Shown piece after piece: positions 1-64,000 of a stretch of 64,000 bases of DNA. Source of the stretch: Pelagibaculum spongiae (GTDB lineage Bacteria; Pseudomonadota; Gammaproteobacteria; Enterobacterales; Pelagibaculaceae); assembly GCF_003097315.1 (NCBI RefSeq), contig NZ_QDDL01000002.1:1-64000 (forward strand), given 5' to 3'. Each line of letters opens with the position of its first letter. Position 1 is the first letter of the stretch. Below the pieces are notes generated by a model, which worked only from the letters and a program-made list of their open reading frames with translations, had not been told where the DNA came from and did no database searches. A program made the translations under genes and the position numbers.

Positions 1-401
1 AATCAGGTGTGTTAATAGCAGTTTAATGCGGCGTTTAAGTGGTATTCTGAAAGAGGTGCTTAAATTCGGGAAAATATCAAAAAAACCTGTCAAGCGATTT
101 TTATATTAAATTGTGCTGAATGGTTACTATTTATTTTTCACTATCCAAGGGACATTGAACATAACTCGCGCTCATAGAATGTGCACTTTACCCATACTCC
201 TTATAAAAGGGAGGTATAGTGAACAGTCATTTATGACCTTTTTCGTAGAAAGTAATTTTCAAAATAAAATAAAGTGATTTTCTCTACAATAAAACCACTA
301 CCTTTCGAGGTGACTAACTTCACAATTACAACGCTTAAAGACTCACCCTCTATCTTTGCAATCTAAGCTTTTAATACAGCTAGATATGGTGAGTTAATGC
401 A
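1..401. other. Non-coding left edge and 5' leader
   Basis: No recognisable gene. The + strand frame starting at base 2 is open from the window edge to a TAA at 107-109 (35 codons, basic, ending KRFLY), so it could be the tail of a gene entering from the left, but nothing in it is recognisable. The rest is AT-rich leader DNA; its last 60 bases can fold over the ribosome binding site of the gene starting at 402 (separate entry). Confidence 0.4.
341..394 (+). promoter_or_regulatory. Leader hairpin covering the ribosome binding site of the 402 gene
   Basis: ACTCACC at 341-347 pairs with GGTGAGT at 388-394, and TATCT at 351-355 pairs with AGATA at 382-386. The closing strand contains GGTGAG, the only Shine-Dalgarno-like sequence before the GTG at 402. 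The fold would hide the binding site, so translation may be controlled by structure. This is an inference from complementarity only. Confidence 0.3.
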
Positions 402-731
402 GTGCGTAAGCCTTTTTACATTTTCCTTTACTCAACACTGATTGGATTAAGCCTGATCGCTCTGGACAACTACGGCTATCAGTTTGATCTGAATTGGCTG
501 ACTGCTTCGTGGGCAACTGCGGCTGATGAAGCAACATTATCCAGTTGGTTTGCAATCGGCTTAAGCTGGCTGCATAAGCTGGTAATTCCGGGCACCATTG
601 CATTGCTGTGGATTATCGGCCGAGATTGGTTAGAACAAGATCAGAAGCCAAAATTACGCTGCATACATAATAAACGTTATATCAAGCCACGAACTAAGTC
701 GAACGGCTCAAAAAAGAAAGATTTTTTTTGA
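402..731 (+). CDS. Small inner-membrane protein of unknown function
   Basis: A 109-residue protein I do not recognise. Residues about 4-22 form a hydrophobic segment (FYIFLYSTLIGLSLIAL) and about 60-76 a second one (LVIPGTIALLWIIG). The last 35 residues are strongly basic (KPKLR, KRYIKPR, KKKDFF). This suggests two membrane passes with a cytoplasmic positive tail. The start is GTG at 402, chosen because GGTGAG lies 8 bases upstream; the ATG at 397 is in another frame. A secreted-protein gene follows in the same direction about 80 bases on. Function cannot be inferred. Confidence 0.55.
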   Translation: MRKPFYIFLYSTLIGLSLIALDNYGYQFDLNWLTASWATAADEATLSSWFAIGLSWLHKLVIPGTIALLWIIGRDWLEQDQKPKLRCIHNKRYIKPRTKSNGSKKKDFF

Positions 732-811
732 TTCAATCATTGTCAGGTTGATCATATTTTTGCTTTGTTGGTAGAGTGACTGCAATCCAGGTCGCAACAA
801 GATCAATAACT

Positions 812-1465
812 ATGAAGTACCTGCATCAAAACACACTTGGCTTAATAGCGTTAGCCACTGTTCTCTACAGCAATCTTCTTTCTGCAGATCAAAACATTAC
901 GCCAACAAAAGCTGAACAGGCCGAAAGCTGTATCGCTGCAGATGATATTGCTGGAGCGATCTATCAGAAAACCCTGACTTCTGGCGACTCTGAACAAATA
1001 AGTTACTGGGCACTTGATGACCAGCAATGGTTTCTTGAGTTGTCAGAAAAAACCGTTCACTGGCAGCAACTCCCCAACCAGCAATTTACTCGCTCTGAAT
1101 GGTTGCTGGAGCAAAAACTGGCGATTGATTATTCACATCAGGATTTAAAACAGCTCGGGGAATTACCGCTAGCACTGCCACCTGTGTCAGTAATGCCTGA
1201 TGGTCTTCGTAAAAACCTGTTTGGCCGCAAAACCAGCAAAACCTGGAACTGTTTTCAGCTCAGCATTTATCAAGGCGCACCTACAGGACCGACGATTACT
1301 CTGGAGTGGATCGACAAGCTAAAATTGCCTCTGCGCTACTCGGTCAGCCTACAAGGTTCTGCAATGTGGTTGGAACTGTCCGAATTAATTACCAAACAAC
1401 AAGCAGAAAACCTGGCAAGTTTAGGAACAAACTTGCCGCACCAGCCTTTCAAGAAAAATAATTAA
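812..1465 (+). CDS. Hypothetical secreted/periplasmic protein
   Basis: Unrecognised protein of 217 residues from the ATG at 812. That start puts a signal peptide at the N terminus (MKYLHQNTLGLIALATVLYS, cleavage probably after LLSA). The frame is open further upstream to a GTG at 776, but that would put twelve polar residues before the signal. The mature part has two cysteines (ESCIAAD and WNCFQLS) that could form a disulphide, and no membrane segment. A strong terminator follows about 65 bases after the stop. It may be cotranscribed with the preceding small membrane protein. No function can be assigned. Confidence 0.55.
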   Translation: MKYLHQNTLGLIALATVLYSNLLSADQNITPTKAEQAESCIAADDIAGAIYQKTLTSGDSEQISYWALDDQQWFLELSEKTVHWQQLPNQQFTRSEWLLEQKLAIDYSHQDLKQLGELPLALPPVSVMPDGLRKNLFGRKTSKTWNCFQLSIYQGAPTGPTITLEWIDKLKLPLRYSVSLQGSAMWLELSELITKQQAENLASLGTNLPHQPFKKNN

Positions 1466-1530
1466 GCGAAATACATTCCATCCTTGGAGATCGTCATACC
1501 GCCGTCTAGGCTCTTTATGACATAAAAAAT

Positions 1531-1568
1531 AAAACCACCGCAATAAAAATTATTGCGGTGGTTTTGTA
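1531..1568. terminator. Bidirectional terminator
   Basis: A perfect 16-bp stem, 1531-1546 with 1550-1565, core CCACCGCAATAA, three-base loop, flanked by A and T runs so that it works on either strand. It separates the + strand gene ending at 1465 from the - strand gene ending at 1596. Confidence 0.85.
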
Positions 1569-1595
1569 AAAATCTATTCAACTATCAATTTGTTA

Positions 1596-2477
1596 TCAGG
1601 TTTGAGGATTAACCCCTTTGACTGTGCCGGTAACGCCCTGAACAGCTAGCTTGCCTGATTTATCAGACTTCACATTCAAATTACCGCGAACGTCTTGAAT
1701 CTGCACATTGCCTTTGCCATCTTTTAACTCAACATTGCCCATGATTGAGCTAAGCTGAATATCACCTGATTTATTGGTGATTTTCACTTTACCCTGAATT
1801 CTGTTGAGGGAAATATCACCCGCTTTATCAGATACGCGAACTCGACCTTCGACATCTTCAACCAGAATATTGCCTTTCTTATCGTTGATCACCAGCTCAC
1901 CACGATGCTGACTTACAGAGATATCATCTCGCTTATCATTAATTTTCAACTTGCCGCTAGTCCCGGAAATAATCAATTTACCCGAACCATCATTAACTGT
2001 AATTAACTTACCGCTACTATTGCTTAAAGTAAGATCACCAGCGCCATCAAGAATTCTGCCGCCTTTCTTCAAGCCTGCAACTTCAATATCACCGGTAGTG
2101 TCGCGGACATCTAAATAAATCCCATCAGGCATTTGAATCACCAAGTCAATTTTGGCTTTTTTATCTTTAGTTTTAATTTTCTTTAGGTAACCCGCTTTCA
2201 GGGTTAATTTCTTGCCATTTTTTTTGAGGTACTTATCCATACTTTTAGATATATACGTCTCAGCTACTGCTTTATCACCCGGGTAAGAAATTTTCAATAC
2301 AGCCGTAACCTGCGATAAGCCACTTTTGGCTTCAATTTTCAAATCACCTGGACCGGCAAAAACAATCAGCTTGGAAACACCTGATGTTGAATGAGACAGA
2401 CTTTCCTTCCACTCAACAGCATGTGCTGCAGGTACTGCCAAAGCAAAACAAAATCCTATTGCAGCCAACTTTTTCAT
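1596..2477 (-). CDS. DUF4097-type beta-repeat protein, secreted
   Basis: 293 residues with a clear signal peptide (MKKLAAIGFCFALAVPAAHA). From about residue 115 to the end the chain is made of about nine repeats of 17-19 residues following the pattern hydrophobic-x-hydrophobic-x-D-x-x-G-D/K-I, for example VRVSDKAGDISLNRIQGK. This is the signature of a DUF4097-like right-handed beta-solenoid. Residues 60-110 are lysine-rich and not repetitive. The protein is probably periplasmic or surface-exposed and lacks a lipobox. It is monocistronic, ending at a bidirectional terminator. Family members are often called putative adhesins, but no biochemical role can be read from the sequence. Confidence 0.7.
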   Translation of the reverse strand: MKKLAAIGFCFALAVPAAHAVEWKESLSHSTSGVSKLIVFAGPGDLKIEAKSGLSQVTAVLKISYPGDKAVAETYISKSMDKYLKKNGKKLTLKAGYLKKIKTKDKKAKIDLVIQMPDGIYLDVRDTTGDIEVAGLKKGGRILDGAGDLTLSNSSGKLITVNDGSGKLIISGTSGKLKINDKRDDISVSQHRGELVINDKKGNILVEDVEGRVRVSDKAGDISLNRIQGKVKITNKSGDIQLSSIMGNVELKDGKGNVQIQDVRGNLNVKSDKSGKLAVQGVTGTVKGVNPQT

Positions 2478-2817
2478 GACGAGATCCTTTTTATAATTCT
2501 TATTTATCCACAGCTACTTAAACATCCCATTCAAGTGCAGAGAGGCATGTAACTGAAAAATGTTATTTTGACAGCCTTCGGTTAAGCAATTCATTGAAAT
2601 TTCATCAAGAAAATAGCAAGCAAAGGTCTGCAGGGAACTTGCTACTCACCATTAATAAGCCTGATCAATTTCTTCCCAGCCGGAATGACATTAAGACATC
2701 ACAGTGAATCAGATACCTCACCAAAGAACCTAGCTAAGATTGTGGATATCTTCCCAATTTGGATGAGACGCGAGTACATCATGGTGAATCCGGATATCTA
2801 AGCTAAAAAGTTTTCGA
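2478..2817. other. Intergenic region with a decayed gene tail
   Basis: The 340 bases between fieF (-) and the start of the DUF4097-type gene (-). Apart from the fieF-like relic at 2731-2808 and the presumed promoter of the DUF4097-type gene, I see no gene or strong hairpin. Confidence 0.4.
2731..2808 (-). pseudogene. Relic of a second fieF C-terminus
   Basis: Read on the - strand this stretch encodes SLDIRIHHDVLASHPNWEDI followed by HNLS and a stop. The last residues of the adjacent fieF are LEVLIHHDPIHPDWEDIHQP. The match is in frame over about 20 codons, with a two-codon length difference, and ends in its own TAG. It lies directly downstream of the fieF stop. It is most simply the 3' remnant of a duplicated or recombined cation-efflux gene. 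The upstream part of such a second gene is gone. Confidence 0.6.
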
Positions 2818-3720
2818 CTAAGGTTGGTGGATATCTTCCCAGTCAGGGTGAATCGGATCGTGATGAATTAATACTTCCAGCTGTTGATCTTGATACAAAG
2901 CCTCTAATTGTTGCTTGACCTGTTTGCCGATATCGTGTGCCTGAACCAATGGCTGATTGCCATCCAGATCCAGATGCAATTGAATTTGAATCACTCCACC
3001 AGACTGGCGCGTTTTCAGGTCATGGACACCGAGAACACCAGGCACTTCCAAGCAGCGCAGCTCAATTCTTTTCACATCACCTTTAGGCAATGAATGATCC
3101 ATCAACTGCTGCAATGACTCCCAACCAATCTCTCTAGCGCCAAACAACATATATCCAGCGATACCTATCGCAAACAAACCATCTGCCAACAACCATCCTT
3201 GCTGTGCTAGGAAAATCGCCACGATAATTGCCATGTTGGAATAGAGATCTGCCCGGTAATGTAATGCATCAGCCGCAATTGCAACCGAGCGGGTTTTCCT
3301 AACCACCCAACCTTGAAATAACACGAGGCCTAAAGTACAGGTCATCGAAAAGCCCATCACCCAGAGCGCAATATCTGAGTTATCTAGCGCAACGGGCGCT
3401 TTCAAAGTTCCAATCGCATGAAATACCAGGAACAATGCCGCACCGGCTATAAAGGCAGATTGAACCAAACCAGCTAACTGCTCTGCTTTACCGTGGCCAA
3501 AAGGGTGATTTTCATCCGCCGGTTCACTGGCCACTTTCACCGCCAGCAAGTTAACCAGTGATGCACCTATATCAAGCATCGAGTCCATTAAACTGGCAAG
3601 CAGACTCACCGAGCCACTGACCCACCAAGCTGCCAGTTTGGCCAAAATTAGAACAGCAGCAACCACTACCGAAGCGGTAGCGGCTTGAGAGATCAAACGA
3701 TTGCGAGCAACTTGCGTCAT
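2818..3720 (-). CDS. fieF: Cation diffusion facilitator, FieF-type Fe/Zn efflux pump
   Basis: 300 residues, the normal size for FieF/YiiP, an inner-membrane homodimer that exports Fe2+/Zn2+ in exchange for protons. Six membrane segments can be traced. The metal-site aspartates are visible in LMDSMLDIGAS (helix 2) and the His/Asp pair in ALHYRADLYSN (helix 5). HPFGHGKAEQLAGL is the conserved cytoplasmic loop. The C-terminal third is the cytoplasmic alpha/beta domain (HDLKTRQSGG, DLDGNQPLVQAHDIG). The gene is monocistronic and diverges from murI. A degenerate second copy of its last codons follows the stop. Confidence 0.92.
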   Translation of the reverse strand: MTQVARNRLISQAATASVVVAAVLILAKLAAWWVSGSVSLLASLMDSMLDIGASLVNLLAVKVASEPADENHPFGHGKAEQLAGLVQSAFIAGAALFLVFHAIGTLKAPVALDNSDIALWVMGFSMTCTLGLVLFQGWVVRKTRSVAIAADALHYRADLYSNMAIIVAIFLAQQGWLLADGLFAIGIAGYMLFGAREIGWESLQQLMDHSLPKGDVKRIELRCLEVPGVLGVHDLKTRQSGGVIQIQLHLDLDGNQPLVQAHDIGKQVKQQLEALYQDQQLEVLIHHDPIHPDWEDIHQP

Positions 3721-3909
3721 AAATGCTTAAATACAGAACGGAATAGCTTCCATTGTAGAGTGACCGGCAAGCACTGACTATGTCAGTTATCGGCTTAATT
3801 CAGCTTATTTGTAACAAATCACGATCAATCGGATGAACTGGTGTAAAATGATCAAACTTTATTTGCGCCTTCAGGCAAATATTGAACCTTCAATTTCATT
3901 GATGAGCAT

Positions 3910-4710
3910 ATGAGTATTCTGATTTTTGATTCAGGCGTTGGCGGTTTCAGCGTATGTCAGGCAATAAGCAAGACACTCCCTAAGCTAACGCTTCACTATT
4001 GCATGGATAATCAGCTGTTGCCCTATGGAGAGCAGCCGTCACAAATTATTATTCAGCGAGTTAGCCAACTGGCAAATAAACTGGTGGCAAAGTTAAAGCC
4101 TCGGTTACTGGTAATTGCTTGCAATACCGCTAGCACTATTGTGCTGCCAACATTACGCACGCAATTAAACATTCCGGTTGTCGGTGTTGTACCGGCGGTA
4201 AAGCCTGCCGCTGAAAATTCAAAAAATAATCATATTGCACTGCTTGCCACGCCAGCCACAGTTACCCGCCAATATACTGAAACTTTAATTAATGATTATG
4301 CAAAAAACTGTAGGGTTGATTTAATCGGATCCACTCGATTAGTAGAACAAGCAGAAAACTTATTGCGCGGAAAAAATATCGACTTAAAAATACTCAGAGA
4401 TGAATTACAAGTAATTCATCAGAATGCAACCACCCCCGACCAACTGGTTCTTGGCTGCACCCACTTCCCGTTACTTGCTGAATATATACAACAAGTGCTG
4501 CCACAAGGTACACGTTTGCTGGATTCTGGCAATGCAATTGCCAGAAGAGTTGACTATTTATTACAACAAAACCCGCTATTTCATAAAAATAGCAATCAGC
4601 AGAAACAACCAGCACAATTTTTCTTTACTGGTGAACAAGTGAGTATTGCTGGTTTGGAAAAATTTCTCTGGGATAATAATTACCAGCAGATTCATCAGGT
4701 AATTATTTAA
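3910..4710 (+). CDS. murI: Glutamate racemase
   Basis: 266 residues. Converts L-glutamate to D-glutamate for peptidoglycan synthesis in the cytoplasm. The N terminus ILIFDSGVGGFSV is the family substrate loop. The two catalytic cysteines are in ACNTAST (about residue 74) and LGCTHFPLL (about residue 182). Length is normal. The start ATG at 3910 follows a four-codon out-of-frame ATG-stop (3902-3913) that overlaps it. The gene stands alone, divergent from fieF. Confidence 0.95.
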   Translation: MSILIFDSGVGGFSVCQAISKTLPKLTLHYCMDNQLLPYGEQPSQIIIQRVSQLANKLVAKLKPRLLVIACNTASTIVLPTLRTQLNIPVVGVVPAVKPAAENSKNNHIALLATPATVTRQYTETLINDYAKNCRVDLIGSTRLVEQAENLLRGKNIDLKILRDELQVIHQNATTPDQLVLGCTHFPLLAEYIQQVLPQGTRLLDSGNAIARRVDYLLQQNPLFHKNSNQQKQPAQFFFTGEQVSIAGLEKFLWDNNYQQIHQVII

Positions 4711-4859
4711 AAATTCGAGCCAACTTGCTGGCAGATAATTGACTCTTGCATTGTCTACATTCTTCACATCCATGTGAGCTCCCTTTTCAATATACAGCGG
4801 CTCTGATTTTTTGAGCCACTGCTTTAGCATCAATTATCAAATGTCATTTAATTTAGTCA
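4711..4859. other. Gap with a possible ankyrin-like fragment on the - strand
   Basis: Between murI (+) and the AraC regulator (-). The - strand frame from 4833 reads LYIEKGAHMDVKNVDNARVN, which resembles the loop-helix part of an ankyrin repeat, then runs into antisense murI sequence. There is no complete gene here; if real it is a fragment of one. Confidence 0.25.
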
Positions 4860-5762
4860 TTAATTAACAGCCAGATTAAAAGTCACATCGAAAACCCCAT
4901 CAGAACTGGCTGAATGATAAAATTCAAAGCATGGGCCATTATCTGAAATCTGCATGCTTTGCTCCATTGCTCCAGCTACTACTTCGTTCCAAGATTTTTT
5001 GAACTGAGATTTATCGGTAATCGTTCGACGAATCTGGGCATATTTACCTGCAGGAATCGTTTGAATCAATACATCACCTTGTGCATTCACTTCTGGCCCC
5101 ACAGTAATACAAACATCTGTACGGCATTTTTCTGCCGGAGTAATTTCCGGGTTGTCCCAACAAATACTTAAAATTGATTGGGTTTCTAATAATCCTTGCG
5201 GGACAGCCCAAGCCATTAATTTGCCATAGGCAGCTTCTTCAACCGTTCCATATGCGCCAATTGCTCGAATATAAGCGACACGCTGCTCAGAAAGTTCTGC
5301 GGTAATTAAATCCATGATCTTCTCCTGTTGATTAGCTACAGGGCGATAATAGTCAGGATAAGCGAACGGGGCGTTTCCATTCTTGCTGTTCTTGCGCAGC
5401 AGTAGATTTAATTGTTGAAAATCCTCGCATTGCCTTATCTGACTTGGCGTGAAGCCAAATTGCTTTTGAAAAACCTTGGAAAAATTTTGTGAACTAGAAA
5501 AACCTGCTGCGATCGCGATATCTGTTATCGACTTATGTTTACAAGAAAAAATATTGTGGACTGCTTTTTCTAACCGAATTCGCCGTATATAACTAGCAAC
5601 ACTTTCACCTGAAATAATTTTAAAGATACGATGGAAGTGAAACTTTGAAATGAAAACCTTACTGGCGACCACTTCGAGATTCAGTGGTTGCTCTAAATTC
5701 TGTTCTATATATTGCATCGCCTGCCAAACTTTTTTCTGGTAAGGCTTAATAGGGTCCGTCAT
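4860..5762 (-). CDS. AraC-family regulator with GyrI-like effector domain
   Basis: 300 residues. An N-terminal AraC/XylS DNA-binding domain (about residues 8-110) has both helix-turn-helix units: LNLEVVASKVFISKFHFHRIF and ITDIAIAAGFSSSQNFSKVF, followed by FGFTPSQIR. Residues about 138-300 form a GyrI-like (Rob C-terminal type) ligand-binding domain (AELSEQRVAYIRAIGAYGTV ... FEFYHSASSDGVFDVTFNLA). This HTH-first order is that of Rob-like activators that sense drugs or other small molecules. It diverges from the accessory operon starting at 6086 with 323 bases between them, so it could control that operon, but that is unproven. Confidence 0.85.
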   Translation of the reverse strand: MTDPIKPYQKKVWQAMQYIEQNLEQPLNLEVVASKVFISKFHFHRIFKIISGESVASYIRRIRLEKAVHNIFSCKHKSITDIAIAAGFSSSQNFSKVFQKQFGFTPSQIRQCEDFQQLNLLLRKNSKNGNAPFAYPDYYRPVANQQEKIMDLITAELSEQRVAYIRAIGAYGTVEEAAYGKLMAWAVPQGLLETQSILSICWDNPEITPAEKCRTDVCITVGPEVNAQGDVLIQTIPAGKYAQIRRTITDKSQFKKSWNEVVAGAMEQSMQISDNGPCFEFYHSASSDGVFDVTFNLAVN

Positions 5763-6085
5763 TGGATTTAGTTATCTCAAATCTGTACGTTTTAGCTACA
5801 AAAAAACAATAAACTCAAAAAGCATAGGTAGCAAGGAGAAATCGGCACTTGCACTATGCCGCACCTTAATAGTGATATTTTCATATCGTCTCAACAGTTA
5901 TTCATTCGAAAAACACACACAAAACTTTAAATTAATATCTAAATTAACAAACAATTAATTGAAAACAAAACTAAGTACTTTAAACGCAATGAATGAGAAT
6001 CTTTCATCAACAGTTGAGAAAAGCTCGGTTTATATATTCTCAAATCTATGGCCTGCTGTTAGTGCCATAGAAATAAGAGATCAAT
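5763..6085. other. Divergent promoter region upstream of the accessory operon
   Basis: 323 AT-rich bases between the AraC/GyrI regulator (-) and the DUF1989 gene (+). Promoters for both must lie here, but no convincing -35/-10 pair or operator could be singled out. I see no gene. It appears to be the left border of the AT-rich accessory block. Confidence 0.4.
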
Positions 6086-6772
6086 ATGAAGACGTTCAAC
6101 CCCGCAAAGCCTGACGGCGAAAACGAAACGCTCACCATAGCACTACCTGATAGCGGTACACCAACGCTCGGGAATACTTATCAAGTACCAGCTAGGTGCG
6201 GCATAGCCGTAAAAATGACTGCTGGGCAATCTATCAAAATCACCAACCCTTCGGGTCATCAGGTATGTGACTTCTGGGCATTTTACCAGCACGATTTAAA
6301 TGAATATTTGTCAATGGAGCACCTTCGAACTTCACTTGGAAAAATCATTCCAGTGCCGGGCGATGCTATTGTCTCAAATATGAGAAGGCCTCTTCTTACT
6401 TTTCTGGTTGACTCATCTCCAGGCATTCACGATACATTAATTGCTGCTTGTGACCATCAAAGATATCAGCAACTTGGGTGTAATGATTATCATGATAATT
6501 GCACCGATAATTTGCGAATGGCACTCCTTGCCATTGGTTGTCAGGCGCCTGCAATACCCTCTCCTTTCAATCTATGGATGAATGTACCTGTCGATGCCAG
6601 CGGCAATACTAGTTTTGAAGCACCGTTATGTTCAGCCGGAGACTACGTCGTATTTAAAGCCGAATATGATGTAATTATTGTATTGTCAGCTTGCCCTCAG
6701 GATATCACTCCTGTAAATGGCGCAAATTGCCAACCTGCACCCGTCGACTTCATGATTTTTATCGACGATTAA
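6086..6772 (+). CDS. DUF1989 / urea carboxylase-associated family protein
   Basis: 228 residues. Family blocks are clear: GIAVKMTAGQSIKITNPSGH (about 39-58), DSSPGIHDTLIAACD then RYQQLGCNDYHDNC, and PSPFNLWMNVPV. DUF1989 proteins are usually encoded next to urea carboxylase, amidases or aminomethyltransferase-like proteins; their chemistry is poorly known. Conserved cysteines and histidines in HDNC and AACD could bind metal. It is the first gene of a co-directional block with a PuuE-like deacetylase 20 bases after its stop, suggesting a joint role in breaking down a urea- or ureide-type compound. That role is inferred from context. Confidence 0.8.
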   Translation: MKTFNPAKPDGENETLTIALPDSGTPTLGNTYQVPARCGIAVKMTAGQSIKITNPSGHQVCDFWAFYQHDLNEYLSMEHLRTSLGKIIPVPGDAIVSNMRRPLLTFLVDSSPGIHDTLIAACDHQRYQQLGCNDYHDNCTDNLRMALLAIGCQAPAIPSPFNLWMNVPVDASGNTSFEAPLCSAGDYVVFKAEYDVIIVLSACPQDITPVNGANCQPAPVDFMIFIDD

Positions 6773-6792
6773 CAAAAAATAAGGAGCACCTC

Positions 6793-7686
6793 TTGATAAA
6801 AAACCCTATTCAATGGCCCAACGGTGCTAAATGCGCATGTGCAATAACATTCGATATTGACGCCGATAGCCTCATCCACATATCTAAACCTACTGATGGC
6901 CATAATCGACTATACCCAATTTCAATGGGTAAATATGGCCCGGAAGTAGCGATACCCAGGATTTTAGAGACATTTAAAAAACTCGGTATTAAGCAAACAT
7001 TTTTTGCTCCAGGCTGGGTGATTGAACAGTATCCACAAGCCATGGAATCAATTATGGAAGGAGGGCATGAAATAGCACACCATGGCTATTTACATGAAGA
7101 CCCCACTGGACATGGCCCTGACGAACAAAGATATTGGTTTGAAAGAGCAATCGAGTCTCACCAGAAAGTACTCGGGCAAAAACCTAAGGGCTACCGAGCA
7201 CCTGTTTACAATGTAAACCCAACTGTAATTGATCTTTTGAATGAACACGATTTTTTATATGAAAGCTCTCTAATGGGCGATGATATTCCATATATTTTAC
7301 AATCCGGTCAAAAGAAACTAGTAGAAATGCCGGTACACTGGGGCAATGATGACTGGCCTCCTTTTGCTCACTATCCAGAAATTGGCTACATGATGCCTGT
7401 ATCTTCACCTAGCCAAGGGCTTGATACATTTTGGCAAGAATTTGAAGCACAATATGCTAATAATGGGTTTTGGATGTCAATCTGGCACCCCTTTTTAACA
7501 GGCCGTCTTGCACGATGGCACCAAGTAGAAAAGTGGCTAGAATCAACCCTTGAAAATAATAATGTGTGGTTCGCTACGCTTTCTGAAATCGCACAACATG
7601 TAAAAAAAGAATCTGAAAAAGAAAACAATTTAATACGGGTTGACCATCTTCCATATTATCAGCGCCCGGTAAAATTAAATCGATGA
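6793..7686 (+). CDS. Polysaccharide deacetylase-family (PuuE-like) hydrolase
   Basis: 297 residues from a TTG at 6793, chosen because AAGGAG lies six bases before it; the open frame runs further upstream but inside the preceding gene. NodB-fold motifs are present: metal Asp in ITFDIDADS, the HxxxH metal ligands in HHGYLH, GYRAPVYNVN, and IWHPFLTGRLARW near the end. The subgroup matches peptidoglycan/allantoinase PuuE-like proteins, which hydrolyse C-N bonds in small cyclic ureides as well as deacetylating sugars. The neighbouring DUF1989 and amidase genes favour a small-molecule amide substrate. It is cytoplasmic, with no signal peptide. Confidence 0.82.
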   Translation: MIKNPIQWPNGAKCACAITFDIDADSLIHISKPTDGHNRLYPISMGKYGPEVAIPRILETFKKLGIKQTFFAPGWVIEQYPQAMESIMEGGHEIAHHGYLHEDPTGHGPDEQRYWFERAIESHQKVLGQKPKGYRAPVYNVNPTVIDLLNEHDFLYESSLMGDDIPYILQSGQKKLVEMPVHWGNDDWPPFAHYPEIGYMMPVSSPSQGLDTFWQEFEAQYANNGFWMSIWHPFLTGRLARWHQVEKWLESTLENNNVWFATLSEIAQHVKKESEKENNLIRVDHLPYYQRPVKLNR

Positions 7687-7743
7687 TTTCAGACTTTAAA
7701 ACTTATAGCCAACCTATTTAAAATAACCTTACAGGACAAAGAC

Positions 7744-8406
7744 ATGGGTAAACCAATTAATATTTTAGCGATTAATTCCAGCGCGAGAAAAAATAGATCA
7801 ATCACAAGGGAGATGGTTGATTTATTTTTAGAACAGGTAAATTCTAAAACACAAACAAACATAGTCAACAGAGATGTTGGCATGTCTCCACCAAGCTTTA
7901 TTAATGAGAACTGGATTGCGGCAGCATTCACTGACAAAGATGCGTTAACTCAAGAGCAAAAAGAAATACTTTCCGAGTCTGACTCCTTAATAAATGAAAT
8001 TAAATCAGCTGATATTATAGTCATCGGCGCTCCTATGTATAACTATTCCATGCCTGCTAGCTTGAAAGCATGGTTCGATCAAATCGCTCGTGTTGGCCTT
8101 ACTTTTTCATTTGATCTCTCAAGGGGTGACCAACCTATCGAACCCATTTTAATTGGAAAGCAATTGGTTGTCTTATCTTCTCGTGGTGAATTTGATTTCG
8201 CGATAGGAAAACAAAGAGCACACTTGAATGGACTTGACCCAGCATTAAGCGCCTGCGCACATTACCTCGGCGCTAGCGCTAATGAAATGAAATCTGCCAT
8301 TGTTGAATATGAAGAATTTAAAGATCACCGGTGGGAAACTTCTGTTAAAAATGCAAAAAAAGAGATAAAAGCAATTGCAGAAAATCTAGTTGTTTCATCG
8401 AGATAA
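7744..8406 (+). CDS. NAD(P)H-dependent FMN oxidoreductase, AzoR-like
   Basis: 220 residues with a flavodoxin-like fold. The N-terminal INSSARKNRSITREM is the FMN phosphate-binding loop, and GAPMYNYSMPASLKAWFDQIARVGLTF is the strongly conserved FMN-binding block of AzoR-type NADH:quinone/azo reductases. Length is typical. AGGACAAAGAC precedes the ATG at 7744. In the operon it would provide a reduction step or quinone detoxification. The preferred substrate cannot be told from sequence. Confidence 0.85.
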   Translation: MGKPINILAINSSARKNRSITREMVDLFLEQVNSKTQTNIVNRDVGMSPPSFINENWIAAAFTDKDALTQEQKEILSESDSLINEIKSADIIVIGAPMYNYSMPASLKAWFDQIARVGLTFSFDLSRGDQPIEPILIGKQLVVLSSRGEFDFAIGKQRAHLNGLDPALSACAHYLGASANEMKSAIVEYEEFKDHRWETSVKNAKKEIKAIAENLVVSSR

Positions 8407-8524
8407 TCACTTAGTCGATCTAACTACAACAAAAGCAATTCATATTAAAGTCAGAAACATTCCTATGCTCTAATGAAAATTTATGGCGTAGGGATGCCTA
8501 TTAAATACTATGGCGAATTAAATA

Positions 8525-9847
8525 ATGCCAAACCTTAAAAAAACACATGATTTATTCAAAAAAAAAGTAAACTCTGTCAAAAATGAAACGATAAAGTCTC
8601 TAGAGCTTATAAAAGAACAATCGCCTAAATTCATATTCACAAAAATAACTGAGCAACTTGCGCTTCGCCAAGCCATTGCGTCAGATCAGCGATACACCAA
8701 TCAAACTGCCAAGAGTCGATTAGATGGTGCAACAGTCGTATGGAAGGATCTGTTCGACCAAAGAGGTTTTCAAACTCTGGCTGGCTCTAAAACTCGTTTG
8801 AATTGCCAACCGGCATTAAAAAATGCACAAGTTGTAGAACAACTAGAAAAAGCAGGCATGATATCTTTAGCCAGAACCAATACAACAGAATTCGCTTTTT
8901 CCGGGCTAGGTTGCAACCCTCACTTTGGAACACCTAATTCTGCGCTTACTGAAAACGAACCTTTATTGCCAGGAGGATCTTCTGCAGGTTCTGCAGTGGC
9001 GGTTGGTCTTGGACTGGCACAAATTGGAATGGGAACCGACACTTCAGGATCAATTCGTGTTCCTGCAGCCTTAAATGGAGTTTTTGGCTTTCGCCCCAGC
9101 ACTGATCGATACAGTAGAGATGGTGTGTTTACATTATCAAAATCACTCGACTCCGTTGGCACTATTGCCAATAGTTTGTCCGACATAAAATCAATCGATA
9201 GAATTCTTGCTCCAAATAAACAGCAGTCAAAAAAAATTAGCCGAACTATTCTAGATATCTCCGACAGCATTGGTATTTCGTGGTCGAACACTGCATATCG
9301 CGCTTATGAAAAAGAATTAATAAGGTTGGAGTCACATGGTTTTAACATTGAAAAATCTTCTTTAAAATCAATATTGCTAACTAAAAGCCTTTTCACTTCT
9401 TATGGTACTCTAGTTGCAATAGAAGCAAAAAGACGCTACCAAGCACTTCTTGATAGCCCTCAAAGTGGCCTAATCGATCCGTTTGTATTGCACAGACTCA
9501 AAGCTGCACCAGTAATTTCTGATAAAGAATATATGATTTATCTAGAGCAAAGAAAGAAAGCCATTCTTCTTGCGTGCCAAGAAACACTTGGTTCAATCAT
9601 TGCTAGCCCGACGGTGCCAGAAATAAAAATAGAAACAGGTAGCATATCTGACAATTTTCAAAAGCAACAACAAACAAACAGCGAGCTACTCACGACCACT
9701 ATGATAGGTAGCTTTATCGATCTTGCTGGAATTGCAATTCCAATTAAAGAAAACAATAAAGTAGACGGTTCTATTCTTTTATCTACTGCATCAAAATGTG
9801 ATCAATTGTTAATCAACAGTTTGTCATTATATGGAGTTGATTCTTAA
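8525..9847 (+). CDS. Amidase-signature family hydrolase
   Basis: 440 residues. Amidase-signature Ser-cisSer-Lys machinery is visible: the lysine in VVWKDLFDQRG (about residue 76), the cis-serine in GGSSAGSAVAVGLG (about 153), and the nucleophile region GTDTSGSIRVPAALNG (about 177). Such enzymes cleave C-N amide bonds of small molecules such as allophanate, biuret, carbamoyl compounds or aryl amides. The C terminus is shorter than in fused allophanate hydrolases, so there is no second domain. Encoded between an AzoR-like flavoprotein and an ABC importer, it probably releases ammonia from the imported compound. Confidence 0.88.
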   Translation: MPNLKKTHDLFKKKVNSVKNETIKSLELIKEQSPKFIFTKITEQLALRQAIASDQRYTNQTAKSRLDGATVVWKDLFDQRGFQTLAGSKTRLNCQPALKNAQVVEQLEKAGMISLARTNTTEFAFSGLGCNPHFGTPNSALTENEPLLPGGSSAGSAVAVGLGLAQIGMGTDTSGSIRVPAALNGVFGFRPSTDRYSRDGVFTLSKSLDSVGTIANSLSDIKSIDRILAPNKQQSKKISRTILDISDSIGISWSNTAYRAYEKELIRLESHGFNIEKSSLKSILLTKSLFTSYGTLVAIEAKRRYQALLDSPQSGLIDPFVLHRLKAAPVISDKEYMIYLEQRKKAILLACQETLGSIIASPTVPEIKIETGSISDNFQKQQQTNSELLTTTMIGSFIDLAGIAIPIKENNKVDGSILLSTASKCDQLLINSLSLYGVDS

Positions 9848-10007
9848 TAAAGTATTTAAAGATTATCTGTTTTGTTCTACTCTGGCATTACTTATTGCAG
9901 CTTTACTAATCTGTAGCTTGCAAGAACTGCAGATTGGTATGCCAAGCACTTCCATTAGCATATCTTACAAGATGTTATATAAAATACATTCACTGTATTC
10001 GAAATAA
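9831..10007 (+). CDS. Possible 58-residue membrane peptide overlapping the amidase 3' end
   Basis: An ATG inside the last codons of the amidase gene opens a 58-codon frame ending at a TAA (10005-10007). It begins MELILNKVFKDY, then has a single hydrophobic stretch (LFCSTLALLIAALLICSL, about residues 13-30), then a polar tail. The 17-base overlap would allow translational coupling, but there is no Shine-Dalgarno sequence before the ATG, and AT-rich DNA often gives hydrophobic frames by chance. Uncertain. Confidence 0.25.
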   Translation: MELILNKVFKDYLFCSTLALLIAALLICSLQELQIGMPSTSISISYKMLYKIHSLYSK

Positions 10008-10160
10008 CTCACGCTAGTATCTCATACGCAATTTAACAGTAAATTTAGTTTGACTGTATTTTTTTGATTGATGAGATTTTTTTTACATCATGCAATAAAA
10101 CTCTATTGTTCACTGATTGCTTCCTTGTGATGATCTTAAGACCAACTAGGAGGCATGATT

Positions 10161-11276
10161 ATGAAAAAAAATAAGCTAATAACTAGAAGAAGCTTTATAA
10201 AAAATGCAGCTATAGCAAGCAGCAGCTTAGCATTCCCTTCAATTTTAAAGGCTGGATCACCAACAACGTTAACCATGCTCGCTTGGTATGGCCAAGCAGA
10301 GCCTGACGCTGTAGAAGAATTCGAACGCCTGTATAATGTTAAAATCATTCCGAAGTATTATGTAGGTGGTGAGCAAATGATTGCACTGCTAGCTCAATCA
10401 CCTCCAGGAACTTACGATATCATTCATGCTGATGCTGAATATGTTCAACAATTAGCCGCTGCAAATTTTTTAGAAAAATTAGATGCTGAAGACTATCCCT
10501 TTGATGATTTTTATTCTGAATTCCAAAACTTCCCAGGCCACTGGATTGGAAAAGATCTTTATGCCGTAATTAGTCGCTTCGGTTTTCTTGGAATATCACA
10601 TAATCTTGATGTCGTTTCTGTAAAAGAAGCTTCATCTTATAAATTATTGTGGGATAAAAAGCTAAAAAACCGTGTTGGACACTTCGATTGGCATTTGCCA
10701 AACCTAGGAGCATTGAGTCTTTTAAATGGCAACAGTAGCCCATATTCGATTAATAAAACTTCGTGGAATAATCTCAAAAAAACCACATTAAGCTTAAAGC
10801 CACAAATTCGTGGGTTTTATGATTATGGTGGTGTTTTGTCATCATTAAAAAATGGAGAAGTATCAGTCATTCCTGGCATCGGAGAGTGGATAACCGGCGT
10901 ACTCAGACGTGATGGGGCTAACGTAACTACAACGATCCCCGAAGAGGGCGGCATTCAATTTACCGAAAGCTTTTCTATCGGAAAAAATTCGAGGAAAGCT
11001 GAACTTGCAAGAAAATTCATTCAGTACATGGCGGGTGAAAAAGGCCAATATCGACTTGCAAATCTAAATGTTTTCCCAGCGATTATTCCATCAAAAAAAG
11101 GATGGAAAAGAATGATCGCAGAAAAACCTATGGAAGCGAAGCACCTTGGCATGTTTAACGGTTCTGGCAATGCAATAGATTTGATTCAGCGGGGTCGAAT
11201 TCATATTAGAGAGTTACCACATCAACAAAGCCTCGAAGATTGGAATGATTTCTGGTCAGAATACAAAGGATCTTAG
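10161..11276 (+). CDS. ABC transporter substrate-binding protein, PotD/PotF-like, Tat-exported
   Basis: 371 residues. AGGAGG at 10148-10153 lies seven bases before the ATG at 10161, making it a better start than the ATG at 10155. The N terminus has a twin-arginine motif (TRRSFIKNAAIASSSLAF), so export is probably by Tat. The mature protein has the type II periplasmic binding fold of polyamine binders (TMLAWYGQAEPDAVEEFE, DIIHADAEYVQQLAAANFLEKLD). It is followed by two permeases and an ATPase of the PotBCA type. The ligand is probably a small amine or nitrogen compound; the typical polyamine-binding acidic residues cannot be confirmed by eye. Confidence 0.88.
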   Translation: MKKNKLITRRSFIKNAAIASSSLAFPSILKAGSPTTLTMLAWYGQAEPDAVEEFERLYNVKIIPKYYVGGEQMIALLAQSPPGTYDIIHADAEYVQQLAAANFLEKLDAEDYPFDDFYSEFQNFPGHWIGKDLYAVISRFGFLGISHNLDVVSVKEASSYKLLWDKKLKNRVGHFDWHLPNLGALSLLNGNSSPYSINKTSWNNLKKTTLSLKPQIRGFYDYGGVLSSLKNGEVSVIPGIGEWITGVLRRDGANVTTTIPEEGGIQFTESFSIGKNSRKAELARKFIQYMAGEKGQYRLANLNVFPAIIPSKKGWKRMIAEKPMEAKHLGMFNGSGNAIDLIQRGRIHIRELPHQQSLEDWNDFWSEYKGS

Positions 11277-11322
11277 CTTTAATATCTTAAACATGTGATC
11301 TAGTGAAACAGGTGTTTTGACA

Positions 11323-12174
11323 ATGATAAGCAAAAGCAGCATATCAAAGAAGCTATACACTGGACTTTGGTCGATACCTCTGCCCTTGTGGTTTACACTT
11401 TTTTTTGTTGGCCCCATATTATTGCTTTTTTGGTTAAGCTTTTGGGATGTCAAAAATTTCGTTATGGTTCCTGGTTTCAATCTTGATAATTGGGAAAAAA
11501 TATTAGGCGCTAACTATTTTTGGAGCGCATATACACGAACAATTCTATTCGCTTTAGGAACTGCGATACTCACGACCGCTATTGCATTCCCTGCATCGCT
11601 AACTATAGCGTACCTTATGCCTCTGAAAGCTAGACTGGTTGTGCTAGGTCTAATCATAGTTCCATTCTTTACCAGCTATTTAGTTAGAATCTACTCATGG
11701 CAAGTCTACCTTTCAGAAAACGGTATAATACAAAATGCATTCAGTTATATTGGAATCAATATTGCAAGCATGCTGAACTCACCTCTCGCATTATATATAG
11801 GTTTTGTAACTTTAACATTACCACTAGCAATCATCATTCAATCTATTTCTGTACTTTCGTTGGACAAATCCCTTATTGACGCTGCATACAACCTTGGCTG
11901 CGGACCAAAAAGAATAATATCTGCAGTAATAATACCTGCTGCGAAGCCAGGAATAATTATTGGTGCTCTTTTTGTTTTCATATTTAGTTTTGGTGATTTT
12001 GTGACACCAACCTACCTTGGAGGCGGCAAGTACACTACCTTGTCAATTCTTATTGCTGATACAGTAAAATCTGGTCAGCAATGGCCCAGAGCCGCCGTAA
12101 TTTCTGTAATTATGATAATAACCCTGCTGATAACGGCAATGTGTAGCATCGCTTACGCATATCGAAAGAGGTGA
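11323..12174 (+). CDS. ABC transporter permease, PotB-like
   Basis: 283 residues from the ATG at 11323; a TTG two codons earlier is the alternative. Six hydrophobic segments. The ATPase-contact EAA loop is IDAAYNLGCGPKRIISAVIIPAAKPGI. The block FGDFVTPTYLGGG is characteristic of spermidine/putrescine-type permeases. It lies between the binding protein and the second permease, with only four bases to the next start. Together with the following permease it forms the inner-membrane channel. Confidence 0.9.
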   Translation: MISKSSISKKLYTGLWSIPLPLWFTLFFVGPILLLFWLSFWDVKNFVMVPGFNLDNWEKILGANYFWSAYTRTILFALGTAILTTAIAFPASLTIAYLMPLKARLVVLGLIIVPFFTSYLVRIYSWQVYLSENGIIQNAFSYIGINIASMLNSPLALYIGFVTLTLPLAIIIQSISVLSLDKSLIDAAYNLGCGPKRIISAVIIPAAKPGIIIGALFVFIFSFGDFVTPTYLGGGKYTTLSILIADTVKSGQQWPRAAVISVIMIITLLITAMCSIAYAYRKR

Positions 12175-12178
12175 TACC

Positions 12179-12982
12179 ATGAAAACCAGAAAACTCACAA
12201 GATACATTGGTGTTGTATTTTGCTCAATCATATTGATATTTTTATATGCGCCAATAATTTCAAATTTTATATTTTCATTTAATTCATTAAGATTTCCTAC
12301 AATCCCACTAGGAAGTTTTTCTTGGGAATGGTATCAGTTAATTCTTAACGATAGCTTAGTTATAAATGCTTTTAAAAACACATTGATAGTAGGGTTTATT
12401 GTTGCTCCAATAGCTACCTTCATGGGCTTTGCTGCAGCTTATTCTGATTATAGATTTAATTTTTTTGGCAAGAAACTAGTTATGGTTTTTGCTTTAATGC
12501 CACCGCTAATTCCACTTGTCGTCATTGGCCTCGCAATGCTGGCTTATTTATCACGGATAGGTCTATCAGGAACGCTTCCTGCCATTATCGTCAGTCATGT
12601 AGTGCTAACTTCACCATTTGCTATGGCAATAATACGGCTTAGATTTTCTCAAATAGAGAGTGATCTTGAGTTTGCTGCTCAAAACCTTGGCGCAACAAAT
12701 TGGCTTGCATTTAAAGAAATAATAATTCCTATGGTAAAAAATTCAGTAATCACTGCTTTCTTAATGTGCCTTGCTGTTTCATTCGACGAATACGCAGTGA
12801 CATGGTTTGTTGGTGGGTTAGAAGAAACAAGCTCGGTACGTGTGCTCAGCTTCTTGCAATCTGCGGTTAGCCCAAGAATCAATGCAATAGGGTCAATTAC
12901 CTTTGCAGTTTCAATATTATTATTGCTAGGTGCCCAGTATTTTGTTTTTAAAAAATTAAATCAAGACATCAAGAAATCATAA
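12179..12982 (+). CDS. ABC transporter permease, PotC-like
   Basis: 267 residues with six membrane segments. Its EAA loop reads FAAQNLGATNWLAFKEIIIP, and SFDEYAVTWFVGG matches the PotC family block. GAGGTGA stands just before the ATG at 12179. It is the second half of the channel with the upstream permease; the ATPase gene starts 19 bases after its stop. Confidence 0.9.
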   Translation: MKTRKLTRYIGVVFCSIILIFLYAPIISNFIFSFNSLRFPTIPLGSFSWEWYQLILNDSLVINAFKNTLIVGFIVAPIATFMGFAAAYSDYRFNFFGKKLVMVFALMPPLIPLVVIGLAMLAYLSRIGLSGTLPAIIVSHVVLTSPFAMAIIRLRFSQIESDLEFAAQNLGATNWLAFKEIIIPMVKNSVITAFLMCLAVSFDEYAVTWFVGGLEETSSVRVLSFLQSAVSPRINAIGSITFAVSILLLLGAQYFVFKKLNQDIKKS

Positions 12983-13001
12983 TCATAAAAAGGTAACAAA
13001 A

Positions 13002-14087
13002 ATGGATAGCACTCATATCTCTTTAAAAAAAATTAGCAAGATGTATGGCAACAACATTGCTATTGAAAATCTTGACCTTGATATTGAACGTGGAAAATTT
13101 ATAGCCATAATGGGGCCATCTGGCTGCGGAAAATCTACTTTATTACGATCTCTTGCAGGTCTTGAGAGTATTACATCAGGCAGCATAACATGTAATGGTG
13201 AAGAAATTAGCAAGCTAGAAATTTGGGAAAGAAACACGCCTTTAGTGTGGCAATCACTGGCACTATTTCCATTTTTAACAGTTCAGCAAAATGTTGAATT
13301 TGGTTTGAAAATGCGTGGAGAAAAAGCCGAAGTTCGCAAAACAAAATCTGAATCCTGGCTAAAGCGACTCGGGTTAGAATCTTTTGCAAATAGGAATGTT
13401 GATCAATTATCAGGTGGCCAACGGCAACGTGTCGCTTTAGCTAGATGTCTCGTCACTGAACCATCGGTCTTGCTTCTTGATGAACCTTTGTCGGCTTTAG
13501 ATGCGCACCTTTCAGTAAAAATGCAAGGCGAGTTAAAACGCTTACAACGTGAACTCGGAATTACTTTTATTTATGTGACGCATAGCCATTCTGAAGCTTT
13601 CTCCATGGCCGATAAAGTAGTCATAATGAATCAGGGTAAAATTGAACAAGAGGGTTCTCCAAAAGATATATACCTGCATCCAATATCATCTTTTGTAGCC
13701 AATTTCCTAGGTGGCAGCAGTATTTTCAAATGCACACTGAAGTCTATTTCCAGTCAATATTCGTTGCTTGAAAGCAATGACGGTAGCTTCAAATCATCTA
13801 CAGAAAGCATTAAACATTTCATTTTAGAACAATCATTAAACATGATCGTTCGCGCCGATCAAATTACGATAACAACTGAAGGTGGTTGGAGTGAAAATGA
13901 AGTTCTATGCCAGATTATTGGTGAAGAATTTATCGGTGCGTTAGTAAACCTTCGTTTGCAATCTAAAAATGGCACTGAAATAATTGTTCAACAACAGCAG
14001 AGGGATATGGAAAAACTAGATATAGAAATTGGCTCTTCCGTGGTTGCAGGCTGGCACCCTGAAGACTGTTATTTAATTACAAATTAA
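13002..14087 (+). CDS. ABC transporter ATP-binding protein, PotA-like
   Basis: 361 residues. The nucleotide-binding domain is complete: Walker A GPSGCGKST (about residue 39), signature LSGGQRQRVALA, Walker B VLLLDEPLSALD, switch histidine in VTHSHSEA. Residues about 240-361 form the TOBE regulatory domain usual in PotA/UgpC-type ATPases (ending GWHPEDCYLI). It energises the importer encoded just upstream. The stop is followed at once by the SGNH hydrolase frame, indicating the operon continues. Confidence 0.92.
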   Translation: MDSTHISLKKISKMYGNNIAIENLDLDIERGKFIAIMGPSGCGKSTLLRSLAGLESITSGSITCNGEEISKLEIWERNTPLVWQSLALFPFLTVQQNVEFGLKMRGEKAEVRKTKSESWLKRLGLESFANRNVDQLSGGQRQRVALARCLVTEPSVLLLDEPLSALDAHLSVKMQGELKRLQRELGITFIYVTHSHSEAFSMADKVVIMNQGKIEQEGSPKDIYLHPISSFVANFLGGSSIFKCTLKSISSQYSLLESNDGSFKSSTESIKHFILEQSLNMIVRADQITITTEGGWSENEVLCQIIGEEFIGALVNLRLQSKNGTEIIVQQQQRDMEKLDIEIGSSVVAGWHPEDCYLITN

Positions 14088-14099
14088 ATGGTATTAACT

Positions 14100-14774
14100 A
14101 TGAATAAAAAAATTCTTGTATATGGTGATTCAAATACATGGGGCTGGATTGGTGTCGAAGAAGCCTTTCCTAGCACTCGCTATAACGATGACGAACGCTG
14201 GGCTGGTGTTATGTCAGATGCGCTTGGCAGCGATGTCTCAGTTGCGGTTGATGGTCTTACTGTACGATCAACTAATCTTGATGATAGCAATGACTGGAAT
14301 AATATCACCGCAGACATGTTTAATGGCGCTAAATTATTGCCCTGTGCCATTGCTCGTGAAATGCCATTAGATTTATTGATAATTTCACTAGGTACCAATG
14401 ATTTAAAGTCAGAAACAAATCGTTCAGCTAAAGATATTGCAGAAGCACTAATTGGCCTATCAGAAATTTCAAATCAATCTGCAAGTGGCGTCGCTTATAA
14501 ATATGATGCGCCAAAAGTTTTAATTATTGCTCCTGCACCATTAAATTCTATGCCTCACCCTGATTTTGCAGCTATGTTTGAAGGTGCACAAAAAAAATCA
14601 AAGAACATAAGTTTTGAATTAAAAAAGGCTGCTAGTGGAAGAGATATTTTTATACTAGACGCAGGTGAAATTATAGGCGCTGCTGCAAGCGTCGATGGAC
14701 TTCATATCTCGAAACAGCAGCACAATCAACTCGGTATTGCTGTAGCAAAGACTGTAAAATCAATTTTAAAATAA
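14100..14774 (+). CDS. SGNH/GDSL-family hydrolase
   Basis: 224 residues from the ATG at 14100; the ATG at 14088, directly after the ATPase stop, is also possible. SGNH blocks are present: block I VYGDSNTWGW with the catalytic serine, block III ISLGTNDLK with the oxyanion Asn, and block V VDGLHIS with the catalytic Asp-His pair. There is no signal peptide, so it acts in the cytoplasm. The subgroup resembles arylesterase/sugar esterases. In the operon it would remove an acyl or ester group from the imported molecule; the substrate is unknown. Confidence 0.85.
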   Translation: MNKKILVYGDSNTWGWIGVEEAFPSTRYNDDERWAGVMSDALGSDVSVAVDGLTVRSTNLDDSNDWNNITADMFNGAKLLPCAIAREMPLDLLIISLGTNDLKSETNRSAKDIAEALIGLSEISNQSASGVAYKYDAPKVLIIAPAPLNSMPHPDFAAMFEGAQKKSKNISFELKKAASGRDIFILDAGEIIGAAASVDGLHISKQQHNQLGIAVAKTVKSILK

Positions 14775-14802
14775 ACACTGAAACATACAAACGAGAGCCT
14801 CT

Positions 14803-15192
14803 ATGCAAAAAAAAACCAAAACTAACGTTGCATTTTCCATTGCTATTTTTCTATATTCTTTAATATCTTTTGGTATAGCAAACGCTTCTGATTTATCAAA
14901 AGCAAAAATAGTAGAATATGTAACATTTGAATTACTAGACAGTTCAAGCGAAACCTTGTTTGCAAAAGCTGCTAACGAAGTCAATCACAATCTAAAAGAA
15001 AATTATCCTGGATTTATAGATAGAACGATTTCTCAGCAAGACAACGGCACTTGGATTGAAGTCGTATTCTGGGTTGATAAAGAATCTGCTAAAAAAGCAC
15101 TGGATAAATTTGTTTTAGATCCAAAAAACAAGCTTTTTTTATCTCTAGTTAAAGCAGATAGCCTTACTTTAACTTACTCAACGGTAAGATAA
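14803..15192 (+). CDS. Secreted ABM-like (dimeric alpha/beta barrel) protein
   Basis: 129 residues with a signal peptide (about residues 9-28, cleavage near IANASD). The mature 100 residues have the spacing of an antibiotic-biosynthesis-monooxygenase-like ferredoxin fold: VEYVTFELLDSS, then a helix FAKAANEVNHNLKENYPGF, then RTISQQDNGTWIEVVFWVDK and a helix ESAKKALDKF. Such proteins bind or oxidise small aromatic or quinone-like compounds, but many have no known activity and an exported one is unusual. It is the last gene of the accessory operon before the LysR gene. Confidence 0.6.
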   Translation: MQKKTKTNVAFSIAIFLYSLISFGIANASDLSKAKIVEYVTFELLDSSSETLFAKAANEVNHNLKENYPGFIDRTISQQDNGTWIEVVFWVDKESAKKALDKFVLDPKNKLFLSLVKADSLTLTYSTVR

Positions 15193-15308
15193 GATTTTTT
15201 AGAGCCACTTATAGCAGCATTCATGATTGTTCAGTATATGAATGCTGTTATACTCAATAATAATGCATGCCTTGTCCACTACGAGGTAGCATTCTTTAGG
15301 TGATTCTA

Positions 15309-16205
15309 ATGAAGCGACGTCTTCCCTCCTTAAACGCAATTCGTGCTTTTGAGTCCGCAGCAAGGTTATCTAGCATAACAGATGCAGCAGATGAACTCTC
15401 AGTTACACCAACTGCAATCAGCCACCAAATTCGACACCTTGAAAACCTCATTGACATTAAATTATTTGAGCGTTCTGGCCGAAAGATAAAGCTAACGGCA
15501 CAAGGTCAAAAAATCCTACCCATGGTTACAAAAGGTATGGACTACCTAGCGTTTGCATTTGAAGAAGTCTATGGTGGATTTGATGAAAATAATTTAAGCA
15601 TTAGTACAACAAGAGAATTTGCTCTTTATTGGTTACAGCCTAGGCTGGATGAATTTTATGCAGAAAACCCTAAAATTGTTTTAAATATTCATACCAGTGA
15701 AAAGTGCGCCGATTTAGAACATAATGAAATCGATATTGCTATTCGTTATGGTGCTATTCCAGATGAAGAATCTGATAGCACTGTTCTTTTCCAAGAGCAC
15801 TACATTCCAGTAGCAAATAAAAAAAATATTACTCAGAAAAAGTTAAATATAAAAATATCTGATTTAACAAAAAAAAGATTAATCGATGTTTTGTGGGAAA
15901 AAACAGAAATGAATGCCCCTACATGGGAAAAATGGTTCAATCAATGCGAAACTGAAGACTATTCCTCATATCATTTAATGGCTTTTGATGCATATAACTT
16001 AGCATTTGATGCGTTAAGACGAGGTCATGGAGCAGCACTCCTCAGTAGCACTATTGTTAGCTCAGAAGAGTTCTCTGATGATTTCGTGCAACTTGAAGGC
16101 CCCAAGTTGCCAGGTTATTATTATCGTTTGATAACAACTCGGCAGGGTAAAAAAAAGCTCTCAGCAACACGCTTTACGCAGTGGCTTTTATCAAAGATAA
16201 ATTAA
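15309..16205 (+). CDS. LysR-type regulator, GcvA-like
   Basis: 298 residues from the ATG at 15309, preceded by AGGTGA. The winged helix is at residues about 5-65 (LPSLNAIRAFESAARLSSIT, then DELSVTPTAISHQIRHLENL and LFERSGRKI), typical of GcvA-type LysR proteins. The rest is the periplasmic-binding-like effector domain. It ends the accessory operon or has its own promoter in the 107-base gap before it, and is the most likely local regulator of the importer and hydrolase genes. Its DNA and ligand targets are not evident. Confidence 0.88.
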   Translation: MKRRLPSLNAIRAFESAARLSSITDAADELSVTPTAISHQIRHLENLIDIKLFERSGRKIKLTAQGQKILPMVTKGMDYLAFAFEEVYGGFDENNLSISTTREFALYWLQPRLDEFYAENPKIVLNIHTSEKCADLEHNEIDIAIRYGAIPDEESDSTVLFQEHYIPVANKKNITQKKLNIKISDLTKKRLIDVLWEKTEMNAPTWEKWFNQCETEDYSSYHLMAFDAYNLAFDALRRGHGAALLSSTIVSSEEFSDDFVQLEGPKLPGYYYRLITTRQGKKKLSATRFTQWLLSKIN

Positions 16206-16279
16206 TACAACAAAGATTTGTAAATATATTCTAATTTCAAACAGAGCATTTTAGTTCAAAATAACAAACCATTAAATTA

Positions 16280-16318
16280 AAGAGAGGAGTTGCTTTTATT
16301 ACAACATCCTCTCTTATA
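16280..16318. terminator. Bidirectional terminator between convergent genes
   Basis: AAGAGAGGA at 16280-16288 pairs with TCCTCTCTT at 16307-16315, with an inner GTTG/CAAC helix. It lies between the LysR gene (+) and the lipoprotein gene (-). Confidence 0.6.
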
Positions 16319-16321
16319 AAT

Positions 16322-16762
16322 TTAAGCTGAAGGCGTCCATATATCAATATGTAGCTTCCAGTCACCCGCTACTTTTTTAAAGACTAAAACGTATCGACTA
16401 AATCCTTCTTTTCCGTTCTTTGGTGTCACTGCTAATGTACCAACAGCATACGCTAGATCACCTGAACTATAGACTTCGCCAGTTTCAATTTTTACGTCTT
16501 CAATACCTGAATTGATAACATCAGTCCAAAACTGTTTGACATCACTCTTTCCTTGTATTGTCGGAGTATCTGGAGAGAGTACATATCCATCATCTGTATA
16601 TGTATCTGCTATTAAATCAGCGTTGCCATTCAAAATAGCTGAAGCCGTAGCTTTATTTCCTTTATCAATCGCTTGATATAAATCTTTTGACTGATTCGAT
16701 GCACATGCTGTAATCAAAGCAAATCCTCCTATTGCAAAAAAGAGCTTTTTTTGGAATTTCAT
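16322..16762 (-). CDS. NTF2-like (SnoaL/DUF4440-type) lipoprotein
   Basis: 146 residues from the ATG at 16762, eight bases after AGGA; the upstream ATG at 16771 would place three extra residues before the signal. A lipoprotein signal is clear: KLFFAIGGFALITAC with lipobox cysteine near residue 20. The mature part is an NTF2-like domain (DLYQAIDKGNKATASAILNG, DDGYVLSPDTPTIQGKSDV, KQFWTDVINSG, KLHIDIWTPSA). Members are often small-molecule isomerases or binding proteins. It follows the NCS1 permease by 21 bases, so the two are probably cotranscribed. Confidence 0.75.
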   Translation of the reverse strand: MKFQKKLFFAIGGFALITACASNQSKDLYQAIDKGNKATASAILNGNADLIADTYTDDGYVLSPDTPTIQGKSDVKQFWTDVINSGIEDVKIETGEVYSSGDLAYAVGTLAVTPKNGKEGFSRYVLVFKKVAGDWKLHIDIWTPSA

Positions 16763-16783
16763 TAAAAACATCCTGTATAGTAC

Positions 16784-18172
16784 TTAAACTTGATAAGAGT
16801 TAACGATCATTTTATTCGACTTGAATAAAACCTTGACGAAAAAAACATACAATGCGGCCGATACAATCATTGCAGGTATCGTTGCACTGAAGTATTCAAA
16901 CATTGACGCTCCAGATGAGAACGTCAGAGTCTCGAGCCCTGAGAGCCACCCACCTAAATAGAGCCATAACAGCATACCTATTAATTGTGCTAAAAAGGCT
17001 ATTGGATTAAATCCATTTTTAAATGAATATTTTCCATTTTTGTTATAGCACTCATCAACATCAATTGTGCTTTTTCTTAAAAAAGCGTAGTCCACCATTG
17101 AAATTGCCCAGTATGGTCCAGCAAGAAGCCCTACAAAAAGTAAAATTACTCCAAATAGATCTTGTAATTGATTACTAAAAATAAATATCAAAGAAGGGAG
17201 TGATACGACTACGACCGCAAGCTTATAGCTCAATCGTGGAAAAACTGACATTATTGCCATAGTTCCTGCGTACAATAATAATGCACTGGTGGTGATAGTT
17301 CCCAGTATTATAATGAGTAAGGCCATAACACCTAAATCTAATTTAACAGCCCATACTGCGGGGTCAATCTCACCTGTCGCTAGTGTTGCTATGCCACCTG
17401 TAATTGAAAATATTATTCCAATTAAAGCTAAACCAGCAAATGTCCCCCAGTATGCACTCCTCTCAGATGATGCAAATTTATTCCACGAACCTAAGTATGG
17501 CTGCCATGCAACAGCCCAAACTACACAAGTTTCGATTGCAAATGCAATTCCGACTTCGCCCGTTGCTTTAAAATTAACAACGTCGATCATATGATCGCTA
17601 TTTAAAATTTTAATCAATATATAGATAGAAAAACCACCTAATAGTGGCACAGTAATATTTGAAAGATAGAAACTAGCCTTGGGCGTCAGCATAACTAAAA
17701 GTGCAGGAATTAAAACGCCACCGCCAATAGCAAATAAAGTATAACTACCTGGAAATGAAAATCCATCACCTAAGAAAGCTTGGCTAGCATTAACTGTAGC
17801 CGTACCTGTCATAGATGAAAGCAACCCTATCCAACCAAAATTGATAAATATTAAAACAAATGCGCCATAATATGCTCCAGAAAAACCAAACGCTGGTCTT
17901 AGCGTAATGACTTCATCTACTCCATATTTAGCGCCTCTTTGCGATGATATAGCACATATTGCATAGGCAGCTAAATTTGCTGTTATTGAAATAATTATCA
18001 TAGGGAAAAACCCTAATCCTTCAGCGTAATAACTTCCAACAATGAAAGTCGCTAAAAGAATATTCCCGCCAGCCCATAAAAAAAACAAGGAGATAAAACC
18101 TTCGCCTCTATCTTTTAATGCTATTGGGTTTAGAGAGTTACCTGAACCATTCTGCATAATCAATTCCGCCAT
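16784..18172 (-). CDS. NCS1-family nucleobase:cation symporter (cytosine permease-like)
   Basis: 462 residues with about 12 membrane segments. Family blocks include FLWAGGNILLATFIVGSYYA (helix 1), GVDEVITLRPAFGFSGAYYG and FINFGWIGLLSSMTGTATVN. NCS1 carriers import purines, pyrimidines, hydantoins or allantoin with H+ or Na+. The DUF1989, PuuE-like and amidase genes nearby fit a ureide or nucleobase-like substrate. The start may be the ATG at 18172 or the one at 18157. A 36-codon frame ends 12 bases upstream, and an NTF2-like lipoprotein gene follows. Confidence 0.88.
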   Translation of the reverse strand: MAELIMQNGSGNSLNPIALKDRGEGFISLFFLWAGGNILLATFIVGSYYAEGLGFFPMIIISITANLAAYAICAISSQRGAKYGVDEVITLRPAFGFSGAYYGAFVLIFINFGWIGLLSSMTGTATVNASQAFLGDGFSFPGSYTLFAIGGGVLIPALLVMLTPKASFYLSNITVPLLGGFSIYILIKILNSDHMIDVVNFKATGEVGIAFAIETCVVWAVAWQPYLGSWNKFASSERSAYWGTFAGLALIGIIFSITGGIATLATGEIDPAVWAVKLDLGVMALLIIILGTITTSALLLYAGTMAIMSVFPRLSYKLAVVVVSLPSLIFIFSNQLQDLFGVILLFVGLLAGPYWAISMVDYAFLRKSTIDVDECYNKNGKYSFKNGFNPIAFLAQLIGMLLWLYLGGWLSGLETLTFSSGASMFEYFSATIPAMIVSAALYVFFVKVLFKSNKMIVNSYQV

Positions 18173-18184
18173 ACTAGATTCAAG

Positions 18185-18295
18185 TTAAGATAACCATAAA
18201 ATTGACAATACTAGTGGCGCAATTGACATAGCAGCCATAATGTAATGATCGACTTTAGTCACTAGTTTGTTTTGATTTATTTCTTCTTTACTCAT
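18185..18295 (-). CDS. 36-residue single-pass membrane peptide upstream of the permease
   Basis: A short frame with its own ribosome binding site (GAGGA, 10 bases before the ATG at 18293-18295). It encodes a polar, charged start (MSKEEINQNKLVTKVDHY) and a hydrophobic end (IMAAMSIAPLVLSILWLS) and stops 12 bases before the permease start. The position and one-helix design match small accessory subunits or stabilising peptides of transporters. I do not recognise a family. Expression is inferred from its Shine-Dalgarno sequence and tight spacing. Confidence 0.5.
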   Translation of the reverse strand: MSKEEINQNKLVTKVDHYIMAAMSIAPLVLSILWLS

Positions 18296-18469
18296 TTTTG
18301 TTTTTCCTCATTCTTGTTTATTTTATTTAGAATATACTAAGCGTTAACACTCCATCAGATGAAATCCATTCACCAAACTGATGAAAAAATTGAAGCTGCA
18401 CCCAATCAACTGTCCACATATCATAAAAGACACATATTTCGAATAAAACGCTTGGGGCAGGCTGTTAAA

Positions 18470-19219
18470 ATGAAGTTACTAAATAAAACAGCTTTTATTA
18501 CAGGTGCATCAACTGGAATTGGCCTTTCAATTGCCAAGGCCTTTGTAAGCGAAGGTTGTAATGTAGCGATTAGCTTCCCTACTTTTGATCCACCTCAACC
18601 AGAAGATATCGAATATTTTTCTACTTATAGCGATCAAATTTTCTGGGTGCCGTGCGATGTGACGAATGAAAGGTCAGTTTCACAAGCCGTTAATAAAACT
18701 ATTGGTCACTTTGGAAAGCTAAATATCTTAGTTAACAATGCTGGGATTTCAATTAAATCCCCATTGATTGATTCCAGCATTACTGACTTTGATAAAATCA
18801 TCTCTGTCAATTTACGAGGAAGCTATCTCGTTGGAAAGCACGGAATTTCAGCAATCCTACAGTCTGATGGGATAGGTACCGTGATTAACATTACGTCTGA
18901 GCTTTCGTATTTGGGGCGTGAAAATTACAGTGCTTATTGCGCGAGCAAAGCGGCGATACATGGGCTCACTCGATCATGGGCGCGTGAATTTGCACCAAAC
19001 ATACGAGTTAATTCAATAGCACCTGGCCCAATTGCTACCAGAATGTGCGATCCAGAAACAATGAATAAACATGAGTTTAAACTTGAAACAAGCAATCCAA
19101 TGAAACGCTTTGGAAATACAGAAGAAATTGCGACTACTGCAGTATTTTTAGCTTCTGATGACACTTCATTTTATACCGGTCAATGCTTAAGCCCCAATGG
19201 TGGCGCCGTTTTTTATTAA
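18470..19219 (+). CDS. Short-chain dehydrogenase/reductase
   Basis: 249 residues from the ATG at 18470; the frame is open for 37 more codons upstream but those do not belong to the fold. SDR motifs: TGASTGIG (cofactor), NNAGIS, ITSELS with the catalytic Ser, and YSAYCASKAA with the YxxxK pair, then NSIAPGPIATRM. This is a classical SDR with a full catalytic tetrad, acting on a soluble carbonyl/alcohol substrate with NAD(P). It is the first gene of a divergent cassette facing away from the NCS1 permease. The substrate is unknown. Confidence 0.85.
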   Translation: MKLLNKTAFITGASTGIGLSIAKAFVSEGCNVAISFPTFDPPQPEDIEYFSTYSDQIFWVPCDVTNERSVSQAVNKTIGHFGKLNILVNNAGISIKSPLIDSSITDFDKIISVNLRGSYLVGKHGISAILQSDGIGTVINITSELSYLGRENYSAYCASKAAIHGLTRSWAREFAPNIRVNSIAPGPIATRMCDPETMNKHEFKLETSNPMKRFGNTEEIATTAVFLASDDTSFYTGQCLSPNGGAVFY

Positions 19220-19232
19220 TCGAGATAATCGC

Positions 19233-20006
19233 ATGTTTAATGACTTTCAAAATAAACACGTAGTTGTTACTGGTGCTTCGAGTGGTATAGGATTTGCCGT
19301 TGCAGAAGCTTTTGTGAACCATGGTGCTATTGTTTATATAGTAGCGAAAAATGACGACATATTTATTGCTGAAAAAAAATTACAGAAGTTATCGAATAAA
19401 AAAGTGACTGCACTAAAATGCGACATCTCATGCAATGAAAGTCTAAAAAATGAATTTTCTAAAATTGATACCATTGACGTTTTTATCGCCAATGCTGGAG
19501 TAGAATTCCCTACTCCAATTAATGACAATAGCAATGAAAATATGGAAAACTTTCAAAACATCATCAATACCAATGTTACTGGCACTTATCTATCTATTAA
19601 AAATGCTATCGATAAAATTCCAGATCGCGGATGCATTCTTATTACTTCGTCAATCTGGGGTAAAACGGCTGTTCCAGAATTCTCTGCTTACATCTCGAGC
19701 AAGCATGCAAACCTTGGATTAATGAAGGTATTAGCTAAAGAGCTCGGCACAAGAGAAATACGAGTTAACGCTGTATGCCCCGGATGGGTGAAAACTGCAC
19801 CAGCGATGCATTCTTTAAAAAAAATGGCTCTTCATCAGAACACTTCACAAGAGACATTATTGAATGAGCTTGCATCAGAGCAATGTTTTGGTGAAGTACA
19901 AGAACCTAACGATGTTGCGCTCTGTTACTTAATGCTTGCCTCTAGCTATGCGATAAACATTACTGGACAAGCTGTAAACGCTGACAGAGGCGCTCTCGTG
20001 GTTTGA
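19233..20006 (+). CDS. Short-chain dehydrogenase/reductase
   Basis: 257 residues from the ATG at 19233, just after the previous SDR stop. TGASSGIG, IANAGVEFP, LITSSIWG and FSAYISSKHANLGLM carry the cofactor and catalytic residues, followed by VNAVCPGWVKTAPAM. It is clearly a second SDR and not a copy of the first. Two consecutive SDRs followed by a SnoaL-like protein suggest successive redox steps on one substrate. Confidence 0.85.
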   Translation: MFNDFQNKHVVVTGASSGIGFAVAEAFVNHGAIVYIVAKNDDIFIAEKKLQKLSNKKVTALKCDISCNESLKNEFSKIDTIDVFIANAGVEFPTPINDNSNENMENFQNIINTNVTGTYLSIKNAIDKIPDRGCILITSSIWGKTAVPEFSAYISSKHANLGLMKVLAKELGTREIRVNAVCPGWVKTAPAMHSLKKMALHQNTSQETLLNELASEQCFGEVQEPNDVALCYLMLASSYAINITGQAVNADRGALVV

Positions 20007-20109
20007 CCCATTACAAATTTACTTTATATGAAAACATCATTGCCAGCATTAAAGTTTTATAACTTTTTGCTGTCATTACCATTAACCAAAAACAAGCAGG
20101 TAGAAAATA

Positions 20110-20562
20110 ATGACTAACACTGAAAGAAACAAACAGACGGTTGCTAAAATTTACTCCATTTGCTGGAACAACGGTGACATGGAAGAAATTGATAAAGTTT
20201 TTGACGATAATGTTGAGCACGACCAATTCTTAGAAGATTGGCCAAAAGGAAAAGAAGGCTTTAAAACTTTAGTTAAGTTCTGGAGAACTGCATTCCCTGA
20301 TATTAAAGAAGAAGCTTTAGAAATAATTGGTGAAGGAAACAAAGTCGCCAGTCGATTCCGTCTTTCAGGCACTCATTTAGGTGACTTTTATGGAATCCCT
20401 GGAACAGGTAGAAAAATCGATATTCTTGGCGCTGAAATTTTTGAATTTAATGAAGATGGAAAAGTAATCAAGTACTTCTACCATGAAGATACTATGGGTC
20501 TATTCATGCAAATCGGCTTACTGCCTCTTGACCATGACAAGATTGCAGGCGTTAATAATTAA
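20110..20562 (+). CDS. SnoaL-like NTF2-fold protein (ester cyclase-like)
   Basis: 150 residues. The block NKQTVAKIYSICWNNGDMEEIDKVFDDNVEHDQ followed by KEGFKTLVKFWRTAFPDIK and GTHLGDFYGIPGTGRKI is typical of SnoaL/polyketide-cyclase-like proteins, which act as isomerases, cyclases or hydrolases of small ring compounds. It is soluble with no signal. It closes the SDR cassette and is followed by a strong terminator. A second NTF2-fold protein is encoded as a lipoprotein at 16322-16762. Confidence 0.82.
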   Translation: MTNTERNKQTVAKIYSICWNNGDMEEIDKVFDDNVEHDQFLEDWPKGKEGFKTLVKFWRTAFPDIKEEALEIIGEGNKVASRFRLSGTHLGDFYGIPGTGRKIDILGAEIFEFNEDGKVIKYFYHEDTMGLFMQIGLLPLDHDKIAGVNN

Positions 20563-20589
20563 CCCCCTACTCACTAAATTGTGAGTTTT

Positions 20590-20618
20590 GCGCAGACAGA
20601 TTGTCTGCGCTTTTTTTT
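20590..20618 (+). terminator. Rho-independent terminator of the SDR-SnoaL cassette
   Basis: GCGCAGACA at 20590-20598 pairs with TGTCTGCGC at 20602-20610, with a three-base loop followed by eight T. It lies 28 bases after the SnoaL-like stop. Confidence 0.9.
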
Positions 20619-21721
20619 GCCTTAAAATCATTATCTTTGCTTCAGCGCTCTGGCTTTAAAGAAATAGTCCCACAATGAAATGTTTGAATTTTTTATCGAC
20701 ACCTTTTAATTAGTCAGAACTGACTCAGTTTTCACTCTATATTAATGAAACTAGTTAATTTTCGTCGTCTAGGTAAGCTTATGTGCGCATCTGGATTTAG
20801 ATGCGTCATATCTGTAATCACGCAAGCAACCCATGTCCTATAGCCTGCCTGTAAACGCAGCTCTAATCCGCAAGCAGGATATTGATCATTAAATTGCTGA
20901 AACAGCTTTAAGTTAAACATTTTTAGTATTGAGCACTTGTTATAATCAAGTGTTAGTTAACGCAATACTTTGTTGCTGTTTTGTCGCACGCGATCCATAT
21001 TGATAATTTTAGATTTGGTACATAAAGCCTAAATTCAATCGATGTTGTAATCTCGGTCACTAGTAATAAATAAACAACCCCTGACTATTGGAGCGACCAC
21101 TGATCAATTTATTCTTTAGACATTAGTGGGGCGCGGCGTATTGTTATGTTTTATTGTCAACAATATCGATAGATCCAGCTTAATATTAAAACGCATTACA
21201 ATATTAACAAGACTGGCTTTCAACTTAAACTGATATAGTTTCTTCTTTGCAAAAAACACAGATCAATTTGACAGCCTTAGCTAGGCTAAAACGCTGCCCG
21301 ACAAAGAATTTTAGCGAATACAACACTCTCAGCAGATACAGACAACATGTTCTTTTTTACAACGAACTAACTTTTTAATAATCGGCCTTTAGGTTGCTAT
21401 TTATTTATCAATAAATATTGCGATAACATGAGAGTAATTGATAAAAAAATAAATACTATATCTTATCACTACCTGTTTAACATCCTGCTACTGAAAACTC
21501 ACTGAAAAAAATCAAAACAATGCCAACACTTTATTTATTATACTTTTTCTATCAATATCAAAACACAAAGTTTCAGTGTCAAACTATAGATCATTAAAAA
21601 CAGACGGTTAATTTTTCAACACCCGCTTGTCATAAAAAATTTGCGCAACGTAGTACAACATCAAATTAATGACTAAAGTAATTTCTGTAGAATTTAAAAC
21701 AGCAACTGGTACATTGATATT
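20619..21721. other. Gene-poor AT-rich stretch
   Basis: About 1.1 kb without a convincing gene. A 62-codon - strand frame (20732-20920, containing TDMTHLNPDAHISLPRRRKL) is the only one of note; it matches nothing I recognise. A short inverted repeat CACTTG-N7-CAAGTG lies just upstream of it at 20935-20953. The remainder is low-complexity AT-rich DNA. It looks like the scarred edge of the accessory block. Confidence 0.4.
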
Positions 21722-22345
21722 ATGCCAACATTAAAGCCCCCTAGAGAAAAATCTACTCGTACACCTGTTGATTGGCTTTCAAGCTGCACGAAGGCCTCAA
21801 TTGCTAAAATAAAAGTAGCGTTTACTGCAAAAGGCGCAAACAGGACAGGTACTTTTAAACAATATTTCCATGTAATTTGGGAAAATCAAGCAAAAAGAAT
21901 GGCTTTCAACTTTAGTATTTCTAACACGAACTTGCTAATCAGAAGCCTTGATTCAGGCGATGAAATTTGCTGGCCACACCACATGTTAGAAGCCGATCGG
22001 ATACTATTATCAACGATAATATCTGGCTTTTCAGTTCTACTTAAGACCCACAGGGATGTCAATGACTTTTCCGGTATTGAAGATAAACATAACGATACGA
22101 TATTTTCTAATAGCGACTTAGTGACCATAGACACACTCAACACAACAATAGCTATTATTCGTCAAGGAGAGTTATGGATTTCAAAAAAATCATCTTCTAG
22201 AGAGCTTTCACAAGTTATGATTTATGTTGAAAAATATGGCATTGGCGCAATCATCTGGGATGATTCTGAAGGTTTTAGAGGGACAAACATTCTACATAAA
22301 ATTGAGTTATTTAAGGATCGAGTGCAAAGTTCATATCCAAGCTAA
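21722..22345 (+). CDS. Orphan protein of unknown function
   Basis: 207 residues, not recognised. There is no signal peptide or membrane segment. Visible pieces include WLSSCTKASIAKIKVAF near the start, TFKQYFHVIWENQAKRMAFNF, and CWPHHMLEADRILLSTIISG in the middle. The start ATG at 21722 has no evident ribosome binding site. It sits between a gene-poor stretch and an IS3-family insertion whose left end begins 21 bases after its stop, so it may be cargo or a remnant of an acquired segment. Confidence 0.45.
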   Translation: MPTLKPPREKSTRTPVDWLSSCTKASIAKIKVAFTAKGANRTGTFKQYFHVIWENQAKRMAFNFSISNTNLLIRSLDSGDEICWPHHMLEADRILLSTIISGFSVLLKTHRDVNDFSGIEDKHNDTIFSNSDLVTIDTLNTTIAIIRQGELWISKKSSSRELSQVMIYVEKYGIGAIIWDDSEGFRGTNILHKIELFKDRVQSSYPS

Positions 22346-22429
22346 TTTCTTCCAAACCCGCCCTGTCAGGATAGTTGTCTCTTAACTTAATCCATCCTTT
22401 TTCAATTGAGGATGGCAGGAATTACGGAC

Positions 22430-22936
22430 ATGCCCTCTTATTCTGAAGAAAGAAAACACGCTGTTTTAAAACGATTATTACCTCCTCAAAGCTTATCTAT
22501 TCCTGTGCTTGCTAAAGAAGAAGGTATTTCTGAGGCAGCATTGTACAATTGGCGCAAACGATTTAACCTCTCTGGTCATCCCATGCCTGAAAAACATCTG
22601 AGTTCTGAACAATGGTCTGCTGAAGCTAAGTTTGCTGTTGTCCTTGCAACTGCCAGCTTTAATGAAGCTGAACTGAGTGAATATTGCCGTGAAAAAGGTC
22701 TGTATCCAAACCAGATAAAGCAATGGAAACAAGCCTGTATTCACGGTAACCAATCGGCGGAAAAAGCATCCAAAGCGCCTCGAAAAACGCTTAAAGAAAA
22801 AACAGATGAAAAGAAAATCAAAAAGTTAGAAAAAGAATTGAGACGTAAAGATAAAGCACTTGCAGAGGCGAGCACGCTGTTGATTCTTTCAAAAAAGCTC
22901 GATGCTTGGTACGGAATCGACAGCGAGGACAACTAA
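22430..22936 (+). CDS. IS3-family transposase OrfA
   Basis: 168 residues from the ATG at 22430 (AGGA nine bases upstream). It has two helix-turn-helix parts (LSIPVLAKEEGISEAALYNWRKRF and FNEAELSEYCREKGLYPNQIKQWK), followed by a lysine-rich coiled coil (KKIKKLEKELRRKDKALAEAS) that is the leucine-zipper-like dimerisation region. It binds the element's ends and is the N-terminal part of the OrfAB transposase made by -1 frameshifting at 22891-22897. Confidence 0.85.
   Translation: MPSYSEERKHAVLKRLLPPQSLSIPVLAKEEGISEAALYNWRKRFNLSGHPMPEKHLSSEQWSAEAKFAVVLATASFNEAELSEYCREKGLYPNQIKQWKQACIHGNQSAEKASKAPRKTLKEKTDEKKIKKLEKELRRKDKALAEASTLLILSKKLDAWYGIDSEDN
22891..22897 (+). other. Programmed -1 frameshift heptamer A AAA AAG
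   Basis: The heptamer is in the correct phase of OrfA (codons AAA 22892-22894 and AAG 22895-22897). OrfB lies in the -1 frame and is open across this site. This is the classical IS3-family signal that fuses OrfA to OrfB. Confidence 0.8.
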
Positions 22937-23982
22937 CGTCACTTGCACAGCGCCAGCAGTGTTTGGAATGGTTTCATCAAGCCATTACTGAGGGTGCGCG
23001 CCGTCGCCAAGCTGCTGATATATTGAATATCAGCTTGAAAACACTGAACCGTTGGCAAGACAAAGCAGGCAAAACTATAGAAGACCAACGTCCATTGGTG
23101 GTTAAAGATATGCCTGCTAACAAGCTGTCAAAGGAAGAAGAAAAGACAATATTAAATATTAGTAATCAAAAAGAATTCAGTCGGTTACCGCCTTGTCAGA
23201 TTGTCCCTACGCTTGCAGATCGCGGCACCTATATTGCCAGCGAATCCTCTTGGTACAGAGTATTAAGACGAAATGGCCAATTAACGCATCGAGGCCGTAG
23301 TAAAAAGCCTCATAAACGGCGAAAGCCGACAACGCATATCGCGACAAGCGCAAATCAAGTCTGGACATGGGATATTAGTTATTTACCTTCTCGAACCAAA
23401 GGCTTGTTCTGGTATTTATATTTGATTGTCGATATTTACAGTCGAAAAATTGTTGGCTGGGAAGTCTATGAAGTGGAATCGGGTGAGTATGCCAAGGTAT
23501 TGGTAGCGCGCACTTTATTATCAGAAAATTGCTTGAAAAACCCACCCGTACTTCATTCTGACAATGGTGCGCCGATGAAGAGTTTTACCTTTAAGGCGCG
23601 CCTCGAAGAATTAGGTGTTGGATCTTCATATAGCCGTCCTAGAGTCAGTAATGACAACCCTTATTCAGAATCGTTGTTTCGAACGGTGAAATACTGCCCT
23701 GAATATCCGAGCAGCGGCTTTGCAACTCTGGATGATGCCAGAAGCTGGATGTTAAAATTTGCACGTTGGTACAACCACGAGCATCGACATAGTGGTATCA
23801 AATTTGTGACGCCGCACCAGCGCCATAATAATGAAGACAAGCAACTACTTGAAAAGAGAGTGGCGGTTTATGAATTGGCTAAATCAGAACATCCAGAGCG
23901 ATGGCCAGGCGCAATCAGGGATTGGAGCCATATAAATGAAGTCGCTTTAAATCCAGAAAGAGAAAGGGCGGGTATAAATTAA
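22906..23982 (+). CDS. IS3-family transposase OrfB (DDE catalytic domain)
   Basis: 358 residues as drawn from TTG at 22906, but probably made mainly as the OrfAB fusion. It has a helix-turn-helix (GARRRQAADILNISLKTLNRW), then the HTH_21-like stretch, then the retroviral-integrase-like core: WTWDISYLPS (first D), VLHSDNGAPM (second D) and SNDNPYSESLFRTVK (E), finishing with WYNHEHRHSGIKFVTPHQRH. All three acidic catalytic residues are present and no stop interrupts the frame, so the element could be active. Confidence 0.88.
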   Translation: MVRNRQRGQLTSLAQRQQCLEWFHQAITEGARRRQAADILNISLKTLNRWQDKAGKTIEDQRPLVVKDMPANKLSKEEEKTILNISNQKEFSRLPPCQIVPTLADRGTYIASESSWYRVLRRNGQLTHRGRSKKPHKRRKPTTHIATSANQVWTWDISYLPSRTKGLFWYLYLIVDIYSRKIVGWEVYEVESGEYAKVLVARTLLSENCLKNPPVLHSDNGAPMKSFTFKARLEELGVGSSYSRPRVSNDNPYSESLFRTVKYCPEYPSSGFATLDDARSWMLKFARWYNHEHRHSGIKFVTPHQRHNNEDKQLLEKRVAVYELAKSEHPERWPGAIRDWSHINEVALNPERERAGIN

Positions 23983-24048
23983 TCTAAAAAGGGACAACTA
24001 CCTTGAAAAATACCGCAAATCAAAAAAACAGCCATAAATTAAAATCGC

Positions 24049-25154
24049 GGATTCGTATCATAAGTGCATAACCTCTGTTTGCTAGCAGAGGTTGAGTTAA
24101 AAGAAGAGCTCAAATATTTTCTCTGTTGGCGACCAAACCAAACTGAGGCCACAATGAGCTACAAACATCTGAACTCTGAAGAAAGATACTATATTGAGAC
24201 ACGCTTAAAAATGGGCGACTCGCTTAACACTATTGTCAGCAGCCTTCAGCGCAACCAGAGTACACTTTCCAGAGAAGTGAAACGCAACACAGGTTTACGA
24301 GGCTATCGCCATAAAAAAGCTCAAGAATTTGCCCAAAAACGCCTTGAAGACAAGCCTAAACAGAGAAAGATTACTGAAGCTACTGTCGATTATATTTGCT
24401 ATGGATTAAAGGAACATTGGAGTCCGGAACAAATTGCAGGGCGCGCAGACAAAGATGGTTTGTTTAAGATGCACCATCAGACGATTTATAATTTTATTCG
24501 TAAAGACAAAAGATTAGGCGGATTACTGTATCGCTACTTGCCTAGGAAATTAAAACCTTATCGAAAGAAATACGGTAGTTCTGGTGGCTCGTGCAAAGGT
24601 ATTTCAGGGCGGATAGGAATAGAAGATCGCCCAACCATTGTTGATACCAGAGCACGTATTGGAGACTGGGAAGCCTGATACCATTATTGGAAAAGGTCAC
24701 TAAGGTGCGATAGCAACGATTGATGAGCGAAAGAGCAAGCTTCGTCTGGCAATGCCGGTTCAGAAAAAAACAACAGAAAATGTTGTCGGTGCGCTGATTA
24801 GCTTACTACTGCCGATTAAAAAGCATGTTAAAACAATAATATTTGATAATGGAAGAGAGTTCGCTAGCCATCAAAACTTAAGCAAAAAAAATTAAGTGCG
24901 ATAATTATTTTGCAAAACCTTATAGCTCTTGAGAAAGAGGGCAGAATGAAAATGCTAATGGATTGTTACGACGTTACCTCCCAAAGACGATGTCTTTGAA
25001 AAATATTAAAACCAAGAAGTGATAGAAGCGGTTGATCGATTGAATAGTCGCCCAAGAAAATGTTTGAATTACCAAACTGCATACGAAGCATTTGAAGCAG
25101 AAACCAAGATCAGTAGAAAATAATTGCTGGGTTATGCACTTAAGATTTGAATTC
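24049..25154 (+). mobile_element. IS30-family insertion sequence, inactive
   Basis: About 1.1 kb bounded by 25-bp imperfect inverted repeats matching at 21 of 25 positions: 24049-24073, and the complement of 25130-25154, sharing AAGTGCATAACC. The single transposase gene inside is broken (separate entry). It sits 42 bases from the right end of the IS3-family element. Confidence 0.8.
24154..25123 (+). pseudogene. IS30-family transposase, broken
   Basis: The first 175 codons from the ATG at 24154 are intact (LNSEERYYIETRLKMGDSLN, the HTH SLQRNQSTLSREVKRNTG, and HWSPEQIAGR). A one-base insertion in GAAGCCTGATACC (about 24674-24679) ends the frame at GDWEA; in the shifted frame DTIIGKGH continues, then a TAA at 24701-24703 replaces the expected Gln codon. 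Farther on IIFDNGREFASH and NENANGLLRRYLP, the rest of the DDE site, and AVDRLNSRPRKCLNYQTAYE are still readable between further stops. The transposase cannot be functional. Confidence 0.9.
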
Positions 25155-25450
25155 AGGAATTATAAAATCATTAGTATTTAACAATTATCTACATTAGTAT
25201 TTTTACAAGCTGTGTCGAGCATTAGCGAACCACAACGATTCTCATCAATACCTGTTTACCGCACCTAATGGTTTATTAGTTTAGAAGTTTTGTACATATA
25301 AAGTATTTCGTACAATCTTACCCGATGCGCCTTTAGGCCTACTCAGACTACAAAATCATCTAACGTAGGCTGAGTAAGATTTTAAGTCGAACACGACATT
25401 GTAACTGTAGAATTTCTATTAAATTCTGAAGCCTTAACCAGCGCATCGCT
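25155..25450. other. Intergenic region right of the IS30-family element
   Basis: No gene. TACTCAGACTAC at 25340-25351 is nearly complementary to 25365-25376 (GTAGGCTGAGTA), a possible weak terminator for the - strand LysR gene ending at 25451. The rest is AT-rich. Confidence 0.35.
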
Positions 25451-26401
25451 TTAATTGTCTTCTTCGATATCATCTATTAGAGAACCTATCCTACTTTCTC
25501 TGTACTGATCTGCTTCGTCTAACAACCATTCTTGAAACGCGATCATTTTTTCTTTATCTGCATTGCCTTTTTCACATACTAAATAATATGATTTATCTTT
25601 CAAATACAAGCTGGGGTCAGTTGGTATGACTAGATCGCCGCTATTAAGATATGATGAAGCAGTAATTACGCTGCAAAGCGCGACCCCTCTACTTGCAAGC
25701 GCAGCTTGAATGCAAATATATTCATCGCTATATGTTTCGATAAGCTTAGCTTTATCCATTTTAGTTTGTGAGAGCGCAAACCATTTTTCCCAACAAGGGT
25801 CATCTTCAGCAAAATTTTCCCATTCATATACTATTAATGAATGGTTTAACAAATCACTCGGTGATATTCGGCCTTTAGTATCAATAAATTTTGGTGAACA
25901 AACAGGAACAACATAGTTATTTAAAACCCAGGCAAAATGCAACCCATCATAACCACCACCACCATGCCTGATTGATACATCGAAATTACTTGAGGTTAAA
26001 TTTTTTATTGAATCGCTTGCATCAATCTTTAATCCGTAATCAGGGTAAAGCTCTCTAAATTTATACGCTCTTTCGGACAACCAACTGCTCGCAAATGATT
26101 TTGTAGTGGTAATCATCAACGGTCCGTTACTCTCTGAATGAGAAAGTGCACCCACGGCCTCATGAAGCTTTGAAAACGCATCCATTACTAACGGTGCAAA
26201 AATTTCGCCTTCATTCGTCAAACTCAATGACCGCGTCAACCTGTTGAATAATCGAACACCAAGATCATCTTCTAGTGATTTAATGTTATGGCTAATTGCT
26301 GTTGGTGTAACATTAAGTTCATCTGCTGCTTTTTTAAAGCTCAAATGCTTTGCTGCATACACAAATGCCTGAATACCACGAAGCTGGGGAAGTCTTTGCA
26401 T
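25451..26401 (-). CDS. LysR-type regulator, GcvA-like
   Basis: 316 residues. The N-terminal winged helix (LPQLRGIQAFVYAAKHLSFK, ELNVTPTAISHNIKSLEDDL, LFNRLTRSLSLTNEG) and a PBP-like effector domain match the GcvA group, as does the LysR at 15309. It is not a copy of that gene. No gene diverges from it closely; 541 bases separate it from ribA. Its target may be itself or genes of the accessory block to the left, unproven. An acidic C-terminal tail (IDDIEEDN) is unusual. Confidence 0.87.
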   Translation of the reverse strand: MQRLPQLRGIQAFVYAAKHLSFKKAADELNVTPTAISHNIKSLEDDLGVRLFNRLTRSLSLTNEGEIFAPLVMDAFSKLHEAVGALSHSESNGPLMITTTKSFASSWLSERAYKFRELYPDYGLKIDASDSIKNLTSSNFDVSIRHGGGGYDGLHFAWVLNNYVVPVCSPKFIDTKGRISPSDLLNHSLIVYEWENFAEDDPCWEKWFALSQTKMDKAKLIETYSDEYICIQAALASRGVALCSVITASSYLNSGDLVIPTDPSLYLKDKSYYLVCEKGNADKEKMIAFQEWLLDEADQYRESRIGSLIDDIEEDN

Positions 26402-26942
26402 CAGTTACCTACATATTTAACTGCTGACCTAAAATAATGATTAGTTCTCGTACTGCGGTTGCAGTAGCTAAAAACAAATAAAAAGCTACGAGCCATTAGT
26501 TGTTTAAATGACAACGTATCCTAAAATCAGTTTTTAAAGCCAGCTAACACGCTACCGCTCATTCATTTGCAATCTAACTGGCTTAAACAACTATTATTAG
26601 TTGACTTGAATTCACGGAGAACTTTGTAATGATTAAGATAATCAAAGTTTCAGCATACACTTAATGCGTGCAAAGTAAATATTTCAAAAACGCAATACCA
26701 TTTTGCAACCATGAATTAACTCAATGTAGCCAATAAGATCACCTGACTATTCATTAGAAACCTATTGACTAATTAACTCCTTAAGTAATCAGGTGTAATC
26801 GCTCTATAAATTTTTTCGACTAAACAAGTCACCAAGATCATTAACATCTAAAATCGAATAGATTGAATTTTCATTTAATACGCGCATAAAAAAACCAGAG
26901 CTTTTGGCTCTGGTTTTTTTATCAAGCAAGGTCAGTGAATAA
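26402..26942. other. Intergenic region, LysR promoter side to ribA terminator
   Basis: AT-rich. It must contain the LysR promoter near its left end and holds the ribA terminator near its right end. An 11-codon frame with a fair ribosome binding site (26629-26664) is the only other item. Nothing else is supportable. The right end seems to mark the border where core genes resume. Confidence 0.4.
26889..26920. terminator. Bidirectional terminator 3' of ribA
   Basis: AAAAAACCAGAGC ending at 26901 pairs with GCTCTGGTTTTTT from 26907, five-base loop, with an A run on one side and a T run on the other. It lies 23 bases beyond the ribA stop on the - strand. Confidence 0.85.
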
Positions 26943-27527
26943 TTACAGCAAATGCCCTAATTTACCGGCCTTGGTTGATAAGTAATGGCTATTGTGTGAA
27001 TTTTGGCCAGCGCAATGGGGCACTCGCTCAACCACTTCAACACCACAAGCTTCCATGGCTGCAACCTTGCGAGGGTTATTGGTCATCAGGCGGGCTTTTT
27101 TCACTCCAACCTTTTCCAGCATCTCACCAACAAAGCTGTAGTCACGTTGATCGGCTTCAAAGCCTAAAGCAATGTTAGCTTCGACTGTGTCATGCCCCTG
27201 ATCTTGCAAAGCATAGGCTCGGATTTTATTAAGCAAACCAATACCACGTCCTTCCTGACGCAAGTACAACAATACGCCAGCACCTTCTTCAGCAATTCGC
27301 TGCATAGCAGCTTGTAATTGCGGGCCACAATCACAACGCAAGCTAAACAGCGCATCTCCGGTTAAACATTCGGAATGAATTCTCATCAACACCGGCGACT
27401 GCGGATCAAACTCACCCATTGTTAGGGCGACATGTTCCTTACCGCTCTGCAAGTCTTCAAAGCCATGCAGAGTAAAATCACCCCAACGGGTCGGCAGTCG
27501 TGATGCGGCGACATACTTCAACGACAC
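26943..27527 (-). CDS. ribA: GTP cyclohydrolase II
   Basis: 194 residues, normal for stand-alone RibA. Opens the imidazole ring of GTP to give the first pyrimidine intermediate of riboflavin synthesis. Zinc ligands lie in [17 protein letters not shown] (three cysteines). The substrate and catalytic block is [16 protein letters not shown], followed by [13 protein letters not shown] and LMTNNPRK. There is no fused RibB domain. No FMN riboswitch is seen upstream. Monocistronic. Confidence 0.95.
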
Positions 27528-27675
27528 AGCATTCTCAACTCAAAAACTAATAGCGCGCAGATATTACTCCCTGCATCAGTAAAACCCAAATTATCTGGGA
27601 AATCTCTTGATCTGGACTATCTTTTGCTCTGTCAACGGCAGGATACAGACCAATAAAAACCTTCAGGGAAGCCCC

Positions 27676-28560
27676 ATGAAAAAACAATTGATTTTGCTCA
27701 GCTTTGCCGCATTAAGTCTTGCGATGCCAAGCGCTCATGCTCGAACCATTTCGATCAATATGACCAATTTAATGCATGGCACTTATATTACGCCGCAAAT
27801 TGCAGCGACCCATACCAGTAGCTACACCCTATTCCGGGTCGGAACAGATGCCACTGAAGCGCTACGCATTATGGCTGAAACCGGTAATGTGGGTGCGTTG
27901 AACAAAAACACATCAACGCTAACAATTGGTGGCCCAGGTGGTGCCACTGGAATTGTTGCCGATCTAAACAATAACAACCAGCTTGATGGGCAAATACCCA
28001 GCACTTCAGATCAAGTAGTTAACGCATCAGGCACCAACGACACTGCACCGGTGATTTTGCTAGCCCCAGGTACCAATCAAGATTATACCGATATCAACCT
28101 CACTGAATCGAATACTCATCTTTCAATTGTCGGCATGTTAATGCCTTCCAATGATGGCTTTGTTGGCTTGGATAGTTGGAAAATCCCCGCAGGCACGGGT
28201 AGCTGGGTTGTTTATTTAAATGCTTACGATGCCGGGACTGAAGCAAACACTGAGCAAACCATCCCTGCCAGTGAAACTGATCAAACAGCCGCCGATGGTG
28301 CTTGCAATTTAGCTTTAGATGAAACCAATACTTGTACCGGCGTTTTTATTCCATTCCATCCAGATGCTGGCAATAATAATGCAGCTGGTTTTGGTGTAGG
28401 TGGTTCAGCTGTAGGTGCAACAGATTCCAATGATAAAGTCCATATTCATCGTGGCCACCTAGGTGAGCTGGATGCCAGTGATAACACCGGTGATTTAAAA
28501 GCTAAAGTCCATCGCTGGTTAAATCCGGTTGCCAAGGTCGTCATTACCATTAGCGAATAG
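27676..28560 (+). CDS. Spondin-domain exported protein
   Basis: 294 residues from the ATG at 27676 (CAGGGAA upstream). Signal peptide MKKQLILLSFAALSLAMPSAHA. The mature part is a spondin_N-like domain: INMTNLMHGTYITPQIAATH, GTDATEALRIMAETGN, then SIVGMLMPSNDGFVGLDSW, AYDAGTEANTEQ and KVHIHRGHLGEL. In bacteria these are secreted calcium-binding C2-like domains of unknown role. The next gene, 15 bases on, encodes a second, lipid-anchored spondin protein, so the pair probably works together at the cell surface. Confidence 0.8.
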   Translation: MKKQLILLSFAALSLAMPSAHARTISINMTNLMHGTYITPQIAATHTSSYTLFRVGTDATEALRIMAETGNVGALNKNTSTLTIGGPGGATGIVADLNNNNQLDGQIPSTSDQVVNASGTNDTAPVILLAPGTNQDYTDINLTESNTHLSIVGMLMPSNDGFVGLDSWKIPAGTGSWVVYLNAYDAGTEANTEQTIPASETDQTAADGACNLALDETNTCTGVFIPFHPDAGNNNAAGFGVGGSAVGATDSNDKVHIHRGHLGELDASDNTGDLKAKVHRWLNPVAKVVITISE

Positions 28561-28575
28561 CCAGGAGCAATTACG

Positions 28576-29292
28576 ATGAAAAAATTACTTGCTCTGCCGC
28601 TACTGTTTTTATTCTGCGCAGTAACATTAATCAGCTGTTCAGATAACGACAACCGTAATTACCAATATCGAATATCGGTACTTAACCTCACCAACAATCA
28701 GCCGATTTCGCCCATGGCTGTTATTGTTCACAGCAATCAATTTAATGCATGGGAAAATGGCGCAGCTGCTTCAGTCGCATTAGAAAAACTCGCAGAAGCC
28801 GGTGAACCTGATGATTTAATTGCATTGGCGGATGCTTCTAACGATGTCTATTATCACGCCGCTTTGGGTGAACAAAACCTACAAGCTGGCAATTCAATAT
28901 TGTTAGATATAAGTTTTGTTACTCATAAAAATAATCCGTTAATGCTGACCATTGCAGGCAAATTACAAAATACCAATGATGGTTTTGCCGGACGAACCAT
29001 GATCGATTTACAGCAGCTTGCATTTACTGATCACAACAAAGCGTCAATCAATTTATTTGCATGGGACAGCGGCACTGAAGCCAATACAGAAACTGAGGCA
29101 ACTATATCTGGCCCTGCAGGTACTGGAACCGGCTTTGACGCATCAAGGGTTGGCGATATTGATAAAGTTTCACAACATATCGGCATTATTGGCAATCAAG
29201 GCGATAAATTAGCTTTAACTGACTCAGTATTAACCAGCAGCCATAAGTTTGACAATCCGGTCGCCCGAGTTTTTATTACTCGAACTAATTAA
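28576..29292 (+). CDS. Spondin-domain lipoprotein
   Basis: 238 residues with a lipoprotein signal (LLALPLLFLFCAVTLISC, lipobox LISC at about residue 21). The same domain as the previous protein: ISVLNLTNNQPISPMAVIVH, LEKLAEAGEPDDL, AGKLQNTNDGFAGRTMIDL and LFAWDSGTEANTETE. Diverged from its neighbour but aligned over the full domain. It lacks the region between EQTIPASET and HIHRG of the first protein. Cotranscribed with it, and followed by a bidirectional terminator. Confidence 0.78.
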   Translation: MKKLLALPLLFLFCAVTLISCSDNDNRNYQYRISVLNLTNNQPISPMAVIVHSNQFNAWENGAAASVALEKLAEAGEPDDLIALADASNDVYYHAALGEQNLQAGNSILLDISFVTHKNNPLMLTIAGKLQNTNDGFAGRTMIDLQQLAFTDHNKASINLFAWDSGTEANTETEATISGPAGTGTGFDASRVGDIDKVSQHIGIIGNQGDKLALTDSVLTSSHKFDNPVARVFITRTN

Positions 29293-29307
29293 CATTAATT
29301 TAGAATT

Positions 29308-29342
29308 AATTAAGCGCTCTTTAAAAAGAGCGCTTAATTTAT
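29308..29342. terminator. Bidirectional terminator
   Basis: A 15-base arm at 29308-29322 (core AAGCGCTCTTT) is perfectly complementary to 29325-29339. It separates the spondin pair (+) from rsmE (-). Confidence 0.8.
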
Positions 29343-29370
29343 TTTAAGGCAGGCACTACAGAACGAACCG

Positions 29371-30081
29371 TTAAAACAACCTAGCAGCCAATGCCGTGAC
29401 CGCAGTATCTACTCGTAAAATTCTTGGGCCTAAATTGACCGAAGCCAATCCTGCTTCTTGCATTTTTTCCACTTCATAGGGAATCCAGCCACCTTCTGGG
29501 CCAATCGCTAGTACGGTTGACTGTGCAGCATGTCGTGGGCAGCTCAAGCTGGCACGAGGATCTGCCACTAACCCTAGTTTTCCACAAGTAATTGCTGGTA
29601 GACGATCTTCAACAAAAAGCTTGAATCGTTTTTCAATAATAACCTCAGGTAGCACGGTATCTCGCCCTTGCTCTAAACCCAAAATCAGCTGCTCTCTAAT
29701 CGTTTCTGGCTCCAACCATGGAGACTGCCAAAAGCTTTTTTCTACTCGATAGCTATTGAGCAAGATCAACCGTTCAATACCTAAAGTAGCCACATGCTGA
29801 AAAATTCTTTTAAGCATTTTCGGCCGAGGCAAACCGAGCAGTAATGTTAACGGCAGCCGTGGCGGCGGTGGGGTATCTAACACGATTTGATCGAGTAATA
29901 ATCGATTCGATGACAGCTCAATAATTTTCCCCTGCCCCATCTTGCCGCCCAGCAAACCAACTTTAAGTGTCGAGCCAATCTCTGGTTTGATATGGGTTTT
30001 TACATGCTGGAATCGACGGTCAGTTAACTTAACTTGACCGTTTTCAATAAAATCAGCAGCTTCGAGCAGGATCAGGTTCAT
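29371..30081 (-). CDS. rsmE: 16S rRNA m3U1498 methyltransferase
   Basis: 236 residues. SAM-dependent methylation of U1498 in 16S rRNA on the 30S subunit. An N-terminal PUA-like domain (RRFQHVKTHIKPEIGSTLKVGLLGGKMGQG) is followed by a SPOUT domain with the knot residues LAIGPEGGW and VNLGPRILRVDTAVTALAA at the end. ERLILLNSYRVEKSFWQSPWL is the conserved middle block. The gene follows the large repeat-protein gene with about 90 bases between. Confidence 0.92.
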   Translation of the reverse strand: MNLILLEAADFIENGQVKLTDRRFQHVKTHIKPEIGSTLKVGLLGGKMGQGKIIELSSNRLLLDQIVLDTPPPPRLPLTLLLGLPRPKMLKRIFQHVATLGIERLILLNSYRVEKSFWQSPWLEPETIREQLILGLEQGRDTVLPEVIIEKRFKLFVEDRLPAITCGKLGLVADPRASLSCPRHAAQSTVLAIGPEGGWIPYEVEKMQEAGLASVNLGPRILRVDTAVTALAARLF

Positions 30082-30171
30082 ATAAATTCAAGAGGAATAT
30101 GGCAAGGCGGCAAGGATAATCAGCTAGTCGATAACACGCAAGCCAAGCACTTTAACCCTTACGGATATCAG

Positions 30172-31581
30172 CTAAAAAACAACCTTGCGAATCATCGCTC
30201 CGTCAAGGCGCTCCCAGAATTCTTCCAGCCCCCGATGGTTCTGCCTCAAGCAAATATTCACTGAATCAGCCGCTAACTTGTCGTCAATGCCGTCGATTAA
30301 TTCAGCCAATAAATGCGGGTTATTTAGCATGCTTGAATTAATCTGCTTTGCCATTGCAGGCACATCTAACGCATTGGAAAATGTTGCTAACCGCTCAGTG
30401 TCTGCCGCCCAAAAACGATTTAACTGATTGGCCGTTTGCAATGGTTTTACCTGACTGGCTAAGCTGGCGAGCAAATCAGGCTCATAAAACATCCAACGAT
30501 CTATCACTTGTCCCAGCAGTTTTTTATCCAGTGAACGTAAAACAGTTAAAAATTCTTGCTGGTTATCCGCCAGCATACGATTCAAAGTAAACGACAGTCG
30601 ATGGGCGTCTAATTCACCTAAAAATGAAGATAACCAACCGGGGTTTAATTGCAGCACTTCGTTAATCACCCTTGCAACCTGCTCGGGCCGTAAACCATTA
30701 ATTAAATTGGCCGGGCCATCTGGTTTCATGGCAGTTGCTTGGCGAACAATCGTGGCAATCCGCTGGCTATCTAAGCCGGATAACACCTTAGCAAAAGCGG
30801 TGGCATTCAAACGATGTAACAACTGATTGACCTTTTCTGGGTCACTAATTACCAACTTATTAATGCTTTGTGCCACTAGCTTGGCATCACTGCCTTGCCA
30901 GATTTCAGCCAATAGATTTGGCCGCGACTGCAGCAATTGACTAATACTTTTTGCAAGCTGTTCACTGGAAAGCGGCTCGACTAATTGCTGCAATAAGTCA
31001 GGGTTGGCTTGATATAGCTTACCGACGCCATCGCCAATTTTTTTCGGGTCTAACCCGGCAATCATCAGTGGAATTAGTTCAGGATATTGCTGGTCAATGT
31101 GCAGTGATAAATCAACCCAGCGCCGCTGAGGAATTTGCGACAGCACTTGTAAACCACGGCCATCGGCTAATAAACCATCGACTATTTTACCGACTTGTTT
31201 CGGATCGACCTGCTGCAGAATTTCAGCTGAGAATTGCGGATGATCTCCTAATGCCTTATTCAGTGCTTGGCCGAATAGTTTAGGATCAAGTCCTTTGATG
31301 TATTCACTGATAATCGCTGGATCCTTCTCCAGTGACAAATTAACCATTGCTGCAACCGACTGATGATTGATCTGCCCTAAATAGCGATGGAGTAAATCCG
31401 GGTTTTGCCGCAGGTAATAATTTGCTGCAGGCACTACAAAACGACCGCTGACCTGTTCAATCCATTTCTCGGCATGCCCGGTATAAAAACCAAACGGCAG
31501 CACCACGAAAACCAACAGAATTAGTATTAAATTCAGTAAATTGAGCAATCTCTGCAAGGCAGGATGAAGCAGCCCGGTCAT
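30172..31581 (-). CDS. Membrane-anchored protein of about fifteen 27-residue helical repeats
   Basis: 469 residues, not a family I can name. A hydrophobic stretch (LLNLILILLVFVVLPFGF, about residues 15-32) would anchor it, followed by some 20 residues. From about residue 54 to the end the chain is almost wholly 27-residue repeats: N-x-x-L-x-x-x-P-x-L-L-x-x-x-h-x-x-L-D-x-x-x-h-A-x-x-h. Examples are NLSLEKDPAIISEYIKGLDP and NEVLQLNPGWLSSFLGELDA. One repeat is half length. This predicts a two-helix alpha-solenoid, with local similarity to the helical repeats of MgtE N-terminal domains. There is no catalytic motif; a scaffold or protein-binding role is plausible. Confidence 0.6.
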   Translation of the reverse strand: MTGLLHPALQRLLNLLNLILILLVFVVLPFGFYTGHAEKWIEQVSGRFVVPAANYYLRQNPDLLHRYLGQINHQSVAAMVNLSLEKDPAIISEYIKGLDPKLFGQALNKALGDHPQFSAEILQQVDPKQVGKIVDGLLADGRGLQVLSQIPQRRWVDLSLHIDQQYPELIPLMIAGLDPKKIGDGVGKLYQANPDLLQQLVEPLSSEQLAKSISQLLQSRPNLLAEIWQGSDAKLVAQSINKLVISDPEKVNQLLHRLNATAFAKVLSGLDSQRIATIVRQATAMKPDGPANLINGLRPEQVARVINEVLQLNPGWLSSFLGELDAHRLSFTLNRMLADNQQEFLTVLRSLDKKLLGQVIDRWMFYEPDLLASLASQVKPLQTANQLNRFWAADTERLATFSNALDVPAMAKQINSSMLNNPHLLAELIDGIDDKLAADSVNICLRQNHRGLEEFWERLDGAMIRKVVF

Positions 31582-31928
31582 TATTAGTCACTTTGTTATA
31601 TTGCCGGTAAGATTATCTGCAGGTTAACAAAGCTGTTTATCAGTTAAAAGCAGCATAAAGGAATCATCTCTTTAAGCGTTTCATTCTTAATCAATGGCTT
31701 GTCTCTATACACCCCTGCCATAGGCTTTCATGCTCTGAATAACAAGTTCGGAGCATGGCACTGTGCCTATCAATATAAATCCCATAATCCATAAAAATTA
31801 ATTCTTTTAGAGAATCAATTGCCCGAGCGAATCAATTCCTACGATCGCTATGGTTGTAGCCGAGCGCCGCTCGCAGTAAAATCCACAGCTATTTTTTCGA
31901 CTTTGACCAACAGGTTCCCCATATCCGG
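31582..31928. other. Divergent promoter region between the repeat protein and miaB
   Basis: 347 bases with no gene. It must hold the promoters of the repeat-protein gene (-) and miaB (+). No strong hairpin or regulator site was identified. Confidence 0.4.
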
Positions 31929-33272
31929 ATGAGCACGAGCAAAAAGCTGTACATAGAAACCTTCGGCTGCCAGATGAATGAGTATGATTCCAAGCGCATG
32001 GCTGAGTTACTGCAGGTAAGCCACGACCTTGAGCCTACTGATAATCCAGAAGACGCTGATGTGTTGCTGCTGAATACCTGCTCAATCCGCGAGAAGGCTC
32101 AGGAGAAAGTTTTCCATCAATTAGGCCGTTGGCGGCTGCTGAAGGAAAAGAACCCCGACTTGAAAATCGGTGTTGGCGGCTGCGTAGCCAGCCAGGAAGG
32201 CGACAAAATCATCAAGCGCGCGCCTTTTGTTGATATGGTTTTCGGCCCGCAGACTCTGCACCGTTTACCAGAAATGATCGACGCCAACGACAGCCCTGAA
32301 ATGCTGAAAATTGTCGACGTCACCTTCCCGGAAATCGAGAAATTCGACAATCTGCCAGAGCAGGTTGCTGATGGCGCTACTGCCTTTATCTCGATCATGG
32401 AAGGCTGCGATAAGTTTTGTACTTTCTGCGTGGTGCCTTATACCCGCGGCAAGGAAGTTAGCCGTCCATTTGACGACATCATTGTTGAAGCCGCCGGCTT
32501 GGCTGAGCAAGGTGTTCGTGAAGTAAACATGCTGGGCCAGAACGTGAATGCCTATCGCGGCATTGACCACGAAGGTCAACAAGTCGATTTAGCCGATCTG
32601 ATTCGGGTTCTGGCGCAAATCGATGGTATCGATCGAATTCGTTTTACCACTTCACACCCGGTTGAGTTCACCGATTCTTTAGTCGATGTTTATGACGAAG
32701 TACCTGAATTAGTTAGCCATTTGCACCTGCCGGTACAGAGTGGTTCTAACAGTGTTTTGACCGCAATGAAACGCGGCCACACCCGTGAGCATTACGTCAA
32801 ACTGATGAATCGCATTCGCGCTAAACGTCCGAACATCAGTTTTAGTTCTGACTTTATCATTGGCTTTCCCGGTGAAACCGATCAGGACTTTGAAGACACC
32901 ATGAATCTGATCGCCGAGATCGATTTTGATATGTCCTTTAGCTTTATTTACAGCCCTCGTCCTGGCACTCCAGCTTCTGAAATGGAAGATGATTTGCCGA
33001 TGGCGGTAAAAAAGCAGCGCTTACAACTATTGCAAGCTCGCATCAATCAGCAGTCTCGTCGCATCAGTGAACAAATGCTGGGCAATATCGAAAAGGTATT
33101 GGTTACCGGTACTTCGCGTAAAGATGAGCATGAGCTGGCGGGCCGCACCGAAAATAACCGGGTGGTTAACTTCCCTGCGAGTGCCGAATTAATTGATGAT
33201 TTGATTGGCGATTTCGCGATGGTAAAAATTATCGAAGCTTTGCCTAACTCGCTTCGCGGTGAGTTGATTTAA
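31929..33272 (+). CDS. miaB: tRNA-2-methylthio-N6-dimethylallyladenosine synthase
   Basis: 447 residues. Radical-SAM methylthiotransferase that adds the ms2 group to i6A37 of tRNA. The N-terminal cluster-binding domain has C in [18 protein letters not shown] and GGCVASQEG. The radical-SAM CxxxCxxC is [14 protein letters not shown]. Then comes [20 protein letters not shown] and a C-terminal TRAM domain ([20 protein letters not shown]). First gene of the conserved miaB-ybeZ-ybeY-corC neighbourhood, with 214 bases before ybeZ. Confidence 0.96.
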
Positions 33273-33298
33273 AGACGAAGTAGGTTTGGTAAGCCTAA

Positions 33299-33353
33299 AG
33301 CGCAACCAGACATTTTTGTCTGATTGCGCTCACGCTTATCAAATCTACATCAG
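33299..33353. repeat. Intergenic hairpin repeat, copy A
   Basis: AGCGCAACCAGACA (33299-33312) nearly complements 33317-33330, followed by CACGCTTATCAAATCTACA. The same arms and the same tail (ATCAAATCTACA-CAG) occur at 47532-47601 beside waaA. The hairpin lacks a T run. Confidence 0.5.
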
Positions 33354-33486
33354 CTTCAAACCTGCAACTTCCACTTGCATGCTAAGGTCATAGAGTTAAA
33401 GTGAGCTTATATACTCAAAGTAATGTTAAGTATGGCGAGTATAAACTTTGCTTTTTTCAAGTGTCAGCTGAGGATTAGACAACAAC

Positions 33487-34455
33487 TTGAGCACACAATT
33501 AGAAACTCGGGATTTTTCCCTAGAACCTGCAGATAATCATCGTTTGGCCAGCTTAAACGGCCAGCTTAACGAGCATCTGAAGATGATCGAACGCCGCCTT
33601 GGTGTTGAGATTAACAACCGCGGCAACCTGTATCAGATCATCGCCCTGCCTTTTATTGTCGATAGCACACAAGCCCTGTTACAAGACCTTTACCTGCAAA
33701 CTGACGACCTTGATCTGACATCAGCCCAAGTGCATCTGAAATTGCAAGAAGTCAGCTTGGCGTTAGAAAACAAACAGCCGGACAATCTACCCGACAACTT
33801 GGTGGTCAAAACCCGCAAAGGTTTAATCAAGCCGCGCGGCGTTAATCAGCGCAGTTATATTTTTAATATTCAGCGCAATGACATCAGTTTTGGTGTTGGC
33901 CCAGCTGGTACCGGTAAAACTTGGTTAGCAGTTGCCTGCGCGGTTGAAGCATTGGAAAAAGACCAAATCAGCCGAATTATGCTGGTTCGTCCAGCGGTTG
34001 AAGCCGGTGAAAAACTAGGCTTTTTACCCGGTGATTTAAGTCAGAAAGTCGACCCTTATTTACGTCCACTTTACGATGCCTTGTATGAAATGCTTGGGCT
34101 TGAAAAGGTCGAAAAACTAATTGAGCGAAACGTGATCGAAGTAGCACCTTTGGCTTATATGCGTGGCCGAACCCTCAACGATGCGTTTATTATTCTTGAT
34201 GAGAGCCAGAACACCACCGTCGAACAGATGAAAATGTTTCTGACCCGAATCGGTTTTAATTCCAAGGCAGTGATTACCGGAGATGTTACTCAGGTTGATC
34301 TACCTACTGGAAAAATGTCCGGTTTGCGGCATGCTATCAAGGTATTAAGCGAGGTCGACGAAATATCTTTTACCTTCTTCCAATCGAAGGATGTGGTTCG
34401 TCACCGAATTGTGCAACGGGTTATCGAAGCTTACGAAAAGGCTGAATCTCAATGA
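33487..34455 (+). CDS. ybeZ: PhoH-like ATPase, YbeZ
   Basis: 322 residues from TTG at 33487; there is no alternative in-frame start before a TGA at 33469. The PhoH P-loop domain is clear: [17 protein letters not shown] (Walker A, about residue 139) and [13 protein letters not shown] (Walker B), with VGVGPAG-like context and [12 protein letters not shown]. The N-terminal 110 residues are the usual YbeZ extension. It works with YbeY in rRNA maturation and ribosome quality control. Its stop overlaps the ybeY start by four bases (ATGA). Confidence 0.92.
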
Positions 34456-34925
34456 CACCGGATATAGACCTACAGATCGCCACTGACGATCCCGACCCAT
34501 TACCGAAATTGGCAGACTTACAGCGCTGGATCGCTGCGAGCCTGCCGGATTCTATGGAAACTGCTGAGCTGACCATTCGCATCGTCGAATCCGACGAAAG
34601 TCAGCAACTGAATCATCAGTATCGGCAAAAAGATAAACCCACCAATGTACTGTCCTTTCCCTTCGAATGCCCACCCGGTATTGATCTCCCCTTGCTAGGC
34701 GATTTAATTATTTGCCAGCAAGTGGTCGAGGCAGAAGCCATTGAACAGCAAAAACCATTAACGGCCCATTGGGCACATATGGTGGTGCATGGTTGCTTAC
34801 ATTTATTGGGTTATGACCATATCGAAGACCAAGAAGCTGAGGAAATGGAAAGCCTTGAGCGACAAATTTTACAAGGACTCGGATTCGCCGATCCTTACGC
34901 AGATGAGGCAGAGGAAAACGCATGA
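34452..34925 (+). CDS. ybeY: Endoribonuclease YbeY
   Basis: 157 residues. Zn-dependent RNase needed for 16S rRNA 3' maturation. The metal site [11 protein letters not shown] is complete in [15 protein letters not shown]. Also conserved are [19 protein letters not shown] and [15 protein letters not shown]. Starts with ATGA over the ybeZ stop and ends with ATGA over the corC start, so the three are translationally coupled. Confidence 0.95.
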
Positions 34926-35761
34926 GCGAAGACCACAGTAGCGGGTCGTCGAGATCCTGGCTGGAACGAATCACTCTAGCATTAACTGGCGAGCCACAAA
35001 CGCAAAAACAGTTAGTTGATGTGCTGGATGATGCGCGAGAGCGCGGCCTTCTCGACGACGATGCCTTTGGCATGATTGAGGGAGTAATGAAAGTCTCCGA
35101 ACTTCAGGTTCGAGACGTAATGATCCCTCGCCCGCAGATGGTAGTTGTGGAAAAAGAGGCCGAGCCTCAGGAATTTCTCGGTGATCTGATTGAATCAGGC
35201 CACTCTCGCTTTCCAGTGATCGGTGATAACCGCGATGAGGTTTTGGGCATTTTACTTGCCAAAGATCTACTCGGTTGGACAGTTCACAACGAAGGTTGGG
35301 GAAATTTCGACATCCGTGATCTGTTGCGTAAGCCGGCCTTTGTGCCGGAGTCCAAGCCCTTGGATGCCATGCTCAAAGAATTCCGCCAAACCCGTAACCA
35401 CATGGCGATTGTGGTCGATGAATACGGTGGAGTTTCTGGCTTGGTAACCATCGAAGACGTGCTAGAGCTGATCGTCGGTGAAATTGAAGATGAATATGAT
35501 CAAGAAGAAGAAGATCAGATCATCGACACCGATGAAAAAACCGCTGAAGTTGAAGCTTTAACACCAATTGAAGATTTCAACGAGCATTTTAAAACTGAAT
35601 ACTCCGACGAAGAAGTCGATACCGTCGGCGGCTTGGTAATGCAGGCGTTAGGCCACTTACCGGTTAAAGGCGAAGTCGTTGAAATTAACAACTTCCGTTT
35701 TGAAGTTCTGGCGGCAGATAACCGTCGGATTGAAATGCTAAAAGTAGAAAAGATTGACTGA
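34922..35761 (+). CDS. corC: CorC/YbeX-type CBS-domain protein
   Basis: 279 residues. Two CBS domains (about residues 60-120, [17 protein letters not shown], and 125-180, [34 protein letters not shown]) and a C-terminal CorC_HlyC domain ([20 protein letters not shown]). There is no membrane domain, as in YbeX. It is tied to Mg2+/Co2+ efflux and, through its partners YbeY/YbeZ, to ribosome maturation. In many relatives lnt follows; here a terminator follows instead. Confidence 0.92.
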
Positions 35762-35805
35762 TTAGTTCTACTCTTAAGTTCTGACTAGTATGACCACAGA
35801 AAATT

Positions 35806-35838
35806 AAAAATGGCGGTGAAATTCACCGCCATTTTTTT
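35806..35838 (+). terminator. Terminator of the ybeZ-ybeY-corC genes
   Basis: AAAAATGGCGGTGAA at 35806-35820 is complementary to 35822-35836, with a seven-T run. It lies 45 bases after the corC stop. Confidence 0.85.
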
Positions 35839-36194
35839 AAATATATTAAAGTGGACGTAAAAATTAAAAACACGATAAATTGTCGCATTTAATGTCTTGG
35901 ATTCATTTCTCACATTTATTATTTGAAATAAAGCAAACATATCAAGTTCGATCGAACCTCTCTTTTTACTTTAAAGACAACTTTCATAACCATCTTTCAG
36001 TAACTTACCACAAGCTTTTTTATATTGCCCACTGCCTTACTGACTACCAGTCATCAATCAAAGCATCCCTTACACTAATCAACCCATAGATTTTTAAATA
36101 AAAAAAACAAACAATAGTGGTTAAGTTTTTCTAACTGCACTTTTTTCTAATCACTAGAAGAGAAGTATGCAGCGCTGAAATATAGGCGAGCCAT
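35839..36194. other. AT-rich intergenic region
   Basis: About 355 bases with no supportable gene; short open frames here lack start signals. It presumably carries the promoter of the orphan gene at 36195. Confidence 0.35.
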
Positions 36195-36971
36195 ATGCCA
36201 TACCCAAGCAGAGTGAACAAGAATATATTGCTTTGGTCTGTTAGTAGTCCAACCGATGTGTTCGTCCGAGCTTTCACTGTCGATAAAAATATTTCAGGCA
36301 CCGCAACACTGCCCTTCAATATCGACTATTCAGTGCTTGTTCATGATGAAATCTTTAACTTGGAGTCTCTAATAAGTTCTAAAGGTGCTGATTTAGCATG
36401 TCAGAGCATTCCGATAAACAAGCATAGTTTTCACGACAAGCCATTAATTCCAGCGACAGATATTCTTCACCCTGATAAAGCAAAAAATATTAAAAAATAT
36501 GTCAGCTCTATAACTAGCGGTGTAAGTAATGAGTTACAACGTTATTGCGATTTTCAATCAAATGGCATAACGACCAAAGCAAACCAGTTCACTCAGATGC
36601 GCTCTGAACTAGAATGCTTTAACGATGATCAATTTGCCTTTGCCATACTGACTCAAAAATCAACCATCGCATCTGTGGTTAGTGATTTAAGCAAGCAATA
36701 CCCGACTATCCGCTCAATTACTTTCATTCTTACCGAGCTGAAACTCGCGCACACCGAACCAGGTAGAACAAGATTACAATGGAACAAGGCTAAATTAGAG
36801 CAAGAAGCTGCCAAGGTTAAACAACTCATGCAAATTGCTAGCCCGAGTCACAGTGATGTTGACCTTTTTTCAGCTATTAACCTTGACGCTCCAGATCGTA
36901 CTACCATAGAGTATGCCAGCTTACCCAATGATCGGCGCCCAAGATCCAATGCTATAAACAAACGGAAGTAG
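36195..36971 (+). CDS. Orphan protein, N-terminus weakly VgrG-like
   Basis: 258 residues, not securely recognised. Residues about 13-65 (LLWSVSSPTDVFVRAFTVDK, then FNLESLISSKGADLAC) have the order of elements found at the N terminus of VgrG/Rhs spike proteins: short strands, an iS-x-x-x-x-l-p-F segment, and a LESLIG-like element. The remainder is hydrophilic with a helical stretch (KLEQEAAKVKQLMQIASPS) and a basic C terminus. No other type VI genes are nearby, so it may be a truncated relic or a new protein. There is no signal peptide. Confidence 0.4.
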   Translation: MPYPSRVNKNILLWSVSSPTDVFVRAFTVDKNISGTATLPFNIDYSVLVHDEIFNLESLISSKGADLACQSIPINKHSFHDKPLIPATDILHPDKAKNIKKYVSSITSGVSNELQRYCDFQSNGITTKANQFTQMRSELECFNDDQFAFAILTQKSTIASVVSDLSKQYPTIRSITFILTELKLAHTEPGRTRLQWNKAKLEQEAAKVKQLMQIASPSHSDVDLFSAINLDAPDRTTIEYASLPNDRRPRSNAINKRK

Positions 36972-37124
36972 CTATTAATCATTGCACTTGTTTTTGCATT
37001 CTTTTATGGATATGGCGCATATAACTCCCGGGTGTACCCACAGGCTACGAAAACCAATCGGTTTTAATTAATAAGCCTCTGATATTTAAATTAATGCTGC
37101 GGCAACAAACTTGAGGTTAATAAC

Positions 37125-37805
37125 ATGCAAACCATATTAATTACTGGCGCTAACCGGGGTATTGGTTTGGCGTTAACCGAGAGCTATCTAGCACAGGGCG
37201 ATCAGGTTATTGCGGTATGCCGTGAAACCACGCCTGAACTAGATGCAACCAGCGCAGAAATCATCGAAGGCATTGATGTCACCAGTAGCGAAAATATTCA
37301 ATCACTCGTCAGCATACTCAGTGGGCAAAAACTGGATATATTAATTAACAATGCCGGTATTTTATTTAATGAACAATTAGGCGACATAACGCTCAAGAGA
37401 GCCAAAGAAAATATCACGACTCAGTTTTTAATTAATGCATTAGCACCTTTAGAAGTCACCGATGCATTGGTTTCTAGCGGTAATCTACAAGCCGGAAGCA
37501 AAGTCGGTATTGTCACTAGTCGCATGGGTTCAATTACTGATAACGACTCTGGTGGCCGCTATGGTTACCGAATGTCAAAAGCTGCGGTGAATGCAGCTGG
37601 GAAATCACTCGCGATTGATCTGGCAGCAAAAGACATCGCTGTTGCTTTGTTACATCCAGGCTGGGTACAAACCAGAATGGTTGGCTTTGGTGGTTTAATA
37701 TCACCACAAGAATCTGCCAGCGGATTAGTTAACGTTATAGCGCAGTTGACTCAAAAAAATAGCGGTGGATTTTTGCATACCAATGGAGAAACACTGCCTT
37801 GGTAG
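37125..37805 (+). CDS. Short-chain dehydrogenase/reductase
   Basis: 226 residues. Has TGANRGIGLALTESY, INNAGILFNE, GIVTSRMGS and the YxxxK pair in YGYRMSKAAVNA, then LLHPGWVQTRMVGFGG. This pattern is close to C-factor/sniffer-like SDRs that act with NAD(P)H on carbonyls. A decayed copy of the gene lies at 38796-39217, with its last 50 codons almost identical. It belongs to a duplicated SDR-lipoprotein unit. Confidence 0.87.
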   Translation: MQTILITGANRGIGLALTESYLAQGDQVIAVCRETTPELDATSAEIIEGIDVTSSENIQSLVSILSGQKLDILINNAGILFNEQLGDITLKRAKENITTQFLINALAPLEVTDALVSSGNLQAGSKVGIVTSRMGSITDNDSGGRYGYRMSKAAVNAAGKSLAIDLAAKDIAVALLHPGWVQTRMVGFGGLISPQESASGLVNVIAQLTQKNSGGFLHTNGETLPW

Positions 37806-37851
37806 TAAATTAATTGATGCAGATAGTTTTCATATGAAAACAAAAAAGTTA

Positions 37852-37876
37852 CCCTCCATCAAATAAATTGGGAGGG
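37852..37876 (+). promoter_or_regulatory. Hairpin hiding the ribosome binding site of the 37886 lipoprotein
   Basis: CCCTCC at 37852-37857 is complementary to GGAGGG at 37871-37876, which is the Shine-Dalgarno sequence nine bases before the ATG at 37886. A perfect 16-bp palindrome GTTTTCATATGAAAAC lies just upstream (37826-37841). This is possible structure-based control of translation, inferred only from complementarity. Confidence 0.3.
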
Positions 37877-37885
37877 AAAATTACA

Positions 37886-38695
37886 ATGAAAAAACAGCTT
37901 TTAGCAATTTTAATTTGCACTACATTAGCAGCATGCGGCGGCGGTAGCGGAAGCAGTTCTGGCGAAACCACACCCCCTGCAGGCTCATTCGACCCAGCAT
38001 CTTTTATGGGTAAAGCCGATGAACCGACGCTACAGCTGCTAAATATTCCCAACGGTGAAGAAATACAGCTCAATCAGCAATCCAACATCACTTTCTCTAC
38101 TGGTACTGTAATCTATAACTTCAACCCAACTAGTTCGGGAAAGGTTTCAATAGTTGTATCAGGCAACAGAAATTTTAACTTCAATGTTACTGGTCAGGAA
38201 GAAATTGAAGCGCCATATTCTGATGATTCTATTCGTTATCTGGTACTGGACGCAGTAGCTGAGCAATCCTACCAAATACAGGTTAATAGCAACCCAGGAG
38301 CTGAATTAAATATAATCGTTGCTGAAGCCAACAGAGAAACCCTGGCTATTGAAGATGGTGAAGTATATTTCTCTGGTCTAATGGCTACAACAGAGAACTG
38401 TTTTGGTAGCGAGACCACGTATACTCCTACTCATTTTGTGATCGACTTTACTGACAACTATTTCCAGTATGGTGATCGTACCTATGACAGATACCCAATA
38501 ACTGTCGATTCAACTGGCCGTATTTTTAATTTTGAAAACGACTTTGAAGACGCTTCACGCACAGGGTCTATCATGGTTTCCGGACTTTCAGGCAGTATTA
38601 TTTATCAAGAAACTGCAAAGGAAACTACCTCAAACGGTGACAATCAAACAGAATGCACCACTAAAAAACTCATTAACGCAATGCCTGTGCTGTAA
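37886..38695 (+). CDS. Lipoprotein, first copy of a duplicated pair
   Basis: 269 residues. The lipobox is in ILICTTLAACGGGSG with Cys at about residue 18, followed by a Gly/Ser spacer. The mature domain has SFMGKADEPTLQLLNIPNGE, then YNFNPTSSGKVSIVV, EAPYSDDSIRYLVLDA, VAEANRETLAIEDGEVYF and FTDNYFQYGDRTYD. The same blocks occur in the lipoprotein at 39335. No known domain is recognised; a beta-rich outer-membrane lipoprotein is likely. Start ATG at 37886 with GGAGGG nine bases upstream. Confidence 0.7.
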   Translation: MKKQLLAILICTTLAACGGGSGSSSGETTPPAGSFDPASFMGKADEPTLQLLNIPNGEEIQLNQQSNITFSTGTVIYNFNPTSSGKVSIVVSGNRNFNFNVTGQEEIEAPYSDDSIRYLVLDAVAEQSYQIQVNSNPGAELNIIVAEANRETLAIEDGEVYFSGLMATTENCFGSETTYTPTHFVIDFTDNYFQYGDRTYDRYPITVDSTGRIFNFENDFEDASRTGSIMVSGLSGSIIYQETAKETTSNGDNQTECTTKKLINAMPVL

Positions 38696-38703
38696 AAAAC
38701 TGA

Positions 38704-38733
38704 AAGGAGTAGCTATTGGCTGCTCCTTATTTT
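38704..38733 (+). terminator. Terminator after the first lipoprotein gene
   Basis: AAGGAGTAGC at 38704-38713 pairs with GCTGCTCCTT at 38719-38728 (one G-T pair), followed by ATTTTA. Confidence 0.65.
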
Positions 38734-38795
38734 AGGATTAATCAAAATTTACAAAGCATCTACTGCTTCTGATAAGTGCTCTACGCCGACAATTT

Positions 38796-39217
38796 CCATT
38801 CAATAATGCCGATATTTTATTCGGTGAACAGCAACATAAAAACCATTCAGCAGCCGTTTTTAATTAGTGTCCTTGCGCCACTTGAAGTCACCGATGCATT
38901 GTTGGCAAACGGCAATCTGTAAAACGGCAGTAAAGTCAGTATTGTGCCCTGCCGCATGGTACCAATCACTGGTAACGACTCGGGCGGGCGCTATGGTTAT
39001 CGCATGCCAAAAACTGCAGCTCGCAGTCTATCTGGCAAGCAAAGATATTACTGTCGCCCTGCTTCACCCTGGCTGGGTACAAACCAGAATGGTTGGCTTT
39101 GGTGGTTTAATATCACCACAAGAGTCCGCCAGCGGATTAGTTAAAGTTATAGCGCAGTTGACTCAAAAGAATAGCGGTGGGTTTTGGCATAGCAATGGGG
39201 AAACGCTGCCTTGGTAG
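38796..39217 (+). pseudogene. Decayed copy of the SDR gene
   Basis: Starts within codons matching INNAGILFNEQ of the 37125 gene, so about 75 N-terminal codons with the cofactor site are missing. The middle has in-frame stops (AATTAG at about 38862-38867; CTGTAA at 38917-38922) and frame changes, including a deletion where the YxxxK block should be. The last 50 codons (from LLHPGWVQTRMV to NGETLPW) remain almost identical to the intact gene. No functional enzyme can be made. Confidence 0.85.
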
Positions 39218-39334
39218 CCAATGACAAACAGTAAATTAGTCTCTTGTAAAGTAAGCGCTTTTAAAACTAGATCATTGTAATATTTCGCTACTAAAGTATC
39301 CTTGCCATGTTTTTTACGGGAGAGATAATTCAAA

Positions 39335-40285
39335 ATGAAAAAAGTAATTTTAGCAATTTTAGTATCTAGTGCATTGGTAGCGTGTGGAGGCGGTTCAAGT
39401 GGAAGCTCTGATCCAGTAAATACAGGTACTGAAACAGGTACTGAAACAGGTACTGAAACAGGTACTGAAACAGGTACTGAAACAGGCACTGAAACAGGTA
39501 CTGAAACAGGCACTGAAACAGGCACTGAAACAGGCACTGAAACAGGCACTGAACAACCTGTTTTTTCGATTGAAAAGTTTAAGGGGAAAGCCTCAGAACC
39601 GACCATTCAAACTGTTTCACTTGATACTGGCGATCAGATTGAACTGAATAGCAATCTGCAAGCCACTATTGCTCAAGGTGGTGCATCGACTTACACCTAT
39701 ACAGCTGCTGTTGATGGTAAAGTGGCTGTGGTAATGGAAGGAACTAGCTACAACTTTGCTCTTAAAGTTACTGGCTATCAAACAGACTTGGAATCACCTT
39801 ATTCGGACACTTTTAAGCAATATTTAGTTTTTGAAGCATTACAAGGCCAAGCCTATCCAATTATTATTGAAGGACAAAGCAGCGCTAGCTTTAAATTAAA
39901 AGTGACTGAAGCAAATAGAGAGACTATTGGCGCTGTTGGCGATGAATTATATTTTCAGGGTCAAGATAGCAGTATAACAACCTGTAGCAATGGCGAAAGT
40001 TACGATGAATCTGGCTTAAACCATATTTTCATCAACTATACCGAAAAATATGCTCAGTATGGCGATAGGACTGATGAAAAAGACAGCTTTGTTGTTAACG
40101 GTAATGTTGCTTCGGCTAGCAACACTGATGAAGATGGCGAAACATACAATGGCACCTTCACCATTACTGATACTGAAGCCGGTACCGTTGTTCTTGAAGC
40201 AACTGGCACATATGATCCTGACACCCCTAGTCAAGGAGTGACTTGTACTGGCACAACCAAAATGACGGGTAAATTTTTGCTGTAA
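39335..40285 (+). CDS. Lipoprotein with eleven TGTE repeats, second copy of the pair
   Basis: 316 residues. Lipobox in LVSSALVACGGGS. After a short Ser/Gly spacer, residues 30-73 are eleven exact TGTE repeats encoded by a 12-bp DNA repeat. The remaining 240 residues align with the 37886 lipoprotein (KFKGKASEPTIQTVSLDTGD, ESPYSDTFKQYLVFEALQGQ, TEANRETIGAVGDELYFQG, YAQYGDRTDEK). The repeat would act as an extended acidic stalk holding the domain away from the membrane. A terminator follows. Confidence 0.75.
   Translation: MKKVILAILVSSALVACGGGSSGSSDPVNTGTETGTETGTETGTETGTETGTETGTETGTETGTETGTETGTEQPVFSIEKFKGKASEPTIQTVSLDTGDQIELNSNLQATIAQGGASTYTYTAAVDGKVAVVMEGTSYNFALKVTGYQTDLESPYSDTFKQYLVFEALQGQAYPIIIEGQSSASFKLKVTEANRETIGAVGDELYFQGQDSSITTCSNGESYDESGLNHIFINYTEKYAQYGDRTDEKDSFVVNGNVASASNTDEDGETYNGTFTITDTEAGTVVLEATGTYDPDTPSQGVTCTGTTKMTGKFLL
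39422..39553 (+). repeat. Eleven tandem 12-bp units encoding TGTE
   Basis: Unit ACAGGYACTGAA, 11 copies without interruption. Only the third base of the Gly codon varies: GGT in units 1-5 and 7, GGC in 6 and 8-11. The near-identity indicates recent expansion, and the 12-bp unit keeps the frame whatever the copy number. Confidence 0.95.
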
Positions 40286-40317
40286 TAAATCGCCCATATT
40301 CGATTTAATTTTTCCAT

Positions 40318-40346
40318 AAAAAAACCTGCTAAAAGCAGGTTTTTTT
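40318..40346. terminator. Bidirectional terminator
   Basis: AAAAAAACCTGCT at 40318-40330 pairs with AGCAGGTTTTTTT at 40334-40346. It lies between the lipoprotein gene (+) and parE (-). Confidence 0.9.
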
Positions 40347-40378
40347 ATTGAAGCTTTAAAAATTTATATTAAAGGCTT

Positions 40379-42851
<2,473 letters not shown>

Positions 42852-43177
42852 ATAAGCGCCTGAGTCGAAGCGTTATGTTCATACGATGCGAGCATTTTAA
42901 CATTGTCGCGATTCGTTTTACTCATGGCGACCACAATGTGACGATGACATATGTAGATCACTTCCCTTGCACGATGATCTAAATGAGCCATGAAACTATA
43001 TAAAAAATAACAACTTAACTATCTTGTCAGACTTAAGCTCTTCGCACGAAACATTAAAGTCGATGTAAAGTAATGCCTACCATCATCTAAGCCTACTATT
43101 TAGACTCACACGCATTGAAAGTACAATGCGCACCCTTTAAAATATATAACACTTTGTAGTCAAAAAAAGATGTAAAA
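42852..43177. other. Divergent promoter region, yqiA (-) / OMP (+)
   Basis: 326 bases with no gene. Promoters of the yqiA-parE pair and of the outer-membrane protein gene must lie here. No convincing operator was identified. Confidence 0.35.
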
Positions 43178-43732
43178 ATGAAAAACTTATTATTAGCAAG
43201 CGTTATTGCCGCCTGCTCCTTACCCGCAACCGCTGAAAATTATGTTGATATTAATTTAGATTTTCTTACTTTTAAAGCAAGCGGACTTGATAATGTATCT
43301 AACCAAGTTTTAAATTTTGGCTTTGGTCAAAAGCTGAACGACAACCTAGCGATTGAAGCATCTTTAGGTTTCGGTATTGGTGATGACACCGTTTCTGAAG
43401 AAGGTATTAGTGCAACAATTAAGACTAACTCTCTACTTGCTTTGAACTTGATTGGTCAAGCACCTATTTCAGAAAAGCTATATGCTCAAGCAAATATTGG
43501 CTATTCCAGAATTGATGCTAAAACAACTGCAAATTACACGTATTATGACGGCTACAGCACTGCTAGTGTTTCCGGAAGCGCATCTGATAGTGAAAGTGCT
43601 TTTGGTGCAGGTGTCGGTTTGCAATACAGCCTAAACTCACAAACCAATTTACATGCAAATTATAAGTATTTGGGTAAGTTTGAAGAAGTTAAAATTAGTG
43701 GCTTTCGCGTAGGCGCTAGCTACCAGTTCTAA
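43178..43732 (+). CDS. Small outer-membrane beta-barrel protein
   Basis: 184 residues. Signal peptide MKNLLLASVIAACSLPATA. The mature 165 residues alternate polar and hydrophobic, with eight likely strands (QVLNFGFGQKLNDNLAIEAS, SLLALNLIGQAPISEKLYAQ, AFGAGVGLQYSLNSQTNLHA) and end in the aromatic C terminus SYQF needed for BAM recognition. It resembles OMP_b-brl / OmpA-like eight-strand barrels; one extracellular loop is rich in Tyr/Ser. It is inserted between cpdA and yqiA, which are neighbours in E. coli. Confidence 0.8.
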   Translation: MKNLLLASVIAACSLPATAENYVDINLDFLTFKASGLDNVSNQVLNFGFGQKLNDNLAIEASLGFGIGDDTVSEEGISATIKTNSLLALNLIGQAPISEKLYAQANIGYSRIDAKTTANYTYYDGYSTASVSGSASDSESAFGAGVGLQYSLNSQTNLHANYKYLGKFEEVKISGFRVGASYQF

Positions 43733-43747
43733 TTTTTGGCTCTTATA

Positions 43748-43775
43748 ATTAGGCAAAGCTATTGCTTTGCCTAAT
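43748..43775. terminator. Hairpin between convergent OMP and cpdA genes
   Basis: ATTAGGCAAAGC at 43748-43759 pairs perfectly with 43764-43775, four-base loop. It contains the cpdA stop codon (CTA at 43771-43773 on the + strand). There is no long T run, so terminator strength is uncertain. Confidence 0.6.
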
Positions 43776-44586
43776 ACCCTTCACTTTCTAACACTACTTG
43801 CTGTTGATATTCAGCAATCCGAGAAACACCCGTTTTAATCGTTCCATCATTGGATAACTCCATCCACCGGTAACCCGGCGCAAGCGTATCTACCGCGAAT
43901 TCATCACTAGCGGGTAAAAATTGAATACAGGTAGAGGGTGCAGAAAACAATTGTAAGTGCTGGTATTGACGGTGAAATTCTTGGTGAATATGCCCCCAAG
44001 TAACTGCTCTAGTATTTGGATATTGGGTTAAGATATCGAGTAATTGCTGGCCATTACGACAATTAATATTATCCATCCATTGGCTACCAATTTTAACCGG
44101 ATGATGGTGCATACAAATTAAACTATATCTTTCCGGTGATCTTTTTAGGCACGCTTCTAAAAAATCCAATTCAGATTGCTCAAGAAAACCATGCACTTCA
44201 TTGGGCACTTTGGTATTTAATAAAATTAATTGCCAAAACTCACCGGCAAACAATTGTTTGGTTCCAGAAAAATAACCATCCGATAACTGCTGCATTTTTT
44301 TCGGATCATCATGATTGCCTGGTAACCAGCAACCTCTTCCGCCTATCGATGCAACAGTTTGCTCTAACCTGCGATAGGTTAATTCATCGGCTTCTTGCGC
44401 TAAATCTCCGGTAAGCAACAGCAAATCTGGATCCGGATGATCCTGCCGCACTTGAGCCAGCACTTGCTGCAAACTTTGCTGGGTATTAATCCCCAGTAAC
44501 TGGGTTTGCGGGTCTGTAAACAAATGGCTATCGCTGATTTGAATCAGGCGAATAGGTTGATTGGAGTATTCATCCGGTGAAATCAA
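43771..44586 (-). CDS. cpdA: 3',5'-cyclic-AMP phosphodiesterase
   Basis: 271 residues. Metallophosphoesterase that hydrolyses cAMP. All metal motifs are in place: QISDSHLF, LTGDLAQEA, LPGNHDD, CMHHHPV and VTWGHIHQEF. Residues PSTCIQFLPASDEFAVD are the CpdA-specific end. Fourth gene in the order nudF-yqiB-cpdA on the - strand, 20 bases after yqiB. Confidence 0.93.
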   Translation of the reverse strand: MISPDEYSNQPIRLIQISDSHLFTDPQTQLLGINTQQSLQQVLAQVRQDHPDPDLLLLTGDLAQEADELTYRRLEQTVASIGGRGCWLPGNHDDPKKMQQLSDGYFSGTKQLFAGEFWQLILLNTKVPNEVHGFLEQSELDFLEACLKRSPERYSLICMHHHPVKIGSQWMDNINCRNGQQLLDILTQYPNTRAVTWGHIHQEFHRQYQHLQLFSAPSTCIQFLPASDEFAVDTLAPGYRWMELSNDGTIKTGVSRIAEYQQQVVLESEGY

Positions 44587-44606
44587 AAGACCTTCCTTTT
44601 GCTAAT

Positions 44607-45146
44607 CTATTTTATTCTCGGCACAGGCTCTGAAAGCCAACCATGCTGCAAACATAGTTCAAGCCACTCAGCTAACAACTGGTTTTGCTGCACTTTTTCG
44701 TCCGGCTGTAACATTTTTGGATTGGGCCACTCATAACAGGTTTTTATGTTTCGTACATTCTGATAGCCGGTCACTTCGGCTAGCCTAGCATCATGGTAAA
44801 GCCGTAATTGCATCACAATATCAGGCAACCAAAAAGCCTGCTTTTGTGGTTGCTGCAATTCCAGCATGGTGGTGTAACGGCAACGCTGGGTCACTTTGAT
44901 TAGCAAACGATCCGCCTGTTCACCTACCCCCCAGTTTAAATGAGCACTATCCAAGGCGTCTGCTGGGTTATTCACAGAATTTGAATTGATGCTTGTTGGA
45001 GGTATCTCAGATAGCGAAGACTCCTCTAGCAAAGACCTACCTAACAAAGCCTCGGGCATTACTTTAAGCAGCCGACGATAATTCACTGCACACAGTGCCT
45101 GAAGCCCACTAAGATCAATAACTTTCTTTCGCTTGCCTTGTAGCAA
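44607..45146 (-). CDS. yqiB: DUF1249 protein YqiB
   Basis: 179 residues. The DUF1249 blocks are RCRYTTMLELQQ, WLPDIVMQLRLYHDARLAEV and YEWPNPKMLQPDEKVQQNQLLAEWL. Compared with E. coli YqiB it has about 35 extra residues after the first helix (SLLEESSLSEIPPTSINSNS region). Starts with TTG at 45146 directly after the nudF stop, so probably translated by coupling. Function unknown; its place between nudF and cpdA is conserved. Confidence 0.88.
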   Translation of the reverse strand: MLQGKRKKVIDLSGLQALCAVNYRRLLKVMPEALLGRSLLEESSLSEIPPTSINSNSVNNPADALDSAHLNWGVGEQADRLLIKVTQRCRYTTMLELQQPQKQAFWLPDIVMQLRLYHDARLAEVTGYQNVRNIKTCYEWPNPKMLQPDEKVQQNQLLAEWLELCLQHGWLSEPVPRIK

Positions 45147-45785
45147 TTAACTAATACCCCAAGCTGCCTTTAACTTTTGCTGATTCAATTGTAGCCATTG
45201 TACCGCGATGACAGTGGCGGCATTATTCAGTCGCCCTTGGGCCAATAGTTCGATCGCTTCTGAAAAATCGATTAGATGAACCTTGATATCTTCATGCTCG
45301 CTTGCCAAACCAAAAATACCTGGCTGAATCTTACAGGCATCCATTCGACCACAGAACAGACTGATTTTTTCGCTACAACCACCTGGGCTACTCCAGTAAT
45401 CCATCATCGGCTCGATATCTAACAGCGAACAGTTAGCCTCTTCAACCGCTTCCCGATAAGCAACATCGGCTGGGTCTTCGTCAGGTTTGTCTAACATACC
45501 GGCAATAATTTCCAACAACCATGGCTGAGGATCGCCAGCGCTCACCGCGCCCACACGCAACTGCTCTATTAACAAAACCTGGTCAGTTGCTGGGTCCCAA
45601 GGCAGAACGGCGGCTGCATGCCCTCGCTCAAACACTTCTCGATGCATTGGCTGTGACCAGCCACCACCAAATAAACGATGCTTCAAGGTCAGCTTGTCGA
45701 CCTGAAAAAAGCCTTTGAATGCGACCTGCCGATCAACCACTTCAACATCAGATAACTTGAAATGTTTTTTATTTTTCAGCGACAT
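45147..45785 (-). CDS. nudF: ADP-ribose pyrophosphatase
   Basis: 212 residues. Nudix hydrolase that splits ADP-ribose to AMP and ribose-5-phosphate. Recognised by FERGHAAAVLPWDPATDQVL, VLLIEQLRVGA, the Nudix box around GMLDKPDEDPADVAYREAVE, SSPGGCSEKISLF, and LNNAATVIAVQWLQLN. The Nudix box deviates from consensus: Asp for the first Glu, and Asn for the Gly after the EE pair; the REAVEE core is intact. Divergent from tolC. Confidence 0.92.
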   Translation of the reverse strand: MSLKNKKHFKLSDVEVVDRQVAFKGFFQVDKLTLKHRLFGGGWSQPMHREVFERGHAAAVLPWDPATDQVLLIEQLRVGAVSAGDPQPWLLEIIAGMLDKPDEDPADVAYREAVEEANCSLLDIEPMMDYWSSPGGCSEKISLFCGRMDACKIQPGIFGLASEHEDIKVHLIDFSEAIELLAQGRLNNAATVIAVQWLQLNQQKLKAAWGIS

Positions 45786-46072
45786 AAATCTCTTCCTTAA
45801 AACAGCAACAACGGTCGCTATTAATGATTTAACAAATGATATGATCTATTTCTTCTGGTCATCGATCTGGATGAGTTTGACTCTCTAAATCTGCAAGCTG
45901 GCCTATTAAGCCTGCCTAACTTACAACAATAAATAGCTTAAACAACAGATCACCAGTTACGGAATCATAGATAGCTGCCACCGTGGCTGTTTTTCTGGTT
46001 TAATAGCGAACTGCATGTCAGGCATTCGGCCTGATTGACTGAATTCGCAAGCCTTTTCGGAAGCATACAAAG

Positions 46073-47455
46073 ATGATCAAACAAATCCTGTCCAGCGGCG
46101 CACTTTGCCTAGCGCTGGTTTCCATGCCCCTGACCCTACAGGCTGCAAACAACGAGGATCTGCTGAGCATTTTCAGTCAAGCACAGCAAAATGACCCTCA
46201 ACTGCGCAGTTCAGAAATTAATAAGGAACTGGAAGCGGAAAATATCAACCTTTCCAAAGCTCAGTTTTTACCTACCTTAGGTGCCAGTGCATCAGCCAGC
46301 CGACAAGAAACCGATGGTTCTGGTGGAGAAATTATCCCAACTGCGAACCTCGATCCCAGCGATAGCTTTCAACAAGGCGTTGCCAGTTATATTAACGGAT
46401 TAGGTGCTGGCAGCCGCGAAGTCGATACGCAATCCTATGGTTTGAGTTTGCGCCAATCAATTTATAACCATGCCAACTATGTCACCCTCGACCAGGCTCG
46501 GTTACGCCAGCAGCAAGCCAATATTCAATACCAATCAGATTGGCAGCAACTGGCAATTCGTACCGCCAGCGCCTACTTTGGTGTTCTGCAAGAACAAGTC
46601 AATCTAACCACCACTAAGGCACAGCTAGAAGCTACTGAACAGCAGCTAGAAGAAATCGAACAGCGTTTCAAAGTCGGCCTAATTGCTATTACCGACCTTG
46701 AAGAAGCCAAAGCCCGCTATGACTTAGTTACTGCGCAGCAAATTGCCGCCGAAGCTGCGTTGGATAACAGTAAAGAAGCATTACGCGAAATTACCGGTAA
46801 AACGCCTTCTGATTTAGCCGATACGATTGAAGAAATGCCATTAGATGCACCGGCGTTTTCTGCCGCCAACGACTGGGTATTAAAAGCCACTCAAAACAAC
46901 ACCCAACTTAAAGCGGCCCGTAAAGGACTCGATGTTGCTCGCAAAGAAATTGCCCGCACCCGCACTGGTCACTTGCCAACACTAGACTTCAGCGCCAGCT
47001 ATCAAAAAACCCAAGGCGATAGCGAGAATGATGTAACCGCCTATGGCTTGAGTCTGAACATTCCGATTTATGCCGGTGGTGCAGTGAGTACACAAACTCG
47101 CCAAGCAGCATTACGTTTTGACCAAGCTCGCCAGCAATACGAACAAAGCTACCGACAGCTTGAACGTAATACTCGTGAAACCTTCCGAAACCTGATTTCT
47201 TCAGTCGCGCAAATCAAAGCATTAAAGCAAGCCGTTCGCTCTAGCGAAAGTGCACTGGAAGCAACGCAAGCTGGCTTTAATGTGGGTACTCGTACCGTTG
47301 TTGAAGTGTTAAACGCCCAAACCAGTTTATATAGCGCACGCCGTGACTATGCTCAGGCACGCTACGGTTATTTGTTAAATCGCTTGCAGCTAGAATTCAC
47401 CGTCGGTGATTTGACTGAGCAAGATATTAAGCAAACCAATAGCTGGTTGAAGTAG
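46073..47455 (+). CDS. tolC: TolC-family outer-membrane channel
   Basis: 460 residues. Signal peptide ending LTLQAANNEDLL. Two OEP repeats with long helices (QQLAIRTASAYFGVLQEQVN, LEEIEQRFKVGLIAITDLEE; and SSESALEATQAGFNVGTRTV). It forms the trimeric outer-membrane duct for efflux pumps and type I secretion. Located divergent from nudF as in E. coli. Slightly shorter at the C terminus than E. coli TolC. Confidence 0.93.
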   Translation: MIKQILSSGALCLALVSMPLTLQAANNEDLLSIFSQAQQNDPQLRSSEINKELEAENINLSKAQFLPTLGASASASRQETDGSGGEIIPTANLDPSDSFQQGVASYINGLGAGSREVDTQSYGLSLRQSIYNHANYVTLDQARLRQQQANIQYQSDWQQLAIRTASAYFGVLQEQVNLTTTKAQLEATEQQLEEIEQRFKVGLIAITDLEEAKARYDLVTAQQIAAEAALDNSKEALREITGKTPSDLADTIEEMPLDAPAFSAANDWVLKATQNNTQLKAARKGLDVARKEIARTRTGHLPTLDFSASYQKTQGDSENDVTAYGLSLNIPIYAGGAVSTQTRQAALRFDQARQQYEQSYRQLERNTRETFRNLISSVAQIKALKQAVRSSESALEATQAGFNVGTRTVVEVLNAQTSLYSARRDYAQARYGYLLNRLQLEFTVGDLTEQDIKQTNSWLK

Positions 47456-47467
47456 CTAGTTATAATG

Positions 47468-47507
47468 AAAAGGCGGCTGATGCATTTTGCATCAGCCGCC
47501 TTTTTTT
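47468..47507 (+). terminator. Terminator of tolC
   Basis: A 17-base arm at 47468-47484 (core GGCGGCTGATGCA) is perfectly complementary to 47488-47504, with a three-base loop and a T run. Confidence 0.92.
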
Positions 47508-47531
47508 GTGCGTAAGTTTAATAAGTCGAAG

Positions 47532-47601
47532 GCGCAATCAGACACTTTTTAATTTATTGAAAGATGTCTGATTTCGTTAACACTCATCAAATCTACAGCA
47601 G
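47532..47601. repeat. Intergenic hairpin repeat, copy B
   Basis: GCGCAATCAGACA and TGTCTGATTTCGTT arms separated by a 20-base loop, followed by ATCAAATCTACAGCAG. Matches copy A at 33299-33353 arm for arm and in the tail. The tail overlaps the last codons of waaA. Confidence 0.5.
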
Positions 47602-48897
47602 ATGTTTAATTAGCTTCATCACACGATCTATTGCACCACGGTTTTGTTCGATAAATGCTTTTGCAGCATCACCCGCCTGCTGTTTTGCGGCCACGTCGGT
47701 TAACCATTGGCTGATTTGTTGCTGCAATTGCTGACCATCGCCAACCTGTTTTAACCCACCGCAATTTTGTAACTTCTGGCTAATGTCTAAAAAGTTAAAA
47801 CAAGACTGCCCCGTCACTACTGGCACACCCCATAACGCTGGCTCCAGCATATTGTGGCCACCGGTATCGACCAAGCTGCCACCAACAAAGGCGATATCAA
47901 CCAGGCCAAACATCAGGTTCATTTCACCCATGCTATCGCCCAACCAAACCTGATCTTTTTCAGTCGGTATTTGACCGTGTGATCGGCGGACTTTAGTTAA
48001 ACCTACTTGATCAATCATATCGGCCACTGCATTAAATCTTTCCGGGTGGCGCGGCACTAAAATCATCAATAAATTAGGAAACTGTTTTAATAATTGCTGG
48101 TGCGTTTGCAGCAAAATTTCATCTTCGCCAAGCCGGGTGCTGGCAGCAATCCAAATCGGGCGATCACCCAACTGCCGTTTTAGTTCTGCCGCAGTCGTCT
48201 TTAATTCATCTGACAAACTATGGTCGAATTTTATACTGCCGCAGGCTTGGGTATTAATTGCGCCGAGCGTTTTAAACCGTTCAACTTCTTGTTCAGTCTG
48301 AGCCGCAATCATATCGACCCCAGCAAACATCGGCCGGGTTAAACCTGAAACCTTCGCATAACCCTTGGCTGAGCGTTCTGAAAGCCGGGCATTGGCCAGC
48401 AGCATTGGAATCTTGCGAACATTGCATTGAGCAACCCAGTTTGGCCACAGCTCGGTTTCCATCACAATCGCCAACTGCGGTTTGAAATATTTCAAAAAGC
48501 GCCCAGTTGCCGTCGGCAAATCCCACGGCGCATAGACATGCAGCACCTGCTTGCCCAATTGCTCCTTATACAAATCTTGCACCCGAGCCGAACCGGTTGG
48601 CGTCATGGTAGTGATTAGCAACTGATGATTTGGATAATCTGCTAGCAAGCGCTTCACCAAAGGCACCGCTGCCAGGGTTTCTCCTACTGATACCGAATGA
48701 ACCCAAATGACAGGCTTGCTCGCTGCTACCCGATAAAAACCCAGCCGCTCGCCAACACGTTTACGATACTCAGGGGACTTGATACCGCGATACCAAGTGC
48801 GCAGGAGCACCACTGGCAACAACAAAACAAACAGTAAACTGTATAAAAAACGTAAGGAAAACAAAGTAGCCACAAGCTGTATTAATAATGTCGGCAT
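47593..48897 (-). CDS. waaA: 3-deoxy-D-manno-octulosonic acid (Kdo) transferase
   Basis: 434 residues. Adds Kdo to lipid IVA in lipopolysaccharide core synthesis. One N-terminal membrane anchor (LVATLFSLRFLYSLLFVLLL). The GT30 blocks include WVHSVSVGETLAAVPLVKRL, ITTMTPTGSARVQ, METELWPNWV, LANARLSERSAKGYAKV and VDTGGHNMLEPALWGVPVV. It is divergent from the pse operon, a sensible border for a glycan island. Confidence 0.94.
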   Translation of the reverse strand: MPTLLIQLVATLFSLRFLYSLLFVLLLPVVLLRTWYRGIKSPEYRKRVGERLGFYRVAASKPVIWVHSVSVGETLAAVPLVKRLLADYPNHQLLITTMTPTGSARVQDLYKEQLGKQVLHVYAPWDLPTATGRFLKYFKPQLAIVMETELWPNWVAQCNVRKIPMLLANARLSERSAKGYAKVSGLTRPMFAGVDMIAAQTEQEVERFKTLGAINTQACGSIKFDHSLSDELKTTAAELKRQLGDRPIWIAASTRLGEDEILLQTHQQLLKQFPNLLMILVPRHPERFNAVADMIDQVGLTKVRRSHGQIPTEKDQVWLGDSMGEMNLMFGLVDIAFVGGSLVDTGGHNMLEPALWGVPVVTGQSCFNFLDISQKLQNCGGLKQVGDGQQLQQQISQWLTDVAAKQQAGDAAKAFIEQNRGAIDRVMKLIKHLL

Positions 48898-49006
48898 TAT
48901 TCTAACAAACCCCAGAGCTTTATGGTGATTAACAAATATCTGTTGTAAGCAAGCACCTATTTAAAAAAATCCTGCGATTACACCATATTCTTTACAATGT
49001 TTGAGA

Positions 49007-49012
49007 TATAAT
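49007..49012 (+). promoter_or_regulatory. Possible -10 element of the pse operon
   Basis: A consensus TATAAT lies 73 bases before the pseB start, in the divergent region between waaA and pseB. The -35 position (about 48984, CATATT) is poor, so this is only a candidate. Confidence 0.3.
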
Positions 49013-49069
49013 CGCCCCCTTTCAGCCGCCTAGGCTCAAGTTTGAAGTACTAGCATTTGTAGTTGCTAG

Positions 49070-51227
<2,158 letters not shown>

Positions 51228-51231
<4 letters not shown>

Positions 51232-51917
51232 AAGTAGCGATTATTCCAGCTCGTGGCGGCAGCAAAAGAATCCCACGAAAAAACATTAAGTTATTTCATG
51301 GAAAACCTTTAATTGCTTATTCAATTGAAGCTGCGATTAAAAGCGGTGTTTTTGATCGAATCATTGTGTCGACCGACGATCAGGAAATTGCTGACGTTGC
51401 AAAATCTTATGGTGCAGAAGTCCCGTTTCTTCGGCCAGATACTTTGTCTGACGATTTTGCCACAACTGCAGCAGTCATGAGCCATGCAATTGACTGGGTT
51501 TCAACACATATTGAGCCAGTAGAATATAGCTGCTGTATTTATGCAACCGCACCTTTTTTATTGCCTGACGATATTTGTAGTGCTTTTAACAAACTACAAC
51601 AATCGTCAGCAGAATATTGCTTCAGCGTTGCCAGCTTTCCTGCACCAATCCAACGAGCACTTAAGCTGGGTGAGCATGGTGAAGTTTCCATGTTCCAGCC
51701 GGAGCACCTGGAAACACGTTCTCAGGATCTACAAGAAGCCTGGCATGATGCCGGGCAGTTTTATTGGTCCAAAAGCGATATCTGGGCCAGAAACCCTAAA
51801 ATATTTTCAGAAGCATCCGTTGCTTACCCTTTGCCTAGACACAGGGTTCAAGACATAGACACACCTGAAGACTGGCTGCGTGCTGAAATTATGATGAAAG
51901 CGATGGAGCTTGCCTGA
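51228..51917 (+). CDS. pseF: CMP-pseudaminic acid cytidylyltransferase
   Basis: 229 residues. Activates pseudaminic acid with CTP. The CMP-sialic-acid-synthetase-like N terminus IIPARGGSKRIPRKNIKLFHGKPLIAY is clear, as are STDDQEIADVAKSYGAEVPFLRP and AWHDAGQFYWSKSDIW. It is the last step before glycosyl transfer, though encoded third. It overlaps pseC and pseG-H. Confidence 0.95.
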
Positions 51918-53473
51918 TGCGTGTAGTTTTCCGGTGTGATGCAGCAACGCATATCGGCACAGGTCATGTGATGCGTTGCCTCACATTAGCAACGGCATTA
52001 AAAAACCTCGGCCATGAGATTCTTTTTATTAGCCGCGCTCACACCGGTCACTTGCATGATTTTATACTCGAAAAAGGATTTCAGAGTATTTTACTAACAG
52101 CTGCTGCCGATGTTGATTCAAAAACTGATTCAGAAGTTGATTCAAAAATAGACACATCCCATATTCCACATGGATATTGGTTAGGCGTGTCTCAAGCTCA
52201 GGATGCAACAGAAACGCTTCAGGTAATTAATAAATGGGGAACTCCTGACTGGCTGGTGGTTGACCATTATGGCCTTGATGCCAAATGGGAATCCGCGGTA
52301 TCTCATCCGCTTGACTGCCGCTTGCTAGTGATAGATGACCTTGCTGACAGACGCCATACTTCATGTTGTTTACTGGATCAAACATGGCAAAGGCATGAAA
52401 AAGATTATCAGCCTTTTCTGGAACAAGGATCTATTGCTTTATTGGGCAGCCCTTTCATGCTGCTACGTTCAGAGTTTTCCAGGTTACGTCAAACTGAAAA
52501 GACCACATCAAAAAGAATTACCATTAATTTTGGTGGCGGTAACCCACAAAACAGTTTGCAAAAAGTACTTTCACTTCTTGCAACCCAGGCAATACCTGAA
52601 GACTGGTCAATTGATCTTGCACTCGGCCCAAATGTTGAAGTAGATGAAGCGCTTCGGGATTTAATTAATCAATTACCTGTTACTTTACATCAGCCTGCTC
52701 ATCACCTTGCAGAGTTGCTGCATCAGTCGCATTTTGCCATTGGTGCTTTAGGTGCAACAACATGGGAAAGATGCTGCTTGGGAGTACCTTCCATTGCAAT
52801 GTGTCTTGCCGACAACCAGAAGTTTTTAAGCCAACAATTAGAAAAAACAGGCGCGATGTTTGTACTTCCTGAAAATTATCAGGATTCTGAATTTCTCAAT
52901 TATTGGCAACAGTTAATTGATGACAACAGTGATACCCACCAGAAAATGCAAAAAAGAGCCCGTACGATTTGTGATGGGCTCGGTGTGAAAAGGGTATCGC
53001 AACTCATGTCGACAGCCCTCGATAGCAACACTAGCCTCAGGCTAGCGCAACTAAACGAAGGTGACATCAGAAAAGTCTTCGATTGGCAACTTTTACCTGA
53101 AACCCGTGCATTTTCCAGAAATCAGACGCCACCATCGTGGAGTGAACACTCAAAATGGATGATGTCGCAGCTAGCATCAAAAGAATGCCACTTTTATTTC
53201 ATTTCCTGGTTAAATGAAGACTGCGGCATTGTCAGATTAAATAAAAAAGACTCTTTTGAATGCGAAGTTTCAATATTTCTCGCCCCTGAATATTTTGGTA
53301 AAGGAATTGCTAAAACCGCACTGGATCTAGCAAGCACACTACACCCTAATATTAATATTCAAGCCTATGTCATGCCTGAGAATAAAGCTTCATTATCTTT
53401 ATTCAAAAAAGCGGGATATATCCCGATTGGAAATGACTGGTATAGCAAACCAGCTAACGCCCTCCCGCTTTGA
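51917..53473 (+). CDS. pseG: PseG-PseH fusion: UDP-sugar hydrolase plus N-acetyltransferase
   Basis: 518 residues holding two enzymes that are usually separate. Residues about 1-350 are PseG, which removes UDP from the diacetamido sugar (FRCDAATHIGTGHVMRCLTL, LVVDHYGLDAKWE, INFGGGNPQNS, GALGATTWERCCLGVPSIAM). Residues about 374-515 are a GNAT-fold PseH-like N-4 acetyltransferase (FDWQLLPETRAFSRNQ, FLAPEYFGKGIAKTALDLAS, NKASLSLFKKAGY). An acidic Asp/Ser-rich insertion sits near residue 70 (DVDSKTDSEVDSKIDTS). The start overlaps the pseF stop by one base. Confidence 0.92.
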   Translation: MRVVFRCDAATHIGTGHVMRCLTLATALKNLGHEILFISRAHTGHLHDFILEKGFQSILLTAAADVDSKTDSEVDSKIDTSHIPHGYWLGVSQAQDATETLQVINKWGTPDWLVVDHYGLDAKWESAVSHPLDCRLLVIDDLADRRHTSCCLLDQTWQRHEKDYQPFLEQGSIALLGSPFMLLRSEFSRLRQTEKTTSKRITINFGGGNPQNSLQKVLSLLATQAIPEDWSIDLALGPNVEVDEALRDLINQLPVTLHQPAHHLAELLHQSHFAIGALGATTWERCCLGVPSIAMCLADNQKFLSQQLEKTGAMFVLPENYQDSEFLNYWQQLIDDNSDTHQKMQKRARTICDGLGVKRVSQLMSTALDSNTSLRLAQLNEGDIRKVFDWQLLPETRAFSRNQTPPSWSEHSKWMMSQLASKECHFYFISWLNEDCGIVRLNKKDSFECEVSIFLAPEYFGKGIAKTALDLASTLHPNINIQAYVMPENKASLSLFKKAGYIPIGNDWYSKPANALPL

Positions 53474-53486
53474 TTGGAAGTTTAAA

Positions 53487-54545
53487 ATGAACAAAAAAGA
53501 AATTATTATTGATGGCCGAAGCATTGGGCCAGACCATCCTCCTTATATTATTGCAGAATTGTCAGCTAATCATAACGGCGATATACAACGCGCTTTCCAG
53601 ATTATGGAAGAAGCCAAGAAAGCCGGCGCTGATGCGATAAAGCTGCAAACCTATACCCATGAAACCATTACCATGGATTGTGATTCAGAAGAATTTCAAA
53701 TTCATGGCGGGCTATGGGATGGTCAAACTTTGTATGAATTATACAAAGGTGCTCATATGCCATGGGAATGGCACAAACCTTTATTTGAGAAAGCTAAAGC
53801 GCTCGGCATTACTATTTTTAGCTCTCCTTTTGACTTTACAGCCGTTGATTTACTAGAAGAATTAAATGCTCCTGCATATAAAATTGCATCATTTGAAGTG
53901 ATTGATTTGCCGTTAATCAAACGAGTTGCTCAAACAGGCAAGCCAATGATTATATCAACTGGCATGGCTAATAAAGCAGAAATAGAGCAAGCAATTGCCA
54001 CAGCAAAAGAAAATGGCTGTACAGAGCTGGTTGTTCTTCATTGTGTTAGTGGCTACCCAGCGCCCGCCGATCAATATAACCTTAAAACCATTGTCGATAT
54101 CGCCGAGCGCTTCAATGTATTATCTGGGCTTTCAGACCACACAATTGATAATGCAACAGCAGTAGCATCTGTTGCTTTAGGAGCATGCATCATTGAAAAA
54201 CACGTCACTATGGACCGAAATGGCGGCGGTGCCGATGATAGTTTTTCACTTGAACCTAAAGAATTAACTTCACTATGCAAAGACTCTAAAACAGCTTGGC
54301 AAGCGCTTGGTAATGTAAATTATGAGCGGACAGCAGCTGAACAAGGCAACGTAAAATTCAGGCGTTCTCTATATGTTGTCCAAGATATTAAAGCTGGAGA
54401 AAAATTTACAGCTGAAAATGTCCGAAGTATTCGCCCTGGATTTGGACTAGCACCTAAGTTTTATGAATCAGTTTTAGGAGAAATAGTTTCACAAGATATC
54501 TCCAAAGGCACCGCCTTAACTGAAGATCACTTGATCAAAAATTAA
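53487..54545 (+). CDS. pseI: Pseudaminic acid synthase
   Basis: 352 residues from the ATG at 53487, with GGAAG upstream; the open frame begins earlier but inside pseG-H. Condenses the 6-deoxy-diacetamido-altrose with phosphoenolpyruvate. NeuB-type barrel: YIIAELSANHNGDIQRA, GADAIKLQTYTHETITMD, IFSSPFDFTAVDLLEE, SGLSDHTIDNATAVASVALG, EKHVTMDRNGGGADDSFSLE. C-terminal SAF domain: SLYVVQDIKAGEKFTAENVR. It completes the CMP-Pse pathway in this operon. Confidence 0.95.
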   Translation: MNKKEIIIDGRSIGPDHPPYIIAELSANHNGDIQRAFQIMEEAKKAGADAIKLQTYTHETITMDCDSEEFQIHGGLWDGQTLYELYKGAHMPWEWHKPLFEKAKALGITIFSSPFDFTAVDLLEELNAPAYKIASFEVIDLPLIKRVAQTGKPMIISTGMANKAEIEQAIATAKENGCTELVVLHCVSGYPAPADQYNLKTIVDIAERFNVLSGLSDHTIDNATAVASVALGACIIEKHVTMDRNGGGADDSFSLEPKELTSLCKDSKTAWQALGNVNYERTAAEQGNVKFRRSLYVVQDIKAGEKFTAENVRSIRPGFGLAPKFYESVLGEIVSQDISKGTALTEDHLIKN

Positions 54546-54608
54546 TCATGATACTGCTTTGATTTACACTTCGCCTCATTTGGTGTCAGAAATATTTAAA
54601 GGTTTTCT

Positions 54609-55748
54609 ATGCAATATTGTAATAAATGTATTATGCCAGCTACTAGGCCGGAACAGGTATTCACAGATGGTATTTGTGATGCTTGTCATTCAGCTGTCGA
54701 TAAGCACGACAAAATCGACTGGGATCAAAGATCAGTAGAATTTGAAGAAATTCTTAGCAAATATAGAGGTGATGGGTCTCGCTACGACTGCATAATCCCT
54801 GTTAGTGGCGGAAAAGACAGCTGCTATCAAGCTATTACAATGCGCGATAAGTATGGTATGACTCCTCTTTGCGTCACTCATACACCTTGTGATTTGACTG
54901 AAGTTGGGCTGAAAAATCTTAACTTCTTACGTGATCAAGGCTTCGATTTAATTCAAATTTCAGGCAATCGAAAAAGTTATAAAGAACTAGTTAGAATTGG
55001 CTTTTTCAAACTAGGTGACTGCTGCTGGCCAGAGCACATTGGAATATTTACAGCCCCGGTTCGCATTGCTGTAAACTACAAAATTCCTTTACTAATCTGG
55101 GGCGAAAACTCTCAATTTGAATATGGCGGCCCTGCAGCTAAAAAAGAAAACAACTTTCTTGACCGCAACTGGCTAGAACAGTTTCAAATGAGCGGTCATA
55201 GGTTATCAGATGTAGTCCATGACGGCGTTGAATTAAATAGCATTAAAACTCTACTTTACCCCGACGATGAAGAGGTAAATGAAGTTGGCGTAACTGGGTT
55301 ATTTCTCGGCTACTTCGAAAAATGGGATTCAAAAAGAAACACTGATATGTGCTGCAGTATGGGTTGGAACAAAAATCCAGATGGCCCGGTTGAAGGTGCA
55401 TACAATGATTTCGAAAATCTGGATTGCAAGTGGATTGGCGGGCTTCATGACTACATGAAGTTTATTAAATACGGCTATGGCCGAGCGACTGATCAGCTTT
55501 GCATTGAAATTCGCGCAGGTAGAATGACTCGTGAAGAAGCGGTAATAGCACTGAGAAATTCTTCAGAAGGCCAAGTGCCATGGAAATATATTCCAGATTT
55601 GATGGAATACTTGAACATTACCAAAGAAGAATTTACAGGAAATCTTGATCGATTCACAAACAAAATGATTTTTGAACGTGATGATGAAACAGGTCAACTG
55701 ATTAAAGATGAAGATGGCAATCTGATTCGTCGTTTCTTCCCAGGTTAA
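54609..55748 (+). CDS. N-acetyl sugar amidotransferase (PseA/WbpG-like)
   Basis: 379 residues. It has a PP-loop ATP-pyrophosphatase motif SGGKDSCYQAI (about residue 66) and an N-terminal zinc-knuckle-like CNKCIMPATRP...CDACH. WGENSQFEYGGP and CCSMGWNKNPDG are typical of the family that turns an acetamido group into an acetamidino group on nonulosonic or uronic sugars (WbpG, PseA). HisH and HisF homologues follow to supply ammonia. Located after pseI, it probably modifies pseudaminic acid or a precursor; the exact sugar step is inferred. The pseA symbol would be reasonable but is not certain. Confidence 0.85.
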   Translation: MQYCNKCIMPATRPEQVFTDGICDACHSAVDKHDKIDWDQRSVEFEEILSKYRGDGSRYDCIIPVSGGKDSCYQAITMRDKYGMTPLCVTHTPCDLTEVGLKNLNFLRDQGFDLIQISGNRKSYKELVRIGFFKLGDCCWPEHIGIFTAPVRIAVNYKIPLLIWGENSQFEYGGPAAKKENNFLDRNWLEQFQMSGHRLSDVVHDGVELNSIKTLLYPDDEEVNEVGVTGLFLGYFEKWDSKRNTDMCCSMGWNKNPDGPVEGAYNDFENLDCKWIGGLHDYMKFIKYGYGRATDQLCIEIRAGRMTREEAVIALRNSSEGQVPWKYIPDLMEYLNITKEEFTGNLDRFTNKMIFERDDETGQLIKDEDGNLIRRFFPG

Positions 55749-55752
55749 AATC

Positions 55753-56364
55753 ATGCTGAAAATAGTTGATTTACAAGTTGGAAATATTGGCAGCGTAATA
55801 AAAGCAGTCAAACAATTAGGCTTCCCCTATGAAGTCATTGATAGCCCTTCGGGGCTATCAAATGCTACGAAAATTTTACTACCAGGCGTTGGTAATTTTT
55901 CAATGGCTGCCACAAGACTTAGAGAATCTGGATTTTATTCAGAAATCCGAAAAAAAATATTGGACCAGAACATTCCAATACTTGGTATTTGCGTTGGCAT
56001 GCAACTATTAGCAAAGTCAGGTGAAGAAGGAAATGGCAACACCGAAGGGTTAGGTTTTTTTGATGCAAAAGTCAAAAAAATAAACAGTTTAAATAAGACT
56101 CTTTTGGTACCCCATGTTGGTTGGAATGATGTAGACACAAAAAACCTTCCTATTTTCAATGGAATTGAAAACAATAGCTGTTTTTATTTTGTGCACAGCT
56201 TTGCTATGAAGTTAAATGAATCAGTCAATGTCGCCTATACCGATTATGGCGAAAACGTAGTTGCTTACGTTAATAAAAACAACATTCATGGCGCACAATT
56301 CCACCCCGAAAAGAGCCAAGATGTTGGATTAAAATTTCTAAGGAATTTTATTGAGTCATGCTAA
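55753..56364 (+). CDS. hisH: Glutamine amidotransferase, HisH-like
   Basis: 203 residues. Class I glutaminase with nucleophile Cys in GICVGMQLL and the His/Glu pair in GAQFHPEKSQ. It hydrolyses Gln and passes ammonia to the HisF partner. There are no other histidine genes here; context (amidotransferase upstream, HisF downstream) says it feeds sugar amidination rather than histidine synthesis. It starts four bases after the amidotransferase stop and overlaps hisF by seven bases. Confidence 0.88.
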   Translation: MLKIVDLQVGNIGSVIKAVKQLGFPYEVIDSPSGLSNATKILLPGVGNFSMAATRLRESGFYSEIRKKILDQNIPILGICVGMQLLAKSGEEGNGNTEGLGFFDAKVKKINSLNKTLLVPHVGWNDVDTKNLPIFNGIENNSCFYFVHSFAMKLNESVNVAYTDYGENVVAYVNKNNIHGAQFHPEKSQDVGLKFLRNFIESC

Positions 56365-57104
56365 GAAAACGAGTTATTCCAATTGTTTTACTTGATGGAT
56401 TCTCTGTACTAAAAACAGTTAAGTTTGATGTGAGAAGAAACCTAGGTAGCCCTGTTACAGTTATGCGTACCTACAATACGCGTAATGTTGACGAGTTAGT
56501 GTTACTGGATATTGATGCATCAAAACAAAATCGTGCCATCGATAAATTTACTATTCAGGAAATTGCTCAAGATTGCTTTATGCCACTGACAGTTGGCGGA
56601 GGAATTCGTAGTAATGACGATATTAGAGAGTTACTCAAGCGTGGTGCAGACAAGGTTGCAATTAACACTCAAGCACTTCTGAAACCGGCGTTTATTACCG
56701 AAGCTGCAGAAGAATTTGGTGCTCAGTGTATTGTTGTTTCTATTGATGTTGTAGAAGAAGACGACAAATTCTATGTCTACAGCAATGGAACAATTCAAAC
56801 AGAGCTAAATCTGCTTACTTGGATCAAACAGGTTGAAGCTTTAGGTGCAGGCGAGATTCTGATCAACAATGTCACTCGCGACGGTTCAATGGAAGGTGCT
56901 AACGTTGAACTTGCTGATATCGTTTCCAAACTAGTTTCGATACCGGTGATCTATGTTGGTGGTGTAAGTAGCCCTGAAGATGCTGCTGCAATTGCTGAGA
57001 CCAATGTTTCAGCTGTTGGTATTGCGAGTATTTTCCACTTTACCGATGCGACACCAAATGATTGTCGCATGGCAATGAAAAACAAAGGAATTCCTGCCAG
57101 ATAA
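56358..57104 (+). CDS. hisF: HisF-like ammonia-channel protein, catalytic Asp11 replaced
   Basis: 248 residues, (beta-alpha)8 barrel of HisF type: RVIPIVLLDGF, DELVLLDIDAS, LTVGGGIRSNDDIRELLKRG, CIVVSIDV, ILINNVTRDGS and YVGGVSSPEDAAA. In true imidazole-glycerol-phosphate synthases the N terminus reads IPCLDVxDG with the essential Asp at position 11; here residue 11 is Leu, while the second catalytic Asp (in SIDV) remains. The barrel is therefore unlikely to make IGP and more likely channels ammonia to the sugar amidotransferase. Confidence 0.85.
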   Translation: MLRKRVIPIVLLDGFSVLKTVKFDVRRNLGSPVTVMRTYNTRNVDELVLLDIDASKQNRAIDKFTIQEIAQDCFMPLTVGGGIRSNDDIRELLKRGADKVAINTQALLKPAFITEAAEEFGAQCIVVSIDVVEEDDKFYVYSNGTIQTELNLLTWIKQVEALGAGEILINNVTRDGSMEGANVELADIVSKLVSIPVIYVGGVSSPEDAAAIAETNVSAVGIASIFHFTDATPNDCRMAMKNKGIPAR

Positions 57105-57107
57105 AAT

Positions 57108-57137
57108 AATAAGGAGGCAATAAGTAGCCTCCCTATT
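57108..57137. terminator. Hairpin between the convergent glycan operons
   Basis: AATAAGGAGGC at 57108-57118 is complementary to 57127-57137 (GCCTCCCTATT) apart from one position. It separates the pse operon (+) from the galU operon (-) and probably terminates both. Confidence 0.6.
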
Positions 57138-57157
57138 ATCAAGTATCAGAAACTGTT

Positions 57158-58444
57158 TTATGCTGTAATAAGCAAGCCTTCTTTTTTCAATTTGTCTATC
57201 GTTTCAAATAATTCCCAAAAAGGTGCATTAATTCGATTACAAATCTCCAGCGCGCTCATTGTGCCATCGCAGTAAGTAATAAAATTCATCATGTGCATTA
57301 CTTGGCTATAAGTGTCTTTGGTACTCAAAGTTGGATATAAACCCCGTTTACCTAGCTGCGGCTCACATAAAACAGATACCTGTAGAGTTTCATTTTTTTC
57401 AATGCATTCAATAGCTCTGCAATATGCATCATAGCTTCCTTGCAAGCCAGACGGCGTCACAACTGTCAAATCGTCTAATGACGTGTGATATTCAGGGTAA
57501 CAGTCATACTTCGAGCGCATGATAGAGCAAACAGGCAAGTCTACTCCGGGGCTACAATACTGCCTTTCATCACTGCCTCTCGTAAGAAAATCATATTCGG
57601 TATACTCAGGATACACATGCTTAAGAACATGTCGTGCAACCTGATCAGATAAAGTATTTTCCTGACGCGAAGGTAGAAATGAATAGGTTCTATCGTCACC
57701 AACACATGTCAGATTAAATCCGGCAACTACTCTCTTTTTTAAATTTTCAATATTTCGACTTAAATACACAATTGAACCGATCGTTTCCGGAATAATGACA
57801 AAACGAAAGCTGTGTTTTCTATTTTTAAGCTGCGAAACCCATTTTGCCAAAAAAGTGGTTACTACCGGACCAGAAAGTTCGTTATTAGCCATTGATGGAT
57901 GGCAAAGGTAACTAGAAAAGAAAATTTCATCCTGAATTTCACCAGGAATATATATTTCCCCGTAAGTCAGGTTTCCATTTTCTAAAACGCTATCTATTAC
58001 AACTTGATAATTCCCTTGCTTAAGCGTCTCTCTTTGCTGATGCGTAATACAAAAGCCCCAGCGTTCCTTATAATAAGAAGTCATGTATGGAATAGCATCG
58101 GGCTGGTCTGGCAGTGAATATAAATGCTCTTGCAATTCATTAAGCGTTACACTCTTATTTACTGGAATAGAATATCCCATCACATGTAAATTAGATTGCT
58201 TAAAATCACAAATCTTATTTCCTTCTGGATCTAAAATATATGCATCAGCAATATTCCACTCTTTAGGAACAGCCCAATCAAAACATTGCGTTCCCGAGGC
58301 GACTTCATGAATTTCTAGTTCAGGAACCAATTCTTTCAGCATATTCAATGACTGGCGGAATCCATTGCCTGTTATGCTACGACAAATTGGAAACAGTTCA
58401 TGGCAAAATTGGTGCATCATGCTGCCTTCACTCGAATCATTCAT
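57158..58444 (-). CDS. DUF4910 aminopeptidase-like protein
   Basis: 428 residues. It matches DUF4910 proteins, which have an M28-peptidase-like core and a C-terminal winged helix. Putative zinc ligands are seen in SYLCHPSMANNELSG, IPETIGSIVY, TRGSDERQYCSPG and YHTSLDDL. The last 60 residues (DGTMSALEICNRINAPFWEL, KLKKEGLL) are the winged-helix part. Family members sit in surface-sugar and flagellin-modification clusters, where they may act on amide bonds of sugars rather than on peptides. The start overlaps the AAC(3)-like gene stop by one base. Confidence 0.78.
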   Translation of the reverse strand: MNDSSEGSMMHQFCHELFPICRSITGNGFRQSLNMLKELVPELEIHEVASGTQCFDWAVPKEWNIADAYILDPEGNKICDFKQSNLHVMGYSIPVNKSVTLNELQEHLYSLPDQPDAIPYMTSYYKERWGFCITHQQRETLKQGNYQVVIDSVLENGNLTYGEIYIPGEIQDEIFFSSYLCHPSMANNELSGPVVTTFLAKWVSQLKNRKHSFRFVIIPETIGSIVYLSRNIENLKKRVVAGFNLTCVGDDRTYSFLPSRQENTLSDQVARHVLKHVYPEYTEYDFLTRGSDERQYCSPGVDLPVCSIMRSKYDCYPEYHTSLDDLTVVTPSGLQGSYDAYCRAIECIEKNETLQVSVLCEPQLGKRGLYPTLSTKDTYSQVMHMMNFITYCDGTMSALEICNRINAPFWELFETIDKLKKEGLLITA

Positions 58445-59226
58445 TACTCTTCACCTTCAATCGAGTAAAGTAAACCCTTAGCATTACCTGATTTAATTAC
58501 TTCTGCCACTGCATTAAAAATATCTTCTGCATAAACCCAGCGTAACCCAACATCTTCAGATGGGCGGAAACCATGATACAGGCCTTTTTCCCACAGAAGT
58601 TCTCCCATAGGATCAACATCTGTTAAAACCCCTTCCTCAACATTTCTTACAAACAGAGAGTATGTTTTATCAGAACTCAAGCCATTACTTTCTGTATAAT
58701 TTCCAGTAAATTTTTTATAATATCGATATGAGACATTATGCATTTCTTCTACATAATGATAAAAAGTCATACTATCTTGGTCGGGCAATCCTAAAACAGC
58801 CACTTTCGCTTTATTGTGGTGAAGAATTCCAAAAGGAGAATCTTCCGCATAACCACTTACATTGTCGACGGATAAAAATTTATCGGCATTCTTACCTAAA
58901 GCAACAAATGAATAAATCGGGTGACCTGTTCTTACCGCACCTTCTCTTTTTCTAGCTGCCTCAGTTAAAACACCCATTTGTGAAGGTGTTGATCGGATAT
59001 CAAAACCAGAACCACTAGTGAAATCAAAATTAAACAAAGGTAGTAACAATGTACCTTCAGAACCAACCGCTAATAATAGTGAGTCGAGAATATCATCAGG
59101 TGTTAATTTTATTTTCTGACGTAAATATCTGCGAATGGTATTTTTGATACTACTATGAAGAAGAATCATGTCGCCAGATTCAATTCCAGTTTTTTTCCAG
59201 TCTTCTGCTAGCTGTTGTACGCTCAT
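58444..59226 (-). CDS. AAC(3)-type N-acyltransferase of a glycan cluster
   Basis: 260 residues from the ATG at 59226, preceded by AGAGG eight bases away. Aminoglycoside 3-N-acetyltransferase fold: MILLHSSIKNTIR, VGSEGTLLLPLFNFDF, MGVLTEAARKREGAVRTGHP and YSFVALGKNADKF. Within a polysaccharide operon such proteins acylate amino sugars (for example formyl, acetyl or larger groups on a 4-amino sugar) rather than give drug resistance. Coupled to the DUF4910 gene, so the two may add and trim the same amide group. Confidence 0.8.
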   Translation of the reverse strand: MSVQQLAEDWKKTGIESGDMILLHSSIKNTIRRYLRQKIKLTPDDILDSLLLAVGSEGTLLLPLFNFDFTSGSGFDIRSTPSQMGVLTEAARKREGAVRTGHPIYSFVALGKNADKFLSVDNVSGYAEDSPFGILHHNKAKVAVLGLPDQDSMTFYHYVEEMHNVSYRYYKKFTGNYTESNGLSSDKTYSLFVRNVEEGVLTDVDPMGELLWEKGLYHGFRPSEDVGLRWVYAEDIFNAVAEVIKSGNAKGLLYSIEGEE

Positions 59227-59238
59227 TACAAACACCTC

Positions 59239-59991
59239 TTACTTCCGCAAGGTTTGGATTGTTCGATGATCCTTAAAGGCTGTGATCTCATCTAGGTCGT
59301 TGAATATTCCCATAAGATCTTGCTGCATTACAGCTTCACTTCTCTCAGAGATCATCTCATAGTCAGAGTCAACAATTCCGACCCAACAGTTCTTAAGCCA
59401 ACTTTCGAAATGTTTTCTAATACTGTCAGGATTAATTTTTTCTTCAGAAATTTCTTTCAGGTTCAATTTAGGATTGAATTTATAAACACCTGGGAAACCA
59501 TCATACCAAGCATCGCCAAATGTCAGTACAGGTCTTTTCAGGCGAATAGATTCCCAACCAGCAGTACCAGTTATGGTTGCAACTATGCATGATTTTTTAA
59601 TCAACCATTTAGTATCAATGTTTTTCCCAACAAAAATCAAGTTATCGATACTATGCATTCGTTTAAAAAATTCATCGCCACGATAATAATAATCGTAATA
59701 TTGCTTAGGGTTTTCCTTAACTACGATTTTCCAACCTTTTGGCAAGATCCTAGATAAATGCTCAATAGAAAGCATCTGATCTTTATAATCACCGCCCATC
59801 ACTGAGGTCGTCATTTCAGGCTGAAGGTGTAGTGGATAATATATGAATTTTCCATAACCGACGGCCTTCTCAAGCTTTTTCTCATCCCAATGGCCAAAAG
59901 ATTGCATATTATTCCAATATGCTTTTTCGCCAGCAATACGACGATCTATTTTCTCTTTAGGGTACTTTTTGAATCCTAAACGAGACTTCAC
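59239..59991 (-). CDS. Capsule-type glycosyltransferase-like protein, 3' part (frameshifted copy 3)
   Basis: 250 codons as drawn from GTG at 59991, but homology shows this is the C-terminal half of a 440-residue protein whose first half is at 59988-60638. It carries the shared blocks YYPLHLQPEMTTSVMGG, GWKIVVKENPKQ, KWLIKKSCIVATITGTAGWE and VLTFGDAWYDGFPGV. The true upstream continuation in this frame is KEWRDKPDRAKWFRQW, joined at an A7 run. The GTG start overlaps the upstream stop (GTGA), so separate translation is possible too. Belongs to a run of three paralogues. Confidence 0.65.
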   Translation of the reverse strand: MKSRLGFKKYPKEKIDRRIAGEKAYWNNMQSFGHWDEKKLEKAVGYGKFIYYPLHLQPEMTTSVMGGDYKDQMLSIEHLSRILPKGWKIVVKENPKQYYDYYYRGDEFFKRMHSIDNLIFVGKNIDTKWLIKKSCIVATITGTAGWESIRLKRPVLTFGDAWYDGFPGVYKFNPKLNLKEISEEKINPDSIRKHFESWLKNCWVGIVDSDYEMISERSEAVMQQDLMGIFNDLDEITAFKDHRTIQTLRK

Positions 59992-60638
59992 CCACTGACG
60001 AAACCATTTAGCACGATCTGGCTTATCTCTCCATTCCTTTTTTTATTTTTCTTCATGTAAAACATTTCCTCAGCCTCGCAATCAGGCATCGGTAATATTA
60101 GTTCTTTCGGAGGAAATCGAATAGGATAAAGATCAGCATTGTAATCTTCATAAATTCTGAGTAAATTCGGGAAAAGTGTTTGCATTACATAGAATACTCT
60201 ACAACCTTTCCACTTCAAGTAATCCGAGAGAATCTGATCAATACCAAAGTGAGGGACAATACTGAATAAAACCCACTGAATCGAAATGGTATCAATTTTT
60301 TTAATATACCACTTTAAAATATTAATAAAATGAGCTTTTGCTCGCTCTTCACCATGAATTTTATATAGTGTAGATCTTGAAAATTGCTCTAGGTATTGAG
60401 GAAGGTTATCCTCAAAAATTTGTTGCATAGCTTTGGGGATCTTAATATTTGAAACATCAATATTGTTATCGACAAAGAAAGCCTCAGTTTCCATTGTTTC
60501 AACACAGTAATCATAATCGACTGCATCACCATGATAACCGAACCACATTTTATCGATGTCCAGATTATTGACCGACTGAGCCAGTAGTCCTCCATCAAAC
60601 CGCCATAAAATCTTGCACAATTTCTGTTGATCTTTCAT
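59988..60638 (-). CDS. Capsule-type glycosyltransferase-like protein, 5' part (frameshifted copy 3)
   Basis: 216 codons forming the N-terminal half of the third paralogue: EQFSRSTLYKIHGEERAKAH, then HFGIDQILSDYLKWKG and MQTLFPNLLRIYEDYNADLY. At 60038-60044 (T7 on the + strand, A7 in the mRNA) one A fewer than needed moves the frame, so the last 20 residues (NGEISQIVLNGFVSG) are out of frame with the family. One more A would restore a single 465-codon gene. This could be a pseudogene, a phase-off state, a slippage site or a sequence error. Confidence 0.65.
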   Translation of the reverse strand: MKDQQKLCKILWRFDGGLLAQSVNNLDIDKMWFGYHGDAVDYDYCVETMETEAFFVDNNIDVSNIKIPKAMQQIFEDNLPQYLEQFSRSTLYKIHGEERAKAHFINILKWYIKKIDTISIQWVLFSIVPHFGIDQILSDYLKWKGCRVFYVMQTLFPNLLRIYEDYNADLYPIRFPPKELILPMPDCEAEEMFYMKKNKKRNGEISQIVLNGFVSG

Positions 60639-60656
60639 TCTAAAACCTACTTATGA

Positions 60657-62006
60657 TTAACAGCTTAACTTCATTCGCTGCTGCGTAAGATCTACAAATA
60701 ATCGAGTAATCAGACTGATATTTTCTTTTAAATCGACGCCCGATGATTCATTGTAATCAGCATCAATGACACCACGATAGCATTTTTCAATAAATATCTG
60801 AAAGTCTTGTTCAAGTTGATTTATTGAAATAGTCGCGCTTGCCAGTTCATCCAGTTTCAGATTGGGATGATAAGGTGTGATTCCTTCAAAACCCTCATAC
60901 CAAGCACGGCCAAACATTAGTGTAGGTTTTTGCATTCTAACGGCTTCCCACAAAGCTGTACCGGTAATTGTTGCTGTTATCTGTGATTTTGAAATCAACC
61001 ACTTTGAATCAACTGAAGTGCTAGAAAACACTACATTCTGCAACATTTTAAGACGCTTAAAAAATCTATCATCTCGATATTGGAATGTCTGAATTGGATT
61101 TTCTTTGACTACTATCTTCCACCCTATAGGCAACTTCTCATGCAATACCTCTATAGCAAGCACTTGGTCTGAAAACACACCGCCTAGCGCTGATGTTGTC
61201 ATTTCTGGTTGGTAATGTAGAGGGAAATAAACAAAAGGAATATCATCTTTAACAATCTTATCAAACTTATACTTATCTTTATTTATTTTATCTTCTATTC
61301 TTTTGAAATATTTTTTTCCGTCAAAATAAGCCATATCTGCCCATTGAACAGAGTAACGAGAATCTCCAAGGCCTGCTTTAGTTCTTGATTCCAACCACTT
61401 TAAAAAAGAAGGTTTTTTGAGTCGCAGTGTTTTCATGTAGAATAAAATTTCTTTTTCACAATGCGGCATCTCTTGTTTGCCAATATTTTTTAGCAAACTC
61501 GGCGCAGGAATAACATTCAAGTCAGTATCAGTAACCATATACAATGGAGGAAATAGCGTTTGCATTCCCCAACGAACCATCACACCTTTCCATTCAAGAT
61601 AATCAGACAGAACCCGATCAACACCCAAATGTGGTGGCATAGCAAAAAACGCCCATTCTATATCAACATCTTGATATTTGTCGTACCACCACTTCAAAAG
61701 CAACAATATATGTTGTCTATTTTGCTCTGGAGTTCCAGTTCGACAACTGCGTGTTCTTGATAGTTGGTCAAAATAAACAGACATATTTTGATTAAATTTT
61801 CCCAACAACGATGCGGGTAATTGAATCTTTTTTATTGAGTCAGGCAGATTTTTGCTGAATGAAAAGAGCTCAAGTTCATTACGATTATAATCAACACGCG
61901 GAGAGTATTTCCCGATACCGTACCAATCAGCATCATCGAGCTTCGAAATGGCCTCTGCACCGCCAAAACCTTCAAAACCATATATAATTTTTTTTTTGTT
62001 CACCAC
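60657..62006 (-). CDS. Capsule-type glycosyltransferase-like protein, copy 2
   Basis: 449 residues. The N half has FDQLSRTRSCRTGTPEQNRQ, FFAMPPHLGVDRVLSDYLEW and GMQTLFPPLYMVTDTDLNVI. The C half has YFPLHYQPEMTTSALGG, GWKIVVKENPIQTFQYRDDR, SKWLISKSQITATITGTALW and MLFGRAWYEGFEG. The C half resembles the nucleotide-sugar-binding end of KpsS/KpsC-like capsule glycosyltransferases, but no named family is assured. The mRNA starts GTG GTG AAC followed by ten A (61988-61997), a tract prone to slippage at codons 4-7. No membrane segment or signal. Confidence 0.7.
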   Translation of the reverse strand: MVNKKKIIYGFEGFGGAEAISKLDDADWYGIGKYSPRVDYNRNELELFSFSKNLPDSIKKIQLPASLLGKFNQNMSVYFDQLSRTRSCRTGTPEQNRQHILLLLKWWYDKYQDVDIEWAFFAMPPHLGVDRVLSDYLEWKGVMVRWGMQTLFPPLYMVTDTDLNVIPAPSLLKNIGKQEMPHCEKEILFYMKTLRLKKPSFLKWLESRTKAGLGDSRYSVQWADMAYFDGKKYFKRIEDKINKDKYKFDKIVKDDIPFVYFPLHYQPEMTTSALGGVFSDQVLAIEVLHEKLPIGWKIVVKENPIQTFQYRDDRFFKRLKMLQNVVFSSTSVDSKWLISKSQITATITGTALWEAVRMQKPTLMFGRAWYEGFEGITPYHPNLKLDELASATISINQLEQDFQIFIEKCYRGVIDADYNESSGVDLKENISLITRLFVDLTQQRMKLSC

Positions 62007-62037
62007 GAAAATCTCTCTGTCATGTTAAACCAATACA

Positions 62038-63384
62038 CTAATCAACAGCTGAAAGTCGATGCATTTCACAATACACATCAAACATGTTCTGCGACAATTC
62101 CTGCTCCGTTGAATCTGAAATGTTGACATAGTATTCATCAACAATCCCTTTCCAGACAGAACCAATAAATCTATCGAAATCTTTCTCTAATTTCTCATGA
62201 TCAGTTTTACAACTTATAATTTTTTCTATATCAATTCTATAATCAAAAGAATACACGCCATCAAATTTAGCGTACCATGCTTTTCCAAAAGTTATTATCG
62301 GCTTTCCATATCTAATCCCTTCCCAGCCCGCAGTACCTGTGATGGTTGCAACCGCCGAACTTTTTTTAATCAGCCATTTTGAGTCAATACATTTACCAAT
62401 AAACAACGCATTTTTTAAAGCTGACAATCGAGTGAAAAAAACTGAGTTTCTATATTGAAAAGTTTGCTTTGGATTTTCCTTCACAATTATCAGGTAATCT
62501 TTTGGCAACACCTTACTCAGTCTTTCCAGAGCAAGCATTTGATCGTCATATTCACCACCAAACATTGAAGTCGTGAGCTCAGGCTGATAATGAAGCGGAA
62601 AGTATATTATCTTTCTTTTGTTTAAAGTTCTCTCTAGCTTATCCTGAGTCCAAAGCCCTGCGGACTTGAGGTTTCTATAATATAAGTATTCCAATCTTAA
62701 CTGTGTAATATTTACCCGGGAACGCTCACTGAAAGCAGTTAATGAATACTTAATTAGTCGACGCGTCCATCGCCAATACTGTGCTTTTGGCTTCCCATGA
62801 ATGACTCCAACCATATATGATAACTCTTCATTATCTACATCGGGAAGATCTACTTTCATCTCAACCATTTTTGTTTTTGGCTGAATTTGATTAAGATTCT
62901 GATCATAAACTACAAATAAATCAGGGAATAACAATTGATATGAAAAATATGTTTTGCCCCCACACCAAACCACATAATCTGAAAGAATTAAATCAAAACC
63001 GAAATGAGGTGGCGCGACAAATGAAACATAATCAATTATTTCATTTTCAAACCGCTGGAAATACCATTGCAAAATTCGGTATAAATGAAGATAGACTCTA
63101 GGTTCATTTGTACTTTTCCCAATTCCTTTATGGCAACGGGAAAATTGTTTTCTATATAAAGAATACCGATCGTCAAATATCTCTTTAAGAGAATCAGGGA
63201 TTGATACTTCACTAGAGTTTTTAAAGAATTTTTTTGTAAACTGGTCGTTCTCCATTTTGTCAATCCAAAATGAATCTGACTCGTCTAATAGACTTGTTGA
63301 GAAAAGCATCTTTTTATCAGCATATTGATTATATGCATGCATTTGAAAGCCTTCATTCAGCCCCCAAAATATACTAAGTCCCAT
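62038..63384 (-). CDS. Capsule-type glycosyltransferase-like protein, copy 1
   Basis: 448 residues, intact, with the same layout as the next two paralogues: RKQFSRCHKGIGKSTNEPRV, VAPPHFGFDLILSDYVVWCG and YQLLFPDLFVVYDQNLNQI in the N half; YFPLHYQPELTTSMFGGEYD, LIIVKENPKQTFQYRNSVFF, SKWLIKKSSAVATITGTAGW and IITFGKAWYAKFDGVYSF in the C half. Starts 15 bases after the galU stop. The three copies have clearly diverged, so they probably act on different acceptors or donors. A role as pseudaminic acid transferase is a guess from context. Confidence 0.7.
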   Translation of the reverse strand: MGLSIFWGLNEGFQMHAYNQYADKKMLFSTSLLDESDSFWIDKMENDQFTKKFFKNSSEVSIPDSLKEIFDDRYSLYRKQFSRCHKGIGKSTNEPRVYLHLYRILQWYFQRFENEIIDYVSFVAPPHFGFDLILSDYVVWCGGKTYFSYQLLFPDLFVVYDQNLNQIQPKTKMVEMKVDLPDVDNEELSYMVGVIHGKPKAQYWRWTRRLIKYSLTAFSERSRVNITQLRLEYLYYRNLKSAGLWTQDKLERTLNKRKIIYFPLHYQPELTTSMFGGEYDDQMLALERLSKVLPKDYLIIVKENPKQTFQYRNSVFFTRLSALKNALFIGKCIDSKWLIKKSSAVATITGTAGWEGIRYGKPIITFGKAWYAKFDGVYSFDYRIDIEKIISCKTDHEKLEKDFDRFIGSVWKGIVDEYYVNISDSTEQELSQNMFDVYCEMHRLSAVD

Positions 63385-63399
63385 AACAACCTCATCAAT

Positions 63400-64000
63400 T
63401 TAGTATTTTTTAGCCATACATTCTTTCAGAACTGTTTCGAACTCTTCACCTAACTCTTGATCTCTTAGCGCATACTCAACATTGGCTTTCATATAACCTA
63501 ACTTACTACCACAGTCGTAACGAGTACCTTCGAATTGATAACCAAAGACTCGCGCCTTCTCTAAAAGACTCGCAATTGCATCCGTTAACTGAATTTCACC
63601 GCCCGTTCCTTTTTGCGTTGCTTCCAACTCAGTAAAAATTTCAGGTTGCAATACATAGCGCCCAACTACCGATAAGTTAGATGGCGCATCTTGCATCGCT
63701 GGCTTTTCTACAATGCCTTTCAATTGATGTACTTGTTCGTGGTGAGTTACACCGCCTTCAGTGACTGGATCAATCACTCCATACTGATGAACTCGCTCCA
63801 TCGGCACTTCTTCAACCGCCACTACTGATGATTGCTGTTTCTCAGCTAATTTGATCATTTCATCAAGGCATTGCTTTTCTTCACAATAAATCATGTCATC
63901 AGCCAGCAGCACTGCAAAAGGCTCATTACCAATTAAAGATTTTGCGCACAAAACGGCATGCCCAAGCCCTAAAGCTTCATGCTGACGAACATAAGAACAA
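63400..64000 (-). CDS. galU: UTP-glucose-1-phosphate uridylyltransferase, partial
   Basis: The window edge cuts the 5' part; about 200 C-terminal codons remain. GalU blocks: GLGHAVLCAKSLIGNEPFAV, LADDMIYCEE, GIVEKPAMQDAPSNLSVVGR, TGGEIQLTDAIASLLEK and DCGSKLGYMKANVEYALRD. It makes UDP-glucose for surface polysaccharides. The frame is open to base 64000 (SYVRQHEALGLGHAVL before the first internal TTG), so the true start is outside. It leads the - strand glycan operon. Confidence 0.93.
   Translation of the reverse strand, partial: CSYVRQHEALGLGHAVLCAKSLIGNEPFAVLLADDMIYCEEKQCLDEMIKLAEKQQSSVVAVEEVPMERVHQYGVIDPVTEGGVTHHEQVHQLKGIVEKPAMQDAPSNLSVVGRYVLQPEIFTELEATQKGTGGEIQLTDAIASLLEKARVFGYQFEGTRYDCGSKLGYMKANVEYALRDQELGEEFETVLKECMAKKY

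What the first reader, a model, noticed from the sequence alone, without database searches (positions are those of the whole stretch)
30172..31581. Membrane-anchored array of about fifteen 27-residue repeats
Lining up the protein by NxxL...P.LL...LD...A shows near-constant 27-residue spacing from residue 54 to the end, with one half unit. This is a regular two-helix solenoid on a membrane anchor with no catalytic signature. I know no named family with this period and layout; MgtE N-domain repeats are only locally similar.
Basis: seen in the sequence. Interest (0 to 1): 0.58.

Follow-up and report, generated by a model that had tools for sequence, protein, structure and literature searches.

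The report
Membrane-anchored MgtE-like helical repeat rod
A bacterial protein found so far in a single genome has a membrane anchor followed by about fifteen copies of a two-helix unit that probably folds like parts of the magnesium channel MgtE and the flagellar rotor protein FliG, and it may be a structural scaffold.

Summary
The ORF at 30172-31581 (minus strand, 469 aa) has one hydrophobic anchor, then an array from residue 55 to the last residue: 13 units of exactly 27 residues, two irregular units and one 12-residue half unit. The 27-residue period has z = 12.0; the highest of 2000 shuffles over all lags is 4.6. Units share about 21% protein identity and 31% at third codon positions, so the array is old.

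The claim of no related family is only partly right. The whole protein passes Pfam's MgtE_N cut-off (29.4 against 25.9 bits), though none of five fragments does. A four-unit model (mean pLDDT 72) has MgtE cytosolic domains as its four best Foldseek matches (prob 0.99-1.00, E 0.08-0.4); FliG and MgtE lead the second look (Z 8-10, under the tool's caution level for repeats). MgtE_N repeats every 12/24 residues, this array every 27.

No other copy was found in the collections searched. Best reading: an expanded, membrane-anchored MgtE_N/FliG-type solenoid acting as an envelope scaffold. The fold is moderately supported; the function is inferred. New variant of a known kind.

The parts
30172..31581 (-). 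469-aa ORF: membrane anchor plus helical repeat array
   Evidence: codon usage
31483..31548 (-). residues 12-33, hydrophobic signal anchor (or long signal peptide)
   Evidence: hydropathy maximum at residues 12-30; lies in helix 6-47 of the single-sequence model
31420..31482 (-). residues 34-54, linker between anchor and array
   Evidence: low model confidence
31177..31419 (-). residues 55-135, three regular 27-residue units
   Evidence: A2 profile 125.9 bits (a row of A2 itself)
31021..31176 (-). residues 136-187, two irregular units (27 and 25 residues)
30778..31020 (-). residues 188-268, three regular units
30742..30777 (-). residues 269-280, 12-residue half unit, the length of one MgtE_N helix module
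   Evidence: MgtE_N period 12; best Pfam MgtE_N stretch 236-307 spans it
30175..30741 (-). residues 281-469, seven regular units up to the stop codon; residues 281-388 were modelled
29371..30081 (-). RsmE-family rRNA methyltransferase, next gene downstream (90-nt gap), possibly co-transcribed
   Evidence: NF008700 330.7 bits
29308..29339 (.). 14-bp palindromic terminator-like hairpin between the convergent rsmE and spondin-domain genes (listed by the scan on the + strand)
   Evidence: consensus match only; 6 found in the region against a shuffle mean of 3.1, sd 2.2

Best explanation
The gene encodes an inner-membrane protein with its N-terminus in the cytoplasm and its repeat array in the periplasm. 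The array is a long alpha-solenoid of the MgtE_N/FliG (ARM-like) type, in which every second helix has grown by about three residues, turning the 24-residue (2 x 12) period of MgtE_N into 27 (12 + 15), and which has been multiplied to about 31 helices. It most likely works without catalysis as a tethered curved scaffold: a face of the array, possibly lined by the repeated asparagine at unit position 27, binds an extended partner segment or the rim of a membrane complex, as other tethered or secreted MgtE_N modules do (FlbB, MotE, FlgY of the flagellar E-ring). Shown: array, period, anchor-like segment, helix pattern of a fragment, best matches to MgtE/FliG folds. Inferred: periplasmic side, fold and handedness over the whole length, the route from 24 to 27, partner binding.
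For: Period 27 with 54 and half-unit harmonics. MgtE_N 29.4 bits over a cut-off of 25.9, E 1.2e-6, best stretch across the half unit; fliG model E 1.9e-6, far below its cut-off. AF2 of residues 281-388 with three self-rows: pLDDT 72, pTM 0.63; after two short helices, helices of 14/8/14/10/14/10 residues. Foldseek ranks 1-4 are MgtE (prob 0.99-1.00, rmsd 1.9-2.3 over 69-72 columns, 25-27% identity). VIA ranks 1-10 are all MgtE or FliG (Z 10.4-8.1), rank 11 a chain of a FliF-YlxF model (Z 7.4); the first unrelated entry has Z 6.2. Self-comparison of 12 MgtE N regions peaks at 12 and 24, of 9 FliG regions at 12. Hits in other genomes include, by eye, MgtE (L031) and FliG (L002, L003, L033, L037, L038, L128). 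Periplasmic MgtE_N proteins are described: about two thirds of FlgY homologues have an N-terminal TM segment, one third a signal peptide (PMC13023049, abstract and passages).
Against: None of 97 Foldseek matches reaches E 0.001, and Z 8-10 lies under the level (about 13) at which the tool trusts repeats; five of the MgtE rows have rmsd above 9. The model rests on an alignment of the protein with itself; the full-length single-sequence model has pLDDT 51. Profile comparison with 12 MgtE N regions gives only 28% and 21% probability (E 0.0006 and 0.001 for the single pair), with FliG 2%. None of five fragments passes the MgtE_N cut-off (best 20.2 bits), and the six-frame MgtE_N search of the own genome did not list this gene. 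No homologue means no conservation test, no co-evolution and no shared neighbourhood, so the scaffold role is inference. Topology rests on weak charge differences.
Confidence: 0.5

Rival explanations
1. A convergent alpha-solenoid: the 27-residue two-helix unit arose by its own amplification in this lineage and resembles MgtE_N and FliG only because short amphipathic helices with N-P and D-P caps stack in the same way.
For: Weak profile probabilities (28%, 21% and 2%); different period; no intermediate sequences in any search made; best Foldseek E 0.077.
Against: MgtE is on top in both a curated sequence model and the structure search, ahead of Pumilio and importin folds; the half unit of 12 residues equals the MgtE_N/FliG module.
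Confidence: 0.3
2. A cytoplasmic, membrane-attached solenoid (N-terminus out) acting on a cytoplasmic partner, as MgtE_N itself does inside the cell; the neighbouring rRNA methyltransferase gene would hint at an RNA- or ribosome-linked role.
For: MgtE_N in MgtE and FliG_M are cytoplasmic (established knowledge); the gene lies 90 nt before an rsmE gene on the same strand.
Against: Arg11 before and a net-neutral segment after the hydrophobic stretch weakly favour N-in (read from the sequence). No co-occurrence evidence for a link with rsmE: the array was not found in 58 other genomes of the order, nor this RsmE at E up to 1e-20 in 27 others.
Confidence: 0.25
3. A covalent relative of the flagellar E-ring proteins (FlgY/MotE/FlbB): the array wraps the flagellar motor or another envelope machine.
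For: Similar parts (N-terminal anchor, MgtE_N-type superhelix); the genome has fliG; a chain of a FliF-YlxF model (which of the two proteins is not shown) is VIA rank 11 (Z 7.4).
Confidence: 0.08

Closest known systems
MgtE_N (Pfam PF03448), cytosolic N domain of the MgtE Mg2+ channel
   Same: Short stacked helices with D/N-P caps; best Pfam hit and best Foldseek hits
   Different: Period 12/24 against 27; 102-position profile against about 415 residues; no CBS domain match and one hydrophobic segment; own genome has a separate true MgtE (97.3 bits)
FliG ARM-like middle domain (PF14841)
   Same: Fold of the model (3ajc Z 10.4, rmsd 3.7); the segment around the EHPQ motif (motif name recalled) of a FliG was the best one-unit profile hit outside this genome in the class search (L128, 20.1 bits). 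An alpha-solenoid review counts FliG among ARM proteins (PMC11514114, passages)
   Different: Rotor protein with few ARM-like units; sequence score below the cut-off (17.7 against 25); own genome has a separate fliG (86.3 bits)
FlgY/MotE/FlbB/YlxF E-ring proteins
   Same: N-terminal TM segment or signal peptide plus MgtE_N-type superhelix, in the periplasm where characterised (PMC13023049 abstract and passages, PMC11870540 passages)
   Different: They have a long helix and a small four-membered superhelical head, and their genes often lie by fliJ/fliK; here an array of about 31 helices directly after the anchor region, and no recognised flagellar neighbours

Membership tests
MgtE_N (PF03448) | Profile score over Pfam's curated cut-off | tested here: met
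   29.4 against 25.9 bits for the whole protein; but none of five fragments passes (best 20.2), and the six-frame search of the genome listed only the true MgtE
MgtE_N (PF03448) | Superhelix of short helices like that of 2yvy | tested here: inconclusive
   Foldseek prob 1.00 but E 0.077 for 2yvy; VIA Z 8.4, rmsd 9.4 for 2yvy and Z 9.9, rmsd 2.2 for 8gpv; four-unit model from a self-alignment
MgtE_N (PF03448) | 12/24-residue helix period | tested here: not met
   27 here, 12/24 in 12 MgtE N regions; one 12-residue half unit present
MgtE transporter | CBS domains and multi-pass channel | tested here: not met
   One hydrophobic segment, no CBS or MgtE channel match at E up to 10
FliG | FliG_M/FliG_N cut-offs and fliG equivalog score | tested here: not met
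   17.7 and 15.5 against 25, 27.5 against 226.7
FlgY/MotE/FlbB E-ring protein | N-terminal TM segment or signal peptide | tested here: met
   Hydropathy only
FlgY/MotE/FlbB E-ring protein | Long helix followed by a small ARM-like head | tested here: not met
   Array from residue 55 to the end; a helix 6-47 is predicted but is mostly the anchor, with low confidence from residue 28 on
FlgY/MotE/FlbB E-ring protein | Gene near flagellar genes (often fliJ/fliK) | tested here: not met
   No flagellar gene recognised, by eye, among the ORFs of at least 150 aa in the 64-kb window
Canonical armadillo/HEAT repeat | About 42-residue three-helix ARM or about 37-residue HEAT unit (sizes recalled) | tested here: not met
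   27-residue two-helix unit; no ARM or HEAT family among the Pfam hits at E up to 10

The most novel reading that the evidence does not exclude
The protein is a covalent concatemer of the ring-forming ARM-like module that FlgY and FliG assemble from separate subunits: about fifteen modules in one chain, tethered to the inner membrane, acting as a built-in curved ruler or arc around an envelope machine, in a lineage (gamma-proteobacteria, by my inference) reported to lack the E-ring.
Probability: 0.07. Interest if true: 0.65.

Novelty: new variant of a known kind. Interest (0 to 1): 0.36.

Why it matters
MgtE_N-type modules are known as small domains in a Mg2+ channel and as subunits that form flagellar rings. 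A single-chain array of about fifteen such units on a membrane anchor would show that this fold can be extended like TPR or HEAT repeats, and would give a natural template for long regular bacterial solenoids. It is an orphan without neighbours of linked function, so the biological weight is modest until a partner or phenotype is known.

Tried and rejected
Homologue searches with P0001 (counts include the own genome): relatives, 1 of 59 at E up to 0.001; order, 51 of 394 at E up to 1, best other E 0.0012, a FliG by eye; class, 13 of 369 at E up to 0.05, best other E 0.0009, a MgtE by eye; viral contigs, no pattern match; genome contigs, 29 and 80 pattern stretches, none confirmed by tblastn; plasmids none at 0.01; phages one tape-measure match at E 0.09. 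The tools say that records of the own or very near genomes may be left out of the collections. Profile searches: three-unit A2, order 19 of 388 at E up to 0.05, best other 0.0033; phylum 2 of 299 at E up to 0.01, other 0.007. One-unit A1: own genome, 13 hits in this ORF and one at E 3.6 elsewhere; class, 10 of 339 at E up to 0.05, one hit in each of the 9 others.

My first readings of the fetched loci looked, for most loci, at the plus strand alone, although loci of minus-strand matches are not turned. I therefore repeated this on both strands: in 69 fetched loci (437 open frames over the match region), no frame but P0001 has two or more units over 8 bits. The hits for which no locus was fetched were not read.

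Rejected: that genus g43 (order search) held homologues with a conserved anchor; the five such loci I read hold MBOAT-like membrane proteins (four) or an off-frame stretch in a cytochrome bd-like gene (one), by eye. PDB sequence searches gave nothing credible: 2 matches at E 0.58 and 0.62, 7 at E 0.11 or more, 16 at E 0.033 or more. PHROGs: best E 0.025. PADLOC: JetA at E 2.1e-5, 21.6 bits, residues 393-439, no single stretch passing; taken as chance helix resemblance, since only 47 residues match. Other Pfam hits below cut-off include NAAA-beta, Cut8 and XPC-binding. A conserved place beside miaB was rejected: of 20 upstream regions taken, 13 show an FAD-monooxygenase-like gene, by eye among the last seven ORFs of at least 120 aa; those genomes had no P0001 match.

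Literature: no report of such an array in the listings of searches 31 (20 of 118 listed), 47, 70, 71, 73, 81 and 83; '27-residue repeat' phrase searches and PF03448 are among these. Only the PMC open-licence library was searched. A mesothelin paper, met through a search on ARM asparagine ladders, was seen in passages only and not used.

Full report
OBSERVATION. The ORF at 30172-31581 on the minus strand encodes 469 residues. Self-comparison with BLOSUM62 of residues 51-469 peaks at lag 27 (z 12.0) with a second peak at 54; 2000 shuffles never exceed z 4.6 at any lag from 8 to 139. Lags 12, 39, 66, 93 and 120 are also raised, as one 12-residue half unit would cause. A profile with free phase jumps divides residues 55-469 into 15 units and one half unit: thirteen regular ones of 27 residues, an irregular pair at 136-187, and the half unit at 269-280. 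The consensus reads roughly xLLxxNPxLLxELLxxLDPKxLAxxIN. Seven columns were more constrained than any of 3000 random columns: N6, P7, E12, D18, A23, the aliphatic column 26 and N27 (8 Asn among 13 units). Units share 21% protein identity on average, 39% DNA identity, and 31% at third codon positions, so the duplications are old.

IS IT A GENE. Codon usage resembles neighbouring housekeeping genes (index 0.721; the ten reference genes 0.68-0.78; random synonymous versions 0.605, sd 0.017). The index was built from those ten genes, so their own values are somewhat favoured. The gene lies between an RsmE-family methyltransferase gene (same strand, 90 nt downstream; 330.7 bits) and miaB (divergent). 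A palindromic terminator-like hairpin follows rsmE, so a two-gene unit is possible; promoter-like sites were no more than chance (4 against 5.1 in shuffles).

FAMILY. Pfam places the whole protein over the MgtE_N cut-off (29.4 against 25.9 bits, E 1.2e-6), the best stretch (236-307) spanning the half unit. FliG models score, but far below their cut-offs. In five fragments the MgtE_N score is 20.2 bits or less, or absent. HHalign of three- and four-unit profiles against 12 MgtE N regions gives 28% and 21% probability (pairwise E 0.0006 and 0.001), against 9 FliG regions 2%. So sequence evidence points to the MgtE_N/FliG type but is not decisive.

STRUCTURE. The full-length single-sequence AF2 model is poor (pLDDT 51) but almost wholly helical, with a helix rhythm that follows most units. 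For residues 281-388 I gave AF2 three other three-unit stretches of the same protein as alignment rows; the model has pLDDT 72, pTM 0.63, residues 100-108 under 50. Foldseek against the PDB: 97 matches at E up to 10, none at 0.001; ranks 1-4 are MgtE structures (E 0.077-0.36, prob 0.99-1.00); FliG first appears at ranks 13 and 15. The VIA second look of 283 chains puts FliG or MgtE at ranks 1-10 (Z 10.4-8.1) and a chain of a FliF-YlxF model at 11 (7.4); the next, unrelated entry has Z 6.2. Five of the MgtE rows have rmsd above 9, and the tool warns that repeats may reach such Z by a common arrangement. I take this as moderate support for the fold class.

HOW IT DIFFERS. Twelve MgtE N regions repeat at 12 and 24 residues and nine FliG regions weakly at 12 (mean z 3.6, 3.5 and 2.0). 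Here the unit is 12 + 15: the helix that starts after D18 runs 14 residues in the model, about one turn longer than a 12-residue module allows. The half unit of 12 residues has the MgtE-like length. That the 27-residue unit grew from the 24-residue one is inference.

DISTRIBUTION. No second copy was found; each search with its counts is in Tried and rejected. Of 69 fetched hit loci, none has a frame with two or more units over 8 bits, while P0001 has 13. The relatives search, which draws first on genus and family, gave no other genome of the window's family, and some collections leave out near relatives, so the protein may well exist in unsampled sister species. The same genome has an ordinary MgtE (97.3 bits, contig C1) and a FliG (86.3 bits, contig C7). 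The gene was not seen upstream of miaB in 20 relatives.

MECHANISM. One hydrophobic segment at about 12-33, Arg before it and a near-neutral stretch after it, suggests N-in and an array in the periplasm; cleavage after the GHA at residues 35-37, if it occurs, would also put the array in the periplasm (reading of the sequence, low confidence; no signal-peptide program was run). No enzyme family reached its cut-off. Known membrane-tethered or secreted MgtE_N-type proteins (FlbB, MotE, FlgY) are structural or chaperone-like: they bind or ring flagellar machinery (PMC13023049, abstract and passages; PMC11870540, passages). By analogy the most likely job is a tethered scaffold or partner-binding arm. 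The Asn at position 27 in mid-helix could form a ladder like the one that ARM proteins use to hold an extended peptide (ARM comparison recalled, not tested).

VERDICT. Real, regular and unusual in layout; fold class probably known; function unknown but probably structural; known from one genome only. New variant of a known kind, modest interest.

Noticed in passing
window 27607-28560 and 28576-29292: Two adjacent genes on the plus strand both encode spondin-domain proteins (NF038123, 132.9 and 137.6 bits), an apparent tandem duplication.
   Followed up: partly
window 39335-40285: Lipoprotein-like ORF with a 12-bp tandem repeat (11 copies, 97% match, at 39422-39553) coding a GTET spacer; a similar ORF without the spacer lies at 37868-38695; neither has a Pfam match at E up to 0.001.
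   Followed up: partly
window 22406-24678: Transposase-like ORFs by eye: an IS3-type pair and a shortened IS30-type ORF.
   Followed up: no
window 29371-30081: RsmE-family gene best matching NF008700; no match at E up to 1e-20 in 27 other genomes of the order.
   Followed up: partly
L128, G437 (349-aa frame): FliG (by eye) whose segment around the EHPQ motif matches the 27-residue unit profile, the best hit outside the window genome (20.1 bits).
   Followed up: partly
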